This document shows, one piece after another, positions 1 to 64,000 of a stretch of 64,000 nucleotides of DNA. Location of the stretch: positions 496,001-560,000 of the forward strand of contig JAOALC010000004.1 of assembly GCA_025153775.1 (NCBI GenBank), in the 5' to 3' direction. Below the pieces are notes generated by a model. That model was not told the origin of the DNA, searched no databases, and saw only the letters and a program-made list of their open reading frames with translations. This DNA comes from SAR92 clade bacterium H231 (lineage in GTDB: Bacteria > Pseudomonadota > Gammaproteobacteria > Pseudomonadales > Porticoccaceae). Numbering within the stretch: position 1 is the stretch's first letter; every line of letters starts with the position of its first letter. The position numbers were made by a program, and so were the translations under genes.

Positions 1-2671
1 TAGAGCGGCCACCCAGACCATTCATTGCCTCAGCCAGAGACTCATGGGCCTCAGGTGACAGGGCACCCAGAGACATACCAGCGGAGTCAAAGCGCTTAAC
101 AATGGCCTCCATAGGCTCCACTTCGGCCAGATCAATGGCTTTTGCGCTACTGTTAATCGACAGCAGGTCCCGCAGTGTTGCCGCCGGTCTGGTATTTACC
201 AGGCTGGCATAGTCTTTCCAGGCTTTGTAATCATTGTTTTGCACGGCTTTGTGCATGGTCTGCACAACATCCGGATTATAGGCGTGGTACTCCTGGCCAT
301 GGACATATTTTAAGAGCCCGCCAGGACTAATTGGCTTGCGCAGCTTCCAGGCTATTTTAGCTAGCTCAGCCTGATCCTGTTGGAAATCGTCAAAGGTGGC
401 GCCCTCGAGACGACTGATCAAACCAGGGAAACAGAGATCAATAACTTCTGAATTTAAACCTATGGCTTCAAATAGCAGAGCGCCGCGGTAGGAGGCTATG
501 GTTGAAATACCCATCTTGGATAAAATTTTCAGCAGGCCTTTATTAATGCCTTTGCGGTACTGCTTGAAGGCCGTGTCCACATCCACCAGCAGTTCGCCAC
601 TGCCAATCAGATCGCAGAGCACATGGTAGCTTAGATAGGGGTAAACCAAGGAGGCACCGCAACCAATTAACGTGGCTATATGATGGGAGTCCCGAGCATA
701 ACCCGTGCTGGCCACCAGGTTGGTGTCACAGCGCAGGCCTGTATCAATCAGATGACTGTGCACTGCACCCACGGCCATCAATGTGTGAATAGGCAGCTTG
801 CCTTCAATTAAACTGTGGTCAGAGAGGATACAGACCACAGTGCCACCGCGGACAGAGGCTTCAACCTCTTTGCAAACTCGCTGCACAGCCTGTTTGAGAC
901 TCTCGGTCTGGGGATCGTAATTGAGGTCAAATTTTTGGACCGGGAACTCTGAGTATTCATTGTTTTTAAGCGCATAGTATTTGCGTGGTGACAGTACAGG
1001 ACTGGACAGACCAATGCGCTGACCCAGATAGGACTGCTCTTTGAAGATGCTACCTTCGCGCCCCAGCTCCACACCCAGAGACATCACCACGGCTTCGCGC
1101 AGCGGATCTATGGGTGGGTTAGTCACCTGAGCAAATTGCTGACGGAAGAAATCAAACAGATTGCGCTGCCTGGTGGAAAGTACCGCCATGGGCGTGTCAT
1201 CGCCCATAGAGCCCACAGCTTCCTGGCCACCTTCGGCCAGAGGCCGCAGCACCTGATCCCGCTCCTCAAAGGAGACCTGGAACATCTTCATATAAGTCTT
1301 TATTTGCTCTCGACTCAGGGTACCTTCGATATCAATGCTGTCGGTATCAAAGCTCGACTCTATGGCAAAGCGACCTTCGTTCAGCCACTTTTTGTAGGGG
1401 TGGCGAGCCGCTAACTGATCTTCGATCTCATCGCGGAACAGAATTCGTCCCTCCTGAGTATCGATCGACATAATGTCACCTGGCCCAAGACGCCCCTTTG
1501 CTACGACATTTTCCGGCAGATAGTCATAGACGCCCACCTCTGAAGCCACAGTGATAACATCATCATCTGTCATCACCCAGCGCGAGGGTCGCAGACCATT
1601 TCTGTCCAGAGTACAGACAGCGTAGCGGCCGTCTGTGATAACCAGACCCGCAGGGCCATCCCAGGGTTCCTGGTGCATGGAGAGGTAGTCGTAGAGAGCT
1701 TTATGATCGGGATTTCGATCTTCAACATTCTGCCAGGCTGGTGGCACCAGGCTGCGCACCGCAAGATGCAGGTCCATACCGCCGGTAACCAGCATCTCGA
1801 GCATATTGTCCAGGCTTGAGGAGTCTGAACCTGTGCGATTGACTAAGGGGGCCGCTTCCAGCAAATCCGGTAGCAGGTCAGTTTTGTACTTGGGGGTTCT
1901 GGCCACAGACCAGTTTCTGTTGCCCATAATGGTGTTGATCTCACCATTGTGAGCCAGCATTCGGAAAGGCTGTGCCAATGGCCATTTGGGCATGGTATTG
2001 GTGGAGAAGCGCTGGTGAAACACGCAGATAGCAGTCTCAAGACGCTCGTCAGCCAGGTCTAAGTAAAAGCCCGGCAGATCCACCGGCATCATCAGACCTT
2101 TATAGCTGAGAATATTGGTACCAAAACTGGCTATATGGAAGCTGTCGTCAGTCTCCAGACGTTTCTCAGCCTTGCGGCGCCCCATATAGAGTCGGGCGGT
2201 AAACTTCTGTTCGTCGGCAATATCTCCGGGAGCAATAAAAACCTGCTCAAAGGCGGGTAGCGACTCCAGGGCAATGGGCCCCAGACAGCTGTTATCTGTG
2301 GGTACTTCTCGCCAACCAATAACTGCCAGACCCTGGTTAGCCAGCTCTTCTTCAAGAATAGATTTTGCCTTGCCGCGCAGCTCGTCGTCGGTGCTCATCA
2401 TCACCACACCTACGGCGTAGGATTCTGGCAACTCTACTTGCAGAGTCTCCGCAACCACGGTCCGCAGGAAGCTGTCGGGCTTCTGCATAAGCAGGCCACA
2501 GCCATCTCCTGTCTTGCCGTCTGCGGCAACACCGCCACGATGCGTCATACAGGTCAGCGACTGAATCGCATCCTGAATCAGCTTATGGCTGGTCAGACCT
2601 TTAACCTGAGCTATTAATCCGAAACCACAGTTGTCTTTAAAATCATCAAGCCGACATAAGCTTTGAGTCAT
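1..2671 (-). CDS. gltB: Glutamate synthase (NADPH) large subunit, 3' part cut by window edge
   Basis: The large subunit of glutamate synthase transfers the amide of glutamine to 2-oxoglutarate during nitrogen assimilation. About 890 of the usual ~1480 codons are present; the rest lies beyond base 1. The protein starts MTQSLCRLDD and Cys15 begins the CGFGLIA motif. In this family that Cys becomes the N-terminal nucleophile of the class II glutaminase domain after propeptide removal. A second early motif, THRGG followed by DGKTGDGCG, is typical. The visible 3' end reads RFDSAGMSLGALSPEAHE, the start of the FMN-binding synthase domain. It lies downstream of aroB in the same direction, as in many Pseudomonas-like genomes, but 215 bases away, so it may have its own promoter. 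No gltD is visible. Confidence 0.93.
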   Translation of the reverse strand, partial: MTQSLCRLDDFKDNCGFGLIAQVKGLTSHKLIQDAIQSLTCMTHRGGVAADGKTGDGCGLLMQKPDSFLRTVVAETLQVELPESYAVGVVMMSTDDELRGKAKSILEEELANQGLAVIGWREVPTDNSCLGPIALESLPAFEQVFIAPGDIADEQKFTARLYMGRRKAEKRLETDDSFHIASFGTNILSYKGLMMPVDLPGFYLDLADERLETAICVFHQRFSTNTMPKWPLAQPFRMLAHNGEINTIMGNRNWSVARTPKYKTDLLPDLLEAAPLVNRTGSDSSSLDNMLEMLVTGGMDLHLAVRSLVPPAWQNVEDRNPDHKALYDYLSMHQEPWDGPAGLVITDGRYAVCTLDRNGLRPSRWVMTDDDVITVASEVGVYDYLPENVVAKGRLGPGDIMSIDTQEGRILFRDEIEDQLAARHPYKKWLNEGRFAIESSFDTDSIDIEGTLSREQIKTYMKMFQVSFEERDQVLRPLAEGGQEAVGSMGDDTPMAVLSTRQRNLFDFFRQQFAQVTNPPIDPLREAVVMSLGVELGREGSIFKEQSYLGQRIGLSSPVLSPRKYYALKNNEYSEFPVQKFDLNYDPQTESLKQAVQRVCKEVEASVRGGTVVCILSDHSLIEGKLPIHTLMAVGAVHSHLIDTGLRCDTNLVASTGYARDSHHIATLIGCGASLVYPYLSYHVLCDLIGSGELLVDVDTAFKQYRKGINKGLLKILSKMGISTIASYRGALLFEAIGLNSEVIDLCFPGLISRLEGATFDDFQQDQAELAKIAWKLRKPISPGGLLKYVHGQEYHAYNPDVVQTMHKAVQNNDYKAWKDYASLVNTRPAATLRDLLSINSSAKAIDLAEVEPMEAIVKRFDSAGMSLGALSPEAHESLAEAMNGLGGRS

Positions 2672-2886
2672 AATTAAACCCATAGTAAAACGTTACAAAA
2701 AGTAATGATGGTTGGTTGAACAGAAGTTAAGTGTAATTCGATATGCGCGGCGCATTTTACACTTTAGGAGCATGTTCGACAATCAGTTATACCTACAATA
2801 GGTGCAGATTGGACTACTCTTGACCCACTCTTGGTCAGCTATAAGCCTAAATTAGATTGCAGGAGAAGGCTGAAATAACAGGGTCT

Positions 2887-4014
2887 TCAGACGAGGCAGG
2901 TCTCTGTGAGAACCTGCTGTAACCATTTTGACTCAAAATCGGCACTCACCGTCGCACTGCCAATGCTATCTAGCAGCACCAACCGCAACTGGCCGTCGAG
3001 CACCTTTTTATCGCGCACCATCAAATGTAGAAAATCATCTGCCTTCATATTCTCTGGTGGCTGCGCCGGCAAGCCGCAGGCAGCAATTAGATTTCTGGCC
3101 CGCTGGAGATCCTCAGCGCTAATCTTGCCCGCTAGCAGGGACAGATGCGCCGCCATAACCATACCTGCAGCCACTGCTTCACCGTGAAGCCAGTCTCTGT
3201 ACTGCTGGAAGGTTTCGATTGCATGACCAAAGGTATGGCCCAGATTGAGAATCGCCCTGATACCCTGCTCCGTCTCATCGGCGGAGACCACCATGGCTTT
3301 ATTCATGCACGATCTATGGATGGCGTAAGCCAGAGCCTCATTGTCCCGGTTCAGTAGCCCCTGGGTATTATCTTCCAGCCAGGTAAAAAATACCGGGTCG
3401 GCAATCAGGCCGTACTTGATAACTTCAGCCAGGCCAGAGCGAAACTCACGATCGGGCAGGGTCGATAAGGTATCCGTATCTATGATTACAGCTCGCGGCT
3501 GATAGAAGGCGCCTATCATATTTTTGCCCAGGCTGTGGTTGACCGCCGTCTTGCCGCCAACCGATGAATCAACCTGAGCCAGCAATGTGGTTGGCACCTG
3601 TATAAAGGGCACCCCGCGCTGATAGCAGGCGGCCGCAAACCCGGTCATATCACCTACCACACCACCACCTAGGGCAATCAAGGTAGTTTTTCGATCGTGC
3701 TGACTCTCTATTAGCCCGGTAAATATCTCATTGAGCGTTTCAAGATTTTTGTAGCGCTCGCCGTCTTGCAGAATCACAGTATCGACCTGCACCCCCGACA
3801 ACTGATCCTGCAGGATCTGCAAATAAAGCGGAGCAATGCTGGTGTTGGTGACAATAAGTGCCTTTTGCCCCTGGATATACTGGGCGATATTGGCGGCCGA
3901 CATCTGCCCTGCCCCAATATGAATAGGGTAACTTCTGTCCCCTAGGTTCACATCTAGGGAAATTCCACTGGCTGGGCTATTTAATCCGCTCGCCGCGCTG
4001 TCTACTCTGTTCAT
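2887..4014 (-). CDS. aroB: 3-dehydroquinate synthase
   Basis: Converts DAHP to 3-dehydroquinate, the second step of the shikimate pathway, in the cytoplasm with NAD and a divalent metal. The 375-residue protein carries the NAD-binding segment [13 protein letters not shown] near residues 116-128, the [16 protein letters not shown] motif, and the metal-ligand motif [11 protein letters not shown]. Length is near the usual ~360, with about 15 extra N-terminal residues ([17 protein letters not shown]) of low-complexity character, so the true start could be slightly downstream. It follows aroK by 59 bases in the pil-aroKB order common in gammaproteobacteria. Confidence 0.97.
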
Positions 4015-4073
4015 GAGGCTGGAGGCTCTGCAAAGGTTGCTGGATGGGTATTATGCGCAGCCGGCGCGAATTA

Positions 4074-4592
4074 TCAAAGCTCCGCAAGTGCGGCTGCGAG
4101 ATTTTTTGCCAATCTGCCTGGCACCACAGAGCCAGAGGGAAAGACAAGGTCGGCAATTTCGCGATACAGGGGATCGCGCTTTTCAACCAGCTGGTCTATG
4201 ACCTCCCGGCGATTATCCACCTGCAGAAGAGGCCTACTTTTGTCCTTGCGCGTTCTCTCGTAGAGCTGTTCTCTGGTGGCGGAGAGATAGATTACCTGAC
4301 CATTTTCACTCAATGCGGTGCGATTTTCCGGACGCAAAATAATACCTCCACCAGTAGCAATAACCGAGGAGGCGTCATTTTCGATTAAATCTTGTAACAC
4401 CTTGGTTTCACGGGCGCGAAAACCCTCTTCGCCCTCCATATCGAATATCCACTGAATATCCGCACCGGTGCGGGATTCAATTTCGTTGTCTATATCAAAA
4501 AATGGCCGATTCAGAAAAGCAGCCAGATGTTTACCAATGGTGGACTTGCCGGCCCCCATGGGGCCGACTAAAAAAATATGTTGTTCGCTCAT
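4074..4592 (-). CDS. aroK: Shikimate kinase
   Basis: Phosphorylates shikimate with ATP, the fifth shikimate-pathway step. The 172-residue protein is full length for the family. It has the Walker A loop GPMGAGKSTIG near residues 10-20, the shikimate-binding DID motif (FFDIDNEIE), the FRARE segment, GGGIILR, and the lid region RTRKDKSRPLL. Its ATG overlaps the last four bases of pilQ (ATGA), which indicates translational coupling to the pilus operon. Confidence 0.97.
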   Translation of the reverse strand: MSEQHIFLVGPMGAGKSTIGKHLAAFLNRPFFDIDNEIESRTGADIQWIFDMEGEEGFRARETKVLQDLIENDASSVIATGGGIILRPENRTALSENGQVIYLSATREQLYERTRKDKSRPLLQVDNRREVIDQLVEKRDPLYREIADLVFPSGSVVPGRLAKNLAAALAEL

Positions 4593-6862
4593 CTATCCAG
4601 AAGATTATCGTCAATTATTTTCGGAGTTATAAAGATGAGTATTTCACGTTTTTCAATATTTCGCAGGTCATTTCTGAAAAGCTTACCCAAAAACGGTATA
4701 TCGCCCAGCATTGGCACTTTTTCGGTACCATTAACTTCTTCAGTCTGGAAGATACCCCCAAGCACCAATGTCTGCCCATCGCCCACCAGGGCCTGAGTTT
4801 CGATACGGGTGATATCTATGGAGGGTTCCCCAGTGGGTGTAAAGGCGCCCACAGAGTCCTGGGAGACCAATAAATCCATAATGATACGATTGTCTGGCGT
4901 TATCTGGGGCGTTACCTCCAGCTGCAATACCGCCTCTTTAAATTCAATGCTGGTGGCTCCGCTTGAAGTGGCTTTCTCGAAAGCGATTTCGGTACCAGAC
5001 TTGATCACTGCCTGCTGTTTGTCACCCGTCAGCACCTTGGGCTGGGAGACAATCTCACCATAGCCGTCTGACTCCAGCGCACTGAGCTCTAGATCAATCA
5101 GAAAATTGTCGGTCAGGTAGCCCAGGCTAAAGGCGCCAGTGGGGTCTGAGACGCCCAGATCAACCGCCAGGCTGTCACCCAAGCCAAAATCATAGTTCCT
5201 GCTGTAGAGGGTGGGGCCATCATCTGCATTGCCCGGGATACCATCGGGACCATCATCGGTTTCAATTTCGTCGGCCGAGTAGGAAAAGCTTTCAACCACA
5301 CCGGCCCCAGGAGCCAGTCCAGAGCGACGCCCGGATATGCCTACAGTCCTGTCGCCAAAGGCGCTGGAAACCGGACCGCCGGTTAAACGATCAACACCAG
5401 CCAGGCCCCAGGTAACACCCAGCTCCTTTTTAAAGTCTGTATTGGCAATAACAATACGCGCCTCAATCAATACCTGCTTGATAGGTACATCGATCTCCTC
5501 AATCAGCCGCTTGAACTCGTTAATCTTGTCTTCTGTATCCGTGAGGATAATGGTATTGGTGCGTTCATCCACTATGGCACTGCCTCGCTCAGACAGAATA
5601 CTATTAGTGGCATTGCCGTCCCGGGCCGAACCGCCAGACTGGCCCAGCTGCTGGTCATCTGCGGTAAACAGTTCAAAGATTTCTGCGGCATCTGCATAGC
5701 GAATGCGCACAAACGCAGTCTCCAGTGGGGCCAGCTCCTGAAGCTGCTTGTTAGCCTCCACCTGCAGCCTCTCCTGCTCAGCGATTTCTGCTGCCGGAGC
5801 CACCATCAACACATTGCCCTCCTGGCGTTTGTCCAGACCTTTGGCTTTGAGAACAATCTCCAGCGCCTGATCCCAGGGCACCTGATCCAGGCGCAATGTA
5901 ATACTGCCGGTCACCGTATCACTGGCCACCAGATTGAGAGAGGTAAAGTCAGCGATAAGCTGCAGCACAGAGCGCACTTCAATACTTTGGAAATTGAGCG
6001 ACAGCCGATCACCGGTGAAATCAAACTTCTTGGCCTGCTCTGCCACCTCAGCCTCTGATAATGGCTTTACACTGACCCTGTACTGGTTGTCAGTCTGATA
6101 GGCCAGATAATCATACTGGCCCTGAGCCTCAATGGTTATCACCGTAGTTGAACCATCCTGCACAGCGTCTACAGCGTTGACCGGAGTGGCAAAATCCACT
6201 ACATCCAGCCTTCTATCAAGAAAACCAGGCAGCTCTGTCTGGTAGAACGACAGCTTTATGCTCTTGCCCGATTTGTCTATATCTATATTGATCGAGGGGT
6301 CGCTGAGGTCAATCAAAACCAGCCCTGCGCCCTCAGTTTCACGACGAAAATCTATCCCGGTCACTGCGGCATTGAGATTATCCGCAGCCTCAACAGATTG
6401 CTCGCGATAGGCAGCGGGCTGGAATCCAGAGAGCGGCTGTTGACTGGCCAGCTGGGGTTGGCTCGAGACGCCAACCTGCACTGTCAGGCTATTGCCTTCA
6501 ACCCGGGTCGCAAAGGGGGCGGACTCCTGCAAATTGACAATTAGACGAGTGCGACGACCATCGGAGACCACCACCGCATTGTGCGCATTGGCAAATGTCA
6601 GGGGGTATTTTTTCTTTTCCAGCTGGCTGTGCACCTGGTCAAAATCAAGAACCAGTCTTGCAGGCTGAGCTATTTCGTAGGCCCTGGGTTCCGGTGGCTG
6701 GTCAGAAAATTGCAACCTTATGGCAAAGCTGTCATCCGACAATGCCTGAAATTCAATGTCCTGAACCTGAATGCCCTGAGCCACAGCAGCCTCAGCCATA
6801 CTGGCCCAGACAGCTGGTGCCAACAGACACCAATACAAACATTGCTTGAGTCGACTAATCAT
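4589..6862 (-). CDS. pilQ: Type IV pilus secretin PilQ
   Basis: Forms the outer-membrane pore through which the type IV pilus is extruded. The start at 6862 was preferred over an in-frame ATG 33 bases upstream: it follows an AGGGA ribosome site, and the product begins directly with a signal peptide (MISRLKQCLYWCLLAPAVWA...AVAQG), whereas the longer form overlaps pilP. The ~757-residue protein has N-terminal AMIN-type beta domains that bind peptidoglycan, an N0/STN-like domain beginning LSLNFQSIEVRSVLQLIADF, an N1 domain, and a C-terminal secretin barrel with VPMLGDIPFLGKLFR and LIFITPKI. It is the last pil gene of pilMNOPQ and overlaps aroK by 4 bases. Confidence 0.97.
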   Translation of the reverse strand: MISRLKQCLYWCLLAPAVWASMAEAAVAQGIQVQDIEFQALSDDSFAIRLQFSDQPPEPRAYEIAQPARLVLDFDQVHSQLEKKKYPLTFANAHNAVVVSDGRRTRLIVNLQESAPFATRVEGNSLTVQVGVSSQPQLASQQPLSGFQPAAYREQSVEAADNLNAAVTGIDFRRETEGAGLVLIDLSDPSINIDIDKSGKSIKLSFYQTELPGFLDRRLDVVDFATPVNAVDAVQDGSTTVITIEAQGQYDYLAYQTDNQYRVSVKPLSEAEVAEQAKKFDFTGDRLSLNFQSIEVRSVLQLIADFTSLNLVASDTVTGSITLRLDQVPWDQALEIVLKAKGLDKRQEGNVLMVAPAAEIAEQERLQVEANKQLQELAPLETAFVRIRYADAAEIFELFTADDQQLGQSGGSARDGNATNSILSERGSAIVDERTNTIILTDTEDKINEFKRLIEEIDVPIKQVLIEARIVIANTDFKKELGVTWGLAGVDRLTGGPVSSAFGDRTVGISGRRSGLAPGAGVVESFSYSADEIETDDGPDGIPGNADDGPTLYSRNYDFGLGDSLAVDLGVSDPTGAFSLGYLTDNFLIDLELSALESDGYGEIVSQPKVLTGDKQQAVIKSGTEIAFEKATSSGATSIEFKEAVLQLEVTPQITPDNRIIMDLLVSQDSVGAFTPTGEPSIDITRIETQALVGDGQTLVLGGIFQTEEVNGTEKVPMLGDIPFLGKLFRNDLRNIEKREILIFITPKIIDDNLLDR

Positions 6863-6884
6863 TTTATTTTCCCTAACTCGTTGA

Positions 6885-7430
6885 TTACTCTTCATTCATG
6901 CCCATTGTTCTGGGGCGGTTAATCCATCCACCTTTGCCATCAGGAACTGTCTCTAAAACATCTAACTCAAATTCACCTATCTGAGTAATTTTGCCGAAGT
7001 TCCTGCCGATAAAATTGCCTCTGGCTACCCGGTGCACACGGCCATTGCCATCGTCTATCAGCGCCCAGATATTCTGATCCTTACTCAGGGTACCCACCAT
7101 GGACAGGGCGCTGTAGCTAAACAGCTCCAGAGGCTGTTTTTGCCTCATTTGGTCCGGCGCTGATGCTGCTTTGCCACCTATTTCCGACTCCGCGGTAATA
7201 ATTGCCGGGGGCTCAAAGGGACTGCGCATGGCCAGAGCACTGTAGTTAAAGCGCTCTGCCGGCGGATAGGTTGGCAGTGGCTCAATCTGACCCTGAGGGC
7301 GCTCACGGGACTCTGCCATTAGGCTGTCCAGATCACTAAACTGGCTATCGCCCACACAGGCAGAGAGCAGAGCAGCGGCAATAACAGCCATTGGGCTAGT
7401 GAGATGACAGTATCGGCGACTGGGCCTCAT
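6885..7430 (-). CDS. pilP: Type IV pilus inner-membrane lipoprotein PilP
   Basis: A periplasmic lipoprotein linking the PilMNO inner-membrane platform to the PilQ secretin. The 181-residue protein has a lipobox LLSAC with Cys25 as the expected lipidated residue, a Pro-rich linker (residues ~45-75), and a C-terminal beta domain starting around LELFSYSALSMVGTL, the HR-box-like region that contacts PilQ. Its ATG overlaps the pilO stop by 4 bases. A second SALAMRSPFEPP segment in the linker resembles the LSMVGTL segment; this pattern is common in PilP. Confidence 0.95.
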   Translation of the reverse strand: MRPSRRYCHLTSPMAVIAAALLSACVGDSQFSDLDSLMAESRERPQGQIEPLPTYPPAERFNYSALAMRSPFEPPAIITAESEIGGKAASAPDQMRQKQPLELFSYSALSMVGTLSKDQNIWALIDDGNGRVHRVARGNFIGRNFGKITQIGEFELDVLETVPDGKGGWINRPRTMGMNEE

Positions 7431-8038
7431 TGGGATGCCTCCGCTTTATATCTGTATGTCTTGGCCTCAATCACCATATTTAACAGACCGCTGTCCGCTT
7501 GTTTTATCGAGTAATTGTGCAGAGTAACAATCCTTGGCAGTGCAGCAACGCCGCTGACAAATGAACCAAAGTCATGGTAATCGCCAGTGACATCAATCTT
7601 TATTGGCAGCTCTACATAGAATTCCGAAACCTGCTCGGGCTGCAGCGAAATAGCTTTCATACTGAGCCCACTGCCGTAGGCTACCTCGGTAATATCCTCG
7701 AGCAGGCCGGGCACTTCAGTATCCTTGGGCAGCTGTTTAAGCAGAGCCCCGAAGGTGTCATCCAGCTCAATCATCTGCACCCTGTAGGCCTCCAGATTGG
7801 CCGCCTGAAATGCTTTGGTACCATATTGATCAAGTAGAACAGTCTCTTTACTGGCCGCCGCCTGATACTGCTGGCGCAAATCCTGAACCTTTACAAAGTA
7901 GCCTAAAATAAGGATAACAATGGCCACTGCAACCAGTAACAGCGTTTTTACCGGTGCAGGCCATATGCCGATTTGCTGAATATCCAAATCAGCAAAATCA
8001 ATATCCTTGAGCTCCTTAATGCTTTCTACAAATGACAT
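7427..8038 (-). CDS. pilO: Type IV pilus assembly protein PilO
   Basis: A bitopic inner-membrane protein that dimerises with PilN and binds PilP. The 203 residues include a short cytoplasmic N-terminus (ELKDIDFADLDIQQIGIWP), one transmembrane helix around residues 30-48 (VKTLLLVAVAIVILILGYFV), a coiled coil, and a ferredoxin-like periplasmic domain ending RYKAEASQ. The length is typical. It sits between pilN (31-base gap) and pilP (4-base overlap). Confidence 0.95.
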   Translation of the reverse strand: MSFVESIKELKDIDFADLDIQQIGIWPAPVKTLLLVAVAIVILILGYFVKVQDLRQQYQAAASKETVLLDQYGTKAFQAANLEAYRVQMIELDDTFGALLKQLPKDTEVPGLLEDITEVAYGSGLSMKAISLQPEQVSEFYVELPIKIDVTGDYHDFGSFVSGVAALPRIVTLHNYSIKQADSGLLNMVIEAKTYRYKAEASQ

Positions 8039-8069
8039 AATGTTCCTGCTACAGATTGTTAAAGGACCC

Positions 8070-8639
8070 CTAAGGGCTGGATAAATGGCTGTCAGCAGAC
8101 TGAGCTTCTATCTCTATCTGCAAATCAAATAAACTGCCCTGAGCACCCAGCCGATCGTCATGGGCCACTCTGGCCAGGTTGGAGTTTTGGTATCTCTCCG
8201 ATCGATCGAGATTCCTCATCAGAGCTGAAATACGATTATTAGATTCGGCAAAACCCGACATTTTTACCACCCCAGCCTCACGCTCTAGGCTGGACAGGTA
8301 GGTGCCCTCGGGCATTGCCCGCACCAGCTCATCAAATATTTTTACAATCTCAGACCTGGTACCCTGCAAGTCCTGAATCACTTTCATACGCAAAATCATC
8401 TCTTCTTTTTTACGCTTTAAGTCGCTGATCTCGCTGACCTTTTTATTCATCTCAGCGATATTGGCCTCCAGGTAGCTATTGCGTTGCTTTTGATTATCCA
8501 ACTGGCCTATGGCAAAACTAATCCAGATAAACAGCAGAATTGCCGCACCTACGGCAACCAGCCCCAGCAGCCCTAAATACTCTTTTCTCAATTGCTCGCG
8601 AGCTTCCTCGCGCCAGGGCAATAAATTAATTTGCGACAT
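8070..8639 (-). CDS. pilN: Type IV pilus assembly protein PilN
   Basis: Inner-membrane platform protein whose short cytoplasmic N-terminus binds PilM. Here the N-terminus is MSQINLLPWREEAREQ, matching the conserved INLLPWR motif that docks into PilM. One transmembrane helix follows (residues ~24-45, LGLVAVGAAILLFIWISFAI), then a coiled coil rich in Lys/Glu and a periplasmic ferredoxin-like domain. The ATG overlaps the pilM stop by one base. Confidence 0.96.
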   Translation of the reverse strand: MSQINLLPWREEAREQLRKEYLGLLGLVAVGAAILLFIWISFAIGQLDNQKQRNSYLEANIAEMNKKVSEISDLKRKKEEMILRMKVIQDLQGTRSEIVKIFDELVRAMPEGTYLSSLEREAGVVKMSGFAESNNRISALMRNLDRSERYQNSNLARVAHDDRLGAQGSLFDLQIEIEAQSADSHLSSP

Positions 8640-9706
8640 TATTCAAAACCTCGCAGTGCCAAGCCTACGGCTAGCATCATTGCCGGGCCGTCATTGGCCA
8701 GAGCCTCAGCGTTAATAGAGCTGTTGACCTGCATGCCAGCCAGTAAATTAGCTACCTCAGTGGGCAGCCCCAGAGAATCTTCAACTCTGGTTACCAGACC
8801 CTGGATCGCAGACACTCCCCCAGCTAAGAGCAGCTGATCCACTTCGCTATAATTACTGGAGGAATAAAAAAATTGCAGTGAGCGACTAATATGCTGAATC
8901 AATGAGTCGACAAAGGGCTGCAGTACCTCCGCCTCGTACTCCTCGGGCAGCCCACCTTTGCGCTTGGCCTCACCAGCCTCCTCCCAAGACAACCCATAGC
9001 GCCGCTGAATCTCTTTAGTTAGCTGTTTGCCACCAAATGACTGCTCTCTGGTATAGATGGTTTTGCCCTGCTCTAGAACGGTGAAGGTAAACATGGTGGC
9101 GCCAATATCGGCGATAGCTACCAGCTGATCGCCAGACTGATTGAGCTGACTAGCCATCAACTGATAGGCGCGCTCGATGGCGAAACCCTCCACATCCACA
9201 ACTTTGGGGTTGAGCCCTGCCATCTCAAGTGCTGCGCGACGGTGCTCTACATTCTCCTGACGGCAGGCAACTAGCAGAACTTTGACCAGGTCTTCATTGG
9301 ATTCCACCGGGCCTATCACATCAAAGTCGAAAGCTACCTCTTCCATTGGATAGGGGATATATTGATCCGCTTCCACCTCAATCTGCATTTCCATCTGCAA
9401 ATCGCTAAGTCCAGCCGGCAGCTCAATTTCTTTGGTGATCACTGAGGAGCCAGACACAGCAACTGCGGTATCTGTAAGCTTGGTTCCTGAATGGGTCACC
9501 AACTTTTCCAGGGTATCTGCCAGCGCGGGTATATCTGCTATGTTTTTTTCGACCATGGTGTTGCTGGGCAGTGCCATTACCCTGTAAGCCTCAACCCTGT
9601 AGCCATCCGCTGACTTACTTAGCTCAATAAGCTTGATGGCAGAAGACGAAATGTCGAGGCCTACAAGTGGTCTGGTCGGTTTTGATAAGAAATCTAAAAA
9701 GCTCAT
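8639..9706 (-). CDS. pilM: Type IV pilus assembly ATPase-like protein PilM
   Basis: A cytoplasmic actin-like (FtsA fold) protein that binds ATP and the PilN tail. The 355 residues are the usual length. Visible motifs are the phosphate-1-like loop VGLDISSSAIKLIEL near residue 15, ADIGATMFTFTVLEQG near residue 198, and the adenosine loop LLLAGGVSAIQGL near residue 292. It is the first gene of the minus-strand pilMNOPQ-aroKB unit and is divergent from ponA, an arrangement conserved in gammaproteobacteria. Confidence 0.96.
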   Translation of the reverse strand: MSFLDFLSKPTRPLVGLDISSSAIKLIELSKSADGYRVEAYRVMALPSNTMVEKNIADIPALADTLEKLVTHSGTKLTDTAVAVSGSSVITKEIELPAGLSDLQMEMQIEVEADQYIPYPMEEVAFDFDVIGPVESNEDLVKVLLVACRQENVEHRRAALEMAGLNPKVVDVEGFAIERAYQLMASQLNQSGDQLVAIADIGATMFTFTVLEQGKTIYTREQSFGGKQLTKEIQRRYGLSWEEAGEAKRKGGLPEEYEAEVLQPFVDSLIQHISRSLQFFYSSSNYSEVDQLLLAGGVSAIQGLVTRVEDSLGLPTEVANLLAGMQVNSSINAEALANDGPAMMLAVGLALRGFE

Positions 9707-9730
9707 TGCACAACTATCATCCTTGGTAAA

Positions 9731-9750
9731 CTCGATTCAACTCAATCGAG
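9731..9750. repeat. Perfect inverted repeat in the pilM-ponA divergent region
   Basis: CTCGATT (9731-9737) is repeated in inverted orientation as AATCGAG (9744-9750) with a 6-base spacer. It lies 25-45 bases before the pilM ATG on the minus strand, so it would be in the pilM leader as an RNA hairpin or serve as an operator. No regulator is identified. Confidence 0.45.
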
Positions 9751-9806
9751 AGGAGCCGTCCCGGGCGAGAAATGACATTAACAATGTTTCCTAAGTCTGC
9801 AAATGA

Positions 9807-9835
9807 TGCACTTCACATTCTCTACACCTTATAAT
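9807..9835 (+). promoter_or_regulatory. Candidate sigma-70 promoter for ponA
   Basis: A perfect TATAAT lies at 9830-9835, with a weak -35 candidate TGCACT at 9807-9812 (17-base spacing). Transcription would begin near 9842, which supports the GTG start at 9866 and excludes the in-frame ATG at 9803. Confidence 0.55.
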
Positions 9836-9865
9836 AGACGTTCATTTTTAAGGTGCCTCAAAATA

Positions 9866-12352
9866 GTGTCCATTAAAAAGCGCAAATTGCTAAAGAATCT
9901 GTCGATCCTCGCCATACTGGGGGCCGGTGGTTTTCTCGTGGTGGCCTCCTGTTTGTATCTGTACCTTAGCCCAAAATTGCCATCAGTCGAGGAACTAAAG
10001 GAGATCGAGTTACAAATTCCACTGCGAATTCATTCACAAGATTTGAAAGTTATAGCTGAATTCGGCGAAAAGAAGCGTTCGCCAGTCAGCTTTGACGAAA
10101 TACCCCAACCTATGATCGATGCTTTTCTCGCCGCTGAGGACGACAGCTTCTTTGAACATCGAGGCATTGTGATCTCCGGCCTGGCCCGTGCCGCCTTTGA
10201 ACTGATTACCACAGGCTCTATTCGCAGCGGCGGCAGCACTATTACCATGCAGGTTGCTCGCAACTTCTTTCTCAGCAAACGTCAGGAATTTACCCGCAAG
10301 TTTAACGAGATACTGCTGTCCTTTAGGATTGAAGAGGAACTTAGCAAAGAGGAGATTCTGTCCCTCTACACCAATAAAATTTATATGGGTAACCGGGCCT
10401 ATGGCGTAGGCGCTGCAGCACAGGTCTATTACGGTAAAACCCTAGACGAACTCAGTCTGGCCGAGATTGCCACCATAGCTGGTTTACCCAAGGCGCCCTC
10501 CAGATACAATCCACTGGCTAACAGCGAGAGGGCCATGGTGCGCCGCAACTGGATTCTCGGCCGCATGCTGTCTCTGGGCAATATAGATGAAGCCCAGTAC
10601 GAGGCTGCTATCAATGAGGTGGATAACGCCACCTACCATGGCTCCATATCAGAACTGGATGCAGCTTACGCCGCCGAAATGGTGCGACAGCAAGTAATAG
10701 ATAAGTTTGGTTTACAGGCCTATACAGAGGGCTACACCGCTATTACCACGCTGGATTCAACCATGCAGAGTTATGCGGTGCAGGCACTGCAATCCGGTAT
10801 TATTGCCTATGATCAGCGCCATGGTTACAGAGGTGTAGAACAGTCTGGGCTGGCTGAAGCTGACTGGCCAGAAGCCCTGCGCGCCAAGGTATTCGGCGGC
10901 CTGGAACCCGCCATAGTCACCGAGGTTCTCGAAGATCATCTGATACTGCAGACCAGAGATGGCCTCAGCCTGTCACTCAACTGGACCGATGGCCTGCAAG
11001 ATCTGCGAATCTATAAAACCGTCAATGCCCGCAGCGCACCCATAGCCTCGGCTCTAGAATTGTTCAACCCGGGCGATGTCATTCGCATTCGGCGCCATGA
11101 AAACAATAGAGTCAGTCTGGGTCAGCTGCCCACAGCCCAGGCCGCCTTAGTTGCACTGGCACCAGAAAACGGTGGTATTAGAGCCCTGGTGGGTGGATTT
11201 GACTATCGTCAGAGTCGCTTTAATCGGGTGACTCAGGCAACCCGTCAGCCCGGCTCTAACTTTAAGCCCTTTATCTATACCACGGCTCTGCGCAATGGCT
11301 TTACGCCAGCCTCGCTGATCAATGATGCCCCTGTGGTATTTAATGACAGTAAACTGGAGGATCTGTGGCGTCCCGAAAATGACGGCGGCAAGTTTTACGG
11401 CCCCACTCGCCTGCGAGAAGCCCTCTATCGCTCCCGCAACCTGGTCTCTATTCGCCTGCTGCGGCGCATGGGTATAGACCGCACTCTAGAGGGCCTGCAA
11501 GCCTTTGGTTTCGACACCAGCGAAATGCCCCTGGATCTATCCCTAGCGCTGGGTAGCCATGCAATGACACCATTGGATATTGCCGCAGGCTACGCAGTAT
11601 TTGCCAATGGGGGTTATCAGATAAAACCCTATATTCTCGACAAGATTATCGACCGGGATGGCAATGTTATTTTTCAGGCCAGTCCAGATACAGTCTGTGA
11701 CCCCTGCGACAGCGACAGGTCAGCAGGTGCGCAGACGGAACCCAGTATCGATATGCAGCTCGAGGAATTGCTCAACAATCTGGCTCAGGAATCTCAGATT
11801 GACAGCGAACAGGACAGCTGGGAGGCCATAGCTCTGGCACTGCAAAATACCGACAACACTGAAGTCACCCCAGCGGTACAGGTGATCGATAAACAGAGCG
11901 CATTCTTAATTGACTCCATGCTCAAAGACGTGATTTTGCGCGGTACTGGCGTCAAGGCCAAGGTGCTTGAGCGAAATGATTTAGCAGGCAAAACTGGTAC
12001 CACCAATGGTCCCAGGGACGCCTGGTTCTCTGGCTACTCCCCGCATCTGGTCACCACAACCTGGGTAGGCTACGATGACAACAGCATGCTGGGCCGCAAT
12101 GAGTACGGTGGCTCCGCAGCCCTGCCCATCTGGATTGAATTTATGCGCGGCGCTCTGGCTGGCAAACCTGAAATTATTCAACCCCAGCCCAATGGCATTG
12201 TAATGGTCAAAATTGATGCTAAGACCGGTGAGCGTATTGCTCCCCACCAGCAGGGGATATTTGAGTTCTTTAAACAGAGCAATGTGCCCGAGCTTCCCGA
12301 CAGCGGCAATCAGGTGCCAGCGGGCAATCCATTGCCGGAGGATCTTTTTTGA
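9866..12352 (+). CDS. mrcA: Penicillin-binding protein 1A (bifunctional glycosyltransferase/transpeptidase)
   Basis: Polymerises and cross-links peptidoglycan in the periplasm while anchored in the inner membrane. The 828-residue product has an N-terminal membrane anchor (ILAILGAGGFLVVASCLYLYL), the GT51 glycosyltransferase domain with AAEDDSFFEHRG, GGSTITMQVARN and KEEILSLYTN, then an OB-like insert and the transpeptidase domain with the nucleophile motif in RQPGSNFKPF, SRN (YRSRNLVS) and KTGTT. A GTG start with AAGG upstream was chosen because the only upstream ATG precedes the likely promoter. Also called ponA. It is divergent from pilM and overlaps yrfG by 4 bases. Confidence 0.95.
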   Translation: MSIKKRKLLKNLSILAILGAGGFLVVASCLYLYLSPKLPSVEELKEIELQIPLRIHSQDLKVIAEFGEKKRSPVSFDEIPQPMIDAFLAAEDDSFFEHRGIVISGLARAAFELITTGSIRSGGSTITMQVARNFFLSKRQEFTRKFNEILLSFRIEEELSKEEILSLYTNKIYMGNRAYGVGAAAQVYYGKTLDELSLAEIATIAGLPKAPSRYNPLANSERAMVRRNWILGRMLSLGNIDEAQYEAAINEVDNATYHGSISELDAAYAAEMVRQQVIDKFGLQAYTEGYTAITTLDSTMQSYAVQALQSGIIAYDQRHGYRGVEQSGLAEADWPEALRAKVFGGLEPAIVTEVLEDHLILQTRDGLSLSLNWTDGLQDLRIYKTVNARSAPIASALELFNPGDVIRIRRHENNRVSLGQLPTAQAALVALAPENGGIRALVGGFDYRQSRFNRVTQATRQPGSNFKPFIYTTALRNGFTPASLINDAPVVFNDSKLEDLWRPENDGGKFYGPTRLREALYRSRNLVSIRLLRRMGIDRTLEGLQAFGFDTSEMPLDLSLALGSHAMTPLDIAAGYAVFANGGYQIKPYILDKIIDRDGNVIFQASPDTVCDPCDSDRSAGAQTEPSIDMQLEELLNNLAQESQIDSEQDSWEAIALALQNTDNTEVTPAVQVIDKQSAFLIDSMLKDVILRGTGVKAKVLERNDLAGKTGTTNGPRDAWFSGYSPHLVTTTWVGYDDNSMLGRNEYGGSAALPIWIEFMRGALAGKPEIIQPQPNGIVMVKIDAKTGERIAPHQQGIFEFFKQSNVPELPDSGNQVPAGNPLPEDLF

Positions 12353-13047
12353 TACTGGATTGGGCGCGAGAATTTAACTGGGACCAGGTAGACACTGTGC
12401 TGCTGGATATGGATGGCACCTTGTTAGATCTGCACTTTGACAGCTTCTTCTGGATGCAACATCTGCCCCGCCGCTATGGAGAGAAACACGGTCTCTCTAC
12501 GGCTCAGGCTATTCCAGATATCGCCCAGCGTCTGGCCGACAAACAGGGCACCCTGGACTGGTACTGCACAGAATTCTGGTCCCGCGAGCTGGATATGGAT
12601 ATTGTCGACCTCAAGCGTGAAATTAAGCACCTCATCAATGAGCGCCCGCAAACTTTAGATTTTCTGCGTGCCCTGGGCCGTCGGGGAAAAAATCGCGTGC
12701 TAATTACCAACGCCCATCCCGACAGCGTAGAAATCAAGTTCGCAGTCACCGGCATCCAGCCTCTTCTCGATCTGGTGATTACCTCCCATGATTATGGCTG
12801 TCCCAAAGAGGACCAGCGCTTCTGGCAGCAACTGCAGCAGAATATGCCCTTCGACCCGGCAAGAACCCTGTTTATCGACGACTCTGAGCCCGTATTGCGG
12901 TCAGCGCAGACCTACGGCATAGCCCATCTACTGGCCATAGAGACGCCAGACAGTCAGCAACAATCCAGACCCTACTTTGGTTTCCCTGCTATTCAGACTT
13001 TCTCGCAAATTTTGCACCTGGGCACAGGCAGAGAGACAGATGGATAA
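12349..13047 (+). CDS. yrfG: GMP/IMP nucleotidase YrfG (HAD family)
   Basis: A HAD-superfamily phosphatase; the E. coli homologue dephosphorylates purine mononucleotides. The 232-residue product closely follows YrfG: WDQVDTVLLDMDGTLLDL (motif I, nucleophile DMDGT), ITNAHP (motif II), and KEDQRFW plus TLFIDDSEPVL (motifs III and IV). The start is a TTG that overlaps the ponA TGA stop (TTGA); a GGAGGA ribosome site sits about 7 bases upstream inside ponA, so translation is probably coupled. It overlaps hslR by 8 bases, next to hslR-hslO as in E. coli. Confidence 0.93.
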   Translation: MILDWAREFNWDQVDTVLLDMDGTLLDLHFDSFFWMQHLPRRYGEKHGLSTAQAIPDIAQRLADKQGTLDWYCTEFWSRELDMDIVDLKREIKHLINERPQTLDFLRALGRRGKNRVLITNAHPDSVEIKFAVTGIQPLLDLVITSHDYGCPKEDQRFWQQLQQNMPFDPARTLFIDDSEPVLRSAQTYGIAHLLAIETPDSQQQSRPYFGFPAIQTFSQILHLGTGRETDG

Positions 13048-13429
13048 GCCAACCGACGCCAAAGTGCGAATCGACAAATGGCTCTGGGCGGCGCGGTTTT
13101 TCAAAACTCGCGGCCTGGCAAAGGCGGCTGTAGAGGGTGGCAAGGTGCATATCGACGGTCAAAAATCCAAACCCAGTCGCCTGCTGGATATAGGGCTTAC
13201 AATGACCATTCGCCAGGGCTTTGACGAGAAAACCGTCCAGGTCATAGCCCTGTCAGAACATCGCCGCGGCGCCTCTGAGGCGCAGCTGCTGTATTGCGAG
13301 ACTGAGCAGAGTATTGAGCAGCGCGAAAACCGTGCCGCCGAGCGCAAAGCCTTCAACAATTCGACGCCTCAAAGCGATAGACCCAATAAAAAACAGCGTC
13401 GCCAAATTCATCGATTTTTAAATAATTAG
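13040..13429 (+). CDS. hslR: Heat-shock protein 15, ribosome-associated (HslR)
   Basis: Hsp15 is an RNA-binding protein with an S4 domain that rescues stalled 50S subunits carrying peptidyl-tRNA. The ATG at 13040 yields 129 residues starting MDKPTDAKVRIDKWLWAARFF, which matches the family; a longer in-frame reading from 12977 would run deep into yrfG. The S4 domain spans about residues 8-70, and the C-terminal tail is very basic (NKKQRRQIHRFLNN). It lies in yrfG-hslR-hslO order. Confidence 0.95.
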   Translation: MDKPTDAKVRIDKWLWAARFFKTRGLAKAAVEGGKVHIDGQKSKPSRLLDIGLTMTIRQGFDEKTVQVIALSEHRRGASEAQLLYCETEQSIEQRENRAAERKAFNNSTPQSDRPNKKQRRQIHRFLNN

Positions 13430-13468
13430 CATTCCAGCCAACTAATATTGCAGTACAATGCGCGACCT

Positions 13469-14338
13469 ATGAGCGATCACGATACCCTGCAAAAATTCCT
13501 TTTCGACGGCACCGATATTCGCGGCGAAATAAGTTCGCTCGCCGATAGCTATCAGGCCATCCTGGCGCAGCAGCAATATCCAGATGCAGTGGCAGCACTG
13601 TTTGGAGAATTTCTGGTGGCCGCCAGCTTGCTCAGCGCCACATTGAAATACCCAGGCATAATTACCATTCAGGCCACAGGGGCAGGCCCCATAAAAACCA
13701 TTATGACCGAATGCACCCAGGGCAATAAACTGCGCGGCATTGTGCGCGGAGATCTGGATGCCGCCGCTGGTGCCAAGCAACTGCAGGATTTTTTAGGCAG
13801 TGCCACACTGGCCATCACTATTGAGCCAGAGGGTGGAGAGCGCTATCAGGGTATAGTGCCACTGGATGCTGACAACCTCAGCCAATGCCTGGAGCACTAT
13901 TTCAACCAGTCTGAACAGCTGCCCACCCAAATCAAGCTCTGCGCCGATCAACGGATCGCCTCAGGCATGTTGATCCAACAGATGCCAAGCAGCCAGCAGG
14001 CTGAAAAGATTGCTGCAGACTGGCAACATGTCAGCCTGCTTATGAACAGTTTAAAAACCGATGAACAGCTCAGTCTGCCCCACAGCGAACAGCTGTTCAG
14101 ATTGTTCCATGAAGATGGAGTGCGGCTGTTCGAACACCAGAGCCTGCATTTCTTTTGCAGCTGCTCCAGACAGCGAACTGAGCGCGCCCTGATTTCACTG
14201 GGTGCCCCCGAGATTCAGAGTATTGTCGAAGAACAGGGATCAGTGTTGATCACCTGCGAATTCTGCGACGAACAGTATCAATTTAGCGACCAGGACGTGG
14301 AAGAAATGTTTGGCCCTCAGCCGCCAACCCTTCACTAA
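13469..14338 (+). CDS. hslO: Redox-regulated chaperone Hsp33
   Basis: A cytoplasmic holdase activated by oxidation. The 289-residue product starts MSDHDTLQKFLFDG. It contains the conserved ELLVA-like core segment (GEFLVAASLLSATLKY), GERYQGIVPL, and the four zinc-binding cysteines as CSC (230 and 232) and CEFC (263 and 266) near the C-terminus. The ATG was chosen over a TTG 21 bases upstream because it matches the family N-terminus. No strong ribosome site is visible. Confidence 0.96.
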   Translation: MSDHDTLQKFLFDGTDIRGEISSLADSYQAILAQQQYPDAVAALFGEFLVAASLLSATLKYPGIITIQATGAGPIKTIMTECTQGNKLRGIVRGDLDAAAGAKQLQDFLGSATLAITIEPEGGERYQGIVPLDADNLSQCLEHYFNQSEQLPTQIKLCADQRIASGMLIQQMPSSQQAEKIAADWQHVSLLMNSLKTDEQLSLPHSEQLFRLFHEDGVRLFEHQSLHFFCSCSRQRTERALISLGAPEIQSIVEEQGSVLITCEFCDEQYQFSDQDVEEMFGPQPPTLH

Positions 14339-14379
14339 CACTGGGGCTGAGCTTCAATCATCTAGCCTGATGCCCAGTA

Positions 14380-14399
14380 TTTTGAGGAGTCACTCAAAA
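14380..14399. repeat. Short inverted repeat between hslO and pckA
   Basis: TTTTGAG (14380-14386) pairs with CTCAAAA (14393-14399) around a 6-base loop. It could be a weak terminator for hslO or a site regulating pckA. A CATAAT -10-like hexamer lies downstream, before the pckA leader. Confidence 0.35.
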
Positions 14400-14492
14400 A
14401 TAGCGTTCGACTAAACAGTTTCTGGCATAATAAGCCATCGGGTCCGAGGATCCACACAGATATTTTTTTCACTTTGGGAAGAGAGGAAGAGA

Positions 14493-16040
14493 ATGGCCGA
14501 AGCACCAATTCATTTAGATTTGGGCTCTAGCGAGCTTGTAGAAATTGCAATTCAACGGGGCGAAGGAAGGCTGGGCAGCACTGGCTCACTGGTTACCACC
14601 ACAGGCCAGCGCAGCGGCAGATCGCCGGCAGATCGCTTTATAGTAGATGAGCCCAGCTCATCTGACTCCATCGACTGGGGCTCGGTCAACCGCCCTATTT
14701 CAGCCCCTGTTTTTGAAGCCCTGTGGAATCGCGTTGCCGACTATATGGCCGACAAAGAGCGCTTTGTGTCCCACCTCCATGTGGGCCAGGACTCCAACCA
14801 CTATATCCCGGTCAAGGTCACCACAGAGACCGCCTGGCACGGTCTATTTGGGCGCAATATGTTTATTCGCGCTGAGAAATATAACCCTGCCGCCAAAGAG
14901 GAATGGAAAATTCTCCATGCAGCGAATTTTGTCTGCGACCCAGAGCGTGACGGCACCAATAGCGAAGGCGTGGTAATAATTAACTTTGCCAAACGCAAAG
15001 TACTGCTCGCCGGTATGAAATATGCCGGAGAAATGAAGAAAGCTATGTTTTCTGTGCAGAATTTCCTACTGCCAGAGAAAGATGTGATGCCTATGCACTG
15101 CGCCTCAAATGTGGGTGACGACGGCGACACGGCACTGTTTTTTGGTCTCTCTGGAACAGGCAAAACCACATTGTCGGCTGACCCAGATCGGTTCCTGATC
15201 GGTGATGACGAGCACGGCTGGGGCCGTGGCACAGTATTTAATCTGGAAGGTGGCTGCTATGCCAAGACCATAGATCTCAGCCAAAAAAATGAGCCAGTTA
15301 TCTGGGAGGCCATCAGATTTGGCGCCATTGTTGAGAATGTGGTGATGGACGAGAACACCCGTATCGCTGATTATTCTGACACCAGCATTTCTGAAAATGG
15401 CCGCTGCAGCTACCCCCTTGAACATGTGGAGAAACGCTGCGAAGAAAATCAGGCCGGCGAGCCAAAAAATATTATCTTTCTAACCTGTGACGTCACCGGT
15501 GTGTTGCCCCCTGTATCTCTACTTTCCAAGGAGGCGGCGGCCTATCATTTCCTGAGTGGCTATACGGCTAGGGTTGGTTCCACAGAGATGGGCGGCGAAG
15601 CGGGAATCCACCCCACCTTCAGCACCTGTTTCGGTGCGCCCTTTATGCCACGCCCCGCCAGTGTCTACGCAGAGCTATTGATGAAGCGCATAGAGGAGTT
15701 TGGTTCCAAGGTGTACCTGGTTAATACAGGCTGGACTGGAGGCTCTGGTGGCTCTAAAGGTACTGGCAACCGCTTCCCTATTCCTGTCACCCGCGCGGTG
15801 GTCACTGCCATTACCAATGGTTCTCTGGAAACCGCTAAAACTGAACATCTGGATCTGTTAAATCTGGACATACCCCTAGAGATTCCCGGCGTAGATAAGT
15901 CTTACTTAAATCCGCGCAACAACTGGGAAAATCCTGCTGACTACGATGAGCAGGCGGCAAAACTAGCCAAGCTGTTTGCTGAGAATATTGTTAGCTTTGC
16001 TCCCTCTCAAGATATTGTCAACGCAGGCCCACAGGGCTAG
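14493..16040 (+). CDS. pckA: Phosphoenolpyruvate carboxykinase (ATP)
   Basis: Converts oxaloacetate to PEP with ATP, the gluconeogenic entry step. The 515-residue protein has the substrate segment [16 protein letters not shown] near residue 36, the kinase-1a P-loop [11 protein letters not shown] at 218-228, the metal-binding LIGDDEHGW, and NTGWTGG. A purine-rich ribosome site (GGGAAGAGAGGAAGAG) precedes the ATG. It stands alone, with 154 bases upstream and a strong terminator downstream. Confidence 0.98.
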
Positions 16041-16056
16041 GTGGTTTCCCTGGCAC

Positions 16057-16098
16057 AAAAAAAAACCCCGCTCTGTTATTCACAGAGCGGGGTTTTTT
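16057..16098. terminator. Strong bidirectional intrinsic terminator
   Basis: An 11-bp perfect stem (CCCCGCTCTGT at 16066-16076 with ACAGAGCGGGG at 16082-16092) with a 5-base loop is flanked by an A-tract on the left and a T-tract on the right. It ends both pckA (plus) and the cytochrome c5 gene (minus). Confidence 0.95.
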
Positions 16099-16112
16099 AA
16101 TGGGGCTCTGGA

Positions 16113-16538
16113 CTACTTGCTGTTATCCAGAATATAGTCGATCGCGGCAATCACTTCGTCGTCGCTGCAGTCCATGCAGGTACCGCGCGCCGGCATACCG
16201 TTAATGCCATTGATCGCATTGGTATAAACCGTCTCAATACCTTTGGTCAGCCGGTCAGTCCAGGCTCCAGCGTCACCCAGCATAGGGGCTCCGGCAATCC
16301 CAGAGGTGTGGCAAGCCATGCAATTGGTGCCATAGATATCACTGCCCGAGCGCCCGGCGCCGCCAGCAGAGACCACAGCCACAACCTGGCCCGCTTTAAC
16401 CACATGACCCACAGGTGCAATGCGCTCTGCAACCGCTTCTTCCTGAGCCGCAGTAAGCTCAGAGTTTTCTTTAGCGCTGCAGCCTAGCAAGGCTACAGAA
16501 GCAATGGTGATTAATGCAAAAATTCGTAGTTGACTCAT
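16113..16538 (-). CDS. Cytochrome c5-like lipoprotein
   Basis: A small class I c-type cytochrome for periplasmic electron transfer. The start at 16538 follows an AGGA ribosome site and gives 141 residues with a lipoprotein signal (LLGC, Cys20), so it is probably membrane-tethered. The single heme site is CMACH at residues 73-77, and the C-terminal half has the cytochrome-c5 pattern NGMPARGTCMDCSDDE with two extra cysteines. A longer in-frame reading exists, but its extra 43 residues resemble no signal peptide. Confidence 0.9.
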   Translation of the reverse strand: MSQLRIFALITIASVALLGCSAKENSELTAAQEEAVAERIAPVGHVVKAGQVVAVVSAGGAGRSGSDIYGTNCMACHTSGIAGAPMLGDAGAWTDRLTKGIETVYTNAINGINGMPARGTCMDCSDDEVIAAIDYILDNSK

Positions 16539-16673
16539 TGTTGATCCTATAAGACTCATCTTTCCCATAAAAATTATCTGCGCAGTATCCATAGGTCTAC
16601 TAAATATCTGTGCTCGATAAACCAATCTCTTTACCGGCGCGCAGTATACAGCAAGCGACACTGGCAACCAAAA

Positions 16674-17681
16674 CTATCCCAGCGGGCGAATACCAACTGC
16701 GCTGCGCACCCTGGCTACAAGCTCCGAGCTATGCTCTCTCGCTTTTACTGCGCCCTGTTGTAATACGGCTTCCACTTCTCCTGGGTTTTCCAACAGACGC
16801 AGATATTCAGCTCTGGGCTCCTGCAACTGGTCATTAATCAACTCAAATAACTGGCGCTTGGCTTCGCCCCAGGCGATACCATTGGCAAATTCTGTACGCA
16901 TCTCGGCAATCTGAGTCTGACTGGCAAAGGCCTGCCAGATCTGAAAAACCGCAGAGCTGTCCGCGTCCTTGGGCTCACCTGGTTCCAATAAATTAGTTTT
17001 AATTTTGTTGATGTGCTTTTTTAACTGCTTCTCGCCCAGAAACAGAGGAATGGTATTGCCATAGCTCTTGCTCATTTTGCGGCCATCTAGGCCCTGCAAA
17101 ATGGCCACATCATCGTCTACCTGAGCCGCGGGCAATACAAAGTGCTCGCCGTAATGATGGTTAAACCTCTGGGCTATATCTCTAGCCATCTCCACATGCT
17201 GAATCTGATCTCGACCCACAGGAATATGGTGAGCATTGAACATTAAAATATCCGCAGCCATCAGTATGGGATAGCTAAACAGGCCCATGGTTATGGCCAT
17301 ATCTTCGTCTTCACCAGCTTCAATATTAGCCTGTACAGACGCTTTGTAGGCATGGGCTCGATTCATCATACCTTTGGCAGTCATACAGGTGAGCAGCCAG
17401 GTCAGCTCTGGTATCTCGGGAATATCTGACTGCCGATAAAAAGTCACATTATCGGTATCCAGTCCCAGTGCCAACCAGGCGGCGGCAATCTCCAGCGTAG
17501 ACCGATGAACAAGATCTGGGTCCTGAGCCTTGATCAGAGCATGGTAATCGGCAAGAAAGAAAAACGAATCAAACTCTCCGCTTTGGCTAGCTTCAATGGC
17601 AGGCCTAATAGCGCCCACATAGTTGCCCAAATGCGGGGTTCCCGAGGTGGTAATACCAGTTAAAACGCGCTTCTTGCTCAT
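16674..17681 (-). CDS. trpS: Tryptophanyl-tRNA synthetase
   Basis: A class I aminoacyl-tRNA synthetase charging tRNA-Trp. The 335-residue protein begins [21 protein letters not shown], containing the HIGH-like motif TPHLGN, and carries the KMSKS loop as [11 protein letters not shown] near residue 200. Length is standard for the compact bacterial TrpRS. It lies between apeB and the cytochrome c5 gene on the same strand, apparently with its own control. Confidence 0.97.
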
Positions 17682-17749
17682 AAATTAGGGCTCATAGACT
17701 GTCACTTAATATTGGCTGCTGGTGCTGGGTCGCTATTCTAGACAATAGC

Positions 17750-19063
17750 TTACTCAACCTCTATGGCTAAATTTCCCGGCCGATTAAAAAATGCCTCCAG
17801 TACCGAAGTTAATCGCTCCGGGTCCAGAGACCCAGTTAACTCGCGACAGGAATGCATAGCCAACTGAGGTATTCCCACATCCAGGGTGGGGATGCCCAGT
17901 CTGGATGATGTGATGGGGCCAATAGTACTGCCACAGCCCAGATCACTGCGCGAAACAAAGGTTTGCACTGGCACATCAACCTGATCACAGAGCTCTCTGA
18001 ACAGAGCCGAGGTTACGCTGGTAGTGGCATAGCGTTGTTTAACATTGACCTTAATCACCGGGCCACCATTCAACAGAGGCATATGGGCCACATCGTGCAT
18101 ATCGGCAAAATTTGGGTGGGCAGCATGGGCGTTATCGCAGGAGATCATCAGAGATTTGTCGGCAACAGAGTTGAGGCTACTGCTACCCTCAGCCTGCACA
18201 ATGCGCTCTACCACAGCCTCGAGAAAAGGTCCGTCAGCACCTATGGCCGAGACACTGCCCACCTCCTCATGATCATTGCATACCATCAGGCTGGTGTTGG
18301 TGCCATCTGCAGCCAAAAGTGCCTGGGTGGCCACATAGCAGCTAAGCAGATTATCCAGCCGGGCAGAGGCTAAAAACTCCTGCTTTAAACCTACCATCGC
18401 CGCTGGCTGGGTGTCGTAAAAGCACAATTCGAAGTCCAGCACCTCAGATTTGGCAGGTAAAAATTTTTCGGCTAACAGTGCGCGGAAATCCGTTTTGGCA
18501 TCAGCCTGGGGAGCTAGCATCAACACTGGTGGAATATGCTTTTGGGCATTGACTGTGCGCCCAGAATTGGCCTCTCGATCCAGGTGAATTGCCAGACTGG
18601 GAATCATGGCCACCGGCTCCTTAAAGTCAACCGCTGTCTGTTTAAGCTGCTGATCGGCATCTCGATACACCAGGCGCCCGGCAATAGAGAGATCGCGATC
18701 AAACCAGGGGTTTAGCAGCGCACCACCATAGACTTCCACCCCCAGCTGAAAATAGCCCGACTGGTTTATTTCTGGCTGCGGCTTAACCATCAGACAGGGG
18801 CTATCGGTATGAGCACCGGCCATGCGCATGCCAGAGTTGGCGAGAGATTCGGAACCCACCACAAAGGCGATAATTGATGAGCCATTGCGGGTAACAAAAT
18901 GCCTATCTCCAGCCTTGAGATCCCAGACATCAGATTCATGTAACCGGGTAAATCCAGCGCCCTCAAGCAGCCTGCTCATGCTGGATACTGCATGAAAAGG
19001 TGTTGGCGAGGCATCTAGAAATGCGCTTAAATCCACATTGTACTGCTGAGTCTGATTGCTCAT
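17750..19063 (-). CDS. apeB: M18 family aminopeptidase (aspartyl aminopeptidase type)
   Basis: A zinc aminopeptidase of family M18, cytoplasmic, removing N-terminal (typically acidic) residues. Metal-ligand regions are visible as AGAHTDSPCLMVKP, CNDHEEVGS and SCDNAHAAHPN. The start at 19063 was chosen over an ATG 9 bases upstream because an AAGGA ribosome site is 8 bases from it but directly abuts the earlier ATG. It yields 437 residues. It follows the dehydrogenase gene closely. Confidence 0.93.
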   Translation of the reverse strand: MSNQTQQYNVDLSAFLDASPTPFHAVSSMSRLLEGAGFTRLHESDVWDLKAGDRHFVTRNGSSIIAFVVGSESLANSGMRMAGAHTDSPCLMVKPQPEINQSGYFQLGVEVYGGALLNPWFDRDLSIAGRLVYRDADQQLKQTAVDFKEPVAMIPSLAIHLDREANSGRTVNAQKHIPPVLMLAPQADAKTDFRALLAEKFLPAKSEVLDFELCFYDTQPAAMVGLKQEFLASARLDNLLSCYVATQALLAADGTNTSLMVCNDHEEVGSVSAIGADGPFLEAVVERIVQAEGSSSLNSVADKSLMISCDNAHAAHPNFADMHDVAHMPLLNGGPVIKVNVKQRYATTSVTSALFRELCDQVDVPVQTFVSRSDLGCGSTIGPITSSRLGIPTLDVGIPQLAMHSCRELTGSLDPERLTSVLEAFFNRPGNLAIEVE

Positions 19064-19068
19064 ATAGG

Positions 19069-19971
19069 TCATCCTTTGTTGTCTGTTCCCGTGTTATTCT
19101 GCGCCACAAGTCTGGCTAACAGGCTAGAGGTATCCCAGCGGTTGCCGCCCAGCTCTTGAACCTGGGCGTAATATTGATCCACCAGTTCGGTCACCGGCAG
19201 CTCAGCACCATTGGTCTTGGCCTCAGCCAGCGCATAGCTTAGGTCCTTGCGCATCCACTCCACTGCAAAACCATGGTCATATTCGCCTGCGAGCATGGTT
19301 TTATGGCGATTTTCCATCTGCCAGGACTGGGCGGCACCTTTGCTGATCACCTGAATTACCTGATGTGCATCTAGGCCGGCTCGCTGAGCAAAATTTAAGC
19401 CCTCAGCTAACCCCTGCACCAGCCCGGCAATACAGATTTGATTGACCATTTTACACAGCTGACCACTGCCGCTGGGGCCCATAAGTTGAGCCTCCTTAGC
19501 ATAACAGGCCAGCAGGGGCTGCACCTCAGCAAAGTGCTCAGGGTCGCCGCCGCACATCACTGTAAGCTGCCCATTCTCCGCACCCTGCTGCCCGCCAGAT
19601 ACAGGAGCATCCACAAACCCGCAGTTGGCGGCCCGACAAGCCACATCTATCTGCTTGGCCAGCTCTGCAGATGTGGTGGTATGGTCGACCAATAGAGCGC
19701 CCTGCTTAATGCCCGCCATAACCCCCTGCTCGCCCATCAGGACCTCAGAGAGATCATTGTCATTGCCCACGCAGGTGAAAATTATATCCGCGGCGGCAGC
19801 TGCCTGCTGTGGGGTCTGCGCCAGGTCACCGCTGTGTTGGCTAATCCAGCGCTCAGCCACTTCTCCAGTGCGATTATAAACTGTAATACTGTGACCCTTG
19901 CTACTGAGCCAGCCAGCCATGGGGTAGCCCATAACGCCCAGGCCAATAAATGCAATTCTAGCTGCGGCCAT
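19069..19971 (-). CDS. Beta-hydroxyacid dehydrogenase family NAD(P)-dependent oxidoreductase
   Basis: Related to 3-hydroxyisobutyrate dehydrogenase and tartronate semialdehyde reductase. The 300 residues contain the Rossmann motif IAFIGLGVMGYPMA near residues 6-19, the substrate loop FVDAPVSGGQQGAENGQL near residue 120, and the catalytic-lysine region GSGQLCKMVNQ near residue 170. Substrate specificity cannot be read from the sequence. It lies between uppP and apeB in the same direction with short gaps, probably co-transcribed. Confidence 0.88.
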   Translation of the reverse strand: MAAARIAFIGLGVMGYPMAGWLSSKGHSITVYNRTGEVAERWISQHSGDLAQTPQQAAAAADIIFTCVGNDNDLSEVLMGEQGVMAGIKQGALLVDHTTTSAELAKQIDVACRAANCGFVDAPVSGGQQGAENGQLTVMCGGDPEHFAEVQPLLACYAKEAQLMGPSGSGQLCKMVNQICIAGLVQGLAEGLNFAQRAGLDAHQVIQVISKGAAQSWQMENRHKTMLAGEYDHGFAVEWMRKDLSYALAEAKTNGAELPVTELVDQYYAQVQELGGNRWDTSSLLARLVAQNNTGTDNKG

Positions 19972-19978
19972 AATTAGC

Positions 19979-20779
19979 TCAGCTCCCTATCAGGTAGATT
20001 AAGAACGCCCCCAAGACAAGGCGGTAAATCACAAAGGGCATCATGCCAACTCGCTCGACCAGACGCAGAAAACTATGGATGCAGAGATAGGCCGTCAGTG
20101 CAGACAATAGAGTGCCAACCAAAATCTCTGGCCAGGGCACCACTGCCTGCCCCAGTAGCTCTAGACCTTTGTATCCACCGCTCAGGGCGATAATAGGTAT
20201 AGACAGTAAAAAAGACAGCCGCGCTGCACTGGTGCGATCGAAACCCAGCGCCAGGGCCGCGGTCATGGTCACCCCTGATCTGGAGGTTCCAGGTATTAGC
20301 GCCAGAGCCTGGGCAGCACCCACAATGAGGGCAGACCGCCAGGTAATCTGATCAATGGTTTTGGCCCCTCGCTGACGCTGGTCGGCCCAGCCCAACAAAA
20401 GCCCAAAGCCTATGGTAGTTAAGGCAATCACTGCCATAGATCTGAGATTAGCTTCGATAAAATCACCCAGCAACAGACCTGCAAGACCGGCGGGAATAGT
20501 AGCCAGAATAATGCACCAGGCCAGCTTGCTCTCCGGAGTTGCCAGCGACTGGCTACCCAGGCTTCTAAACCAGGCAATAATTAGCTGTTGAATATCGCGG
20601 CGGAAGTAAATCACCACTGCTACAAATGAGCCTACATGCACTGCTACATCGAACGCCAGACCCTGATCGGGCCAACCGAGAATCTGCGAGGGCAATATCA
20701 GATGGGCTGAACTTGAAATAGGTAAAAATTCAGATAGCCCCTGAATTACCGCCAGCCAAATAGCCTGTACCATATCCAT
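19979..20779 (-). CDS. uppP: Undecaprenyl-diphosphate phosphatase
   Basis: An integral inner-membrane enzyme (BacA family) recycling undecaprenyl pyrophosphate for cell-wall synthesis. The 266-residue protein has about eight hydrophobic segments, the motif [14 protein letters not shown] near residues 14-27, and the second signature [14 protein letters not shown] near residue 163. Only 3 bases separate it from tsaB. Confidence 0.97.
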
Positions 20780-20782
20780 AAT

Positions 20783-21490
20783 CTATTCTTCCCTCAGCCT
20801 TTTTCTTTTTTGCCAAGCTTCGGTGCCACGCAGATACACCAGCTCAATGGATTCTGCTGGTCGCGCTCGTCCGGCAGCATATTCAACTGCGGTAACAGCT
20901 AGCAGATCCTCAGCGGCAGGAAAAACCTCCGCCAGCTTGTTATACCACCGGGATTCAGCAGTCAGCAACTGACCTGCCTCGCCCACTATAGCCTCTGGCT
21001 GGTGCTGCTCTATAAAGACTAGCGCCTGGTCGCCACTGAGTAGTTGGTCTTCGGCCTCCGCCCTGAGCTGACCATCGGCTGTGAGTTTATAGCAACCCAG
21101 ATTAAACTCACCCATGCGTGCGTCCAGCATGGCAACAATAGATTTATCTCTGTAGTTGTTCTGCTTAGGCTGACTGCGCAAAAAGGTAGCCACCATGGTT
21201 TCCAGTGTTGACACCGCCACCACCGGCAGATCGGCGGCAAAGGCCAGGCCCTGAGCTGTGGCAAAGCCTATGCGTAAACCAGTAAATGACCCTGGGCCAA
21301 CGGTGACTCCTATGGCATCCAGATCTGCGACTGTTATTCCCGCCTGACTGAGAAGTTCACTGACCATTCCCATAACCAATTTGGTATGGGAGCGTGGCTC
21401 TTGAGAGTATCTGTAAGTCACAGCACTACCCACCTGCAATGCAACAGAGCAGGCTGGCGTAGAGGTCTCAATGGTTAAAAATGAAGTCAT
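20783..21490 (-). CDS. tsaB: tRNA threonylcarbamoyladenosine biosynthesis protein TsaB
   Basis: A non-catalytic partner of TsaD in forming t6A37 on tRNAs that read ANN codons. It begins MTSFLTIETSTPACSVAL and has the ASKHA motifs VTVGPGSFTGLRIG near residue 70 and MLDARMGE. The ATG at 21490 gives 235 residues, the family size. An in-frame GTG further upstream lies inside the terminator of the preceding gene and was rejected. Formerly called YeaZ. Confidence 0.95.
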   Translation of the reverse strand: MTSFLTIETSTPACSVALQVGSAVTYRYSQEPRSHTKLVMGMVSELLSQAGITVADLDAIGVTVGPGSFTGLRIGFATAQGLAFAADLPVVAVSTLETMVATFLRSQPKQNNYRDKSIVAMLDARMGEFNLGCYKLTADGQLRAEAEDQLLSGDQALVFIEQHQPEAIVGEAGQLLTAESRWYNKLAEVFPAAEDLLAVTAVEYAAGRARPAESIELVYLRGTEAWQKRKRLREE

Positions 21491-21512
21491 TGCAAATCCA
21501 ATAATCGGCGGA

Positions 21513-21545
21513 CAAAAAAAATCCCCCACCAGAGTGAGGGATTTT
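21513..21545 (-). terminator. Intrinsic terminator of the histone-like gene
   Basis: On the minus strand, AATCCCTCAC and GGTGGGGGATT form a stem with a TCT loop followed by eight Ts. It lies just past the end of the Lys/Ala-rich gene and before tsaB, separating the two transcripts. Confidence 0.85.
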
Positions 21546-21569
21546 ACAGGTCTCGGGCCAATTACACTA

Positions 21570-22772
21570 TCAGGATTTCTTGGCTGGAGCCTTTTTGGCT
21601 GCAGGTTTTTTAGCTGGAGCTTTTTTAGCTACTGCTTTTTTCACCGCGGGCTTTTTAGTTGCAGCTTTTTTGGCTACTGCTTTTTTGGCCGCTGGTTTTT
21701 TAGCAGCTGCTTTTTTAGCTACTGCTTTTTTGGCCGCTGGTTTTTTAGCAGCTGCTTTCTTAGCTACTGCTTTCTTAGCTACTGCTTTTTTAGCTGCTAC
21801 TTTTTTAGCTGCAGGCTTCTTAGCTGGCGCTTTTTTAGCTGCGGCCTTTTTAGCTGCAGGCTTCTTAGCTACTACTTTTTTAGCTGCTGGTTTTTTTGCA
21901 ACTGCCTTTTTTGCACTTGCCTTCTTTACTGCAGGCTTGGCCGCTGCCGCTTTCTTTTTAGCTGCTGGTTTCTTTTTAGGTTTGGCGTTGGCTTTTGCAG
22001 CCTCTGCCTTTACCTTGGCTGCAGCTTTCTTTTCAGCCGCTTTAACAGCAGCAGAAGCCGCTTTTTCAGCCGCCTTTACTTTCTTGGCGTTGGCAACTGC
22101 CCGCGCCTTTAGCCATTTGGCTTCATATTTCTTCATTGCTGCAGCTAAATCAGCCTTAGCCTTGTTTTCTAAGCTAGCCGCGCGAGCCGCCACTGAGGCA
22201 CTGCCCTTTTCCTGGACGCTGCCAACAGCCGACATAATTTGCGCAACGCGCTGAGCACTCTTGGCCTGTTTAGCCTGAGCTTGAAGAGTTTTTAACTTGC
22301 CATTGGTTGCTTTAAAGTTATTGCGAGCTGAGGCCAGTGATTTGCGCGATACGGCATTGGCTTTCGCCGCTACTTTGCCTTTGGCCACTGCAATCTTTTT
22401 GCGCGCAGCTTCAACGCGAACTGCCTGAGCCGACACCTTAGCATTTAGAGCTGCGGTCTTTGCCGCTGCTTTAGACACTGCACTGGGCGCTGCTACCTTT
22501 TTAGCCGCTGCCTTTTTTGGTGCTGCTTTTTTGGCTGCTACTTTTTTGGCTACTGCTTTTTTAGCTGGCGCTTTTTTAGCTGGCGCTTTCTTAGCTGCTG
22601 CTTTTTTCGGCGCTGCTTTTTTTACCGGTGCTTTTTTTACCGCTGCCTTGGCAGTGGGCGCTTTAGCTGCAACACTAGAGTTGGTAGGTTCAGTTTTTTC
22701 CGTGCTTTTAGTTGCTGGACTTTTCACTGGTGCTCTCCGTGACCTTGATAATAGGGAATCTAGAATTGACAT
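21570..22772 (-). CDS. Histone H1-like, Lys/Ala/Pro-repeat DNA-binding protein
   Basis: A 400-residue, extremely basic protein. Residues 46-93 and 283-400 are tandem pentapeptides of the form [15 protein letters not shown], like the tails of eukaryotic H1 and of AlgP of Pseudomonas. Between them (about 95-275) is a Lys/Ala/Glu-rich helix-forming segment with heptad-like spacing, probably a coiled coil. The first 33 residues ([16 protein letters not shown]...) are Ser/Thr-rich. By composition it should bind nucleic acid non-specifically and may compact the nucleoid; this is inference. The two-tailed layout differs from AlgP, whose repeats are all C-terminal. A terminator follows, and 191 bases separate it from adk. 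Confidence 0.8.
21573..21926 (-). repeat. 15-bp tandem repeat encoding KKxxx pentapeptides
   Basis: About 23 imperfect units of 15 bases code for [15 protein letters not shown] and KKAPA. A shorter array lies at 22494-22637. Such arrays change length easily by slippage or recombination, so copy number may vary between strains. Confidence 0.85.
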
Positions 22773-22963
22773 AGCTCTTCTGTGCGTAATTATTTGAAAG
22801 CGAATGATAATCGCCAGTGATTTGCTTTAGCAACCTTTAAGGCGGAAATACAGCAAAAAATTGCCTTTTCTCCACTATTTTGCAGTTTTTTTACAGAATA
22901 TAACGGTTTTTTATTTTTTACTGGCAGCCATCCGGCTTTTAATAGAAATAGGTTTTTATTCTT

Positions 22964-23614
22964 CTATCCCAAGATATCAACAATTCTAGCCTGAACATCG
23001 GCCAGTTGACCCAGACCATTTATCGAGGCAAAGGTAGGGGCATTGTTATCTTCCGCGGCAAGATCAGTATAGAATTTTACCAGTGGCTGAGTTTGATTAT
23101 GATAAACATTCAGGCGATTGCGAACAGTATCTTCTTTATCGTCTTCTCGCTGCACCAGTGCCTCGCCAGTTTCATTATCAAGGCCAGGTTGTGCGGGAGG
23201 ATTGTGTTGCACATGGTAAACGCGACCTGAATTTTCATGCACTCGACGACCACTTAAACGAGCAACAATCTCTTCATCATCAACGGCCATTTCAATCACA
23301 TACTGAATACTGACGCCTGCATCAACCAATGCCTGCGCCTGGGGAATAGTTCGTGGAAAGCCATCGAATAAAAAGCCATTGGCGCAGTCTGCCTGAGAGA
23401 TTCGCTCTTTCACCAGGGCAATAATCAGATCATCTGATACCAGTCCGCCCGAGGCCATAATATCTTTCACCTGCATGCCTAACTCAGATTCTGCCTTTAC
23501 GGCTGCGCGCAGCATATCGCCCGTGGATATCTGCGGAACGCCATACTTCTCAGTAATAAATTGAGCTTGGGTACCTTTACCAGCACCAGGTGGGCCTAAT
23601 AGAATCAATCTCAT
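22964..23614 (-). CDS. adk: Adenylate kinase
   Basis: Interconverts ATP, AMP and ADP. The 216-residue long-form enzyme has the P-loop [10 protein letters not shown] at 7-16, the NMP-binding motif [14 protein letters not shown] near residue 80, and the lid domain (residues ~122-160). The lid carries no Cys4 zinc site, as expected for a gammaproteobacterium ([18 protein letters not shown]). The C-terminal helix is normal. Confidence 0.98.
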
Positions 23615-23748
23615 TAACAGGTTCCTTTATTTACAACTCAGATTGGTTTTCCCTACTCTATCTTTAGTAACGGACTGAAAATAAAGCTAATTCGCCGTTT
23701 TACAGGGGGCGCACACAATACACTTATTGAACAAGCCAAACAAGCCTA

Positions 23749-23771
23749 GCTACCTCCACTGGTGGGGTAGC
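23749..23771. repeat. Hairpin between mazG and adk
   Basis: GCTACC-T-CCAC and GTGGGGTAGC pair, with one bulged base and a 2-base loop. The minus-strand side is followed by a T-rich but interrupted run, so this may be a weak terminator for mazG. Confidence 0.45.
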
Positions 23772-23791
23772 GAAGTGCGGTTGACTCTGAA

Positions 23792-24604
23792 CTAAATCGA
23801 CTCTAAGCCCTTGACATTAATCCACTGCTGCTCCATTTCCTCGAGGCTTAAATCAGCGAACCTGTCTACTCCAACAGCGGCTTCCATGGCTTGAAATCTG
23901 CGTTTGAATTTGTCACTGGCGCGGGCCAGAGCAGTCTCTGGGTCTATGGATAAATGACGGGCTAGGTTGACGCAGCTAAACAGCAGGTCACCCATTTCAT
24001 CCTCCATGGCTTGCATATTTCCACTGGCGATCTCTTGCTCAAGCTCTGCGATTTCCTCTTTGACCTTATCCAGTACACCGCCGACCTCAGACCAATCAAA
24101 ACCACGAGCCGCCGCGCGCTTTTGCAGCTTAAAGGCGCGACTTAGGGCCGGCAGTGCCAGGGGGATATCGTCCAATGTTCCGGAGGAGCCCACCTCTGAA
24201 CGCTCTTGCTTTTTGATCGCCTCCCAGTTGCTTTTGATTTCGGCCTCGGTAGCAACAGTTTGACTGTCAGGCACCGACTGCAATGTGCCGTCGGGAAAAA
24301 CATGGGGATGACGTCGCAATAACTTGGCCGTGATACCAGAGACCACAGTGTCAAAATCAAATTGCTTATCCTCTTCTCCCAGCTGGCTATAGAAAATAAT
24401 TTGAAATAGCAGATCACCCAACTCCTCGCTGAGGTGTGCCATATCGCCGCGTTCGATAGCATCGACCACCTCATAAACTTCCTCAATGGTGTGGGGCGTG
24501 ATGGTTTGGTAAGACTGTTTAATATCCCAGGGGCAACCAGTTTGCGGATCTCGCAAGCGAGACATCAGATAACGCAGGTCGTCTATACTGTAGGTTGCAT
24601 CCAT
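23792..24604 (-). CDS. mazG: Nucleoside triphosphate pyrophosphohydrolase MazG
   Basis: Hydrolyses NTPs to NMPs and pyrophosphate, cleaning non-canonical nucleotides and, in E. coli, lowering ppGpp. The 270 residues hold two MazG domains: the first has CPWDIKQSYQTI, EEVYEVVDAIE and EELGDLLFQIIFYSQL, the second (about 165-240) has GFDWSEVGGVLDKVKEEIAELE and DEMGDLLFSCVNLARHL. Both metal-binding ExxE-plus-EL/MGD patterns look intact. It follows cysM by 18 bases and is probably co-transcribed. Confidence 0.96.
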   Translation of the reverse strand: MDATYSIDDLRYLMSRLRDPQTGCPWDIKQSYQTITPHTIEEVYEVVDAIERGDMAHLSEELGDLLFQIIFYSQLGEEDKQFDFDTVVSGITAKLLRRHPHVFPDGTLQSVPDSQTVATEAEIKSNWEAIKKQERSEVGSSGTLDDIPLALPALSRAFKLQKRAAARGFDWSEVGGVLDKVKEEIAELEQEIASGNMQAMEDEMGDLLFSCVNLARHLSIDPETALARASDKFKRRFQAMEAAVGVDRFADLSLEEMEQQWINVKGLESI

Positions 24605-24622
24605 AGTCAGAGCCCCATAGAT

Positions 24623-25516
24623 TTAGGCGTAAACACCTGAGGATAAATAGCGATCACCGCGATCACATATAATGGTCACAATGGTGGCGTTCTCTACTTT
24701 TTGATTGAGGTCCAAAGCAGCAGCCACCGATCCACCTGCGGAAACACCACAGAAAATACCCTCTTCTTTGGCCAGTCGGCGCATGGCATTTTCTGCATCC
24801 TGCTGAGAGATATCCAAGATGCTGTCCACTTTTGCAGCATCAAAAATGCCTGGCATATAAGCCTGGGGCCAACGTCTAATACCGGGAATTGAGGCGCCAT
24901 CTTTTGGTTGCAAGCCAATTATTTGAATCTCTGGACTCTGAGTTTTTAGATAGGCTGAAACGCCCATAATGGTACCTGTGGTGCCCATGGAACTAATAAA
25001 ATGGGTCACCTGCCCCTGGGTATCTCTCCAGATCTCTGGGCCTGTGCCTTCGAAATGCGCCAGTGGGTTGTCTAGATTATTGAACTGATCTAGCACAGTA
25101 CCCAAGCCCTGGGCCTGCATTTGCTTGGCAAGATCACGAGCGCCCTCCATACCCTGGGCCTGAGTCACTTCAATTAACTCGGCGCCATAGGCCGTCATTG
25201 CCCATTTGCGCTCATCAGTCGCGTTGTCCGGCATAATCAATGTCATACGATAGCCTTTCATTGCAGCTACCATGGCCAGAGCAATACCTGTATTGCCGCT
25301 GGTGGCCTCTATCAGGCGATCTCCAGGCTTGATGTCTCCCCGCAACTCCGCCTTGAGAATCATACTCAGGGCCGGACGATCTTTGACACTGCCAGCGGGA
25401 TTATCCCCCTCTAGTTTAGCCAGTATGGTATTTGAGGTCTGGCCTGCTAGACGCTGCAGACGCACTAGGCGTGTATTGCCGATACAGTGCTCTAAGGTTG
25501 GGTAATCCACTGTCAT
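24623..25516 (-). CDS. cysM: Cysteine synthase B
   Basis: A PLP-dependent O-acetylserine sulfhydrylase that can use thiosulfate. The 297 residues have the PLP-lysine motif NPAGSVKDRPA near residue 45, EATSGNTGIALA near residue 69, SSMGTTGTIMGVS near residue 170, and the Gly-rich phosphate region GVSAGGSVAA near residue 258. The short length and the EGDNPAGSVKDRPAL spelling favour CysM over CysK. Confidence 0.94.
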   Translation of the reverse strand: MTVDYPTLEHCIGNTRLVRLQRLAGQTSNTILAKLEGDNPAGSVKDRPALSMILKAELRGDIKPGDRLIEATSGNTGIALAMVAAMKGYRMTLIMPDNATDERKWAMTAYGAELIEVTQAQGMEGARDLAKQMQAQGLGTVLDQFNNLDNPLAHFEGTGPEIWRDTQGQVTHFISSMGTTGTIMGVSAYLKTQSPEIQIIGLQPKDGASIPGIRRWPQAYMPGIFDAAKVDSILDISQQDAENAMRRLAKEEGIFCGVSAGGSVAAALDLNQKVENATIVTIICDRGDRYLSSGVYA

Positions 25517-25570
25517 TTTGTTTCCTATTAATAACCTTTAATCAGGCTGGGTATTGTGCCCTAGGCCTCA

Positions 25571-25600
25571 GGCAATAGCCTCTACCCAGATGCTATTGCC
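25571..25600. repeat. Inverted repeat between acpS and cysM
   Basis: A perfect 9-bp stem, GGCAATAGC with GCTATTGCC, encloses a 12-base loop. It is downstream of acpS and upstream of cysM on the minus strand. No T-tract follows, so an intrinsic terminator is not clear; an operator is possible. Confidence 0.5.
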
Positions 25601-25624
25601 AAGAATTAAAAGGTATAAGCCATA

Positions 25625-25999
25625 CTAAATTAAAATAACGTAAGCCACCGCATATTGCTGTTCATCGGCAAGGCTAATTAACACCTTGGAGCCGCCCATT
25701 GACTTTAGCACCTCAGCTGCTCCGCCATGGAGTTCAACCCCCGGCGCCCCAAATTCATTGTTGACCACCTGGATATCCTGAAAACTCACGCCGCGGCCAA
25801 TACCAGTACCCAGCGCCTTGGCTACAGCCTCTTTGGCTGCAAAGCGCTTGGCCAAAAAAGCCGCACTCTGGTTTAGCCGCTGATATTCAGACTGCTCAGC
25901 CTCGCAGAGTATGCGGCGCACAAACAAATCGCCCTGGCGTCCCAGCACCTTGGCTATACGCTGTATCTCTACAATATCTGTACCCACTGCCAGAGCCAT
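25625..25999 (-). CDS. acpS: Holo-[acyl-carrier-protein] synthase
   Basis: Transfers 4'-phosphopantetheine from CoA to ACP. The 124 residues carry the metal/CoA motif GTDIVEIQRI near residue 6 and FLAKRFAAKEAVAKALGTGI near residue 48, with the catalytic Glu in AAKEA. It overlaps the recO stop by one base. In E. coli pdxJ lies between recO and acpS; here it is missing. Confidence 0.96.
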   Translation of the reverse strand: MALAVGTDIVEIQRIAKVLGRQGDLFVRRILCEAEQSEYQRLNQSAAFLAKRFAAKEAVAKALGTGIGRGVSFQDIQVVNNEFGAPGVELHGGAAEVLKSMGGSKVLISLADEQQYAVAYVILI

Positions 26000-26763
26000 T
26001 AGGACTGTCCTTGATCATACTGGTTATTATTTTGTTCGACGCTCGCTGTCATCAGATGCTGCCGATACAGCTCTCTGCTGTGCAGCTGCTTGCCACCCAG
26101 ATAGAAGTCTATCACTCTGCGGGTTAGCTGTTTAGCCGCCTGCATTACGCTGCGCGTAGAAAAGTCGCCATTCACCATAGACACCAGGTCGGCGCCCTGC
26201 AGTGATAGGCCTTTGGCTTTTTGCTGATTGATTAACTCAACCAGACCCTGCTCGGGAATATATTGATACTGGCGATCCGGGGCAATCGCAACACCCTGAA
26301 TATCTGCATCTAACACCAAACCATAGCCTAACTCGTCGAGCAGCAACATTTCCAGACGGCGCAACAATAGCTCGTCTGTGCCGCTGACCGACAAGCGATT
26401 TACAAAATGACGATACTGTTGATAGAGGTATTCGTGGGGATCCTGCTCATGGAGCAACCTGTACAGCAGTTCGTTGATATACAGACCGGTAAACACAGTT
26501 TCCCGCTGCAAGAGAACTGGGGCGCCAAGCGCATCTGCACTGGTGAGAGTTTTCAGGTCGCTCCTGCCCTGCCAGCTAAACTGATACTCTGTGTAGGGAA
26601 ACAGTGCGCGGCTGATACCTCGCTTGTTGGGCTTGCGAAAACCTTTGGCCACACAGCGAATGCGACCCTGATGGCTGGTAAACAAATCCACCAGTAAGCT
26701 GGTTTCTCTGTAGGGCGTGACATGCAGCACAAATCCAGATTCGGCTTCCACACGCATTGTCAT
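25999..26763 (-). CDS. recO: DNA repair protein RecO
   Basis: Helps load RecA on gaps in the RecF pathway. The 254-residue protein has the N-terminal OB fold (GFVLHVTPYRETSLLVDLFTS, then GRIRCVAKGFRK) and the helical C-terminal domain (FTGLYINELLYRLL). The cysteine zinc finger found in some RecO proteins is not seen, as is normal in gammaproteobacteria. It abuts era directly upstream. Confidence 0.94.
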   Translation of the reverse strand: MTMRVEAESGFVLHVTPYRETSLLVDLFTSHQGRIRCVAKGFRKPNKRGISRALFPYTEYQFSWQGRSDLKTLTSADALGAPVLLQRETVFTGLYINELLYRLLHEQDPHEYLYQQYRHFVNRLSVSGTDELLLRRLEMLLLDELGYGLVLDADIQGVAIAPDRQYQYIPEQGLVELINQQKAKGLSLQGADLVSMVNGDFSTRSVMQAAKQLTRRVIDFYLGGKQLHSRELYRQHLMTASVEQNNNQYDQGQS

Positions 26764-27663
26764 TTACTCGTCCATATAGCCAAGACTGCGCAGTGCTCTC
26801 TCGTCATCTGACCAGCCACTGCGAACCTTAACCCAGGTTCTGAGCATTACTTTGCAATCGAGCAGGCTCTGTAAATCGGCCCGAGCCTGTTCACCAATCT
26901 TTTTAATGCGCTCGCCATTGGTGCCAATAATAATCTTCTTCTGTCCTTCACGCTCCACCAGTATTAGGGCGCTAATATGGGTAATTTTCTGCTCTGCACG
27001 AAACTCTTCGATTTCAACTGTAACCTGATAGGGCACTTCGGCACCCAGCTGGCGAGTGATCTTTTCGCGGACAATCTCTGCCGCCAAAAAACGTTCGCTG
27101 CGGTCAGTAATCTGGTCCTCCGGAAAAATATAGTCGGCCTCAGGTATATAGGCTTTAATTTTAGTCTCCAACTCATCCAGGTTGGTCTTGCGCAGCGCAG
27201 ACAGCGGTACCAGAGCAGCAGCATCAACCTTGCTGGCAAGAAACTGCAGATGGGGCAATAGTGCAGACTTGTCCTCCACCATATCTACCTTATTAACCGC
27301 CACAATAACCGGAGTGGAATTATTGCCAAGATACTTGGCCACATACTCGTCAGCCTCGCTCCACTCAAAGCGATCCACTACAAATATCACCACATCCACA
27401 TCAGAGATTACGCTGGCGGCTGAACGATTCATTACCCGATTGATCGCTCGCTCTTGGTTGGTATGTATGCCGGGGGTATCTACAAAAATCATCTGCAGAT
27501 TCTCTTCGGTTTTTATGCCCAGCAAGGTATGTCTGGTGGTCTGAGGCTTGCGAGAAGTGATACAGAGCTTCTGGCCCAGTATATGGTTGAGCAATGTGGA
27601 CTTGCCCACGTTGGGACGCCCCACGATAGCCACATAGCCACAGTGTTTTTTTGTTTCTGTCAA
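26764..27663 (-). CDS. era: GTPase Era
   Basis: An essential GTPase in 30S subunit maturation. The 299 residues contain G1 GRPNVGKST near residue 15, the G2-region KPQTTRHT, G3 DTPGIH, and G4 NKVD, followed by the C-terminal KH domain ([15 protein letters not shown]). It overlaps rnc by 4 bases in the conserved rnc-era-recO order. Confidence 0.98.
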
Positions 27664-28340
27664 AATCCCTGCTCCAGTTCTGATAATAGTTGCTGCGCCA
27701 CCAACTGCTCTGCTTTGCGGCGACTGCTTGCGGTTGCACTAACGGCTTTATCCACCTGGTCTATTTTACAGCTCACGGTAAATAGTCGACTGTGAGCCTC
27801 ACCTCCGGTATCCACTAACTCATACTGGGGCACAGGTTTAGAGCGCTGTTGCAGCCATTCCTGCAATGCGGTCTTGGCATCTTTCACCGGCTGGGCATCT
27901 GAGGCTGCATCCAGAAGCTCTCTAAACCAGTGATCAATACAGGTAGTGGCGGCTTGCATATCGCTATCCAGATAAACGGCGCCGATCAGCGCTTCTACTG
28001 TGTCACCTAGAATAGAATCTCGGCGCTGACCACCGCTCTTCATTTCACCAGGCCCCAGAGACAACTCGGGGCCCAGCTGCAAATTTTTGGCCACCTGGGC
28101 CAGGGACTCGGCGCGTACTATCTGCGAGCGCATACGGCTGAGATCACCCTCTCGGGCCTGAGGAAATTGCTGATAGAGAAAGTCGGTTACGCGGACACCC
28201 AGAATCGAATCGCCTAAAAACTCCAGGCGCTCATTATTGCGACTGCCACAACTTCTATGGGACAGGGCCAAGCTGAGAAGCTCTGGATCGCGAAACTGGT
28301 ATTGCAGGCGCTCTTGGAGCTGCCGGATATTGCTTGCCAC
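27660..28340 (-). CDS. rnc: Ribonuclease III
   Basis: Cleaves double-stranded RNA in rRNA and mRNA processing. The 226 residues include the signature [13 protein letters not shown] near residue 36 with the catalytic Glu/Asp, a second acidic site [13 protein letters not shown] near residue 113, and a C-terminal dsRNA-binding domain ([19 protein letters not shown] to the end). The start is GTG at 28340, with GAGG eight bases upstream. Confidence 0.97.
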
Positions 28341-28354
28341 TGATAATCCTCAGA

Positions 28355-28720
28355 TTAATGAGTTTGCTCAGCGCTGTCGTATTGATTGTTAAACTTAAGC
28401 ACAACGTCAACATTGGCAAACATTTCAATTCGTTTCTCGTAATCCAGACTGATCTTTACACCCTTTATACTGCGCTTAATCTCTACCTGTGTCGCCTTGA
28501 CATCGCGCACATTATTAATGGTAAAGAAATCGGCAACTTTGCGTCTAATCTCTGCACTGGACTGATCTTCGAGCCCAGACTGACCCACCTGCTGCAATGC
28601 GCTGGCGACAATACGATTATCGAGATAATGGGGACCTATTTTAAAAATCAGACTAATTATAAATCCCACTAAAAAAAGACTGACAATTGTCGAGGTCAAT
28701 GTGGCTCCGTGCTGTTTCAT
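28355..28720 (-). CDS. DUF4845 family membrane protein
   Basis: A 121-residue single-pass protein of unknown function that is regularly found between lepB and rnc. A hydrophobic helix (IVSLFLVGFIISLIF, residues ~12-27) is followed by a periplasmic alpha/beta domain. The ATG at 28720 was chosen over the immediately preceding GTG because GGAG lies six bases upstream. The name is based on recognised context and pattern. Confidence 0.85.
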   Translation of the reverse strand: MKQHGATLTSTIVSLFLVGFIISLIFKIGPHYLDNRIVASALQQVGQSGLEDQSSAEIRRKVADFFTINNVRDVKATQVEIKRSIKGVKISLDYEKRIEMFANVDVVLKFNNQYDSAEQTH

Positions 28721-28782
28721 CACTGGCTCCCTGCGCCCTGTTATTAACTCCCCAACCCTGTGCTTTACTTTACTGGATTCCC

Positions 28783-29514
28783 CTAGTGAATTGTACCCGC
28801 CCGGTCAAAGCTGGGAACAGAGGCAAATTTATTCCAGAACATCCAGCGCGCAAAGGCTTTGCCTACAATACGCTCCTCTGGCACTGGGCCCCATACTCGG
28901 CTATCGCTTGAATTATCTCGATTATCTCCGAGCATAAAGTAATGGCCGGCGGGCACCACAGAGGAATAATTTTGACTTAGACGGGTGGGCGAGCTGCGCT
29001 TTTGCATCAGGTGCTCAATGCCGCCCAGATCTTCTGTCATAACCATAGCCCTTGGGGTTTCGCCCAAATCTGGCATCAACTGCTGGTTCATCTTGTCGCC
29101 ATTGACGAACAGTACGCCGTTGAGCACATGGATAGTATCCCCTGGCAGACCCACGACGCGCTTGATAAAGTAGCGGTCTTCATGGGGCGGAAAAAACACC
29201 ATTACGTCGCCGCGCTCCGGCAGTGACACAGGGATAATCTTGGTGCGCAGTACCGGCAGACGAATACCGTAGGTCCATTTATTGACCAGAATAAAGTCAC
29301 CCACCTTTAGAGTAGGCACCATTGACTGAGAAGGTATCTGGAAAGGTTCAATCAAAAATGAACGCAGAAATAATACCAGGCCCAACACAGGCGCCAGCGA
29401 GGCAGTAAATTCAATTAGCCCCTCTTCCTGCTTGACAATAAATTTATTGAGCAGCCAAAAACCGCCAGATAAAAGAAATATCAGAGTTAATATAAGTTCA
29501 AAATTAAGATCCAC
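28783..29514 (-). CDS. lepB: Signal peptidase I
   Basis: Removes signal peptides from secreted proteins at the outer face of the inner membrane. The GTG start at 29514 has GGAGG about 8 bases upstream; a TTG 15 bases earlier would overlap that ribosome site. The 243 residues have two N-terminal hydrophobic segments, the catalytic Ser64 in PSQSMVPTL and the general base Lys118 in DRYFIKRVVGLPGD, and the late motif GDNRDNSSDSR. It follows lepA by 24 bases or fewer. Confidence 0.96.
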   Translation of the reverse strand: MDLNFELILTLIFLLSGGFWLLNKFIVKQEEGLIEFTASLAPVLGLVLFLRSFLIEPFQIPSQSMVPTLKVGDFILVNKWTYGIRLPVLRTKIIPVSLPERGDVMVFFPPHEDRYFIKRVVGLPGDTIHVLNGVLFVNGDKMNQQLMPDLGETPRAMVMTEDLGGIEHLMQKRSSPTRLSQNYSSVVPAGHYFMLGDNRDNSSDSRVWGPVPEERIVGKAFARWMFWNKFASVPSFDRAGTIH

Positions 29515-29538
29515 CGGATCTACCTCCAATAGGTTCGA

Positions 29539-31332
29539 TTAGGTTTTTAGCACAGCCAGGAATGCGTCCTGAGGAATCTCGACACTGCCCACCTGCTTCA
29601 TTCTCTTCTTACCAGCTTTTTGCTTTTCCAATAGTTTTTTCTTACGGCTGACATCGCCACCATAGCATTTGGCGGTTACATTCTTGCGCAGCGCTTTGAC
29701 CGTGGTGCGCGCAATCACACTGCCACCGACAGCCGCCTGAATGGCCACGTCAAACATCTGCCGAGGAATCAGCTCTTTCATTTTATCAGCCAGATTGCGA
29801 CCTTTTTGTATCGAGTGCTCTCTGTGAACAATAGCAGCTAGAGCGTCGACACGGTCACCATTGATCAAGATATCCAGTTTCACCAGAGCCGCAGCTTCAA
29901 AGCGAATAAATGAATAATCCAGCGACGCAAATCCACGACTCACAGATTTCAAGCGATCAAAAAAGTCCATCACCACTTCGCTCATAGGTAATTCATAGCG
30001 TATGGAGACCTGCCCGCCAATAAACTGCATATCTTTTTGCACTCCCCGCTTCTCGACACAGAGAGAGATCACATTGCCCACATAGTCTTTGGGCACCAGA
30101 ATGTTAGCCTCACAGATAGGCTCGCGCATCTCCTCAATATTGCCCGGATCAGGCAGATCAGAGGGATTGGAGATATACAGAGTCTCACCTTTGCTGGTGA
30201 TAATTTCGTAGACAACGGTTGGCGCTGTGGTGATTAGATCCAGGTTGTACTCGCGCTCTAGGCGCTCCTGAATAATCTCCATATGCAACATACCCAGGAA
30301 GCCGCAGCGAAACCCAAAGCCAAGGGCGTCGGAACTCTCTGGCTCATAGAATAGCGAGGCATCGTTTACCGCAAGCTTGGACAGAGCTTCGCGGAAATCT
30401 TCAAAGTCATCTGAGTCAACCGGAAACATACCGGCGTAGACCTGGGGTTTAATAGTCTGAAAACCAGGCAGTGCGTCGGTCTCTGACGAACTGAGATGGG
30501 TGAGTGTATCGCCCACAGGCGCACCCAGAATATCTTTGATACCAGCCACCATAAAGCCCACTTCGCCCGCTTTAAGCACGCCGGTCTCATGGCGTTTAGG
30601 CGTAAACACACCAACGCTGTCCACCACATGAGGCTTGCCAATCGACTTGGCGATAATTTTACTTTTCACCGCCAGAGTGCCCTGCATTACGCGCACCAGG
30701 GACACAACACCCAGGTAGTTATCGAACCAGGAATCAATAATCAGCGCCTGAAGAGGAGCGTCCACATCACCCACAGGGGCAGGTACCTGCTTTACCAGCT
30801 CTTCAAGAATGTCGGCTATGCCATCGCCAGTCTTGGCACTGCAGCGCACAGCTTCTGTAGCCTCAATACCGATAATATTTTCGATCTCATTAATTACTTT
30901 TTCAGGCTCTGCCTGGGGCAGATCCATTTTGTTCAGCACCGGAATTACTTCCAGTCCCTGAGATATGGCGGTGTAGCAGTTGGCTACTGACTGAGCCTCG
31001 ACGCCCTGAGCTGCATCCACAATTAGCAGAGCGCCCTCACAGGCAGCCAGAGATCGAGAGACTTCGTAGGTGAAGTCCACATGGCCCGGGGTGTCGATAA
31101 AGTTCAGCTGATAGGTTTTGCCATCGGCTGCTGTGTAGGGCAGCGTCACACTCTGAGATTTTATAGTGATACCGCGCTCGCGCTCAATATCCATAGAATC
31201 CAGTACCTGATTCGCCATTTCGCGCTCAGAAAGCCCACCACAGAGCTGAATAAACCTATCTGCAATGGTGGATTTACCATGGTCAATATGGGCGATAATA
31301 GAGAAATTTCTGATATGACTAAGATCTGACAA
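29539..31332 (-). CDS. lepA: Elongation factor 4 (LepA)
   Basis: A ribosomal GTPase thought to help 30S assembly or back-translocation. The 597 residues have G1 [13 protein letters not shown], the G2 threonine in RERGITI, G3 [15 protein letters not shown], and the LepA-specific C-terminal domain with [15 protein letters not shown]. The start codon appears to be TTG at 31332, since no ATG or GTG precedes the conserved [14 protein letters not shown] segment. The ribosome site is weak. Confidence 0.97.
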
Positions 31333-31467
31333 AGTGTTTGCGCTGCCGTTAAAAAATGCGTGCGGATTCTAGCCTATTTAAGGCCCAGTGGCTATGACAA
31401 CCGGGCCAGCCGCGCGATTATCAACAGGATAATCTGAGCGGCACAATTGCCCGGCATCTGCCCAGTG

Positions 31468-32844
31468 TCAATCGATCTGTATGGTTCTAAATATAGCCCG
31501 GCCCTGACGATAAAATCTTATGGCAATTGGCGTGCTCTCGGGCAACTCCTCAATCACCTGCAGGTATTCATCCAGATCATCAATGCGACTGTAGCCAAGC
31601 TGGACAATAATATCCCCCTCTCTCAGCCCGGCATTGGCAGCGGCTGAGTTGGCGGCCACATCGGCGACCAAAATACCGCCGCGCAGGCGCAGCTGACGGC
31701 GCTCCTGGTCATCCAGTTCCTCCACCATCAGGCCCAGGCGGTCATTGCCATTGTTTTTGTCGGCAACAGCAGGGCCATCTTTATCCAGGGCACCCACCAC
31801 CACATTCAATGTTTTGCGCTTACCCTCGCGGTAAATCTCTACTTTGGCTTTGGTCCCCGGCGCCGTCGAGCCCACCACATGGGGCAGGTCTCCAGAATCA
31901 ACAATGTCCTCGCCGTCGAAACGCACAATCACATCTCCTGGGTTAATGCCTCCCCTATCCGCTGGTCCATCTGGTTCCACAGCGTTAATCAGAGCGCCCT
32001 GAGGCTTACCGAGTTCAAGAGATTCAGCCAGTGCTTTATTGACATCCTGCATCACTACACCAAGCCAACCCCGCTGCACCTTGCCATTTTTCTTCAGCTG
32101 ATCCACCACAGACAGCGCAACACTGGTGGGAATTGAAAATGACAGGCCTATAGAACCCCCAGATCTGGAGTAAATCTGCGAGTTAATACCCACGACCTCA
32201 CCCTTTAGGTTAAACAGGGGTCCCCCTGAATTGCCCGGATTAATAGCTACATCTGTCTGAATAAAGGGCACATAGTTTTCACCCTTTTCGGTGGGAATAC
32301 TGCGCCCTATAGCGCTGACAATACCTGCAGCAACTGAATAATCGAGCCCAAAGGGTGAGCCGATAGCCAGCACCCATTCACCGGCACGCAAACTGTCAGC
32401 ATCGGCAAATTTAATGGTTGGTAGGTTTTTAGCTTCAATTTTTAATAGGGCCAGATCCGAGCGGCGATCTGAGCCTATAACCTTGGCGCTGTATTCACGG
32501 CGATCGGAAAACAATACCTGTATCTCATCGGCCTGATCAATCACATGATGGTTGGTCAGCAGATAACCATCCTCTGAAATCACAAAACCAGACCCCATGG
32601 ATCTGGCCTGACGCGCAGGCGGTTGCGGACGATTGCGCTGCTCTAGTAGCTCGCGAAAAATCTCGGGCAACTGACCCTGCATATTCTGCTGTGTCTGCTG
32701 CTTGCGATTCTTGGTCACTGTATTGATTTTTACTACCGCAGGGGCCACCTCTTCAACTAGGTCGGCAAAATCAGGTAACTGCCCATAGGCCGATGACACA
32801 GAAAAAAACAAAATGGTGGTAACAAAGATAAGTTTCTTGAGCAC
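31468..32844 (-). CDS. mucD: Periplasmic serine endoprotease MucD (DegP/HtrA family)
   Basis: Degrades misfolded envelope proteins. The 458 residues start with a signal peptide (cleavage near AYG-QLP). The catalytic triad is visible as His100 (TNHHV), Asp130 (RSDLALLK) and Ser206 (GNSGGPL). Two PDZ domains follow (about 265-355 and 375-458). The start is GTG with GGAGAG upstream. It is the last gene of the sigma-E operon, as in Pseudomonas algU-mucABCD. Confidence 0.95.
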   Translation of the reverse strand: MLKKLIFVTTILFFSVSSAYGQLPDFADLVEEVAPAVVKINTVTKNRKQQTQQNMQGQLPEIFRELLEQRNRPQPPARQARSMGSGFVISEDGYLLTNHHVIDQADEIQVLFSDRREYSAKVIGSDRRSDLALLKIEAKNLPTIKFADADSLRAGEWVLAIGSPFGLDYSVAAGIVSAIGRSIPTEKGENYVPFIQTDVAINPGNSGGPLFNLKGEVVGINSQIYSRSGGSIGLSFSIPTSVALSVVDQLKKNGKVQRGWLGVVMQDVNKALAESLELGKPQGALINAVEPDGPADRGGINPGDVIVRFDGEDIVDSGDLPHVVGSTAPGTKAKVEIYREGKRKTLNVVVGALDKDGPAVADKNNGNDRLGLMVEELDDQERRQLRLRGGILVADVAANSAAANAGLREGDIIVQLGYSRIDDLDEYLQVIEELPESTPIAIRFYRQGRAIFRTIQID

Positions 32845-32881
32845 AGAATCTCTCCGATAATTAGAGTTTAAACGGACGGTG

Positions 32882-33337
32882 TTACAGGAAGGTTAGCTTT
32901 TCTACTGCGCCACTGCCATCAAGTAAGACAGGCTGATAGCGCAAATCGTTCCTTGTTTTTTTACTCTGCAGGCTAACAATCAGACCACCCAGCAGCAGAC
33001 CAATCAAACTACTGACAATAGAAGCGCCATCACCAGAGGAACCACCCAGCCAGGCGCCAGCCACAGCACAGATAACCGGCAGGATATAGACCAGCATTGA
33101 GCCTTTGACTATCACATCCTCGGGAATGCCAATACTCACATCCTGGCCAATCTTAAGATGATCGCAGGACTGCTCTGCCAGCACGCGAATGCGATTAGTC
33201 TTGCCCGTTAGCTTAGAAAGAACACGAGTGCCGCAACCTTTTTGCGCAACACAGGCTTCGCAGGCTGTTTTTTGGATAGTTTCGACCCAGAGTGCATCAG
33301 ACTCTAGGGCGACAACAGTGCCAGTCTCAACAATCAT
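32882..33337 (-). CDS. rseC: RseC/MucC family regulator of sigma-E
   Basis: An inner-membrane protein (SoxR-reducing system family) adjusting sigma-E signalling. The 151 residues have an N-terminal cytoplasmic domain with clustered cysteines (C26, C29 and C35), then two transmembrane segments around MLVYILPVICAVAGAWLGG and IVSSLIGLLLGGLIV. It lies between mucB and mucD. Confidence 0.92.
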   Translation of the reverse strand: MIVETGTVVALESDALWVETIQKTACEACVAQKGCGTRVLSKLTGKTNRIRVLAEQSCDHLKIGQDVSIGIPEDVIVKGSMLVYILPVICAVAGAWLGGSSGDGASIVSSLIGLLLGGLIVSLQSKKTRNDLRYQPVLLDGSGAVEKLTFL

Positions 33338-33358
33338 CTAATCGGCCTGCGGAGCATT

Positions 33359-34369
33359 TTATTCAACCTCCATACTGGCTGAGGGTCGAATGGCATTGGC
33401 AACCTGACCAGCAGTTGAGCGCGGAATCTCGCCCACCACACAGACAGCATAGAGTTGGTTTTTGTACTGGGCCTTGGTCAATACCGCTACAGTAGTGCCC
33501 AGCTTGGCATCCAGAGGCGGGAAGTTATCCGTGCCCTCGTTGGAGTCCACAAAGACTGAAAACACCGCCAATCCATCGGTGTACATCCAGGACTCCTGCC
33601 CTGTCTCATCCGGCGCCTGATAGGACGACAGCACAAAGCCGGGGGGCAACCACTGGGCCTCCCAGATCGAGGGTACAGCGTCTATGGCTTGGTTGGTTTC
33701 AAGGCAGGCCGATTGATTGACATCTATATCTTCAGACTCAGCCATCTCCGACGACAGCTGAAAGTTGTCCAGATCTGCGCCAAAGGTTATATCCACGTAT
33801 TGAAAGCGCTCCAGAGGCTTGCCGGTCTGACTCAATAGAACCGACTGCAGCATTAGGCCTGTCTCTTTGTCTATGGCGACAATATAGCCATAGCGAAGTT
33901 TGTCCTTGGGCAAAACCTCAACCAGAGCTACCAGGCGACCAGCAATACGGCCGTTGCCACGAATATAAAACTCATAATGGTCCTGCAGATTGGCGTAACT
34001 GTTATTAAATTTAAGCGCACTGCCACGGAGTAATCTGTCTGCAGCACGCAGGCAGCCCAGATTGTCGCCCCGACGCACTATTTCACGCTCTGGGCCATCC
34101 ATATGCACAATTCGCTCATAGGTTTTGCCATCACGCACCAGGTGCACCACTTTGATACTGCGCAGCTGGCCGCGGTATTCATAGGTAAACAGACCTTTGT
34201 AACTGAGCTCTTTGGAGGCCTTGGCCATTCTCGCCATCAGGTCATAGGCCGAATCCATCTGCTCGGCGATCAATGGCCCATGCGCAAAAACGGCGGCCAT
34301 CAGGGCCGCCAGTTTTAAATATTTTATGCTGGGGTTCAGTATGAATCCCAGTAGTTGCCTAGATAACAT
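33359..34369 (-). CDS. mucB: Sigma-E regulatory protein MucB/RseB
   Basis: A periplasmic protein that binds the anti-sigma factor MucA/RseA and shields it from DegS until lipoprotein or LPS signals arrive. The ATG at 34369, after an AAGAG ribosome site within the mucA end, gives 336 residues with a signal peptide (YLKLAALMAAVFAHGPLIAEQ). The N-terminal LolA-like domain begins AYDLMARMAKASKELSYKG, and the C-terminal MucB domain begins near residue 205. An in-frame earlier start would overlap mucA by over 40 bases and was rejected. Confidence 0.94.
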   Translation of the reverse strand: MLSRQLLGFILNPSIKYLKLAALMAAVFAHGPLIAEQMDSAYDLMARMAKASKELSYKGLFTYEYRGQLRSIKVVHLVRDGKTYERIVHMDGPEREIVRRGDNLGCLRAADRLLRGSALKFNNSYANLQDHYEFYIRGNGRIAGRLVALVEVLPKDKLRYGYIVAIDKETGLMLQSVLLSQTGKPLERFQYVDITFGADLDNFQLSSEMAESEDIDVNQSACLETNQAIDAVPSIWEAQWLPPGFVLSSYQAPDETGQESWMYTDGLAVFSVFVDSNEGTDNFPPLDAKLGTTVAVLTKAQYKNQLYAVCVVGEIPRSTAGQVANAIRPSASMEVE

Positions 34370-34373
34370 GAAA

Positions 34374-35087
34374 TTACTCTTGATCTGATCCCGCCTCACT
34401 TTTAGTAACTCGGGCAAAGGGCAACATACCCTGATTACTGTTTAATGCTGCATTGTTGGAATGCTTAAGCATAATATCATCCATGTATTTGCGCAGCTCG
34501 GTCTCAGAGAACTGTCGCTGCTCAGACTTGCGAACCTGCATCACTGGCACCAGGTGCTGGGACGTCTTGTTGTTACCACCGGCGCTTACAGTGCGCGCCT
34601 GAATGCTGGGCTGAAACCCTGAGGGAAACTGAATAGCCGGGCCTGTGCTGCGCTCGGTGCTGTCTATATCCATCTCGGCAAACTTAATCACATCTGCACT
34701 GGCGGGGTCTGGTGCATTGAGTTGCTGAACACCCAAAACAGCGACCAGGGCCACTGAGGCTGCGATAGCAAAGCGTCCGGTAGAGCTCATTAGATTACTG
34801 AACAGGCTGACTCTGTGAGCGCCCTCTTGATCAATGGCCGCTGAAATAGCAGCGGAATAGTCAATTTTGGAAACAGGCTCCCCTGCCATGGAGGCAGAGA
34901 CCATATTGTAGCGCTGCCAAATTCCGCGAGCGCTTTGAGTTGAGGCCAAATGGGTAGCATTACTATCAGTTTGATGATCTTGATCAATACCTACTTCCCT
35001 GAGGATTCGATGCAATTCGATCTCGCTGGTTTCCCCATCCATCAGGGCCGATAGTGACTCTGCTAAGCGCTCTTGCTGGTCGCTCAT
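34374..35087 (-). CDS. mucA: Anti-sigma-E factor MucA/RseA
   Basis: Single-pass inner-membrane protein holding sigma-E inactive. The N-terminal cytoplasmic domain begins MSDQQERLAESLSALMDGE, the family motif. The transmembrane helix is around residues 108-128 (FAIAASVALVAVLGV), and the periplasmic tail binds MucB. Length is 237, slightly longer than E. coli RseA. It is 108 bases downstream of rpoE and 4 bases before mucB. Confidence 0.94.
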   Translation of the reverse strand: MSDQQERLAESLSALMDGETSEIELHRILREVGIDQDHQTDSNATHLASTQSARGIWQRYNMVSASMAGEPVSKIDYSAAISAAIDQEGAHRVSLFSNLMSSTGRFAIAASVALVAVLGVQQLNAPDPASADVIKFAEMDIDSTERSTGPAIQFPSGFQPSIQARTVSAGGNNKTSQHLVPVMQVRKSEQRQFSETELRKYMDDIMLKHSNNAALNSNQGMLPFARVTKSEAGSDQE

Positions 35088-35195
35088 TAATTTACCTCGT
35101 ACTCAAAATTTAGTTGTATTGCCAAGCTGTGTTAATAATCGTGATTAAAAGTCTGATGGTATGACCGGTGTTACTTGGAAAGGTTCACCGAAAGT

Positions 35196-35786
35196 TTAAT
35201 TACCATCCATTAAATCCAAAACTCTTACGTCTATAGACTCTCGAGCCCGGAAAATCCTTGATCTTACCGTACCCACAGGACAGTCCATAACAGCTGCTAT
35301 ATCCTCATAACTCAGGCCCTCATATTCGCGCAATGTTACAGCGGTGCGCAAATCTTCGGGCAGATCTTCCATAGCCCTATTGATCACGCCCTCCAGCTCC
35401 TCACGGAACAGCTGATTTTCAGGGCTGCCTACATCTTTTAGCTTCTCACTGCCTGCATAGAATTCCGCATCAGCCAAGTCTACATCAGAGGACGGCGGAC
35501 GGCGACTGCGGGCCACAAGATAGTTTTTTGCCGTGTTTACAGCTATGCGATACAGCCAGGTATAAAATTGGCTGTCGCCGCGAAATCTGGGAAGAGCGCG
35601 ATAGGCCTTAATAAAAGCCTCCTGAGTGACATCAGCCACCTCATCTGTATCGCGAATAAAGCGACCTACAATGGCATGGACTTTGTACTGGTATTTCAAA
35701 ACCAACAGGTCAAATGCGCGCTTGTCGCCTTTCTGTACTCTGACCACCAACTGCTGATCAGTGGCTTCTGTTTTATTTTCCGTCAT
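35196..35786 (-). CDS. rpoE: RNA polymerase sigma factor RpoE/AlgU
   Basis: ECF sigma factor controlling the envelope-stress response. The 196 residues have region 2 with ADVTQEAFIKAYRALPRFRG and FYTWLYRIAVNTAKNYL, and region 4 with LREYEGLSYEDIAAVMDCPVG plus GTVRSRIFRARE. It is the first gene of rpoE-mucA-mucB-rseC-mucD. A matching sigma-E promoter lies 73 bases upstream, implying autoregulation. Confidence 0.98.
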   Translation of the reverse strand: MTENKTEATDQQLVVRVQKGDKRAFDLLVLKYQYKVHAIVGRFIRDTDEVADVTQEAFIKAYRALPRFRGDSQFYTWLYRIAVNTAKNYLVARSRRPPSSDVDLADAEFYAGSEKLKDVGSPENQLFREELEGVINRAMEDLPEDLRTAVTLREYEGLSYEDIAAVMDCPVGTVRSRIFRARESIDVRVLDLMDGN

Positions 35787-35858
35787 GGAGCATTCCGTTT
35801 CCCAAATCTATGGGTAATTTTTTTATCTGAGAAATCATAACTTTCAGCGACCCCAGAG

Positions 35859-35885
35859 ACAGACCAGCCAGTTCACAATAAGTTC
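35859..35885 (-). promoter_or_regulatory. Sigma-E-type autoregulatory promoter of rpoE
   Basis: On the minus strand GAACTT (35885-35880), a 16-base spacer, and TCTGT (35863-35859) match the known sigma-E pattern GAACTT-N16/17-TCTGA at all but the last base. It faces rpoE, whose ATG is at 35786. Confidence 0.75.
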
Positions 35886-35890
35886 GCCTT

Positions 35891-35919
35891 TTGGGTCGCA
35901 GGATTTCTGGGCTTATACT
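35891..35919 (+). promoter_or_regulatory. Sigma-70 promoter of nadB
   Basis: TTGGGT (35891-35896), 17 bases, then TATACT (35914-35919), followed by nadB at 35952. It is divergent from, and directly next to, the sigma-E promoter of rpoE; the -35 elements are 5 bases apart, so the two polymerases could interfere. Confidence 0.65.
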
Positions 35920-35951
35920 ATCATGCTGCGTCAAATCTGTGTGGCTATAAA

Positions 35952-37580
35952 ATGAAACAAAACTATCTCTACGATGTTTTAATTATTGGCAGCGGTGTCG
36001 CTGGCCTGACCCTGGCTCTGCAGCTGGACAAAAATTTGCGTGTCGCACTATTCAGCAAAGCCTCGCTACAAGCGGGAGCTTCCTGGCTAGCTCAGGGCGG
36101 TATTGCCGCTGTATTTGACGAGAATGACAGCTCCGACGCCCATATTGCAGACACATTGGCAGCTGGCGCCGGCCTCTGCCATGAGGACGCTGTGCGCTTT
36201 GTGGTTGAAAATGGCCCAGATGCAGTGAACTGGCTAATCAATCAGGGGGTCGACTTTACCCGTGATTCCGATCAGCAGCACTACCATCTAACCAGAGAAG
36301 GCGGCCACAGCCATAGGCGTATCCTGCATACCGCAGATGCCACAGGCAAAGAGGTCACAGGCACATTGGTCGACCAGGTTATTGCCGCTGAAAATATTGA
36401 TATTTTTGAGCAGCACTGTGCTGTTGATCTGGTGACACAGGCAGACAATGATTCTCGTAAGATTCGCTGCACCGGAGCCTATATTTTGGATATAGGCACA
36501 GATGTAGTGTCTCTGTTTCAGGCAAAAAGCGTGGCATTGGCCTCAGGCGGTGCCAGCAAAGCCTACCTCTATACCAGCAATCCGGACGGAGCCAGCGGCG
36601 ATGGGCTGGCCATGGCCTGGAGGCGCGGCTGCCGGGTAGCCAATCTGGAATTTAACCAATTTCACCCCACCTGCCTCTATCATCCCAAGGCCAAGTCATT
36701 TTTGATTACCGAAGCTCTGCGCGGCGAAGGCGCCCTGCTGCGACTGCCCGATGGCAGCCGCTTTATGGACAGCTTCCATCCAGATGGAGAGCTGGCCCCC
36801 AGAGATGTGGTGGCACGGGCCATTGATCACGAGATGAAGCGCCTGGGCAGCGACTGCCTGTATCTGGATATCAGCCACAAACCGGCTGAGTTTATTATTG
36901 AGCACTTCCCTACAGTCTATAAAAATTGTCTGGAGTTCGGCATAGATATCACTGTGGATCAGATCCCAGTGGTGCCAGCTTCCCACTACACCTGTGGTGG
37001 AGTGGTGGTGAATAAGAGTGGCCAGACTGATCTTTTAAATCTCTACGCTATTGGCGAGACCGCCTTTACTGGACTCCACGGCGCCAACCGCATGGCCAGC
37101 AACTCACTGCTAGAATGTCTGGTCTATGCCCAGGCCGCAGCCGGCGCCATCAATCAACTGATTCAGCAGATACCAGAGCCAGACTTTATTCCAAGCTGGG
37201 ATGAATCCCGGGTTAGCAGCTCCGATGAAAATGTTGTGATCTCTCACAACTGGGATGAGTTGCGCCGCTTTATGTGGGACTACGTGGGCATTGTGCGCAC
37301 CGACAAACGCCTGCAGCGCGCCCAGCATCGCATTAAGTTACTGCAGGGTGAAATCCAAGAGTATTACAGTAACTGCAAGGTCAGCAGAGACCTGTTGGAA
37401 CTGCGCAATCTGGCCACCGTGTCCGAGCTGGTAATCCGCTGCGCTATGCAACGCAAAGAGAGCCGCGGCCTGCACTACACCCTCGACTACCCGGACCTCT
37501 CACCCATAGCTCGAGATACAGTTATGGTGCCCATTAATTTTGCCGGTCAGGATGTGATTATCCATCGCGATCAGGTGTAG
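35952..37580 (+). CDS. nadB: L-aspartate oxidase
   Basis: FAD-dependent first step of de novo NAD synthesis, making iminoaspartate. The 542 residues carry the FAD motif [16 protein letters not shown] near residue 9, [12 protein letters not shown] near residue 43, [13 protein letters not shown] near residue 116, and the catalytic HYTCGGV near residue 345. Divergent transcription from rpoE is conserved in gammaproteobacteria. Its 3' end overlaps the convergent ygfX by 23 bases. Confidence 0.97.
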
Positions 37581-37989
37581 GGGCGGGCAGCAATAATAGT
37601 TGGCGCAGTTGCCTGTGCTGCTCAGAACAGAGGCTATCCCGGGGAATGACCCTGGTCAGACGACGGCCCCGAGCATCCCTGAGATAGAGTATTACCAGGC
37701 TGCGGATCACAAATTGCCTGGGCTCAGGGCGCAGCTGCAAACCCCCATCGATCTGCCACTGACCTGAGGCTGGGTAATAGCACAATGTCTCTGGCTGACT
37801 GTGCAGCCAGCGCCACAGCAGACGCAGTGCCAGAGCAATAACCAGCGCCATTGCCAGCAGCCGGGGCCAGGTGGCAATAGGTAACAGACAGAGGTGCACC
37901 ATAGCTGCAACAGCCACCAGCAGCTGGCATAGCAGAAGAGTTTGAGATGGTTTTAAATTGACGCTAAGCGGGCTTCTTGCGGCTCTCAT
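37558..37989 (-). CDS. ygfX: YgfX/CptA family membrane protein
   Basis: A 143-residue inner-membrane protein with two adjacent transmembrane helices (residues ~18-57) followed by a basic cytoplasmic domain. It is recognised mainly because it directly follows sdhE (26-base overlap), as ygfX does in E. coli. The E. coli protein is proposed to inhibit cytoskeletal proteins as part of a toxin-antitoxin pair, but that role is debated. It converges on nadB with overlapping 3' ends. Confidence 0.75.
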
Positions 37990-38209
37990 GAATAATTTGC
38001 ACTATCCTTTGGGTATCCGGATCAGTGGGCTGCTCACGCTTCATCAACCACATAAACAGCTGCTGATCTTCGCGCTCCAACAGCGCTTCGAAACGCAGTT
38101 GATCATTCTCAGGCAGAGAATCAAAGGTATTTTCAACAAAGGGCTGCAGGATTAGGTCGAGCTCAAGCATACCCCGTCGACTGGCCCACATAAGGCGGTT
38201 TTTATTCAT
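37964..38209 (-). CDS. sdhE: FAD assembly factor SdhE
   Basis: A small cytoplasmic protein that promotes covalent FAD attachment to succinate dehydrogenase SdhA. The 81-residue product contains the conserved surface motif RRGMLELDLIL at residues 11-21 and the helix DQQLFMWLM. It lies divergent from ygfZ, as in E. coli. Confidence 0.93.
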   Translation of the reverse strand: MNKNRLMWASRRGMLELDLILQPFVENTFDSLPENDQLRFEALLEREDQQLFMWLMKREQPTDPDTQRIVQIIHESRKKPA

Positions 38210-38306
38210 TTGGAATCAGCAATTGTGTTAAAGCGGCATTATAGGAGACAATCTTGTAATCACCTAAATTTGCACAGTAAATCTTTAATTTAACAGCAGG
38301 CGAGCA

Positions 38307-39029
38307 ATGAGCAAAGCGATTGACCCAAGAGGCTATATCCAACTGAGCGGGCCAGACAGCAGTAAATTTTTGCAGGGTCAGGTGACCTGCGATATGGACC
38401 AGCTGACTACCGAGCAGAGTATCCGCGGCGCCCAGTGCACCCCCAAGGGGCGAATTATTTTTCTGTTTGAGGCCAGCTGCGACAGCGCAGGTAATATTGT
38501 GCTCGAGACCCACAGTTCAGTCACAGAAATTGCCATTGCCAGCCTAAAAAAATATGCGGTGTTTTTTAAAACTGAAATCAGTGAGATTGGCGCGCCGGCG
38601 AATCATCAGCCCCCAAGCGACCTAGAGAGGCTGCGCACAGGCTCAGCGGATATTACCGCTGAAACCAGCGACCTGTTTATCCCCCAGATGATCAATCTGG
38701 ATGCACAGGGCTACATCAGCTTTAAAAAAGGCTGCTACACAGGTCAGGAAATTATTGCCCGCGCCCACTATCGCGGTGCAGTAAAGCGCAGAATGCACCA
38801 TCTGCAAATAGCAGCATCCCAGATACCCAAACTAGGTAGCGAAATACTTGGCGCCGAGGGCCGAGCCATTGGCACAGTTGCCAGTGCGGCACAGGTGGAT
38901 GCAGCCACTGTTGAACTGCTGGCAGTGCTGGCCGACAAATCCAGCGACTGCACAGAGATAGAGCTCGATGGGCAGCTCTTCGCAGTAACTCACCTCAGCC
39001 TCCCCTACGAGATTCCCACAGGGCCATGA
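38307..39029 (+). CDS. ygfZ: tRNA-modifying/Fe-S assembly protein YgfZ
   Basis: A folate-binding protein of the GcvT fold that supports a subset of Fe-S enzymes, such as MiaB. The signature KGCYTGQE is at about residue 141, and the N-terminus YIQLSGPDSSKFLQGQVTCD is typical. At 240 residues it is shorter than the E. coli protein (326): the central domain appears reduced, while the signature and C-terminal barrel remain. It overlaps the next gene by 4 bases. Confidence 0.92.
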   Translation: MSKAIDPRGYIQLSGPDSSKFLQGQVTCDMDQLTTEQSIRGAQCTPKGRIIFLFEASCDSAGNIVLETHSSVTEIAIASLKKYAVFFKTEISEIGAPANHQPPSDLERLRTGSADITAETSDLFIPQMINLDAQGYISFKKGCYTGQEIIARAHYRGAVKRRMHHLQIAASQIPKLGSEILGAEGRAIGTVASAAQVDAATVELLAVLADKSSDCTEIELDGQLFAVTHLSLPYEIPTGP

Positions 39030-39439
39030 AAGCCTTGATGGACCTGCTTGCCGAGCACCAGTATCTGCTGTGGTGGATGGGAGTGGGCTCAGCCTTTGTT
39101 TTTGTGATCAGCCTGCTCAGCCTGCCCTGGTTGGTGGCCCAGATTCCCGATGATTATTTTGTTCCCAAAAAACGTCGCCCCACCCAATGGAAAGCCCGCC
39201 AGCCACTGGTCAGATTGATGGTTTTGGTGGGCAAAAATTGTCTGGGATATGTACTTTTGGTGGGCGGCATGCTGATGCTATTTTTACCCGGCCAGGGTCT
39301 GCTAACCATGGTCACCGGGCTATTGCTAATCGACTACCCGGGCAAGTTTCGTCTCGAGCGCCGACTGGTGAACACCCCAGCTGTTCGCAAGAGCCTTAAC
39401 TGGCTGCGCGCCAAGGCTAATAAACCGCCTCTTATCTAA
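39026..39439 (+). CDS. PGPGW-type two-helix membrane protein
   Basis: A 137-residue protein with two hydrophobic segments (residues ~12-35 and ~70-95) and the motif LPGQGLLTMVTGLLLIDYPGK, resembling the PGPGW transmembrane family (function unknown). It is coupled to ygfZ by an ATGA overlap. The basic loop between the helices suggests inner-membrane location. Confidence 0.75.
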   Translation: MKALMDLLAEHQYLLWWMGVGSAFVFVISLLSLPWLVAQIPDDYFVPKKRRPTQWKARQPLVRLMVLVGKNCLGYVLLVGGMLMLFLPGQGLLTMVTGLLLIDYPGKFRLERRLVNTPAVRKSLNWLRAKANKPPLI

Positions 39440-39482
39440 TGTTTTTAGGTACCCTAGATCCAGATGACAGCCCAGGGCATGG

Positions 39483-40676
39483 CTATGGGGAGACAGCCAC
39501 GCCGGCCACCCTGCCCATAACCACCTCATTGCCAGCGCGGGGGTCAGTGGGAATATTGCGAGCCAGCACCAGACTTATCGCCGCCATACCAGTGCCCATA
39601 AGAAATACCGCAGCCGGAGATACCAGCCACACCAGTCCAAATGCCGCGGGAATTGCCACTGCGGCAATATGATTAATGGTGAAAGCCACACCAGCTGTCG
39701 ACGCCATATCTGCTGGATCTGCTATCTTCTGAAAATAGGTCTTAATGGCAATAGCCAGCGAAAAGAACAGATGATCCAGCACATAGAGGCTGGCCGCCCA
39801 CAGTGCACTGTCAACAAAGGCGTAGGCGGTAAAGACACAGATAAGCCCGCAGTACTCAAAAGTCAGGGCCCGGCGCTCACCTATGCGCCCCACAAGAGCA
39901 CCAATCTTGCCAGCAAACGCCCAGTTAAATAAGTGATTGATTAGGTATAGCGCGGCAATATCACTGACCGAATAGCCAAATTTCTCAACCATCAAAAAGC
40001 CGGCAAACACCACAAATATTTGTCGCCTGGCACCCCCCATAAAAGTGAGCGCATAGTACAGCCAGTAGCGCTTGCGCATCAGCAGATGCTTGCGCTGGGG
40101 CGTAGTGTTCTCAAAACGGGGAAACCCCAGCCAGGCAAAGGCCGTGAGCAGCAGACAGATGCCACCCCCAAGCAGATATATAATCTGATAGCTGAGGCCA
40201 AACTGATCCTGGGCAAACCACAGAAAAGCATAGACAACCAGCGAAGCCATAGACCCCACGGCAATCAGCTGGCCCAATACCCTGGGCGCCTCATCGATAC
40301 TCAACCACTGCAGCGACAGAGACTGCTTTACCGTCTCGTAATAATGAAACCCCACCGACATAATAAAGGTGGTTAGATAGAGCCCAACCACCGACGGGAA
40401 ATACCCTGCTATAGCAACACCAATCCCCAGTACCGCCAGAGACAGATAGGCAAATATCTGCTCTTTAATAATCAGCAGCACCAGCACCGCAGTAAAGGCC
40501 AAGAACCCTGGTATTTCGCGAACACTCTGCAATATACCAATTTCAGCACCGGTAAAACTGGCCTTCTCAATCACAAAGTTATTGAGCAGCGCCATCCAGG
40601 TGGCAAAGGCAATAGTCATTGCCACAGTCATCACTATTAAAAGATTCTTTGGCGTCTGCCAGGGTTTTGTAGTCAA
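39483..40676 (-). CDS. Major facilitator superfamily transporter
   Basis: A 397-residue protein with about 12 hydrophobic segments. The N-terminal half holds LTTFIMSVGFHYYETVKQSLSLQW; the second half holds the loop GRIGERRALTFEYCGL, like an MFS motif A variant. Substrate unknown. The start is TTG at 40676 with GGAG six bases upstream; the next in-frame ATG would remove the first 15 residues. It converges on the PGPGW gene. Confidence 0.82.
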   Translation of the reverse strand: MTTKPWQTPKNLLIVMTVAMTIAFATWMALLNNFVIEKASFTGAEIGILQSVREIPGFLAFTAVLVLLIIKEQIFAYLSLAVLGIGVAIAGYFPSVVGLYLTTFIMSVGFHYYETVKQSLSLQWLSIDEAPRVLGQLIAVGSMASLVVYAFLWFAQDQFGLSYQIIYLLGGGICLLLTAFAWLGFPRFENTTPQRKHLLMRKRYWLYYALTFMGGARRQIFVVFAGFLMVEKFGYSVSDIAALYLINHLFNWAFAGKIGALVGRIGERRALTFEYCGLICVFTAYAFVDSALWAASLYVLDHLFFSLAIAIKTYFQKIADPADMASTAGVAFTINHIAAVAIPAAFGLVWLVSPAAVFLMGTGMAAISLVLARNIPTDPRAGNEVVMGRVAGVAVSP

Positions 40677-40725
40677 GGACTGCTCTCCAAACTCTTAGGG
40701 GTAAATATAAAATCCTTAGCTGAGC

Positions 40726-41448
40726 TTAGGACAATTCCAGTGCCTCAAGGGCCACCTGCGCCGAGGGCAACTGCCAGTCAATACTGGTCTGCCCCTGCTG
40801 CTGCAGATATTGGTTGGTGGCAGAAAAATGCTTGCAACCGAGAAACCCGCGATAGGCGGACAGCGGCGACGGGTGCACAGACTTTAACACCAGGTGGCGG
40901 GACTGGTCGATAAAGGCGCCCTTTTTCTGAGCATAGCTGCCCCAGAGCAAAAACACTATGCCCCGACGCTGATCATTTAGCGCCCGGATAGCAGAGTCGG
41001 TAAACTGCTCCCAGCCCTTGCCCTGATGAGCTCCGGCATCGGCCTGCTCTACAGTCAGAGTGGCATTGAGCAGCAGCACCCCCTGCTGGGCCCAGCTGGT
41101 AAGGCAGCCATGGCCCGGCTGAACTATCCCCAGATCATCGGCCTGCTCTTTGTAAATATTAGCCAGTGAGGGTGGCACCTTAACGCCTGGCACCACAGAA
41201 AAACACAGGCCATGGGCCTGATTTGGACCATGGTAAGGGTCCTGCCCCAGTATCACCACCCGCACCTGATCAAATGGCGTGCTATTAAATGCCGCGAACC
41301 ACTGTGACCCAGGAGGATAAATAACCTTGCCAGCACTTTTTTGCTGCTGCAAAAACTGCCGCAACTGCTGCATATAGGGTTGATCAAATTCACTGCCAAG
41401 CACTGCAAGCCAGCTCGGATCCAACTTCACAGATCCCTGATCCACCAT
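40726..41448 (-). CDS. ung: Uracil-DNA glycosylase
   Basis: Excises uracil from DNA. The 240 residues are family 1: the water-activating loop GQDPYHG (Asp70), the uracil pocket [12 protein letters not shown], and the minor-groove loop [13 protein letters not shown] with His192. Divergent from the MATE gene. Confidence 0.98.
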
Positions 41449-41517
41449 ATTAATATCCTCTATACAATTAATGAAAAGCTAACTTCCACAGCGCTGCGAA
41501 TGTTATCATAGCTACTC

Positions 41518-42849
41518 ATGCAAACTGTCTCCACTTTCAATATCTGGCGCCTCACCTGGCCGACCATCCTCAGCAATATGGCCTTTATGCTGACCGGTCT
41601 CGTGTTCCTGAAAATTGCCGGTGGCATGGGTATTGACGAAGTTGCAGCTGTGACCACAGGTCAACGTCTGTTCTTTATATTGTTTGCTGTAATGATGGGG
41701 CTCTCAAGTGGCACCACTGCACTGGTGGGTCGCTACTGGGGCGCTGGTAATAAAGAGCTTGCCGGGCGAGTCGCAGCCCTCTCAGTGATTATATTTTTGG
41801 TCGATGGCCTGCTGTTATCTTTTATCGCTATTCCTTTTCTTGAGCCATTGGTGAGCATATTCAGCCTGACCCCAGAAGCTCATGCTCTGGCGGTAGATTT
41901 TGTTTACTACACCGTGCTCTTAGCACCGCCATTACTGATTGTGCTGGTATTCAGCATGGCCTTTCGCGCCACCGGCGATAGCAAAACTCCACTCTGGGCG
42001 GCAGTGGTAGGTGCAGTGCTGGGAGTCTATTTAGGGATTGTCTTCACCTACGGCTGGCATGGCATAGAGCCTATGGGGCTGTCTGGTCTGGCCATTGGCA
42101 ACGGAGTTGGCGCCATTATTACCGTCATAATTTTTATGCTGCTATGGGTGCTGGGTGCGCTGTCATTTAAACCTGCCAACCCGCTACCTGGCTTTGTGCA
42201 AAATGGTCGCGACCTGATTAAAATTGGTATGCCCGCCGCCTTTGAACAGGTATTTTTTCAGGCTGGCCTGTTAGTGTTTTTGGTGTTTTTAGCCAGCTAT
42301 GGCAATGCGGCTTTTGCCACCTACGGCATTGGGCTGTCTATTCTGGGCTTGATGATTGTTATCGCCTTTAGCTTTTCTATCTCCAGCGCAACCCTAGTCA
42401 GCCAGCATCTGGGAGCTGGCGATAAACAGGGCGCCTACAATGCTGGCTGGCGCACCATGCGCACCTGTCTGTATATCATGATCGCGGGCAGCCTGATGAT
42501 GAGCCTGTTCGCTGAAGAAATAGCGCGCTTTATGATTAACGACCCCGAGGTGATCGCGCTTATAGTGCCCTTCATCTATATCATTAGCTGCAGCCTGCCG
42601 CTAATGGGCATTGAGTTCAGTATGGCCGGTGCCCTGCGCGGTGCCGGCGATACCAGATACCCTATGATGGTCACCATATTCAGCATTGCGCTGAGTCGAG
42701 TACTGGTGCCATTTGTGATGGTTCAGGTGGGTGCAGATGTGATGTGGCTCTATGCAACTTCGTTGCTGGATTTTGGTATAAAATCTAGTCTGAATATGCG
42801 CCGCTTCCGTAAAAAAGCTTGGTTACAGGCCTACAATCCGAATCACTAA
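41518..42849 (+). CDS. MATE family efflux transporter
   Basis: A 443-residue multidrug and toxin extrusion antiporter with about 12 transmembrane segments. It has internal two-fold symmetry: FRATGDSKTPLWAAVVGAVLG in the first half matches GALRGAGDTRYPMMVT in the second. The C-terminus is basic (NMRRFRKKAWLQAYNPNH). Drug or cation specificity cannot be told from sequence. Confidence 0.93.
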   Translation: MQTVSTFNIWRLTWPTILSNMAFMLTGLVFLKIAGGMGIDEVAAVTTGQRLFFILFAVMMGLSSGTTALVGRYWGAGNKELAGRVAALSVIIFLVDGLLLSFIAIPFLEPLVSIFSLTPEAHALAVDFVYYTVLLAPPLLIVLVFSMAFRATGDSKTPLWAAVVGAVLGVYLGIVFTYGWHGIEPMGLSGLAIGNGVGAIITVIIFMLLWVLGALSFKPANPLPGFVQNGRDLIKIGMPAAFEQVFFQAGLLVFLVFLASYGNAAFATYGIGLSILGLMIVIAFSFSISSATLVSQHLGAGDKQGAYNAGWRTMRTCLYIMIAGSLMMSLFAEEIARFMINDPEVIALIVPFIYIISCSLPLMGIEFSMAGALRGAGDTRYPMMVTIFSIALSRVLVPFVMVQVGADVMWLYATSLLDFGIKSSLNMRRFRKKAWLQAYNPNH

Positions 42850-42863
42850 CAATCCATGGAATA

Positions 42864-43919
42864 ATGTTTCAAATGCCCCAAGCAGCTCCAGCTTTAGCCC
42901 TTGAAGATCAATATCGCCGTCAAATCGCCTACTGGCTGTTCTTTTGTGCCGCGGTAATATTTGGCATGATTTTACTGGGCGGCGTAACCCGACTGACTAA
43001 CTCCGGGCTATCTATGGTCGACTGGAAGCCTCTGATGGGTATGATTCCGCCCATGTCAGAGGCCGACTGGGAACATATGTTCTGGAAGTACCAGCAGTTT
43101 CCCGAGTACCAAAAAATTAATATGGGCATGTCTCTCGAAGCCTTTAAATCTATCTTTATGTACGAGTACCTGCACCGCATGCTCGGCAGACTGATAGGCG
43201 TTATTTTTATTCTGCCCTTTTTGTTTTTCTACTTCAGCAAACGAATTCAGGCTGGCCTGACGCCAAAACTGATTCTTATGCTAATTGGCGGCGGCTGCCA
43301 GGGCTTGCTGGGCTGGTATATGGTCAAGAGTGGGCTGGTAGACAAGCCAGATGTCAGTCAGTACAGACTCAGTGCCCACCTGGGTGCCGCGGTGCTGATC
43401 TACTCATTTATTCTATGGACTGCCTTCAGTTTGGTCAGCCCCAAAACCAAGCAGCCAATTCAGCTCAGAAAATTTGCCTACAGCCTCAGTGGTTTAATCT
43501 TTGCAATGATTCTTTCCGGGGGCCTGGTCGCTGGCACCAAAGCCGGGTACGCCTACCCCACCTGGCCGCTGATGGGAGATAGCTTTATACCGCCCGGTCT
43601 CTACAGCATGGCGCCAGCCTGGCTGTCGGCCTTTGAAGATATCACCACCATTCAGTTTAACCACAGAATATTTGCCTATGTGATTGTGGCACTGGTACTA
43701 ACCTTTGCCGCCAAAGCGCTTAAGACCGATATACAGGGACCCGCCAGAATAGGAATCTTCGCCCTGGTAGGTTTTTTGATACTGCAGGTAACTCTAGGTA
43801 TCAGTACATTAATATTTTATATGCCCGTGCCCGTAGCTGCCGCCCATCAGGTCGGCGCAGTGGCTCTGCTAAGTGCCTCTTTATTTGTCAGTCACAGCCT
43901 GGCCAACAGCGCAGAGTAG
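42864..43919 (+). CDS. ctaA: Heme A synthase (CtaA/Cox15, long type)
   Basis: Oxidises the C8 methyl of heme O to make heme A for cytochrome oxidase. About 351 residues with eight transmembrane helices. Heme-ligand histidines are recognisable in [26 protein letters not shown] and AAHQVG, and the conserved [18 protein letters not shown] is near the N-terminus. The ATG at 42864 was preferred because the frame further upstream overlaps the MATE gene. Other cytochrome oxidase genes are not in the window. Confidence 0.94.
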
Positions 43920-43962
43920 CCAGGGGTTTAGGGCCCAAAGAATCAACCATTGGAGAGATAGT

Positions 43963-44259
43963 ATGAAAAAACTAGTTATTACATTCATAGCAGCAACATT
44001 GTCATTTGGCGCCCTCGCCGGAGACCCAGCCGCAGGTAAGGCCAAATCCATGACCTGTGCCGGCTGTCACGGCATGAACGGCATCAGCAACAATGGCATG
44101 TGGCCTAACCTCGCCGGGCAGAAAGAACCCTACCTGGCAAGCCAGCTCAAGCAGTTTAGAGATGGCAAGCGCGACAATGCCATGATGACAGCCATGGCCA
44201 AAGGCCTGAGTGACGAAGATATTGCCAATCTGGCCGCTTACTACGCAAGCTTGAAATAA
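43963..44259 (+). CDS. Cytochrome c553-like periplasmic cytochrome
   Basis: A 98-residue class I cytochrome c with a cleavable signal ([21 protein letters not shown]). The heme site CAGCH is near residue 32 and the Met ligand lies in [23 protein letters not shown]. It equals one half of cytochrome c4. The ATG at 43963 follows GGAGAG. It is 43 bases after ctaA and ends in a strong terminator. Confidence 0.93.
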
Positions 44260-44276
44260 GCCTGCAAGTCAGACAT

Positions 44277-44306
44277 AAAAAAGCCCAGCACTTGCTGGGC
44301 TTTTTT
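44277..44306. terminator. Bidirectional intrinsic terminator
   Basis: AGCCCAGC (44282-44289) and GCTGGGCT (44294-44301) form a perfect stem with a 4-base loop, flanked by A6 and T6 runs. It ends the cytochrome gene (plus) and lysS (minus). Confidence 0.95.
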
Positions 44307-44331
44307 GTATCCGCTTTGTATCAGCGCCTCA

Positions 44332-45825
44332 CTACTCAGGGCGCATATGGGGAAATAACAGCACATCGCGGATAGACGGCGAATCCGTCAACAACATCAC
44401 CAGCCGATCAATACCAATACCCTCACCAGCCGTCGGCGGCATACCGTATTCCAGCGCACGAATATAGTCCGCATCAAAGTGCATAGCCTCATCATCACCG
44501 GCATCCTTCTCCGCCACCTGCTGCTTAAAGCGCGACTCCTGATCTTCCGCATCGTTAAGCTCCGAGAAACCATTAGCAATCTCACGGCCACCCACAAAGA
44601 ACTCAAAGCGATCAGTCACATGAGGGTCCTGATCATTGCGGCGCGCCAGCGGCGACACTTCGGCAGGATACATAGTAATAAAAGTAGGCTGCTCTAAAAG
44701 ATGCTCAACCGTCTTCTCAAAAATCTCAATCTGCACCTTGCCCAGACCCCAGATATCCTTTAGAGGAATATGCAGCTCCTCAGCAATCTTGCGAGCACCA
44801 GCTTCATCAGCCAACTGCTCAGCACTGATATCCGGGTTGTACTGCAAAATAGAATCAAACACCGACAGGCGGGTAAATGGCTCAGCAAAGTCATAATGAG
44901 TCTCGCTCACCACCTCGCCCTCAGCATCCTTAACCGTATTCACCACCTTAGTCGAACCCAGCACCTCAGTGGTCATCTTGCGCAGCATATCCTCAGTCAG
45001 ATCCATCAGATCATTAAAATCTGCATAGGCCTGGTAGAACTCCAACATAGTGAACTCAGGATTATGACGCGTCGACAAACCCTCATTGCGGAAATTGCGG
45101 TTAATCTCATAAACCCGCTCAAAACCACCCACCACCAGCCGCTTCAGATAAAGCTCCGGCGCAATACGCATATACATATCAATATCCAGCGCATTGTGAT
45201 GAGTCACAAAAGGACGCGCCACAGCACCCCCAGGAATCACCTGCAACATAGGTGTCTCTACTTCCAGATAGTCCGCGTCATTTAAATAGCGACGAATAAA
45301 ATCCACCACCTTAGAACGCACCCGGAACGTATTGCGCACCTCAGGGTTAACAATCAGATCCACATAGCGCTGACGGTAACGCATCTCCTGATCCGCCAGA
45401 CCATGAAACTTATCCGGCAGCGGACGCAATGCCTTAGTGAGCAACTGATACTCATCCATCTGCACATAGAGGTCACCCTTGCCCGACAGATGCAGCGCGC
45501 CTTTAATACCAACAATATCACCCAAATCAAGGGACTTAGCAAAGGGCCGCGCCTCTTTGGTCACATACAGCTGAATAGTATCTGAGCTGTCCTGCACCAC
45601 AATAAAAGCACCGCGATTGCGAATCACACGACCAGCCACCGAGACAACTTTGCCCAGCTTCTCCAAATCTTCTTTGGTCTCATGGCCAAAGCCAGACTGC
45701 AGCTCCGCCGCGCTGTGCTCCGGCCGAAAGTCATTAGGAAATACCGCCCCGCCCTCTTCACGCAATGCATGAAGCTTAGCCCGACGCTCAGCAATTAACT
45801 TATTCTCGTCTTGTTGATCAGTCAT
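44332..45825 (-). CDS. lysS: Lysyl-tRNA synthetase (class II)
   Basis: Charges tRNA-Lys. The 497 residues have an N-terminal OB anticodon-binding domain ([19 protein letters not shown]) and the class II catalytic core: motif 2 [18 protein letters not shown] and motif 3 [11 protein letters not shown]. It lies downstream of prfB, the conserved prfB-lysS order, but 290 bases away because of an inserted repeat element. Confidence 0.98.
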
Positions 45826-45895
45826 AATTTGGTCTTTGTATTTATTTCAATAATTAAGTTAGCCATCAATCAAACCCTGCTCGGTCAACGATGCT

Positions 45896-46080
45896 CCCCA
45901 AGGGTAAGCATCTGAGACCGTGAGTGGCAGGGATGCCACTCTCGAGCGTACATGGACGACGCACACGGATGTGCTAGTGTCGCGGGAGGCATGGATGCCG
46001 TTAGCGACCGTATTCACAGCGTGTCTCAGATGCTTGCCCTGCATTGCATCCGTATTTAATACTCCCGACATGCCCTTGGG
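45896..46080. repeat. Nested inverted-repeat element (REP/MITE-like) between prfB and lysS
   Basis: This fills most of the gene-less 45826-46115. An inner pair of 16-base arms (45903-45918 and 46023-46038, one mismatch) bounds 136 bases; an outer pair CCCAAGGG (45896-45903) and CCCTTGGG (46073-46080) flanks it. Inside are three short hairpins built on GGATG: GGCAGGGATGCC, GCACACGGATGTGC and GGCATGGATGCC. Similar GGATG-centred intergenic repeats are seen in marine gammaproteobacteria. No coding frame is convincing. Confidence 0.75.
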
Positions 46081-46115
46081 CTGCATCCGCATTCAGTGCC
46101 CAAAGTGACTCAGTT

Positions 46116-47211
46116 TTACAACCCAGCTTTTAACGAAGCCACGATAAACTGATCCAACTTCCCATCCAACACCGCCTGAGTATTACGCGTCTCCACACTA
46201 GTACGCAAATCCTTAATCCGCGCATCATCCAACACATAAGACCGAATCTGACTACCCCAACCAATATCCGACTTAGTATCCTCAGTCGCCTGCGCCGCCT
46301 CAGCCCGCTTCAGCATCTCCGCCTCGTACAACTTAGCGCGAAGCATCTGCCAACACTTATCCCGATTCTGATGCTGCGACCTCTGACTCTGACACTGCAC
46401 CACAATACCACTGGGCTCATGGGTCAACCGCACCGCAGAATCCGTCTTATTAATATGCTGACCACCAGCGCCAGACGCCCGGTAAGTATCAGTACGCACA
46501 TCCGAGGGATCAATCTCAATCTCAATATTGTCATCGATCTCCGGCGACACATACACCGCCGAAAACGACGTATGGCGACGATTGCCCGAATCAAACGGCG
46601 ACTTGCGCACCAGCCTGTGCACACCAATCTCCGTGCGCAACCAGCCAAAGGCATATTCGCCACTTATCTGCACCGTCGCACTCTTAATACCAGCTACATC
46701 ACCAGCAGAGCACTCCACCAGCTCCGCCTTAAAACCCTTATCGTCCGCCCAGCGCAGGTACATACGCAACAGCATCTCCGCCCAATCCTGCGCCTCAGTG
46801 CCACCAGAACCAGACTGAATATCCAAATAGGCATTATTAGCATCCATCTCACCGCTAAACATACGGCGAAACTCCAGCTTAGCCAACTGCGCCTCAAGGC
46901 CAGCAATCTCAGCCTCCACCTCAGACACAGTATCAGCGTCATCCTCCTCAACCGCCATCTCCAACAGCTCACGAGAATCAGACACACCAGAGTCCAAATC
47001 CTCAATAGTCTTCACCACCGCTTCCAGAGACGAACGCTCGCGGCCCAGCTCCTGAGCACGCTCCGGGTCATTCCAGACATTGGGTTCGCCGAGTTCTAAC
47101 TCAACCTCAGCCAGACGGTCCTTGCGATTAACATAGTCAAAGATACCCCCTCAACACGTCAGTGCGTGCTTGCAGATCATCGAGGGCGTTGTAGAGCGGA
47201 TTAACTTCCAT
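46116..47211 (-). CDS. prfB: Peptide chain release factor 2, read through a programmed +1 frameshift
   Basis: RF2 ends translation at UAA and UGA. The real start is the ATG at 47211: 24 codons ([20 protein letters not shown]...) end at an in-frame TGA (47139-47137), and a +1 shift continues as [13 protein letters not shown]. After the shift the protein is 364 residues, the normal RF2 size. Key motifs are SPF ([15 protein letters not shown]), which reads the stop codon, and GGQ ([16 protein letters not shown]), which triggers hydrolysis. The zero-frame product alone would be nonfunctional. Confidence 0.97.
47136..47151 (-). promoter_or_regulatory. RF2 programmed frameshift site
   Basis: The minus strand reads AGG GGG TAT CTT TGA C: a Shine-Dalgarno-like AGGGGG, then the CTT slippery codon, the TGA stop and a 3' C. 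This is the canonical autoregulatory site, in which low RF2 lets the ribosome slip one base forward. Confidence 0.96.
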
Positions 47212-47366
47212 TGAATATATAGGCCTAAACCAATTAAGCCGCGCATTTTACCCTAGCTGACAGGCCACACCAAGCTAAAACACAGTTGATTAAGCCACAG
47301 CACTAGCGCAACATAAGGACCGAAAATAAAAACAATAAATTCGCCGCCATACTGGAGAGCCCAGCC

Positions 47367-48452
47367 ATGAAAAATATCAGCCTAAGCCTATTAGCCGCCC
47401 TGCTTGTCTACCTGCTACTGTGGCCCGTCCCCACAGACCCAGTGAGCTGGGAAGCACCCCAAAACCAAGGCTATATTGGCGACTTTGCCCAGAACAACCT
47501 GCTGAGCCAAATCGAAATAATAGAACTCAGCGACACCCACGGGCCCGAAGGCCTGGCCCTATTAAATGGCGACATATACACCGCCACCCGCGAAGGCTGG
47601 ATACTCAAATACAACGAAGCCAGCGGCCAAATTACCAAAATGGCCAACACCCAGGGCAGCCCACTGGGCTTAGTCTTTGATGCCAACGGCAACCTGCTAA
47701 TTGCCGACGCCTACAAAGGCATACTCAGCATGTCCCCAGAGGGTGAGCTCAGCCTACTCACCAACAGCATGGACGGCGTACCCATAGTCTATGCCGATGA
47801 TCTGGATGTCACAGAAGACGGCAAAATATACTTTAGCGACGCCTCCACCAAATTTGGCGCCGAAAGCAATGGCGGTACATATGCCGCCAGCCTGCTAGAT
47901 ATAGCCGAGCACGGTGGCCATGGCCGCCTGCTAGTTTATGACCCCGCCGACCAGAGCACCAAACTGCTGATGGACGGGCTAAATTTTGCCAATGGCGTAG
48001 CCACCGCCGCCGACAGCAGCTTTGTACTGGTGAATGAAACCGGCACCTACCGCATACAAAAATACTGGCTCAAAGGCGACAAAGCGGGCACCGCCGAAGT
48101 ACTGATCGACAACCTGCCCGGCTTCCCTGACAACATAGTGCGCGGCCGCGACGGGCGCTTCTGGGTCGGGCTAGTATCACCCCGCAGCCAACCACTAGAC
48201 GACCTGTCCAGCTCACCCATGCTGCGTAAAATGGTCCAGCGTCTGCCGCAATTTATGCAGCTAAAAGCCGAAGCCTACAGCCATGTATTTGCCATGGATG
48301 CCGAGGGCAATGTGCTCAGCTCACTGCAAGACCCCAATGGCATACACCACACCAATACCGGCGCACTGGAAACCGACAACTGGCTATATATCAGCAGCCT
48401 GCATGCCGACAACCTAGCGCGCATTAGCAAAGAGACTGTTGGTATCCAATGA
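47367..48452 (+). CDS. SMP-30/strictosidine-synthase-like beta-propeller protein
   Basis: A 361-residue protein with an N-terminal signal anchor (ISLSLLAALLVYLLLWPVP), then a six-bladed propeller. Recognisable segments are HGPEGLALLNGDIYTA, GSPLGLVFDANGNLLIADAY, YADDLDVTEDGKIYFSDAS, GLNFANGVA, and NLPGFPDNIVRGRDGRFWVG; PDNI/FWVG is typical of the gluconolactonase/strictosidine synthase (APMAP) group. A lactonase or arylesterase role is possible, but the substrate is unknown. It overlaps selO by 4 bases. Confidence 0.85.
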   Translation: MKNISLSLLAALLVYLLLWPVPTDPVSWEAPQNQGYIGDFAQNNLLSQIEIIELSDTHGPEGLALLNGDIYTATREGWILKYNEASGQITKMANTQGSPLGLVFDANGNLLIADAYKGILSMSPEGELSLLTNSMDGVPIVYADDLDVTEDGKIYFSDASTKFGAESNGGTYAASLLDIAEHGGHGRLLVYDPADQSTKLLMDGLNFANGVATAADSSFVLVNETGTYRIQKYWLKGDKAGTAEVLIDNLPGFPDNIVRGRDGRFWVGLVSPRSQPLDDLSSSPMLRKMVQRLPQFMQLKAEAYSHVFAMDAEGNVLSSLQDPNGIHHTNTGALETDNWLYISSLHADNLARISKETVGIQ

Positions 48453-49909
48453 AGCTTCACAACGCCCAGCTACAGCATACTTATTACGAAACCTTTAAAG
48501 ACCAGGGCGACCTGCACCTAAGCCAGGTTGTCCCCAATGGTTTACAAGAGCCTGTTTTAGTAAACGCCAACCGACAGCTTGCCGAGCAGCTAGGCCTAGG
48601 GATTGAACAGCTAGACAGCCCAGAGTTTTTGCAGCTAATGGCCGGTCATGTGCAGGGCGACAATTTCAACCCCATAGCCCTGGTGTACTCCGGCCACCAA
48701 TTTGGCGTCTGGGCTGGCCAGCTCGGCGATGGCCGCGCCATCACAATAGGCGAGCTAGAAAAAGACGGCGCCCTATGGGATATACAGCTTAAAGGCGCAG
48801 GCACCACCCCCTACTCCAGATTTGCCGACGGCCGCGCCGTGCTGCGCTCAAGTATCCGCGAATACCTCTGCTCCGAAGCCATGCACGGTCTGGGCATAGC
48901 CACCACCAGAGCACTGGCCCTGGTCGACAGCCAAACCCAGGTCTACCGCGAAGAAGTAGAGTCTGGCGCCACCGTCTGCCGCGTCGCCCAGAGCCATATC
49001 CGCTTTGGCTCCTTCGAGCACTTCCACTACCGCAACCAGCCAGACAGCGTCAAAGCCCTGGCCGACTATGTGATTCAGCGCAACTTCCCCCAGTGGGTAG
49101 GCGAAGACAACAAATATTATTTAATGCTGGAAAACTGCGTACTTAAAACCGCCAAAATGATCGCCCAATGGCAATCCGTAGGTTTTAACCACGGCGTGAT
49201 GAATACCGACAATATGAGCATAATCGGCGACACCATAGACTATGGCCCCTTCGGCTTTTTAGATGCCTACGACCCAACCCATATCTGCAACCACTCAGAC
49301 AACCAGGGCCGCTACAGCTTTAAAAACCAACCCAGCGTCGGCCTGTGGAATCTCAATGCCCTGGCCACAGCACTCACCAGCCTCATCAGCAACGAAGACC
49401 TAGTGCGCGCACTGAAACAGTACGAGCCAGAATTTTTAAACCAGTTCAGAAATATTATGGCGAGCAAGATTGGGCTAGAAGAATACCAGCCCCAAGACGA
49501 GCAGCTAATTAACCAGCTGCTGGAGATCATGCAAACCAACAATGTGGACTACACAATATTCTTCAGGCAGCTAGCAGATTATTCCGCAGATAACCCCAGC
49601 ATCAGAGATCAGTTTATCGACCGAGAAAGCTTTGATACCTGGGCAGAAAAATACAGCCAGCGCCTGCAACAACAGAGCAGCAGCGAGCAACAGCGCCACC
49701 AGCAGATGCAGAGCGTTAACCCAAAATATGTACTGCGCAACTATATGGCCCAGGCCGCAATAGATGCAGCCCAGCAGGGAGATTACACAGAAGTGAATTT
49801 GCTGCTAGAGATACTACAGGCACCCTTTGCCGAGCACCCGCAGGCCGAGAAATATGCCGGCCTACCGCCAGACTGGGCAGAGCAAATTTCTGTTAGCTGC
49901 TCATCATAG
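48449..49909 (+). CDS. selO: Protein adenylyltransferase SelO (YdiU)
   Basis: A pseudokinase-fold enzyme that transfers AMP from ATP to protein Ser/Thr/Tyr residues. The 486 residues include SGHQFGVWAGQLGDGRAI, LKGAGTTPYSRFADGRAVLRSS, and the metal-binding HGVMNTDNMSI with DYGPFGFLD. The C-terminus ends VSCSS, the position where eukaryotic SelO has selenocysteine. Its start is coupled (ATGA) to the propeller gene. Confidence 0.95.
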   Translation: MKLHNAQLQHTYYETFKDQGDLHLSQVVPNGLQEPVLVNANRQLAEQLGLGIEQLDSPEFLQLMAGHVQGDNFNPIALVYSGHQFGVWAGQLGDGRAITIGELEKDGALWDIQLKGAGTTPYSRFADGRAVLRSSIREYLCSEAMHGLGIATTRALALVDSQTQVYREEVESGATVCRVAQSHIRFGSFEHFHYRNQPDSVKALADYVIQRNFPQWVGEDNKYYLMLENCVLKTAKMIAQWQSVGFNHGVMNTDNMSIIGDTIDYGPFGFLDAYDPTHICNHSDNQGRYSFKNQPSVGLWNLNALATALTSLISNEDLVRALKQYEPEFLNQFRNIMASKIGLEEYQPQDEQLINQLLEIMQTNNVDYTIFFRQLADYSADNPSIRDQFIDRESFDTWAEKYSQRLQQQSSSEQQRHQQMQSVNPKYVLRNYMAQAAIDAAQQGDYTEVNLLLEILQAPFAEHPQAEKYAGLPPDWAEQISVSCSS

Positions 49910-49966
49910 GGGATACCTAGCCTTAGAGATGGTCGCTCAGTTTTGGCAGCCACTTTCTTAGGGACG

Positions 49967-50014
49967 AAAAAAACCCCTGCTGTAAGGAGGGGGAGTGATA
50001 CAGACCAGCAGGGG
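49967..50014 (-). terminator. Terminator hairpin with anti-Shine-Dalgarno loop; possible small RNA 3' end
   Basis: This lies in the gene-less stretch 49910-50253. On the minus strand CCCCTGCTG and CAGCAGGGG pair around a 23-base loop containing CACTCCCCCTCCTTA, then seven Ts follow. The stem and T-run indicate intrinsic termination of a minus-strand transcript: the Lar-like gene's message or an independent small RNA. The loop resembles the anti-Shine-Dalgarno 3' end of 16S rRNA (ATCACCTCCTTA). No clear promoter was identified. Confidence 0.55.
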
Positions 50015-50253
50015 CTACAAAGTTTCGGAATAAAGACAACATAAATAAGAGCAGATCAACTAAAACACCAATCACTTATTTAACTTTTAGACACTTGTAC
50101 TTATAAGACTCCGAAACGCAAAAAAACCCTACCTTTGCAAATGATATTTATGCCAACAGCAACTCATCCCGCTTATTACACAAAGCAACCTCACCCCAGC
50201 GCAAGCTAGGGCCAAGGCCTCTTAAAGATGCCCACCCACGGGAGAATAATAGG

Positions 50254-50643
50254 CTAAGTGCCCTCCACCCGCCTATTCCAAGCCTCCAGGGTCCCATCCT
50301 TATCCCGCACATGAGGCCCACGGGCCAAACAATCGGAACAGGCCCTAAAGTACAGCGTCCCATCGTGCCCAGGCTCATTGCCCACACCATTATTGCCCTC
50401 CACAACAACTTCATCCGCACAAAAGGCACAGGCCCTAGCCACAGCATCGTCTGCCGCAGGCTCAGCATTAGACCGTTCATTCCAAAATAGCCCAGCCAGA
50501 TAATAGTCCGGCCCCTGAGGCCCCTTTGCTAAACAGCTAGGACAAAACACAATATGAGAGAGATAGGGCCACTCCGCCAGGCCGGCAAATTTAGCTTCAC
50601 CACCACAGTGGGGGCAGTCTTCTAGTACCATTTCTAATTGCAT
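50254..50643 (-). CDS. Tandem Lar-like zinc-ribbon protein
   Basis: A 129-residue protein with two copies of the pattern CxxC...CxxC-LA-K/R-GP...WN-R: cysteines 10/13 and 34/37 with WNER, then cysteines 72/75 and 102/105 with WNRR. The pattern matches the zinc-ribbon family that includes the phage/prophage restriction-alleviation protein Lar. Lar-type proteins usually have one such unit. A strong ribosome site (AGGGAGGA) precedes the ATG. Neighbours do not identify its role, and restriction alleviation is only a family-level suggestion. Confidence 0.7.
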   Translation of the reverse strand: MQLEMVLEDCPHCGGEAKFAGLAEWPYLSHIVFCPSCLAKGPQGPDYYLAGLFWNERSNAEPAADDAVARACAFCADEVVVEGNNGVGNEPGHDGTLYFRACSDCLARGPHVRDKDGTLEAWNRRVEGT

Positions 50644-51192
50644 AGTTTCCTCCCTGGAAATTATTTAGAGATTAATAAAACCGAGATATGTATTTTTATG
50701 GGTACAGTTCAACATCGGAATGCTAGACATGCCCCTGACCCATTTTGGGTAATAGGCGTATTTAGTCCACCAAAAAAATTACAAGAAGAACTCTTGTGAG
50801 ATCAACCAACATTGCCAGACCTTTATGTTCGAGGCACCCTAAAATTCGGGTCATTCTGAGGGCAGCGAAGAGTCTCTATCGTCACCACCAAATCAACCCG
50901 CCTCCCCAACCGACTCAACCAATTGACCAACAAATCTGGCGTAACCAAATCAATAAGGCAATTAGAAGTGCTACTAAAAAGATATAAGCAATGTCTATAT
51001 TATGTAATTAATGAATCAGATAAAGGAATATAAAAGGTATATTAATCCGTATATTAGGTGCTTTATATGTAATTGTTAAAAAACAGGCATGTAGTTATGG
51101 GAAAGATATTCAGCCACATAGCGCCGAAACTAGACGATCCTTCTTTCAACTAAAAGCTGTGTGCTTGTTAATTAAACATCAACTTAATTGTG
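50644..51192. other. Gene-less stretch between the zinc-ribbon gene and the S9 peptidase gene
   Basis: No open frame with coding character was found on either strand. The right part (50990-51080) is AT-rich. A segment TCATTCTGAGGGCAGCGAAG at 50851-50870 resembles a widespread bacterial intergenic repeat of unknown meaning. It separates the uptake locus from the selO region. Confidence 0.5.
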
Positions 51193-53580
51193 TTAATCCA
51201 TCCCAAACACACCTGAAAGTCTAAATTCTCTGGGTGGCTCTTCCTCCAATAGATGTTTCACCAAGTAGTTCCAAGCACGACGAATTAAATAGTTGGAAAC
51301 ACCATGACCAAGATTAGGTAATAAAATCAGGTCAAAATCCTTATTGGCCTTTTGCAGTGCTTCTACCACCCTAAAACTAGCCGCAGGTGGCGCAGTCGTA
51401 TCTAACATGCCATCCATTATCAACAACTTTCCTTTGAGACTAGACGCATACTCCTCCGGAAATTTATGGACTTCCCTTTGCCCAATTAAAACTTCATATT
51501 TATCGCTCCACATGCTGCTAGATATCATGCGACTGTCATGAAGTTGATAAGCAATCCCAACATGATAAAAGTCCGGATACTTCAGCAACCCCTGCACTGC
51601 GCCCGGGCCGCCGGATGCATGCGTTGTAATACCCACGCGATTGAGATCGATATAGGGGTAGCGTTCAGCTAGCTGTTGAATTCCGCTGATATGGTCTTCC
51701 AGCTTACTCGCTGACTCTGCCCAGCCAAAACATTCATCATGAAAGGCCTTATGACGAAACGGTGTTCCACGACCATCAATTTGCACCACAATAAAACCAA
51801 GTTCTGCCAATGCGGCGGGATCCAAATAAAACCATCCAAATGCCGATTCATTGGTAAAGGACCCTTTCGGCACAACCGTTAATTCCGGTGTATTGAAAAC
51901 ATGAGAAATCACTGGATAACTCTTCTCTGGCGTAAAGTCAGATGGGCGGTAAACCAAGCCATAAATATCCGTCACCTTATCTTCTGCTTTTAGTTTAACC
52001 GGCTCGGGCCATTGCCAACCTTCAGGCAATGCGGACACATCTGCCGTCTCTAGTTTTGCAACCTCACGGCCATCTCTATCAACTAGAATACTCACGGGTA
52101 TTTTATCGGCTCTTGACTGAGTCACTACGGCAAAGTCACCTGTATTTGAAATCGCATTTGAGGCGCTATTACATCCTGAAGACATTGTTAACATATCTTT
52201 CTTTGCAGCAGCAACCACTTCATAATCGCCACCAGCTAAAGTCACCATCTCACCCGTATCAATATTGATTCGAACAAGATCGCGATAATAGGGATCGATA
52301 TCGGGATTGCGCCCGGCGGTTTGTGCAAACACCTCCCGCCGTTTGGGATCAAAGTGCACAAAGGTTCTTACAACCCAATCCCCCTGTGTTACGGTATTTT
52401 TAAGCTCTCCAGTGGTCAAATCGTAGAGATAAAAATGAGCCCACCCGGTTCGCTCGGAGTACCACAGAATTTCGTGACTATCAGGCAGCGGCATAAACGT
52501 AGGCAGTTCATCAATATTTAACATCAGGTTAATATGAGTGTCAGCGGTTTCCTCAAAGAGCAAGCGTGTTATTCCAGTTTCTGTATCAAACTCAATTATC
52601 CGGGCATATTTATAATAGCGATCGACATCGACAAAATACGCGCGGCGGCTGTCGTTATTCCACCATCCCAGATTGGCGGTAAAGAGCCCATTGTTGTTTC
52701 GCGTCACGGGTATCTGAGTGTAGCTGGCCGCCCGCTGTCGTCCGGTGGTGATATCAATCGCCAGCAGCCGCAGGGTTTCAATATGTTCGTCGCCTTGATA
52801 GGCAAATCGATAATAATTTACCTGGGGGCGGATACTTCCGTCACCCGGCACATGTTGCATTACCGGCACGGCTTTCACCTGACGGGTATCTCGCTGCACT
52901 GTAAAGATGCGCCTGCTGTCAGGAGACCATAATACCTGCAGGCCCTCCCCACTCATGGTATGAGCCCATGCTGTGCCAGGACCGCCGTATACAAAATGTT
53001 CTTCCCCGTCGGCGGTCAAGGGCTTTTCTTCGCCGTTCTCTAGTGTTCTCAACCACAGATTATGATTTTGACTAAAAACGATATATTTTCCGTCAGGAGA
53101 AATTACCTCATCTTTACCCAACGGAATATCAATTTCAGAACAAGCACCGGTGGCAGTAGAAAACTGCCAGCGTTTGTCGAATGCGGTAAACCGTAAAATG
53201 CTAACGGTATCCTCAGTATCAAGCTCCATTTCGACTTTGTTGATTGGGAGTTTATCGACATCGACCGTTTTTTGTGTTGCCTCTGCCAGTGCGCCTGCAA
53301 GTATCTGATGGTCAAATGCCGGGGTATTGGTGGCCGTCTTGGCATTTACCAACCGGTATTCCTTACCATACACAGCTGATGGGCCTTCTCCTTTCCGAAT
53401 ATCACGTTCATACCAAAAACAATTACTCTCTCCAATCCACACGGGAAACAGCGTTGTATTAAGGGCAATTTGTTTTGTGAAAATACCTTGCATGAGTGTT
53501 CTGGCGCGATTGTATCGAGCTTCTAATTCTTCGGAGGTGTTCGGTAGTTGAGTCATTTTATTCATCATAGCTTTCCACAT
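51193..53580 (-). CDS. S9 family (DPP-IV-like) peptidase with altered catalytic serine motif
   Basis: A 795-residue prolyl-oligopeptidase-family protein: an N-terminal beta-propeller (about residues 90-500; blades SPDGKYIVFSQNHNLW and WSPDSRRIFTVQRD) and a C-terminal alpha/beta hydrolase domain. Asp727 (GMLDTT) and His759 (NLGHG) of the triad are present. The nucleophile elbow, normally GHSGGG or GWSYGG, reads THASGG (653-658), with Ala655 where Ser belongs and Ser656 one residue later. No signal peptide is seen, so it is likely cytoplasmic. Start codons at 53568, 53565 and 53556 are also possible. It follows the amidohydrolase gene by 53 bases. Confidence 0.82.
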   Translation of the reverse strand: MWKAMMNKMTQLPNTSEELEARYNRARTLMQGIFTKQIALNTTLFPVWIGESNCFWYERDIRKGEGPSAVYGKEYRLVNAKTATNTPAFDHQILAGALAEATQKTVDVDKLPINKVEMELDTEDTVSILRFTAFDKRWQFSTATGACSEIDIPLGKDEVISPDGKYIVFSQNHNLWLRTLENGEEKPLTADGEEHFVYGGPGTAWAHTMSGEGLQVLWSPDSRRIFTVQRDTRQVKAVPVMQHVPGDGSIRPQVNYYRFAYQGDEHIETLRLLAIDITTGRQRAASYTQIPVTRNNNGLFTANLGWWNNDSRRAYFVDVDRYYKYARIIEFDTETGITRLLFEETADTHINLMLNIDELPTFMPLPDSHEILWYSERTGWAHFYLYDLTTGELKNTVTQGDWVVRTFVHFDPKRREVFAQTAGRNPDIDPYYRDLVRINIDTGEMVTLAGGDYEVVAAAKKDMLTMSSGCNSASNAISNTGDFAVVTQSRADKIPVSILVDRDGREVAKLETADVSALPEGWQWPEPVKLKAEDKVTDIYGLVYRPSDFTPEKSYPVISHVFNTPELTVVPKGSFTNESAFGWFYLDPAALAELGFIVVQIDGRGTPFRHKAFHDECFGWAESASKLEDHISGIQQLAERYPYIDLNRVGITTHASGGPGAVQGLLKYPDFYHVGIAYQLHDSRMISSSMWSDKYEVLIGQREVHKFPEEYASSLKGKLLIMDGMLDTTAPPAASFRVVEALQKANKDFDLILLPNLGHGVSNYLIRRAWNYLVKHLLEEEPPREFRLSGVFGMD

Positions 53581-53633
53581 AGTTACGTTTTCAACACCCG
53601 GAAAATTAGGATTCTCAAGGTGTCTTTCTAAGG

Positions 53634-55022
53634 TTATTGTTCAATCATATCGTCCAGCAGTTGATCCAGTTTTTGGCGATCAAGGTGTCTGCCACGAGAA
53701 ATAACAGCAGCTATCCGTCGCGTATTATTGATATCTTCTAAAGGGTCTGCGTCGAGCAAGACAATGTCGGCATAGCGACCTGCAGCAATGGAACCGAAGT
53801 CATGTTCAATCTCAAAATATTTGGCGGGGTTCAGCGTTGCCGTTTGTAACGCCGCAAGTGGCGAAAGTCCCACCTTAGCAAAGGTCGATAATTCAAAATG
53901 CAAGGCTAAACCGGGCGCACACAGCTCTATATAAGGCGGATAATCTGTACCTGCCATCAGCCTCACGCCCGCCTTATGCATCAGGCCCACGGTTTCCATA
54001 AACCAGGGACCCCATTGCTGGCGACTTTTCTCAACGTCACTTTCTCCAGGCAGCCCATACGTGTCTATCAGCTCTCGCAACAAGTCCTGAGGTAAGTAGT
54101 TGACGGAATGCTGGCGTTCAAGGTCTTCACTTAGTCCCAGATCATCGATGCTGGCAATCGCCATGAGTGTGGGGGTATGCCATGTCCCATTGCTGACAAA
54201 GCACTGGATCAACCTGTCGCGATTTTCCGAATCAAGATCCGATAGTGACAGAGAAACCACCTTTTCCATCGCTTCAAGCAGCTTCCACCCTGCATCCATT
54301 GATGTCTGATTAGCATCCAGTGCAGACACCCTTCTGTCTCTCCACAGATCAGCATCTTTAGTGCAGTCAAACTTCATCCCTGTACATTGGCCACCGAGAT
54401 GCAGAATTTCATAGTGGGGGGCCACCTTAAGCACATCCTCAATGGTCATGCGCGTAGGAACATGCCCGCCAGTTCTCAAGCCATGATGATCGGCTCGTTG
54501 CACAATGGCAGCAAATACCTCTGGCTTTAACATCTCGTAGGTTTTAATCATATGAACACCGGCATCCACCAATTCATCCACCAAGGCATAAGCTTCTTCC
54601 GGTGTATCAGCAGTAAGGGATTTGGCGCTCCCCCATGGTGGAGAGCTATTTATATAAGGTCCGGAAAACCAAAGCCGCGGTGCAATCGCGCCTGCTTGCT
54701 CAGATATATCTCGTAGCATAAGTGTTTTATCCAGCGGTTCGCCTATCATCCGGATACTAGTAACACCCTGAGCAACCAGTAATGCCGGCAGTCGCTCAGC
54801 AAGTTGGGGATATGTCACTGCATGGCACAACATATCCCACAGTCCCGGAATGGCATAGGTCCCCTTAGCATCAATTACTTTGGTGTTTGGCGGGGCTGTT
54901 AAGGTGCCAGGCATAACCACCTGTGTGATCCTATCGCCTTGCGTTAGAATATCTCTGATGCCCTTCACACCAGTGTAGGTGTCGATAACGGTTGCCCCTG
55001 TGAGCATGATTTCAGCTGACAT
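53634..55022 (-). CDS. Amidohydrolase family protein with incomplete HxH metal motif
   Basis: A 462-residue TIM-barrel amidohydrolase of the imidazolonepropionase/prolidase-like type. Ligands visible: carboxylated-Lys candidate K160 (HMIKTYE), H187 (GGHVPT), H208 (EILHLGG) and D360 (AGTDYPP). The first strand, usually GLWDMHVH, reads GLWDMLCH, with Leu65 replacing the first His. GGAG precedes the ATG by seven bases. No signal peptide. It may cleave a peptide-like or cyclic amide substrate, but the altered site makes activity uncertain. It is downstream of the symporter gene on the same strand. Confidence 0.83.
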   Translation of the reverse strand: MSAEIMLTGATVIDTYTGVKGIRDILTQGDRITQVVMPGTLTAPPNTKVIDAKGTYAIPGLWDMLCHAVTYPQLAERLPALLVAQGVTSIRMIGEPLDKTLMLRDISEQAGAIAPRLWFSGPYINSSPPWGSAKSLTADTPEEAYALVDELVDAGVHMIKTYEMLKPEVFAAIVQRADHHGLRTGGHVPTRMTIEDVLKVAPHYEILHLGGQCTGMKFDCTKDADLWRDRRVSALDANQTSMDAGWKLLEAMEKVVSLSLSDLDSENRDRLIQCFVSNGTWHTPTLMAIASIDDLGLSEDLERQHSVNYLPQDLLRELIDTYGLPGESDVEKSRQQWGPWFMETVGLMHKAGVRLMAGTDYPPYIELCAPGLALHFELSTFAKVGLSPLAALQTATLNPAKYFEIEHDFGSIAAGRYADIVLLDADPLEDINNTRRIAAVISRGRHLDRQKLDQLLDDMIEQ

Positions 55023-55099
55023 CCATAATCTCCATTAATAGCTTTGATTTAATATTCTCTCGAATGCTGAATTTGTGATTATTTCGATAGTATGAAGAC

Positions 55100-55405
55100 T
55101 TAAACATATAGGTTAACTGCAGTACTCACCGTATAAGGTTTAAGCCCCTCTATGCCGCCTTCCATACCAAGACTGGATTGATTGTGAGCTTCTAGACCAA
55201 CATTAACGCCACCAATAGAAGGCATAGACGTGCCCATCAAGATAAAGAGCTCGCTATCTAAGCTTTCAGACAGCTATACCGTGGCGGTTGTAATTGACAA
55301 TCTAGATCGGCCATGCTTCGTATTTATTTCCTTGCTATAGCTTGGATAAAAAAACGTAGAATCAGCGGTGCCCGAAATAATAGGCTTTCCTATAGAGTAG
55401 TAATT
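55100..55405 (-). pseudogene. Decayed gene, C-terminal fragment, possibly aldehyde dehydrogenase
   Basis: This occupies the gap between the amidohydrolase and symporter genes (55023-55389). One minus-strand frame is open from 55405 to a TAA at 55100 except for one in-frame TAG at 55276-55274. The last ~40 codons read like an aldehyde dehydrogenase end (SSLGMEGGIEGLKPYTVSTAVNLYV, compare SGxGxEGGxEGL). The upstream part (GKPIISGTADSTFFYPSYS) was not recognised. No start codon with a ribosome site was found. It overlaps the symporter 3' end by 16 bases. Confidence 0.4.
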
Positions 55406-56763
55406 TCAGTCAAGGAGTCACGCCTTTTCTTCAGTCGCTTGAGGATAATGCTATGGCGGCGAGTACAGATGGGAATAAACGCAATAATCATTATCGAGGT
55501 TGCCACAATACAAACAGGAATCCAGGTAATAGCTATGCGCAAACCAAATATGGCGTCGTCACTTTGCCCCGACGTAGATGAAGGCTCAAACCCGTACCAC
55601 CCCACAATACCCAAACCAATAGCGCTGCCAATAGCTAAATTGACCTTTGTTACCATGGTAAAAATCGAAAAATAGGTAGCAGCATGGTCAGCACCAAACT
55701 TCCAGGAGCCATAATCGACAATATGACTCAATAGTGAGGGAGCCATAATATTGTTTGAAGCAATACCAACATTAAGGAAAACCATTATCAAGAGCAGAGG
55801 AATAAACTCTTGGCTTCCGGGTGTTAACATACCTATACAAAAAATACCCATCGCCATCATAGATACACCCAGCATCCATGTTTTTATATTCCCAATGCGA
55901 TTCGCGGTTTTATACCAAACACCCAACGCAAACATACTAGAAGCGAGACTAATAACGTAAATCAGTGAAAATTTATCTCCAAGACCAAGATAGGCATCGA
56001 TATAGATAAAATTTAGTGAGGCCCACATGCCCACCCCTGAACCAGACAAAAATACCGCCAGGAGGAAAACCAATAGGGGTTTATTCGTTAATATAATCTT
56101 TAGCAGAGAAAACTCTACCGCTTGATTTTGGATGCAATGGCCATCAACCCTAACACCATCAGGCATCCATTTTATGCAGCTAAACAGTGTGGGTATCAGC
56201 AGTACCGCCGCAAGAAAAAAAGACCACTTAAGCGTCTGCGGGGTAATCTCGGTGGTGTCAAAAAAAGGTAGCTGTGGCAGCGCATAAAACATCAGTGAGC
56301 CCGCAAACATCATAAAGGAGCGCAAGCCATAGAGTTGATTGCGTCCCCGGGGACATTGGGTTAACTCATTAGGCCAGGCCAGATGAGGAATATCGAAAAG
56401 CTTTAAAGCGAGGTACACAGCAACAAACCAGCTGAGAAAATAGATTGTAGTAACATTTTCAGGTGGTATATAAAGAAAGTACGTACTCAGTAAAAAAAGC
56501 AAACTGCCGAGCACGATAAATGGTTTTCGTTTGCCCGTACGGCGATAGTACCTATCAGAAATATATCCCACCACCGGGTCAGTTACTGCATCTAGCAGGT
56601 TAGCAAAAAATAGCACTGCAGCAATGGATGTTAATGCCAATCCAAAGTACTTGGAATAAATACCTTGTAAAATAAGCAAGGGGCCAAATAGAAAATAGAT
56701 GGCCGTTGCCGGCATTGCATAGTTCAGTGCCTGCCGCAGATCTAGCGGGTTACTAGACATCAT
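55390..56763 (-). CDS. GPH-family (MelB-like) MFS symporter
   Basis: A ~457-residue inner-membrane transporter with about 12 helices. The N-terminal loop ANLLDAVTDPVVGYISDRYYRRTGKRKPFI is the cation-coupling Asp motif (DxxTDPxxGxxSD) of the glycoside-pentoside-hexuronide:cation symporters. The start at 56763 (or the adjacent ATG at 56760) is preferred over a TTG 15 bases upstream. Members of this family often move sugars or sugar acids, but in TonB-linked loci they can carry other small molecules. It lies 108 bases after the TonB receptor gene. Confidence 0.86.
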   Translation of the reverse strand: MMSSNPLDLRQALNYAMPATAIYFLFGPLLILQGIYSKYFGLALTSIAAVLFFANLLDAVTDPVVGYISDRYYRRTGKRKPFIVLGSLLFLLSTYFLYIPPENVTTIYFLSWFVAVYLALKLFDIPHLAWPNELTQCPRGRNQLYGLRSFMMFAGSLMFYALPQLPFFDTTEITPQTLKWSFFLAAVLLIPTLFSCIKWMPDGVRVDGHCIQNQAVEFSLLKIILTNKPLLVFLLAVFLSGSGVGMWASLNFIYIDAYLGLGDKFSLIYVISLASSMFALGVWYKTANRIGNIKTWMLGVSMMAMGIFCIGMLTPGSQEFIPLLLIMVFLNVGIASNNIMAPSLLSHIVDYGSWKFGADHAATYFSIFTMVTKVNLAIGSAIGLGIVGWYGFEPSSTSGQSDDAIFGLRIAITWIPVCIVATSIMIIAFIPICTRRHSIILKRLKKRRDSLTEITTL

Positions 56764-56871
56764 GGATTGGCCCCGCAATAAAATAATTTATGGATTAACC
56801 GGACAAGTACTCAGCACCGAACCAGGTAATGTTAGTTACCTGATCCGGTGTAAGCAAAATAGAAATAAGTG

Positions 56872-59598
56872 TTAGAAGTGATAGTTGAGATTGACACCAA
56901 TAGTTCGAGGGCGCAGCCGGTAGGCCCGTGCAAAGCCTAAAGGAACAAACGCGGTTTCAACCCAGGTAAATTCGTCGGCGTTAGTCAGATTTTTAACATA
57001 TAAATCAATATCAAACTTCTCGAAGTTGATACCGGATTTAAGATTTATCTGACTATAACCACCGGCCTCGGGCTGACCCGGAGTAGGATTGATAACACTG
57101 GAGTAATCAGAGACATACGCATAGTCCATCCGGGCAAAACTAGCGTGGCCACCGACGTCAAAATTGTATTCAAGACCCATACTAAAATTAAAATCCGCTG
57201 ATCCAGGCAAATCATCGCCATCACTACCCAGATTTGGTGCGTCCTCCGTTAACTCTGCAATATTATAGGACGTACCAATGTTCACTAACAATTGCTCTGT
57301 CAATCGTGCCTGAATCTCAAGCTCTACGCCCTGAGATTTTGACGAGCCAGCGTTAAACGTAAAGGTCGCTGCACCACATGTAGAAATGGGTATATTGACC
57401 GGCATTCCCTCCCAATTTATATGGTAGATCGCCGCATTAAAAGTCACTCGGTTATCTAGAAGCCCCAACTTAGCACCCAACTCAAAGCTTGCAGAGGTGT
57501 CTGGAGCTATATTTTTAGGAACCGTCACTCCATCAATAACACCATCTCCATCCGGGTCACACTGAGGAGGCACAATCACTTGGGGTTTGCCCAACCTAAA
57601 TCCCTCCGCCCATTGTCCATACAAAAGAACATCATTAGTCGGTTGATAACTTAGATTAAATTTGTAAGTTTGATCCTCGCCTTTTCCAAAGGTTAGATCA
57701 TTGGCAAATTCAAAGCCCAAAAACGAAAGCCGAGTAAGGTTCTCCCGCTCAAATTCGAAATGACGAATCCCAAAAGTGGCTGTTAGATAGTCGGTCAACT
57801 GATAGTTTAATTCACTAAAGACCGACTTTTGCTCGACAGGTACTTCTATATGACCACCAAAGGCTACTTCATCTGGGTTGCCTAGAGCAATATCGCCACT
57901 CCATCTATCTCCTACTACCCAATCATTTTCTCTATCTTCATAGTAAATCCCCGCCAGCAGTTGTATGGGCCCATCAAAACTCGAAGAAAACCGAAGTTCT
58001 TGTACAAAAACATCAATATCCCGCGTAGAAGACGTACTAAACGGAGTATTAAAATTGAAGATGCTAGCATCTTGCTCGGCTACTGGGTCGCTGCTAACTT
58101 TTGATGTCGAACTTAACAGGCTGCCCCAACCGAAATCGTACTCAAGTACCAAATTTGTAATATCCGTTTTACTCTGCAATGACTCATAGCGACTGCCATC
58201 TGGTCCTACCTGCAAGCGCGCTTGCTCAAATTCTCCGGCGAGCAAATAATCAACTTCCGGGTAACCGTCCTGCTCGATATCCTGCTGGAGATACATCAAA
58301 GTGGCCTTAAATTCGTCTGTCGGTTTCCACAATGCCGTCAGGCGAAAACCTGTATACTCGTCGCCACCTACATCGTTTCTATCCTGCACAAACCCTCCAT
58401 TGGGCACTGTAGCGGCAATCAAGTTATCAGGCTGGCTGGCACCCACATTGTCGATAAAGCCACTATTATCGAAACGGTATGCCACGGCGCGAATTGCAAG
58501 TTTGTCTTCAATCAGCGGAACATTAAGTATTCCCTGAATCATAGTATTAGAACCACCTTGCTGACCCGTACTAGAAAAACTTGTTGCCACTTTTCCTTCT
58601 ACTTCTTGCAAGTTAGGCGCATGGGGAATCACACGAACCGTACCGGCCATGGCACTAGCACCATAAAGCGTGCCCTGAGGGCCGCGTAATACTTCGATAC
58701 GCTGGATATCGACCAGCTTGATATCTGCACTTCCACCTGTTTCGCCTGCACTAGCCGCCGAAAGCCCTGTTAAAGGCGTTTCACCAAAGTAAACACCTGC
58801 CGTCGAGTCCTCGATTTGTGGATCAGCTGTCATTCCCCTGATCACAACGCTGTTTTGCGATGCACCTCTGTCCTGAAAGGTAACTCCCGGCATACCTCGC
58901 AAATAATCGTCCATTCCTACTAGATTTCGCTTGTCTATAGTATCGTCGGACAATGCAGAAATACTCATCGCCGTATCCTGCAAACTCTGCTCCCGCTTAT
59001 TCGCTGTCACAATAATCTCATCAATCCTACCCTGCGCCGTGGCAGCCTCATCGCCCTGCGCCAACGCGGAACCCACTCCACCAGCGGTGGCAAATAGCCC
59101 TACCATGGTGGCTAATACATTTTTCCTTTTGCTTGTATTCATGCTCTTCCCCTTAGTTTGATCAACCTGAGTGATAAGCAGATGACCCTCTGCGCTGAAG
59201 TTGCCTTCGAGGCCGGTGTTGGCAAGAAGCACAGCTACCGCACGGGGTACTGAGTACACTCCCTGTAAGGTATTTGTCTTGTGGTCTTTAACCCGGTTAA
59301 AGGGGTAGATCACTGTGACATTGGCCTGTTGCCCAAACACTAGCAACGCGTCATCGGCTGTTTGCCGGGGAATATTAAAGGTTACCGTTTGGCTGGCCGC
59401 TGACTGGGGCTGTGGTGCAAGCCTGTCGTTGGCATGGCCTGGTAACGCTAGACTGATCAGGGCTGTCACAAGCAGTCGCTGGAGCCACTGCGTTGTTCGG
59501 CTTTGATAGCTGGAAATACCGTCCCGGCTTGTGACCCTGCACACAGAATCTGCTGTGAGTTTTTGCTGGGTTACGAAGATAAGAGACAGTAGATGCAT
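56872..59598 (-). CDS. TonB-dependent receptor with N-terminal STN signalling domain
   Basis: A 908-residue outer-membrane transducer. Order: signal-like region (residues ~38-56), STN domain (about 70-146, TVTFNIPRQTADDALLVFG), a second signal-peptide-like segment starting at Met153 (MNTSKRKNVLATMVGLFATAG...ALAQG), TonB box-like DEIIVTANKREQ (193-204), plug domain (ending near IEVLRGPQGTLYGASAMAGTVR), and a barrel ending in NLNYHF with terminal Phe. AAGGG lies six bases before the first ATG. STN plus adjacent fecR and sigma genes indicate trans-envelope signalling. The ligand is unknown. Confidence 0.93.
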   Translation of the reverse strand: MHLLSLIFVTQQKLTADSVCRVTSRDGISSYQSRTTQWLQRLLVTALISLALPGHANDRLAPQPQSAASQTVTFNIPRQTADDALLVFGQQANVTVIYPFNRVKDHKTNTLQGVYSVPRAVAVLLANTGLEGNFSAEGHLLITQVDQTKGKSMNTSKRKNVLATMVGLFATAGGVGSALAQGDEAATAQGRIDEIIVTANKREQSLQDTAMSISALSDDTIDKRNLVGMDDYLRGMPGVTFQDRGASQNSVVIRGMTADPQIEDSTAGVYFGETPLTGLSAASAGETGGSADIKLVDIQRIEVLRGPQGTLYGASAMAGTVRVIPHAPNLQEVEGKVATSFSSTGQQGGSNTMIQGILNVPLIEDKLAIRAVAYRFDNSGFIDNVGASQPDNLIAATVPNGGFVQDRNDVGGDEYTGFRLTALWKPTDEFKATLMYLQQDIEQDGYPEVDYLLAGEFEQARLQVGPDGSRYESLQSKTDITNLVLEYDFGWGSLLSSTSKVSSDPVAEQDASIFNFNTPFSTSSTRDIDVFVQELRFSSSFDGPIQLLAGIYYEDRENDWVVGDRWSGDIALGNPDEVAFGGHIEVPVEQKSVFSELNYQLTDYLTATFGIRHFEFERENLTRLSFLGFEFANDLTFGKGEDQTYKFNLSYQPTNDVLLYGQWAEGFRLGKPQVIVPPQCDPDGDGVIDGVTVPKNIAPDTSASFELGAKLGLLDNRVTFNAAIYHINWEGMPVNIPISTCGAATFTFNAGSSKSQGVELEIQARLTEQLLVNIGTSYNIAELTEDAPNLGSDGDDLPGSADFNFSMGLEYNFDVGGHASFARMDYAYVSDYSSVINPTPGQPEAGGYSQINLKSGINFEKFDIDLYVKNLTNADEFTWVETAFVPLGFARAYRLRPRTIGVNLNYHF
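59142..59154 (-). promoter_or_regulatory. Internal ribosome site and start codon within the TonB receptor gene
   Basis: AAGGGG (59154-59149), six bases, then ATG (59142) encoding Met153. The residues that follow form a complete signal peptide ending ALA-QG. Translation from here would give a ~756-residue receptor without the STN domain. Confidence 0.6.
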
Positions 59599-59745
59599 GG
59601 TTTACCCTTAGTCTGTTTTGTAGTTTTTTAATTTTTGTTTATGGGGCTGGCGATTATTTTGCGAGCCACACAACCGGCCAAGCGGTTTGTGGCAGGCTGT
59701 TTGTGTTGCCTGTAGCATCTGTGGCCTGGCTGGTGCTGGCACGCG

Positions 59746-60870
59746 CTACTCTATGGCGGACAGGCGCAGCTGGGAGCCTGTCTGTTCTAGCTTTAGGTCT
59801 AGGCTCTTGCTGATGCTGGCCAGTAGGCCGTGTATGTCGTCGGTTTTGTAGTGGCCACCCACACGAATGTCTTTGATGCTGGGGTCGCTAATAACCAGGG
59901 TTTTGTCGGTGTATCGAGCTATCTCCTGCAGGGCCTGCTCTAGGGTTTCGCCTTTAAATATAAGAGCGCCCTGCTGCCAGGCGAGCTTTTGCTCTAGCAC
60001 TGGGGGCAATGGGGTTTGGGTGGCTTTGATGACTTTGTTGTACTGCACAGATTTGCCGGCATGGACTATTTTTTCTTGGTTGGCGGGCGGGCTCTGGGGG
60101 CCCTTGAGTGCTGGGCTGGGGTTTTTATCTGGCTCTATGTCGGCAAATACTTTGACGGTGCCCTCGGTCACTGTGACATCTATGCTCTGGTTGCTGGGGC
60201 TGCCGGCGCTGAGGTAGCGCACGTTAAAGGCTGTACCCACGGCCCATACCATGCCTTCACCGGCGTACACCATAAAGGGGCGCTGGGGGTTTTTGGCGAC
60301 ATCGAAGTGGGCTTCGCCGCGCAATAAATAAATATGTCGCCGGTCGCTGTTGTAGTCCACTCTGAGTTCGCTGTTGGTGTTGAGGGTGATCTGGGTGCCG
60401 TCTGGCAGTGCGTAGCTGGCTTGCTGACCAATATCGGTTTCAAAATGGTTGGGGCTGTGGCTGCCAATAAACACAGCCACCAGCGCTAAGGCGGCCAGAG
60501 TTGGGGCCCAGGCTTTGGGCTGCTGCAGGCGTTGCAGCAGTTGGGTTAGCTGGGTTTTGACTGTTGCGGCTATACCAGCCTGCGCTGGCATAATGGGTTG
60601 GCTGGCGGGCATTGGGGTTGCTGGCTGCATGGGGAAGAGTTCGGCGAGCTCTTGCAATATGCCCATGGAGTCCCAGTTGTGGGCCAGTTGTTGCAGGTAG
60701 TTGCGGTGAAAGCTGCTGGTGGCTGCCCATTGCTGCAGCTCTGCAATCTGTTGCTGGCTTAACTGGCCCTGGTCAATTTTGGCTATCCAGGCACCCGCCT
60801 CTTGTTTAATTGTGGCTCGGTCTCTAAATTCTGTAATGTTGCTGCTGTTAGCTGCTCTGTGGTTAGCCAT
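59746..60870 (-). CDS. FecR family anti-sigma regulator
   Basis: An inner-membrane anti-sigma factor receiving the signal from the STN domain of the TonB receptor. The 374 residues have an N-terminal FecR-N/DUF4880 domain (AGAWIAKIDQGQLSQQQIAELQQW), one transmembrane helix (ALAALALVAVFIG-like, about residues 130-150), the FecR domain (ALPDGTQITLNTNSELRVDY, GEAHFDVAKNPQRPFMVYAG), and a C-terminal DUF4974/STN-like domain (FKGETLEQALQEIARYTDKTL). The ATG at 60870 overlaps the sigma gene by 8 bases; an upstream in-frame start would overlap it far more. Confidence 0.93.
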   Translation of the reverse strand: MANHRAANSSNITEFRDRATIKQEAGAWIAKIDQGQLSQQQIAELQQWAATSSFHRNYLQQLAHNWDSMGILQELAELFPMQPATPMPASQPIMPAQAGIAATVKTQLTQLLQRLQQPKAWAPTLAALALVAVFIGSHSPNHFETDIGQQASYALPDGTQITLNTNSELRVDYNSDRRHIYLLRGEAHFDVAKNPQRPFMVYAGEGMVWAVGTAFNVRYLSAGSPSNQSIDVTVTEGTVKVFADIEPDKNPSPALKGPQSPPANQEKIVHAGKSVQYNKVIKATQTPLPPVLEQKLAWQQGALIFKGETLEQALQEIARYTDKTLVISDPSIKDIRVGGHYKTDDIHGLLASISKSLDLKLEQTGSQLRLSAIE

Positions 60871-61486
60871 GATAACGCCCGCCGTGGTTAGCCCCCGATT
60901 GAGTTGGTTGGGTTGCCAGGGCCTCCTGTTCGTCTTGCTCGGCCATGTAGTCGGTGCAGCGAACAATGGCTTTTGTGAGATGGGCCTCTACGGTTTTTAA
61001 GCTTATGCCCATCTGCTCGGCAATCTCTTTTTGCGTGTAGCCATAGACTCTGCGCAATATATACACACGCTGACATTTGATGGGTAGCTGGCGCACTGCG
61101 CGACAAAACAGCTCGAAGCGCTGCCGCGACTCAAACTGCTGTTCCATGGTCGGCGTTATCTGTGAGACCGGTTCGGCGTCTGTATCCCCTAGTGCATCTG
61201 TGAGCCGGTAGTCACTTTTGCTGAGGCGGTTGAGGGCGAGGTTTTTTACGGTTTGGTACATGTAAGACTTGGGGTGCAATATTTCACGGTGCTGTTTGGC
61301 CTCTATTACCTTTACAAAGGCTTCTTGCACCACGTCTTCGATTTCCTGGGGGGTTTTAAAGTAGCGGTAGGCGAAACGCATTAATGAGGTGCGCAGGCCC
61401 ATATAGATACCGGCCATATCCGTGCGGTCGGCTGTGGATTGATTTTCGGTGTGTGGCTGTTTGCCCCGACGCTTTTGCTCGGCCAT
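60863..61486 (-). CDS. ECF sigma factor, FecI type
   Basis: A 207-residue extracytoplasmic-function sigma factor. Region 2: FAYRYFKTPQEIEDVVQEAFVKV and MYQTVKNLALNRL. Region 4: LPIKCQRVYILRRVYGYTQKEIAEQMGISLKTVEAHL. It heads the sigma-fecR-receptor cluster and is coupled to fecR by an 8-base overlap. The ATG directly abuts an AAGG ribosome site, which is unusually close, so an internal start is possible. Confidence 0.92.
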   Translation of the reverse strand: MAEQKRRGKQPHTENQSTADRTDMAGIYMGLRTSLMRFAYRYFKTPQEIEDVVQEAFVKVIEAKQHREILHPKSYMYQTVKNLALNRLSKSDYRLTDALGDTDAEPVSQITPTMEQQFESRQRFELFCRAVRQLPIKCQRVYILRRVYGYTQKEIAEQMGISLKTVEAHLTKAIVRCTDYMAEQDEQEALATQPTQSGANHGGRYHG

Positions 61487-61637
61487 TCCTTGGTGCCTGC
61501 GATAGTGCCTGTATCACTGCTTTTACAGTAACGCTGATAAGCCTACTCACAACCCCTGCGAGCAGACCCTCCCTCTACTAAACATAGACTAGTTTTGGGT
61601 TTTTTGGGGTGTAGGTTTGTTTAGGCAAATTTTATAT

Positions 61638-61707
61638 GCATCCCGCGGCAAAGGATGCTATTGTGTATACACGTTATAGTCCGTATTATTTTATAATTCG
61701 TATATAC
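61638..61707. promoter_or_regulatory. Hairpin and palindromic operator-like sites before the toxin-antitoxin genes
   Basis: GCATCC/GGATGC arms (61638-61643 and 61653-61658) form a short hairpin. It is followed by the palindrome GTGTATACAC (61663-61672) and the related GTATATAC (61700-61707). The context CGTATATACA recurs at 62000-62009, before the antitoxin start. Such repeats upstream of toxin-antitoxin pairs are usually bound by the antitoxin. Confidence 0.5.
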
Positions 61708-61732
61708 ACTTTCTTCAAGGAATGAAGATGCA

Positions 61733-62026
61733 ATGGCTCATTATCCATTTAAAATGTCTGCGAAAATAAAGGCCAAACTAGCCGACAAGCATAAGGTGGC
61801 CCCAAGAGAGGTTGCAGAATGCTTTTACAATAGAACCTCTGCAACTTTAATAGACAAGCGCGAAGCACATCGCACTGACCCTCCGACGGAATGGTTTATA
61901 GCAAAAACCGACAGAGGCAGAGAGTTAAAGATTATATTTATTCTTGTCGATGGCGTTATATATCTAAAGTCTGCATTTGATGCAGATAAACAATCAATTC
62001 GTATATACAAATCAAAGGTCAACTAA
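61733..62026 (+). CDS. Probable toxin of a type II toxin-antitoxin pair
   Basis: A 97-residue small protein (MAHYPFKMSAKIKAKLADKHKV...) with the segments EVAECFYNR, DPPTEWFIAKTDRGRELKIIF and GVIYLKSAF. Homologues of this kind are often labelled ADP-ribosyl-(dinitrogen reductase) hydrolase, but context with a CopG-like partner suggests a BrnT-like toxin; this is inference. It is followed one base later by the antitoxin start. The ribosome site AAGGA is 11 bases upstream. Confidence 0.65.
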   Translation: MAHYPFKMSAKIKAKLADKHKVAPREVAECFYNRTSATLIDKREAHRTDPPTEWFIAKTDRGRELKIIFILVDGVIYLKSAFDADKQSIRIYKSKVN

Positions 62027-62027
62027 T

Positions 62028-62363
62028 ATGTCTAAGAACATACCAGGTACAGACGCGCACTGGGAAGACGGTACGCTGGGCACTTCACTGGAGCATGCTG
62101 AAATTTCACCAAACAGGCTCGAGGATATTGATGATGCATTGGCCATGCAGTCAATCTCTATTCGACTTAGCCGGTCATTAATCGATGACCTCAAAATACT
62201 CGCCGAAATTAACGATCTTGGCTACCAACCTTTGATTCGACGTGTTTTGACGCGTTTTGTAGAAGGTGAAACAAAACAACTGTTGAGAGACAACGCCAGC
62301 CTGCTCAGAAAAAAGGGTGTCAAAACCTCAGATCATACACAGAGCGATAAAAAACGGGCTTGA
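62028..62363 (+). CDS. Probable antitoxin, BrnA/CopG-like
   Basis: A 111-residue protein. The C-terminal half SISIRLSRSLIDDLKILAEINDLGYQPLIRRVLTRFV resembles a ribbon-helix-helix DNA-binding domain of the kind found in BrnA-type antitoxins. The ATG at 62028 follows AAAGG by eight bases and starts one base after the toxin stop. Toxin-first order is typical of BrnT-BrnA pairs. Confidence 0.68.
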   Translation: MSKNIPGTDAHWEDGTLGTSLEHAEISPNRLEDIDDALAMQSISIRLSRSLIDDLKILAEINDLGYQPLIRRVLTRFVEGETKQLLRDNASLLRKKGVKTSDHTQSDKKRA

Positions 62364-62465
62364 GGGGTATCTATCAGGTGAGATGCAGCGGGAGGCGTTA
62401 TAGCTGGCGTCTTATTGAGCAGTGGGGAATATCTGCAGAGGCTTCTCCTATACAAAAATATGCGC

Positions 62466-63197
62466 TCAAACTGCTATCGCGGGAATCATGTCCCAGACCT
62501 TACCTTCGAGGTTGCGGCCGTTGGCCTTTTTGGAGCGTTTGATTCCATCAACACCCCAAGAGCCCCATTGTTTGAAAAAGAAATTAACATTCGACCTGTG
62601 GCATTGGTCGCGCAGACTAACAACCCACTCCTGCTTCATAGGCCTCGCGGCATGGCCAGACTCGCCGCCGACAATCACCCAGTGAATTCCCTCCAGGCTT
62701 ATGCGACCTAGATCTTCAAGCAAGGGCTCTACTGAAAGGAAGCGCGTCTTAGCTTTGATAGCCTGCAGGTGCGGTATACGTGGCTTGCCAAATTTCTTAT
62801 CTTCAACTGAGACGCCCAGCCATGCGTTGTCCGGCACCGAACGGGTGTTGAAATACTCGCCCATTAATGCGCTTCGTTTGGTGAGTATTTGGTAGGTGTG
62901 CCAAGGGGTTTGCTCAATAACCTCCATCACTTTGTCTACATAGTCAAAAGGCACTTCATCCTGAAATAGGTCGCTCATGGAATTAACAAAATACATGGTG
63001 GGCTTGCGACGCCGCAGAGGCTGGGAGAGACGCTCGGGTAACAGGCTGAGTTTGAAACCATTGTCGTAACCGGGCGCACCCATGGCATGCAGTCTTTTGG
63101 CCATGGTTTCGGCATAACAGTGCTTGCAACCAGGAGAGACTTTGGTGCATCCGGTAATAGGGTTCCAGGTTTGCTCTGTCCACTCAATTTTGCTCAT
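62466..63197 (-). CDS. DUF5131 (phage Gp37/Gp68) three-cysteine protein
   Basis: A 243-residue protein beginning MSKIEWTEQTWNPITGCTKV. Three cysteines C17, C24 and C27 (C-x6-C-x2-C) give the family its three-Cys motif, which resembles a radical-SAM-type cluster. Other conserved parts are YFVNSMSDLFQ, WLGVSVED, FLSVEPLLEDLG and WVIVGGESG. It follows tcmP by 33 bases and almost certainly is co-transcribed with it. Function is unknown; nucleic-acid modification is a guess. Also found in phages and mobile DNA. Confidence 0.85.
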   Translation of the reverse strand: MSKIEWTEQTWNPITGCTKVSPGCKHCYAETMAKRLHAMGAPGYDNGFKLSLLPERLSQPLRRRKPTMYFVNSMSDLFQDEVPFDYVDKVMEVIEQTPWHTYQILTKRSALMGEYFNTRSVPDNAWLGVSVEDKKFGKPRIPHLQAIKAKTRFLSVEPLLEDLGRISLEGIHWVIVGGESGHAARPMKQEWVVSLRDQCHRSNVNFFFKQWGSWGVDGIKRSKKANGRNLEGKVWDMIPAIAV

Positions 63198-63230
63198 ATC
63201 AACCTCGAAAAATTTGCTTTAATAGTAGCA

Positions 63231-64000
63231 CTAATGTTTTTTAAGAATGCTCTGCGCAGCTCTATCTGCGAGCCTCCATGCCTGTTGTTTTGGATTTGAG
63301 ACTGCAAGATAAAATAAAAACAGCAGCCGATTATTGTTAGTCAGCCTATGCGGCTTGGCGACATAGTGAAAGGTTTCTCTGAGCCGCTTGGTGACCCAGA
63401 CTTCCAGCTCATCAACATTAAGCCGCTCTGTACCATCATGGTTACTTTGATCACCAAATAAATCATCCATCGGAGGCAGTGACTTAGGCCTATAAAGTGC
63501 TTGCTCCCATTTATCTGTTCCCAATAATCGCGTAATTGTCTTGCGCCATTCAGGTCTGATTTTCGCACCATCTTTCGGAGTCATTCTGGTAATCGCAGAT
63601 ATGGGAAACAACAACCATAAATCAATTTTTTGAGTGGCCGAGATATACTTTAAAGTAGCCCAGTTTAGCTGGGTGCTGTAGGGGTCCAAAAATAAAGCTG
63701 CTCGGTCCTTTTTACCTAAAGCGGCGCAAAACTCTGGAACAAAACTGTTGGCATCTTTTTCAGTGATATGAATATTTTTGTTGGGGTAGTTTACTTTGAG
63801 CGCCCGTAATTCTCGGATATGGTCAGGATTTAAATCATTAAAGTGATAGTGGTGGAAGCCTGGCTCTATATTGAGCGCCGTGGTCACCGACCCCTGGAAG
63901 TCCTCATGGGGAATAATCTCGCCCTGAGAGCTTTTTACTTTTGGATCATGAGAGCCAGTGCCGGCGAAGGCATCGACATAATGCAATGTAAATGGCTGGT
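63231..64000 (-). CDS. tcmP: Three-Cys-motif partner protein TcmP, 5' end beyond window
   Basis: At least 256 residues are visible; the frame stays open to base 64000, so the N-terminus is missing. The visible start PFTLHYVDAFAGTGS is the family hallmark, like a methyltransferase motif I. ALFLDPYSTQLNW resembles a motif IV-type active-site loop, and IDLWLLFP follows. TcmP is always paired with the three-Cys DUF5131 protein, as here. Substrate unknown. Confidence 0.85.
   Translation of the reverse strand, partial: QPFTLHYVDAFAGTGSHDPKVKSSQGEIIPHEDFQGSVTTALNIEPGFHHYHFNDLNPDHIRELRALKVNYPNKNIHITEKDANSFVPEFCAALGKKDRAALFLDPYSTQLNWATLKYISATQKIDLWLLFPISAITRMTPKDGAKIRPEWRKTITRLLGTDKWEQALYRPKSLPPMDDLFGDQSNHDGTERLNVDELEVWVTKRLRETFHYVAKPHRLTNNNRLLFLFYLAVSNPKQQAWRLADRAAQSILKKH

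Follow-up and report, generated by a model that had tools for sequence, protein, structure and literature searches.

As judged from sequence comparison, the gene row at positions 51193-61486 of the window (the whole 64,000-nucleotide stretch of the SAR92 clade bacterium H231 genome analysed here) is one member of a shuffling family present in several copies and no single special locus. Such loci may together constitute a cell-surface signalling system that also takes up small compounds of exogenous origin, probably peptide-like ones, a reading that, taken with the whole working model set out below, we regard as evenly poised between right and wrong. More tentative is the joint proposal of a repertoire of DPP-IV-fold binding proteins, whose hypervariable, dead-site pockets would each be paired with an import receptor, and of two-product TonB transducers with an exchangeable sensor cassette, in which one gene would give rise to both a free STN sensor and an STN-less transporter and cassettes would be exchanged at the internal start. 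A literature search for S9 pseudo-enzymes with TonB systems, for TonB receptors with internal signal peptides and for mosaic transducers returned nothing on point, which is no proof of novelty.

Pfam and NCBIfam scans locate six named genes here, all on the minus strand, just as the preliminary description had listed them: ECF sigma factor, FecR, STN-TonB receptor, GPH symporter, amidohydrolase and S9 gene (Table 1). What had been called a 'decayed gene' is real as well and represents what is left of the C-terminus of an aldehyde dehydrogenase (ALDH); an intact ALDH gene lies between the GPH and S9 genes of the sister locus L015. The only early ATG of fecR, at 60870, is its likely start and overlaps the sigma stop; the listed FecR ORF reaching 60966 is an upstream extension. 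The symporter has an MFS_2 domain but scores 148 bits against TIGR00792, under the cut-off of 231; GPH transporters are classically sugar carriers. In the amidohydrolase, the metal motif HxH reads LxH (PGLWDMLCH), even though the amidohydrolase domain is present (COG1228-type/prolidase test). Among its relatives, L050_9875 and L057 have HxH, and L058 has NxH, a variant that the alignment also shows for molinate hydrolase; this enzyme and prolidases are the nearest solved structures.

Table 1. Features of the locus and its companion gene, with positions in the window.
Feature	Position	Strand	Evidence and remarks
ECF sigma factor, FecI-like	60863..61486	-	Sigma70_r2 and r4_2 over Pfam cut-off
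FecR anti-sigma factor	59746..60870	-	FecR 76 bits, FecR_C 28.5 bits
STN-plug-barrel TonB receptor, full-length frame	56872..59598	-	STN 31.5, Plug 65.7, barrel 133.8 bits
STN signalling domain	59170..59316	-	Pfam aa 95-143; AF2 folded block aa 71-144
Shine-Dalgarno (SD)-like AAGGGGA ahead of internal receptor start	59143..59158	-	
Internal start and second signal peptide (SP2, MNTSKRKNVLATMVGLFATAGGVGSALAQG), upstream of TonB box	59014..59142	-	Recombination junction
GPH/MFS_2 symporter	55390..56778	-	PF13347 191 bits
ALDH C-terminal remnant ('decayed gene')	55106..55273	-	tblastn 34% over 56 aa, E=5e-7
Amidohydrolase, signal peptide not obvious	53634..55022	-	PF01979 65 bits
S9/DPP-IV-like (DPPIV_N) predicted pseudo-enzyme without signal peptide	51193..53580	-	A655 at nucleophile site; D727 and H759 kept
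Double zinc-ribbon Lar-like protein	50254..50643	-	PF14354; companion of these loci

A search of its own genome with the S9 protein found six related genes in five places, with four paralogues at 49-57% identity and a tandem copy at 46%; genome G207 holds seven such copies and G069 at least five. In a sample of 112 genomes of the bacterial family, S9-like matches occurred in eight, all from the genus of the window, two of which (G217 and G238) contributed distant, outgroup-type sequences, and a genome-contig scan queried with the same protein yielded one locus alone. The order sigma-FecR-TonB-[x]-GPH-[x]-S9, where [x] marks a variable position, is repeated with small rearrangements in this genome and in its relatives, and because of this recurrence the linkage of the genes is, on sequence comparison, far beyond chance. 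The gene-order check that had been suggested for the locus thus found synteny conserved in several genomes instead of homologues that are scattered and unlinked. An ECF sigma factor, a FecR with C-terminal domain and an STN receptor are linked, and STN was detected in 14 of 17 scanned receptors. The enzymes around this core vary (Pfam/NCBIfam): they include ALDH, a member of the enolase family resembling L-Ala-D/L-Glu epimerase, a DppA-like M55 D-aminopeptidase, S58, S12 beta-lactamase-like and S15 proteins, asparaginase and dimethylargininase, additional copies being assigned by similarity. A cousin locus from another class, L065, reads sigma-FecR-receptor (48%)-S9-like-amidase-ALDH-MFS.

Some individual genes of these loci bear marks of their own. 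In L017 (13129-13617) a chimeric open frame joins an S9-like N-terminus to an epimerase C-terminus, apparently a sign of recombination between loci. A closely similar S9-like/GPH pair, recognised by matching N-termini, occurs twice in the G069 cluster (L020:1-3131 and L022:8987-11586), one copy being truncated. Finally, the epimerase-like genes L015:4110-5231 and L018:18302-19405 are near-identical over most of their length and differ in their N-termini, which suggests gene conversion between loci.

With its ECF sigma factor, FecR with C-terminal domain and STN TonB receptor in an operon-like row, the locus resembles FecI-FecR-FecA and FoxI-FoxR-FoxA. It differs from these systems, however, in that an SD, a start and a signal peptide lie within the receptor gene, in the stretch separating STN from the TonB box, that the sensing cassette swaps against barrels, and that the sigma unit is tied to GPH, S9-like and peptide-enzyme genes and not to iron genes. 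All 19 STN receptors compared have a complete-looking Sec signal peptide between the STN and the TonB box and plug. An SD-like motif precedes the internal start in 18 of them; of 217 other Met codons in frame, 8 have one (p=7e-20). The exception, L073, has such a site before the neighbouring upstream ATG instead. The internal ATG itself is likewise found in 18. The SD is kept even though the encoded amino acids vary. A number of further STN receptors from the order also have SP2; L069 and L072, two other FecR-linked STN receptors of the window's genome, lack it. In L052 the STN part sits in a separate frame, possibly through a frameshift. The AF2 model of the receptor shows a folded STN, with the SP2 region as an isolated helix (156-169) in a linker of pLDDT<50.

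These features suggest that the STN sensor part could be made separately from the receptor or cut off from it. Could the internal start and SP2 instead be the functionless fossil of a past STN-receptor fusion? A homologous signal peptide stands at the very start of the order's STN-less receptors, opening them directly, and L022a has lost its internal ATG, as such a fossil might. We nevertheless hold this to be somewhat unlikely, since receptors that have diverged strongly still have the SD, the start, the basic n-region and the hydrophobic core, since this conservation extends to L065 from another class and to other families of the order, and since the SD is preserved over different codons and reading frames. 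A separable STN would address the open question of how this domain of TonB transducers makes contact with an anti-sigma factor located in the inner membrane. The preliminary description had relied on the older model, in which the ligand-bound STN contacts FecR and frees the sigma factor; the signalling domain of FoxA, however, binds FoxR without ligand and shields it from proteolysis, and it has been proposed to be cut from the receptor (PMC11637429, 2024). The internal-start architecture would provide this separation by design, and since this natural receptor class has a start codon, a ribosome site and a signal peptide at the place of the would-be cut, the two-product model can be tested on it directly.

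The sigma factor and FecR diverge together (r=0.79), and neither co-diverges with the remaining genes; it was therefore predicted that the STN half of the receptor follows sigma and FecR and that the barrel half does not. This prediction held, the divergence of the STN being correlated with that of FecR (r=0.77) and sigma (r=0.75) but not with that of its own barrel (r=0.01). Thus, L046 and L048, which belong to one genome, are 93% identical in the plug but 31% in the STN, whereas L015 and L048, which come from different genomes, are 72% identical in the STN and 68% in FecR but 38% in the barrel. In L070 and L071, 99% DNA identity is restricted to the SP2 segment, with flanks at 59% and 44%. 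Trees concur with cassette swapping with high support. By these comparisons, sigma-FecR-STN cassettes are swapped against barrels inside the receptor gene, and the internal start segment is the recombination junction. The swaps thus make visible in sequence data that sensing and transport evolve as separate units. A fixed uptake cassette of barrel, GPH and S9 was also considered and rejected, because the correlations behind it rest on one recent duplicate, L048: when this locus was left out, they fell from 0.31 to 0.02 (barrel-S9), from 0.59 to 0.17 (GPH-S9) and from 0.68 to 0.30 (barrel-GPH).

The S9-like protein shares with dipeptidyl peptidase IV (S9B; 5yp1, 2d5l) the two-domain fold over its full length; propeller and alpha/beta-hydrolase fold are both present, and its AF2 model (pLDDT 90.9) has the complete DPP-IV fold (Z 29.9 to 5yp1). 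Unlike that enzyme, it has neither the nucleophile nor a signal peptide, and its active-site face is among its most variable parts. In phmmer and pairwise alignments, GWSYGG of wild-type 2d5l aligns to THASGG in the window, so that Ala655 occupies the nucleophile position and the triad reads A-D-H, not the Ser-Asp-His of S9 peptidases; the elbow alignments are gapped, but the lack of a GxSxG elbow in the window is independent of the gaps. Among 24 locus-linked homologues the nucleophile site takes 13 states, with Ser in two, and only one (L020) has the full Ser-Asp-His triad, which is present in all eight outgroup enzymes (homologues ~31-34% identical to the query). A Sec-type hydrophobic N-terminus is likewise found in none of the 24 and in seven of the eight outgroup proteins. 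The S9-like protein is therefore most likely, as far as sequence can tell, a cytosolic ligand-binding pseudo-enzyme; some members may be active, as the triad of L020 suggests. The 'double hydrolase' of the preliminary description must consequently be abandoned, the S9 homologue having no catalytic Ser and catalysis not being conserved in its family; of the proposed sense, import and process system, the signalling unit and its link to genes for uptake and processing stand, and the S9 protein as a hydrolase does not. Another parallel is offered by DPP6 and DPP10, which were matched in the profile search and which also combine the DPP-IV fold with a missing catalytic serine. These proteins are ion-channel partners, whereas the S9-like protein is bacterial, multi-copy and, by prediction, cytosolic with a hypervariable pocket.

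Where does the variability lie? Loops were defined from the AF2 strands, blind to variability, with the active-site face taken as the C-terminal sheet ends. In the 24 homologues the loops of this face measure 2.15 bits against 0.98 for those of the opposite face (p=9e-7), a contrast that the outgroup does not show (1.07 versus 0.93 bits), and none of 200 size-matched subsamples dropped to the outgroup level. The hypervariable loops lie at residues 562-582, 653-660, 679-704, 725-731 and 755-762. The sole ortholog pair has a dN/dS of 0.12 on the active-site face and 0.13 elsewhere, indicating purifying selection, and recent paralogues of G207 have 0.38-0.44 on the face versus 0.19-0.32 elsewhere; no dN/dS exceeded 1 in the one ortholog pair and the G207 in-paralogs, which leaves diversifying selection unproven. 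From this pattern we infer a binding protein without catalysis whose specificity may shift from locus to locus. The main rival to such a protein is an activity through an unusual residue, that is, an enzyme that still works via the shifted serine S656 or another elbow residue. D727 and H759 are indeed retained in the window protein, whose Ala is followed directly by a Ser (THASGG); the nucleophile site of some homologues holds Ser or Thr, and L020 has its full triad. This activity is nonetheless unlikely, because S656 itself varies (11 states among the 24 homologues), half the clade has one residue deleted from the elbow, several homologues have lost the catalytic Asp and His, and the active-site face has no conserved Ser, Cys or Thr. 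Still less probable is a peptidase family in decay under relaxed selection, a reading for which the lost triad and the highly variable face might speak: the 24 frames are open over nearly their full length (a property that in part guided their selection), conservation is good in the remainder of the protein (mean pairwise identity 45%), dN/dS is 0.07-0.32 off the face and low on the face of the ortholog pair, and true decayed S9 fragments nearby look different (L017_13129, L020_1, L022_8987). As a binding protein, in turn, the S9-like family would be misannotated as peptidases in any genome that carries it, and would provide a naturally occurring set of different pockets on a common scaffold.

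The working model builds on what was computed, namely the gene set and its recurrence, the loss and hypervariability of the S9 site, the missing S9 signal peptide, the conserved internal SD-ATG-signal peptide and the swaps of sigma-FecR-STN against barrels; to these it adds the ligand class, the binding role of the S9-like protein, the two receptor products and the direction of signalling, all of which we infer. In this model, the TonB receptor in the outer membrane would bind and import the ligand, and the STN, freed from the receptor because translation begins internally or because signal peptidase cuts at SP2, would act on FecR and so control the ECF sigma factor, which would turn the locus on. 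The GPH-type symporter would then carry the ligand into the cytosol, where the triad-less DPP-IV-fold protein, with a pocket differing between loci, would bind it and the variable enzyme set would degrade it. The ligand is probably peptide-like, as had been suggested earlier, and the D-aminopeptidase, epimerase, S58, S12 and S15 genes of sister loci lend this indirect support; the range of enzymes suits peptide-like compounds that contain D-residues or unusual ones, but implies no single ligand. Because the genome (~98% complete) contains neither PF13471 lasso protease genes nor NRPS genes, the ligand is likely to be exogenous.

Might the locus instead serve the uptake of iron or a xenosiderophore, like most FecI-FecR-receptor systems? 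The receptor's best score is to TIGR01783 siderophore receptors, albeit below cut-off, and on a contig of a planctomycete MAG (L014:2-6148) the end of an MxcG-like NRPS (carrier and thioester-reductase) is followed by an S9-like gene, whose product has the elbow AHQGGG, and then by an STN-less TonB receptor. Iron uptake is nonetheless improbable here, as no Fur-box-like site rose above shuffled controls upstream of the sigma and receptor genes (simple consensus only) and the GPH symporter, ALDH and peptide enzymes would suit carbon and nitrogen use. It is very improbable that the locus is a lasso-peptide isopeptidase system or scavenges lasso peptides of foreign origin: the parallel drawn in the preliminary description holds for the neighbourhood, in which clusters such as those of AtxE2 and SpI-IsoP also place an S9-family protein beside a TonB receptor and a sigma/anti-sigma pair (PMC9266682), but fails for the Ser triad that isopeptidases require and for the lasso genes, the PF13471 protease included, both missing here, and the family-profile search ranks DPP-IV enzymes first, while the GPH, ALDH, epimerase and D-aminopeptidase genes lie outside the published layout (PMC9266682). 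No lasso isopeptidase is among the 50 fold-comparison matches listed, with which a relation is still compatible.

The Lar-like protein next to the locus accompanies the system more widely. All six PF14354 copies of the genome adjoin S9-like or peptidase genes of the system, and within the genus the protein occurs in only three genomes, all of which have the system. On the other side of the locus, at 62466-63998, a DUF5131 radical-SAM-like protein adjoins the three-Cys-motif partner protein TcmP.
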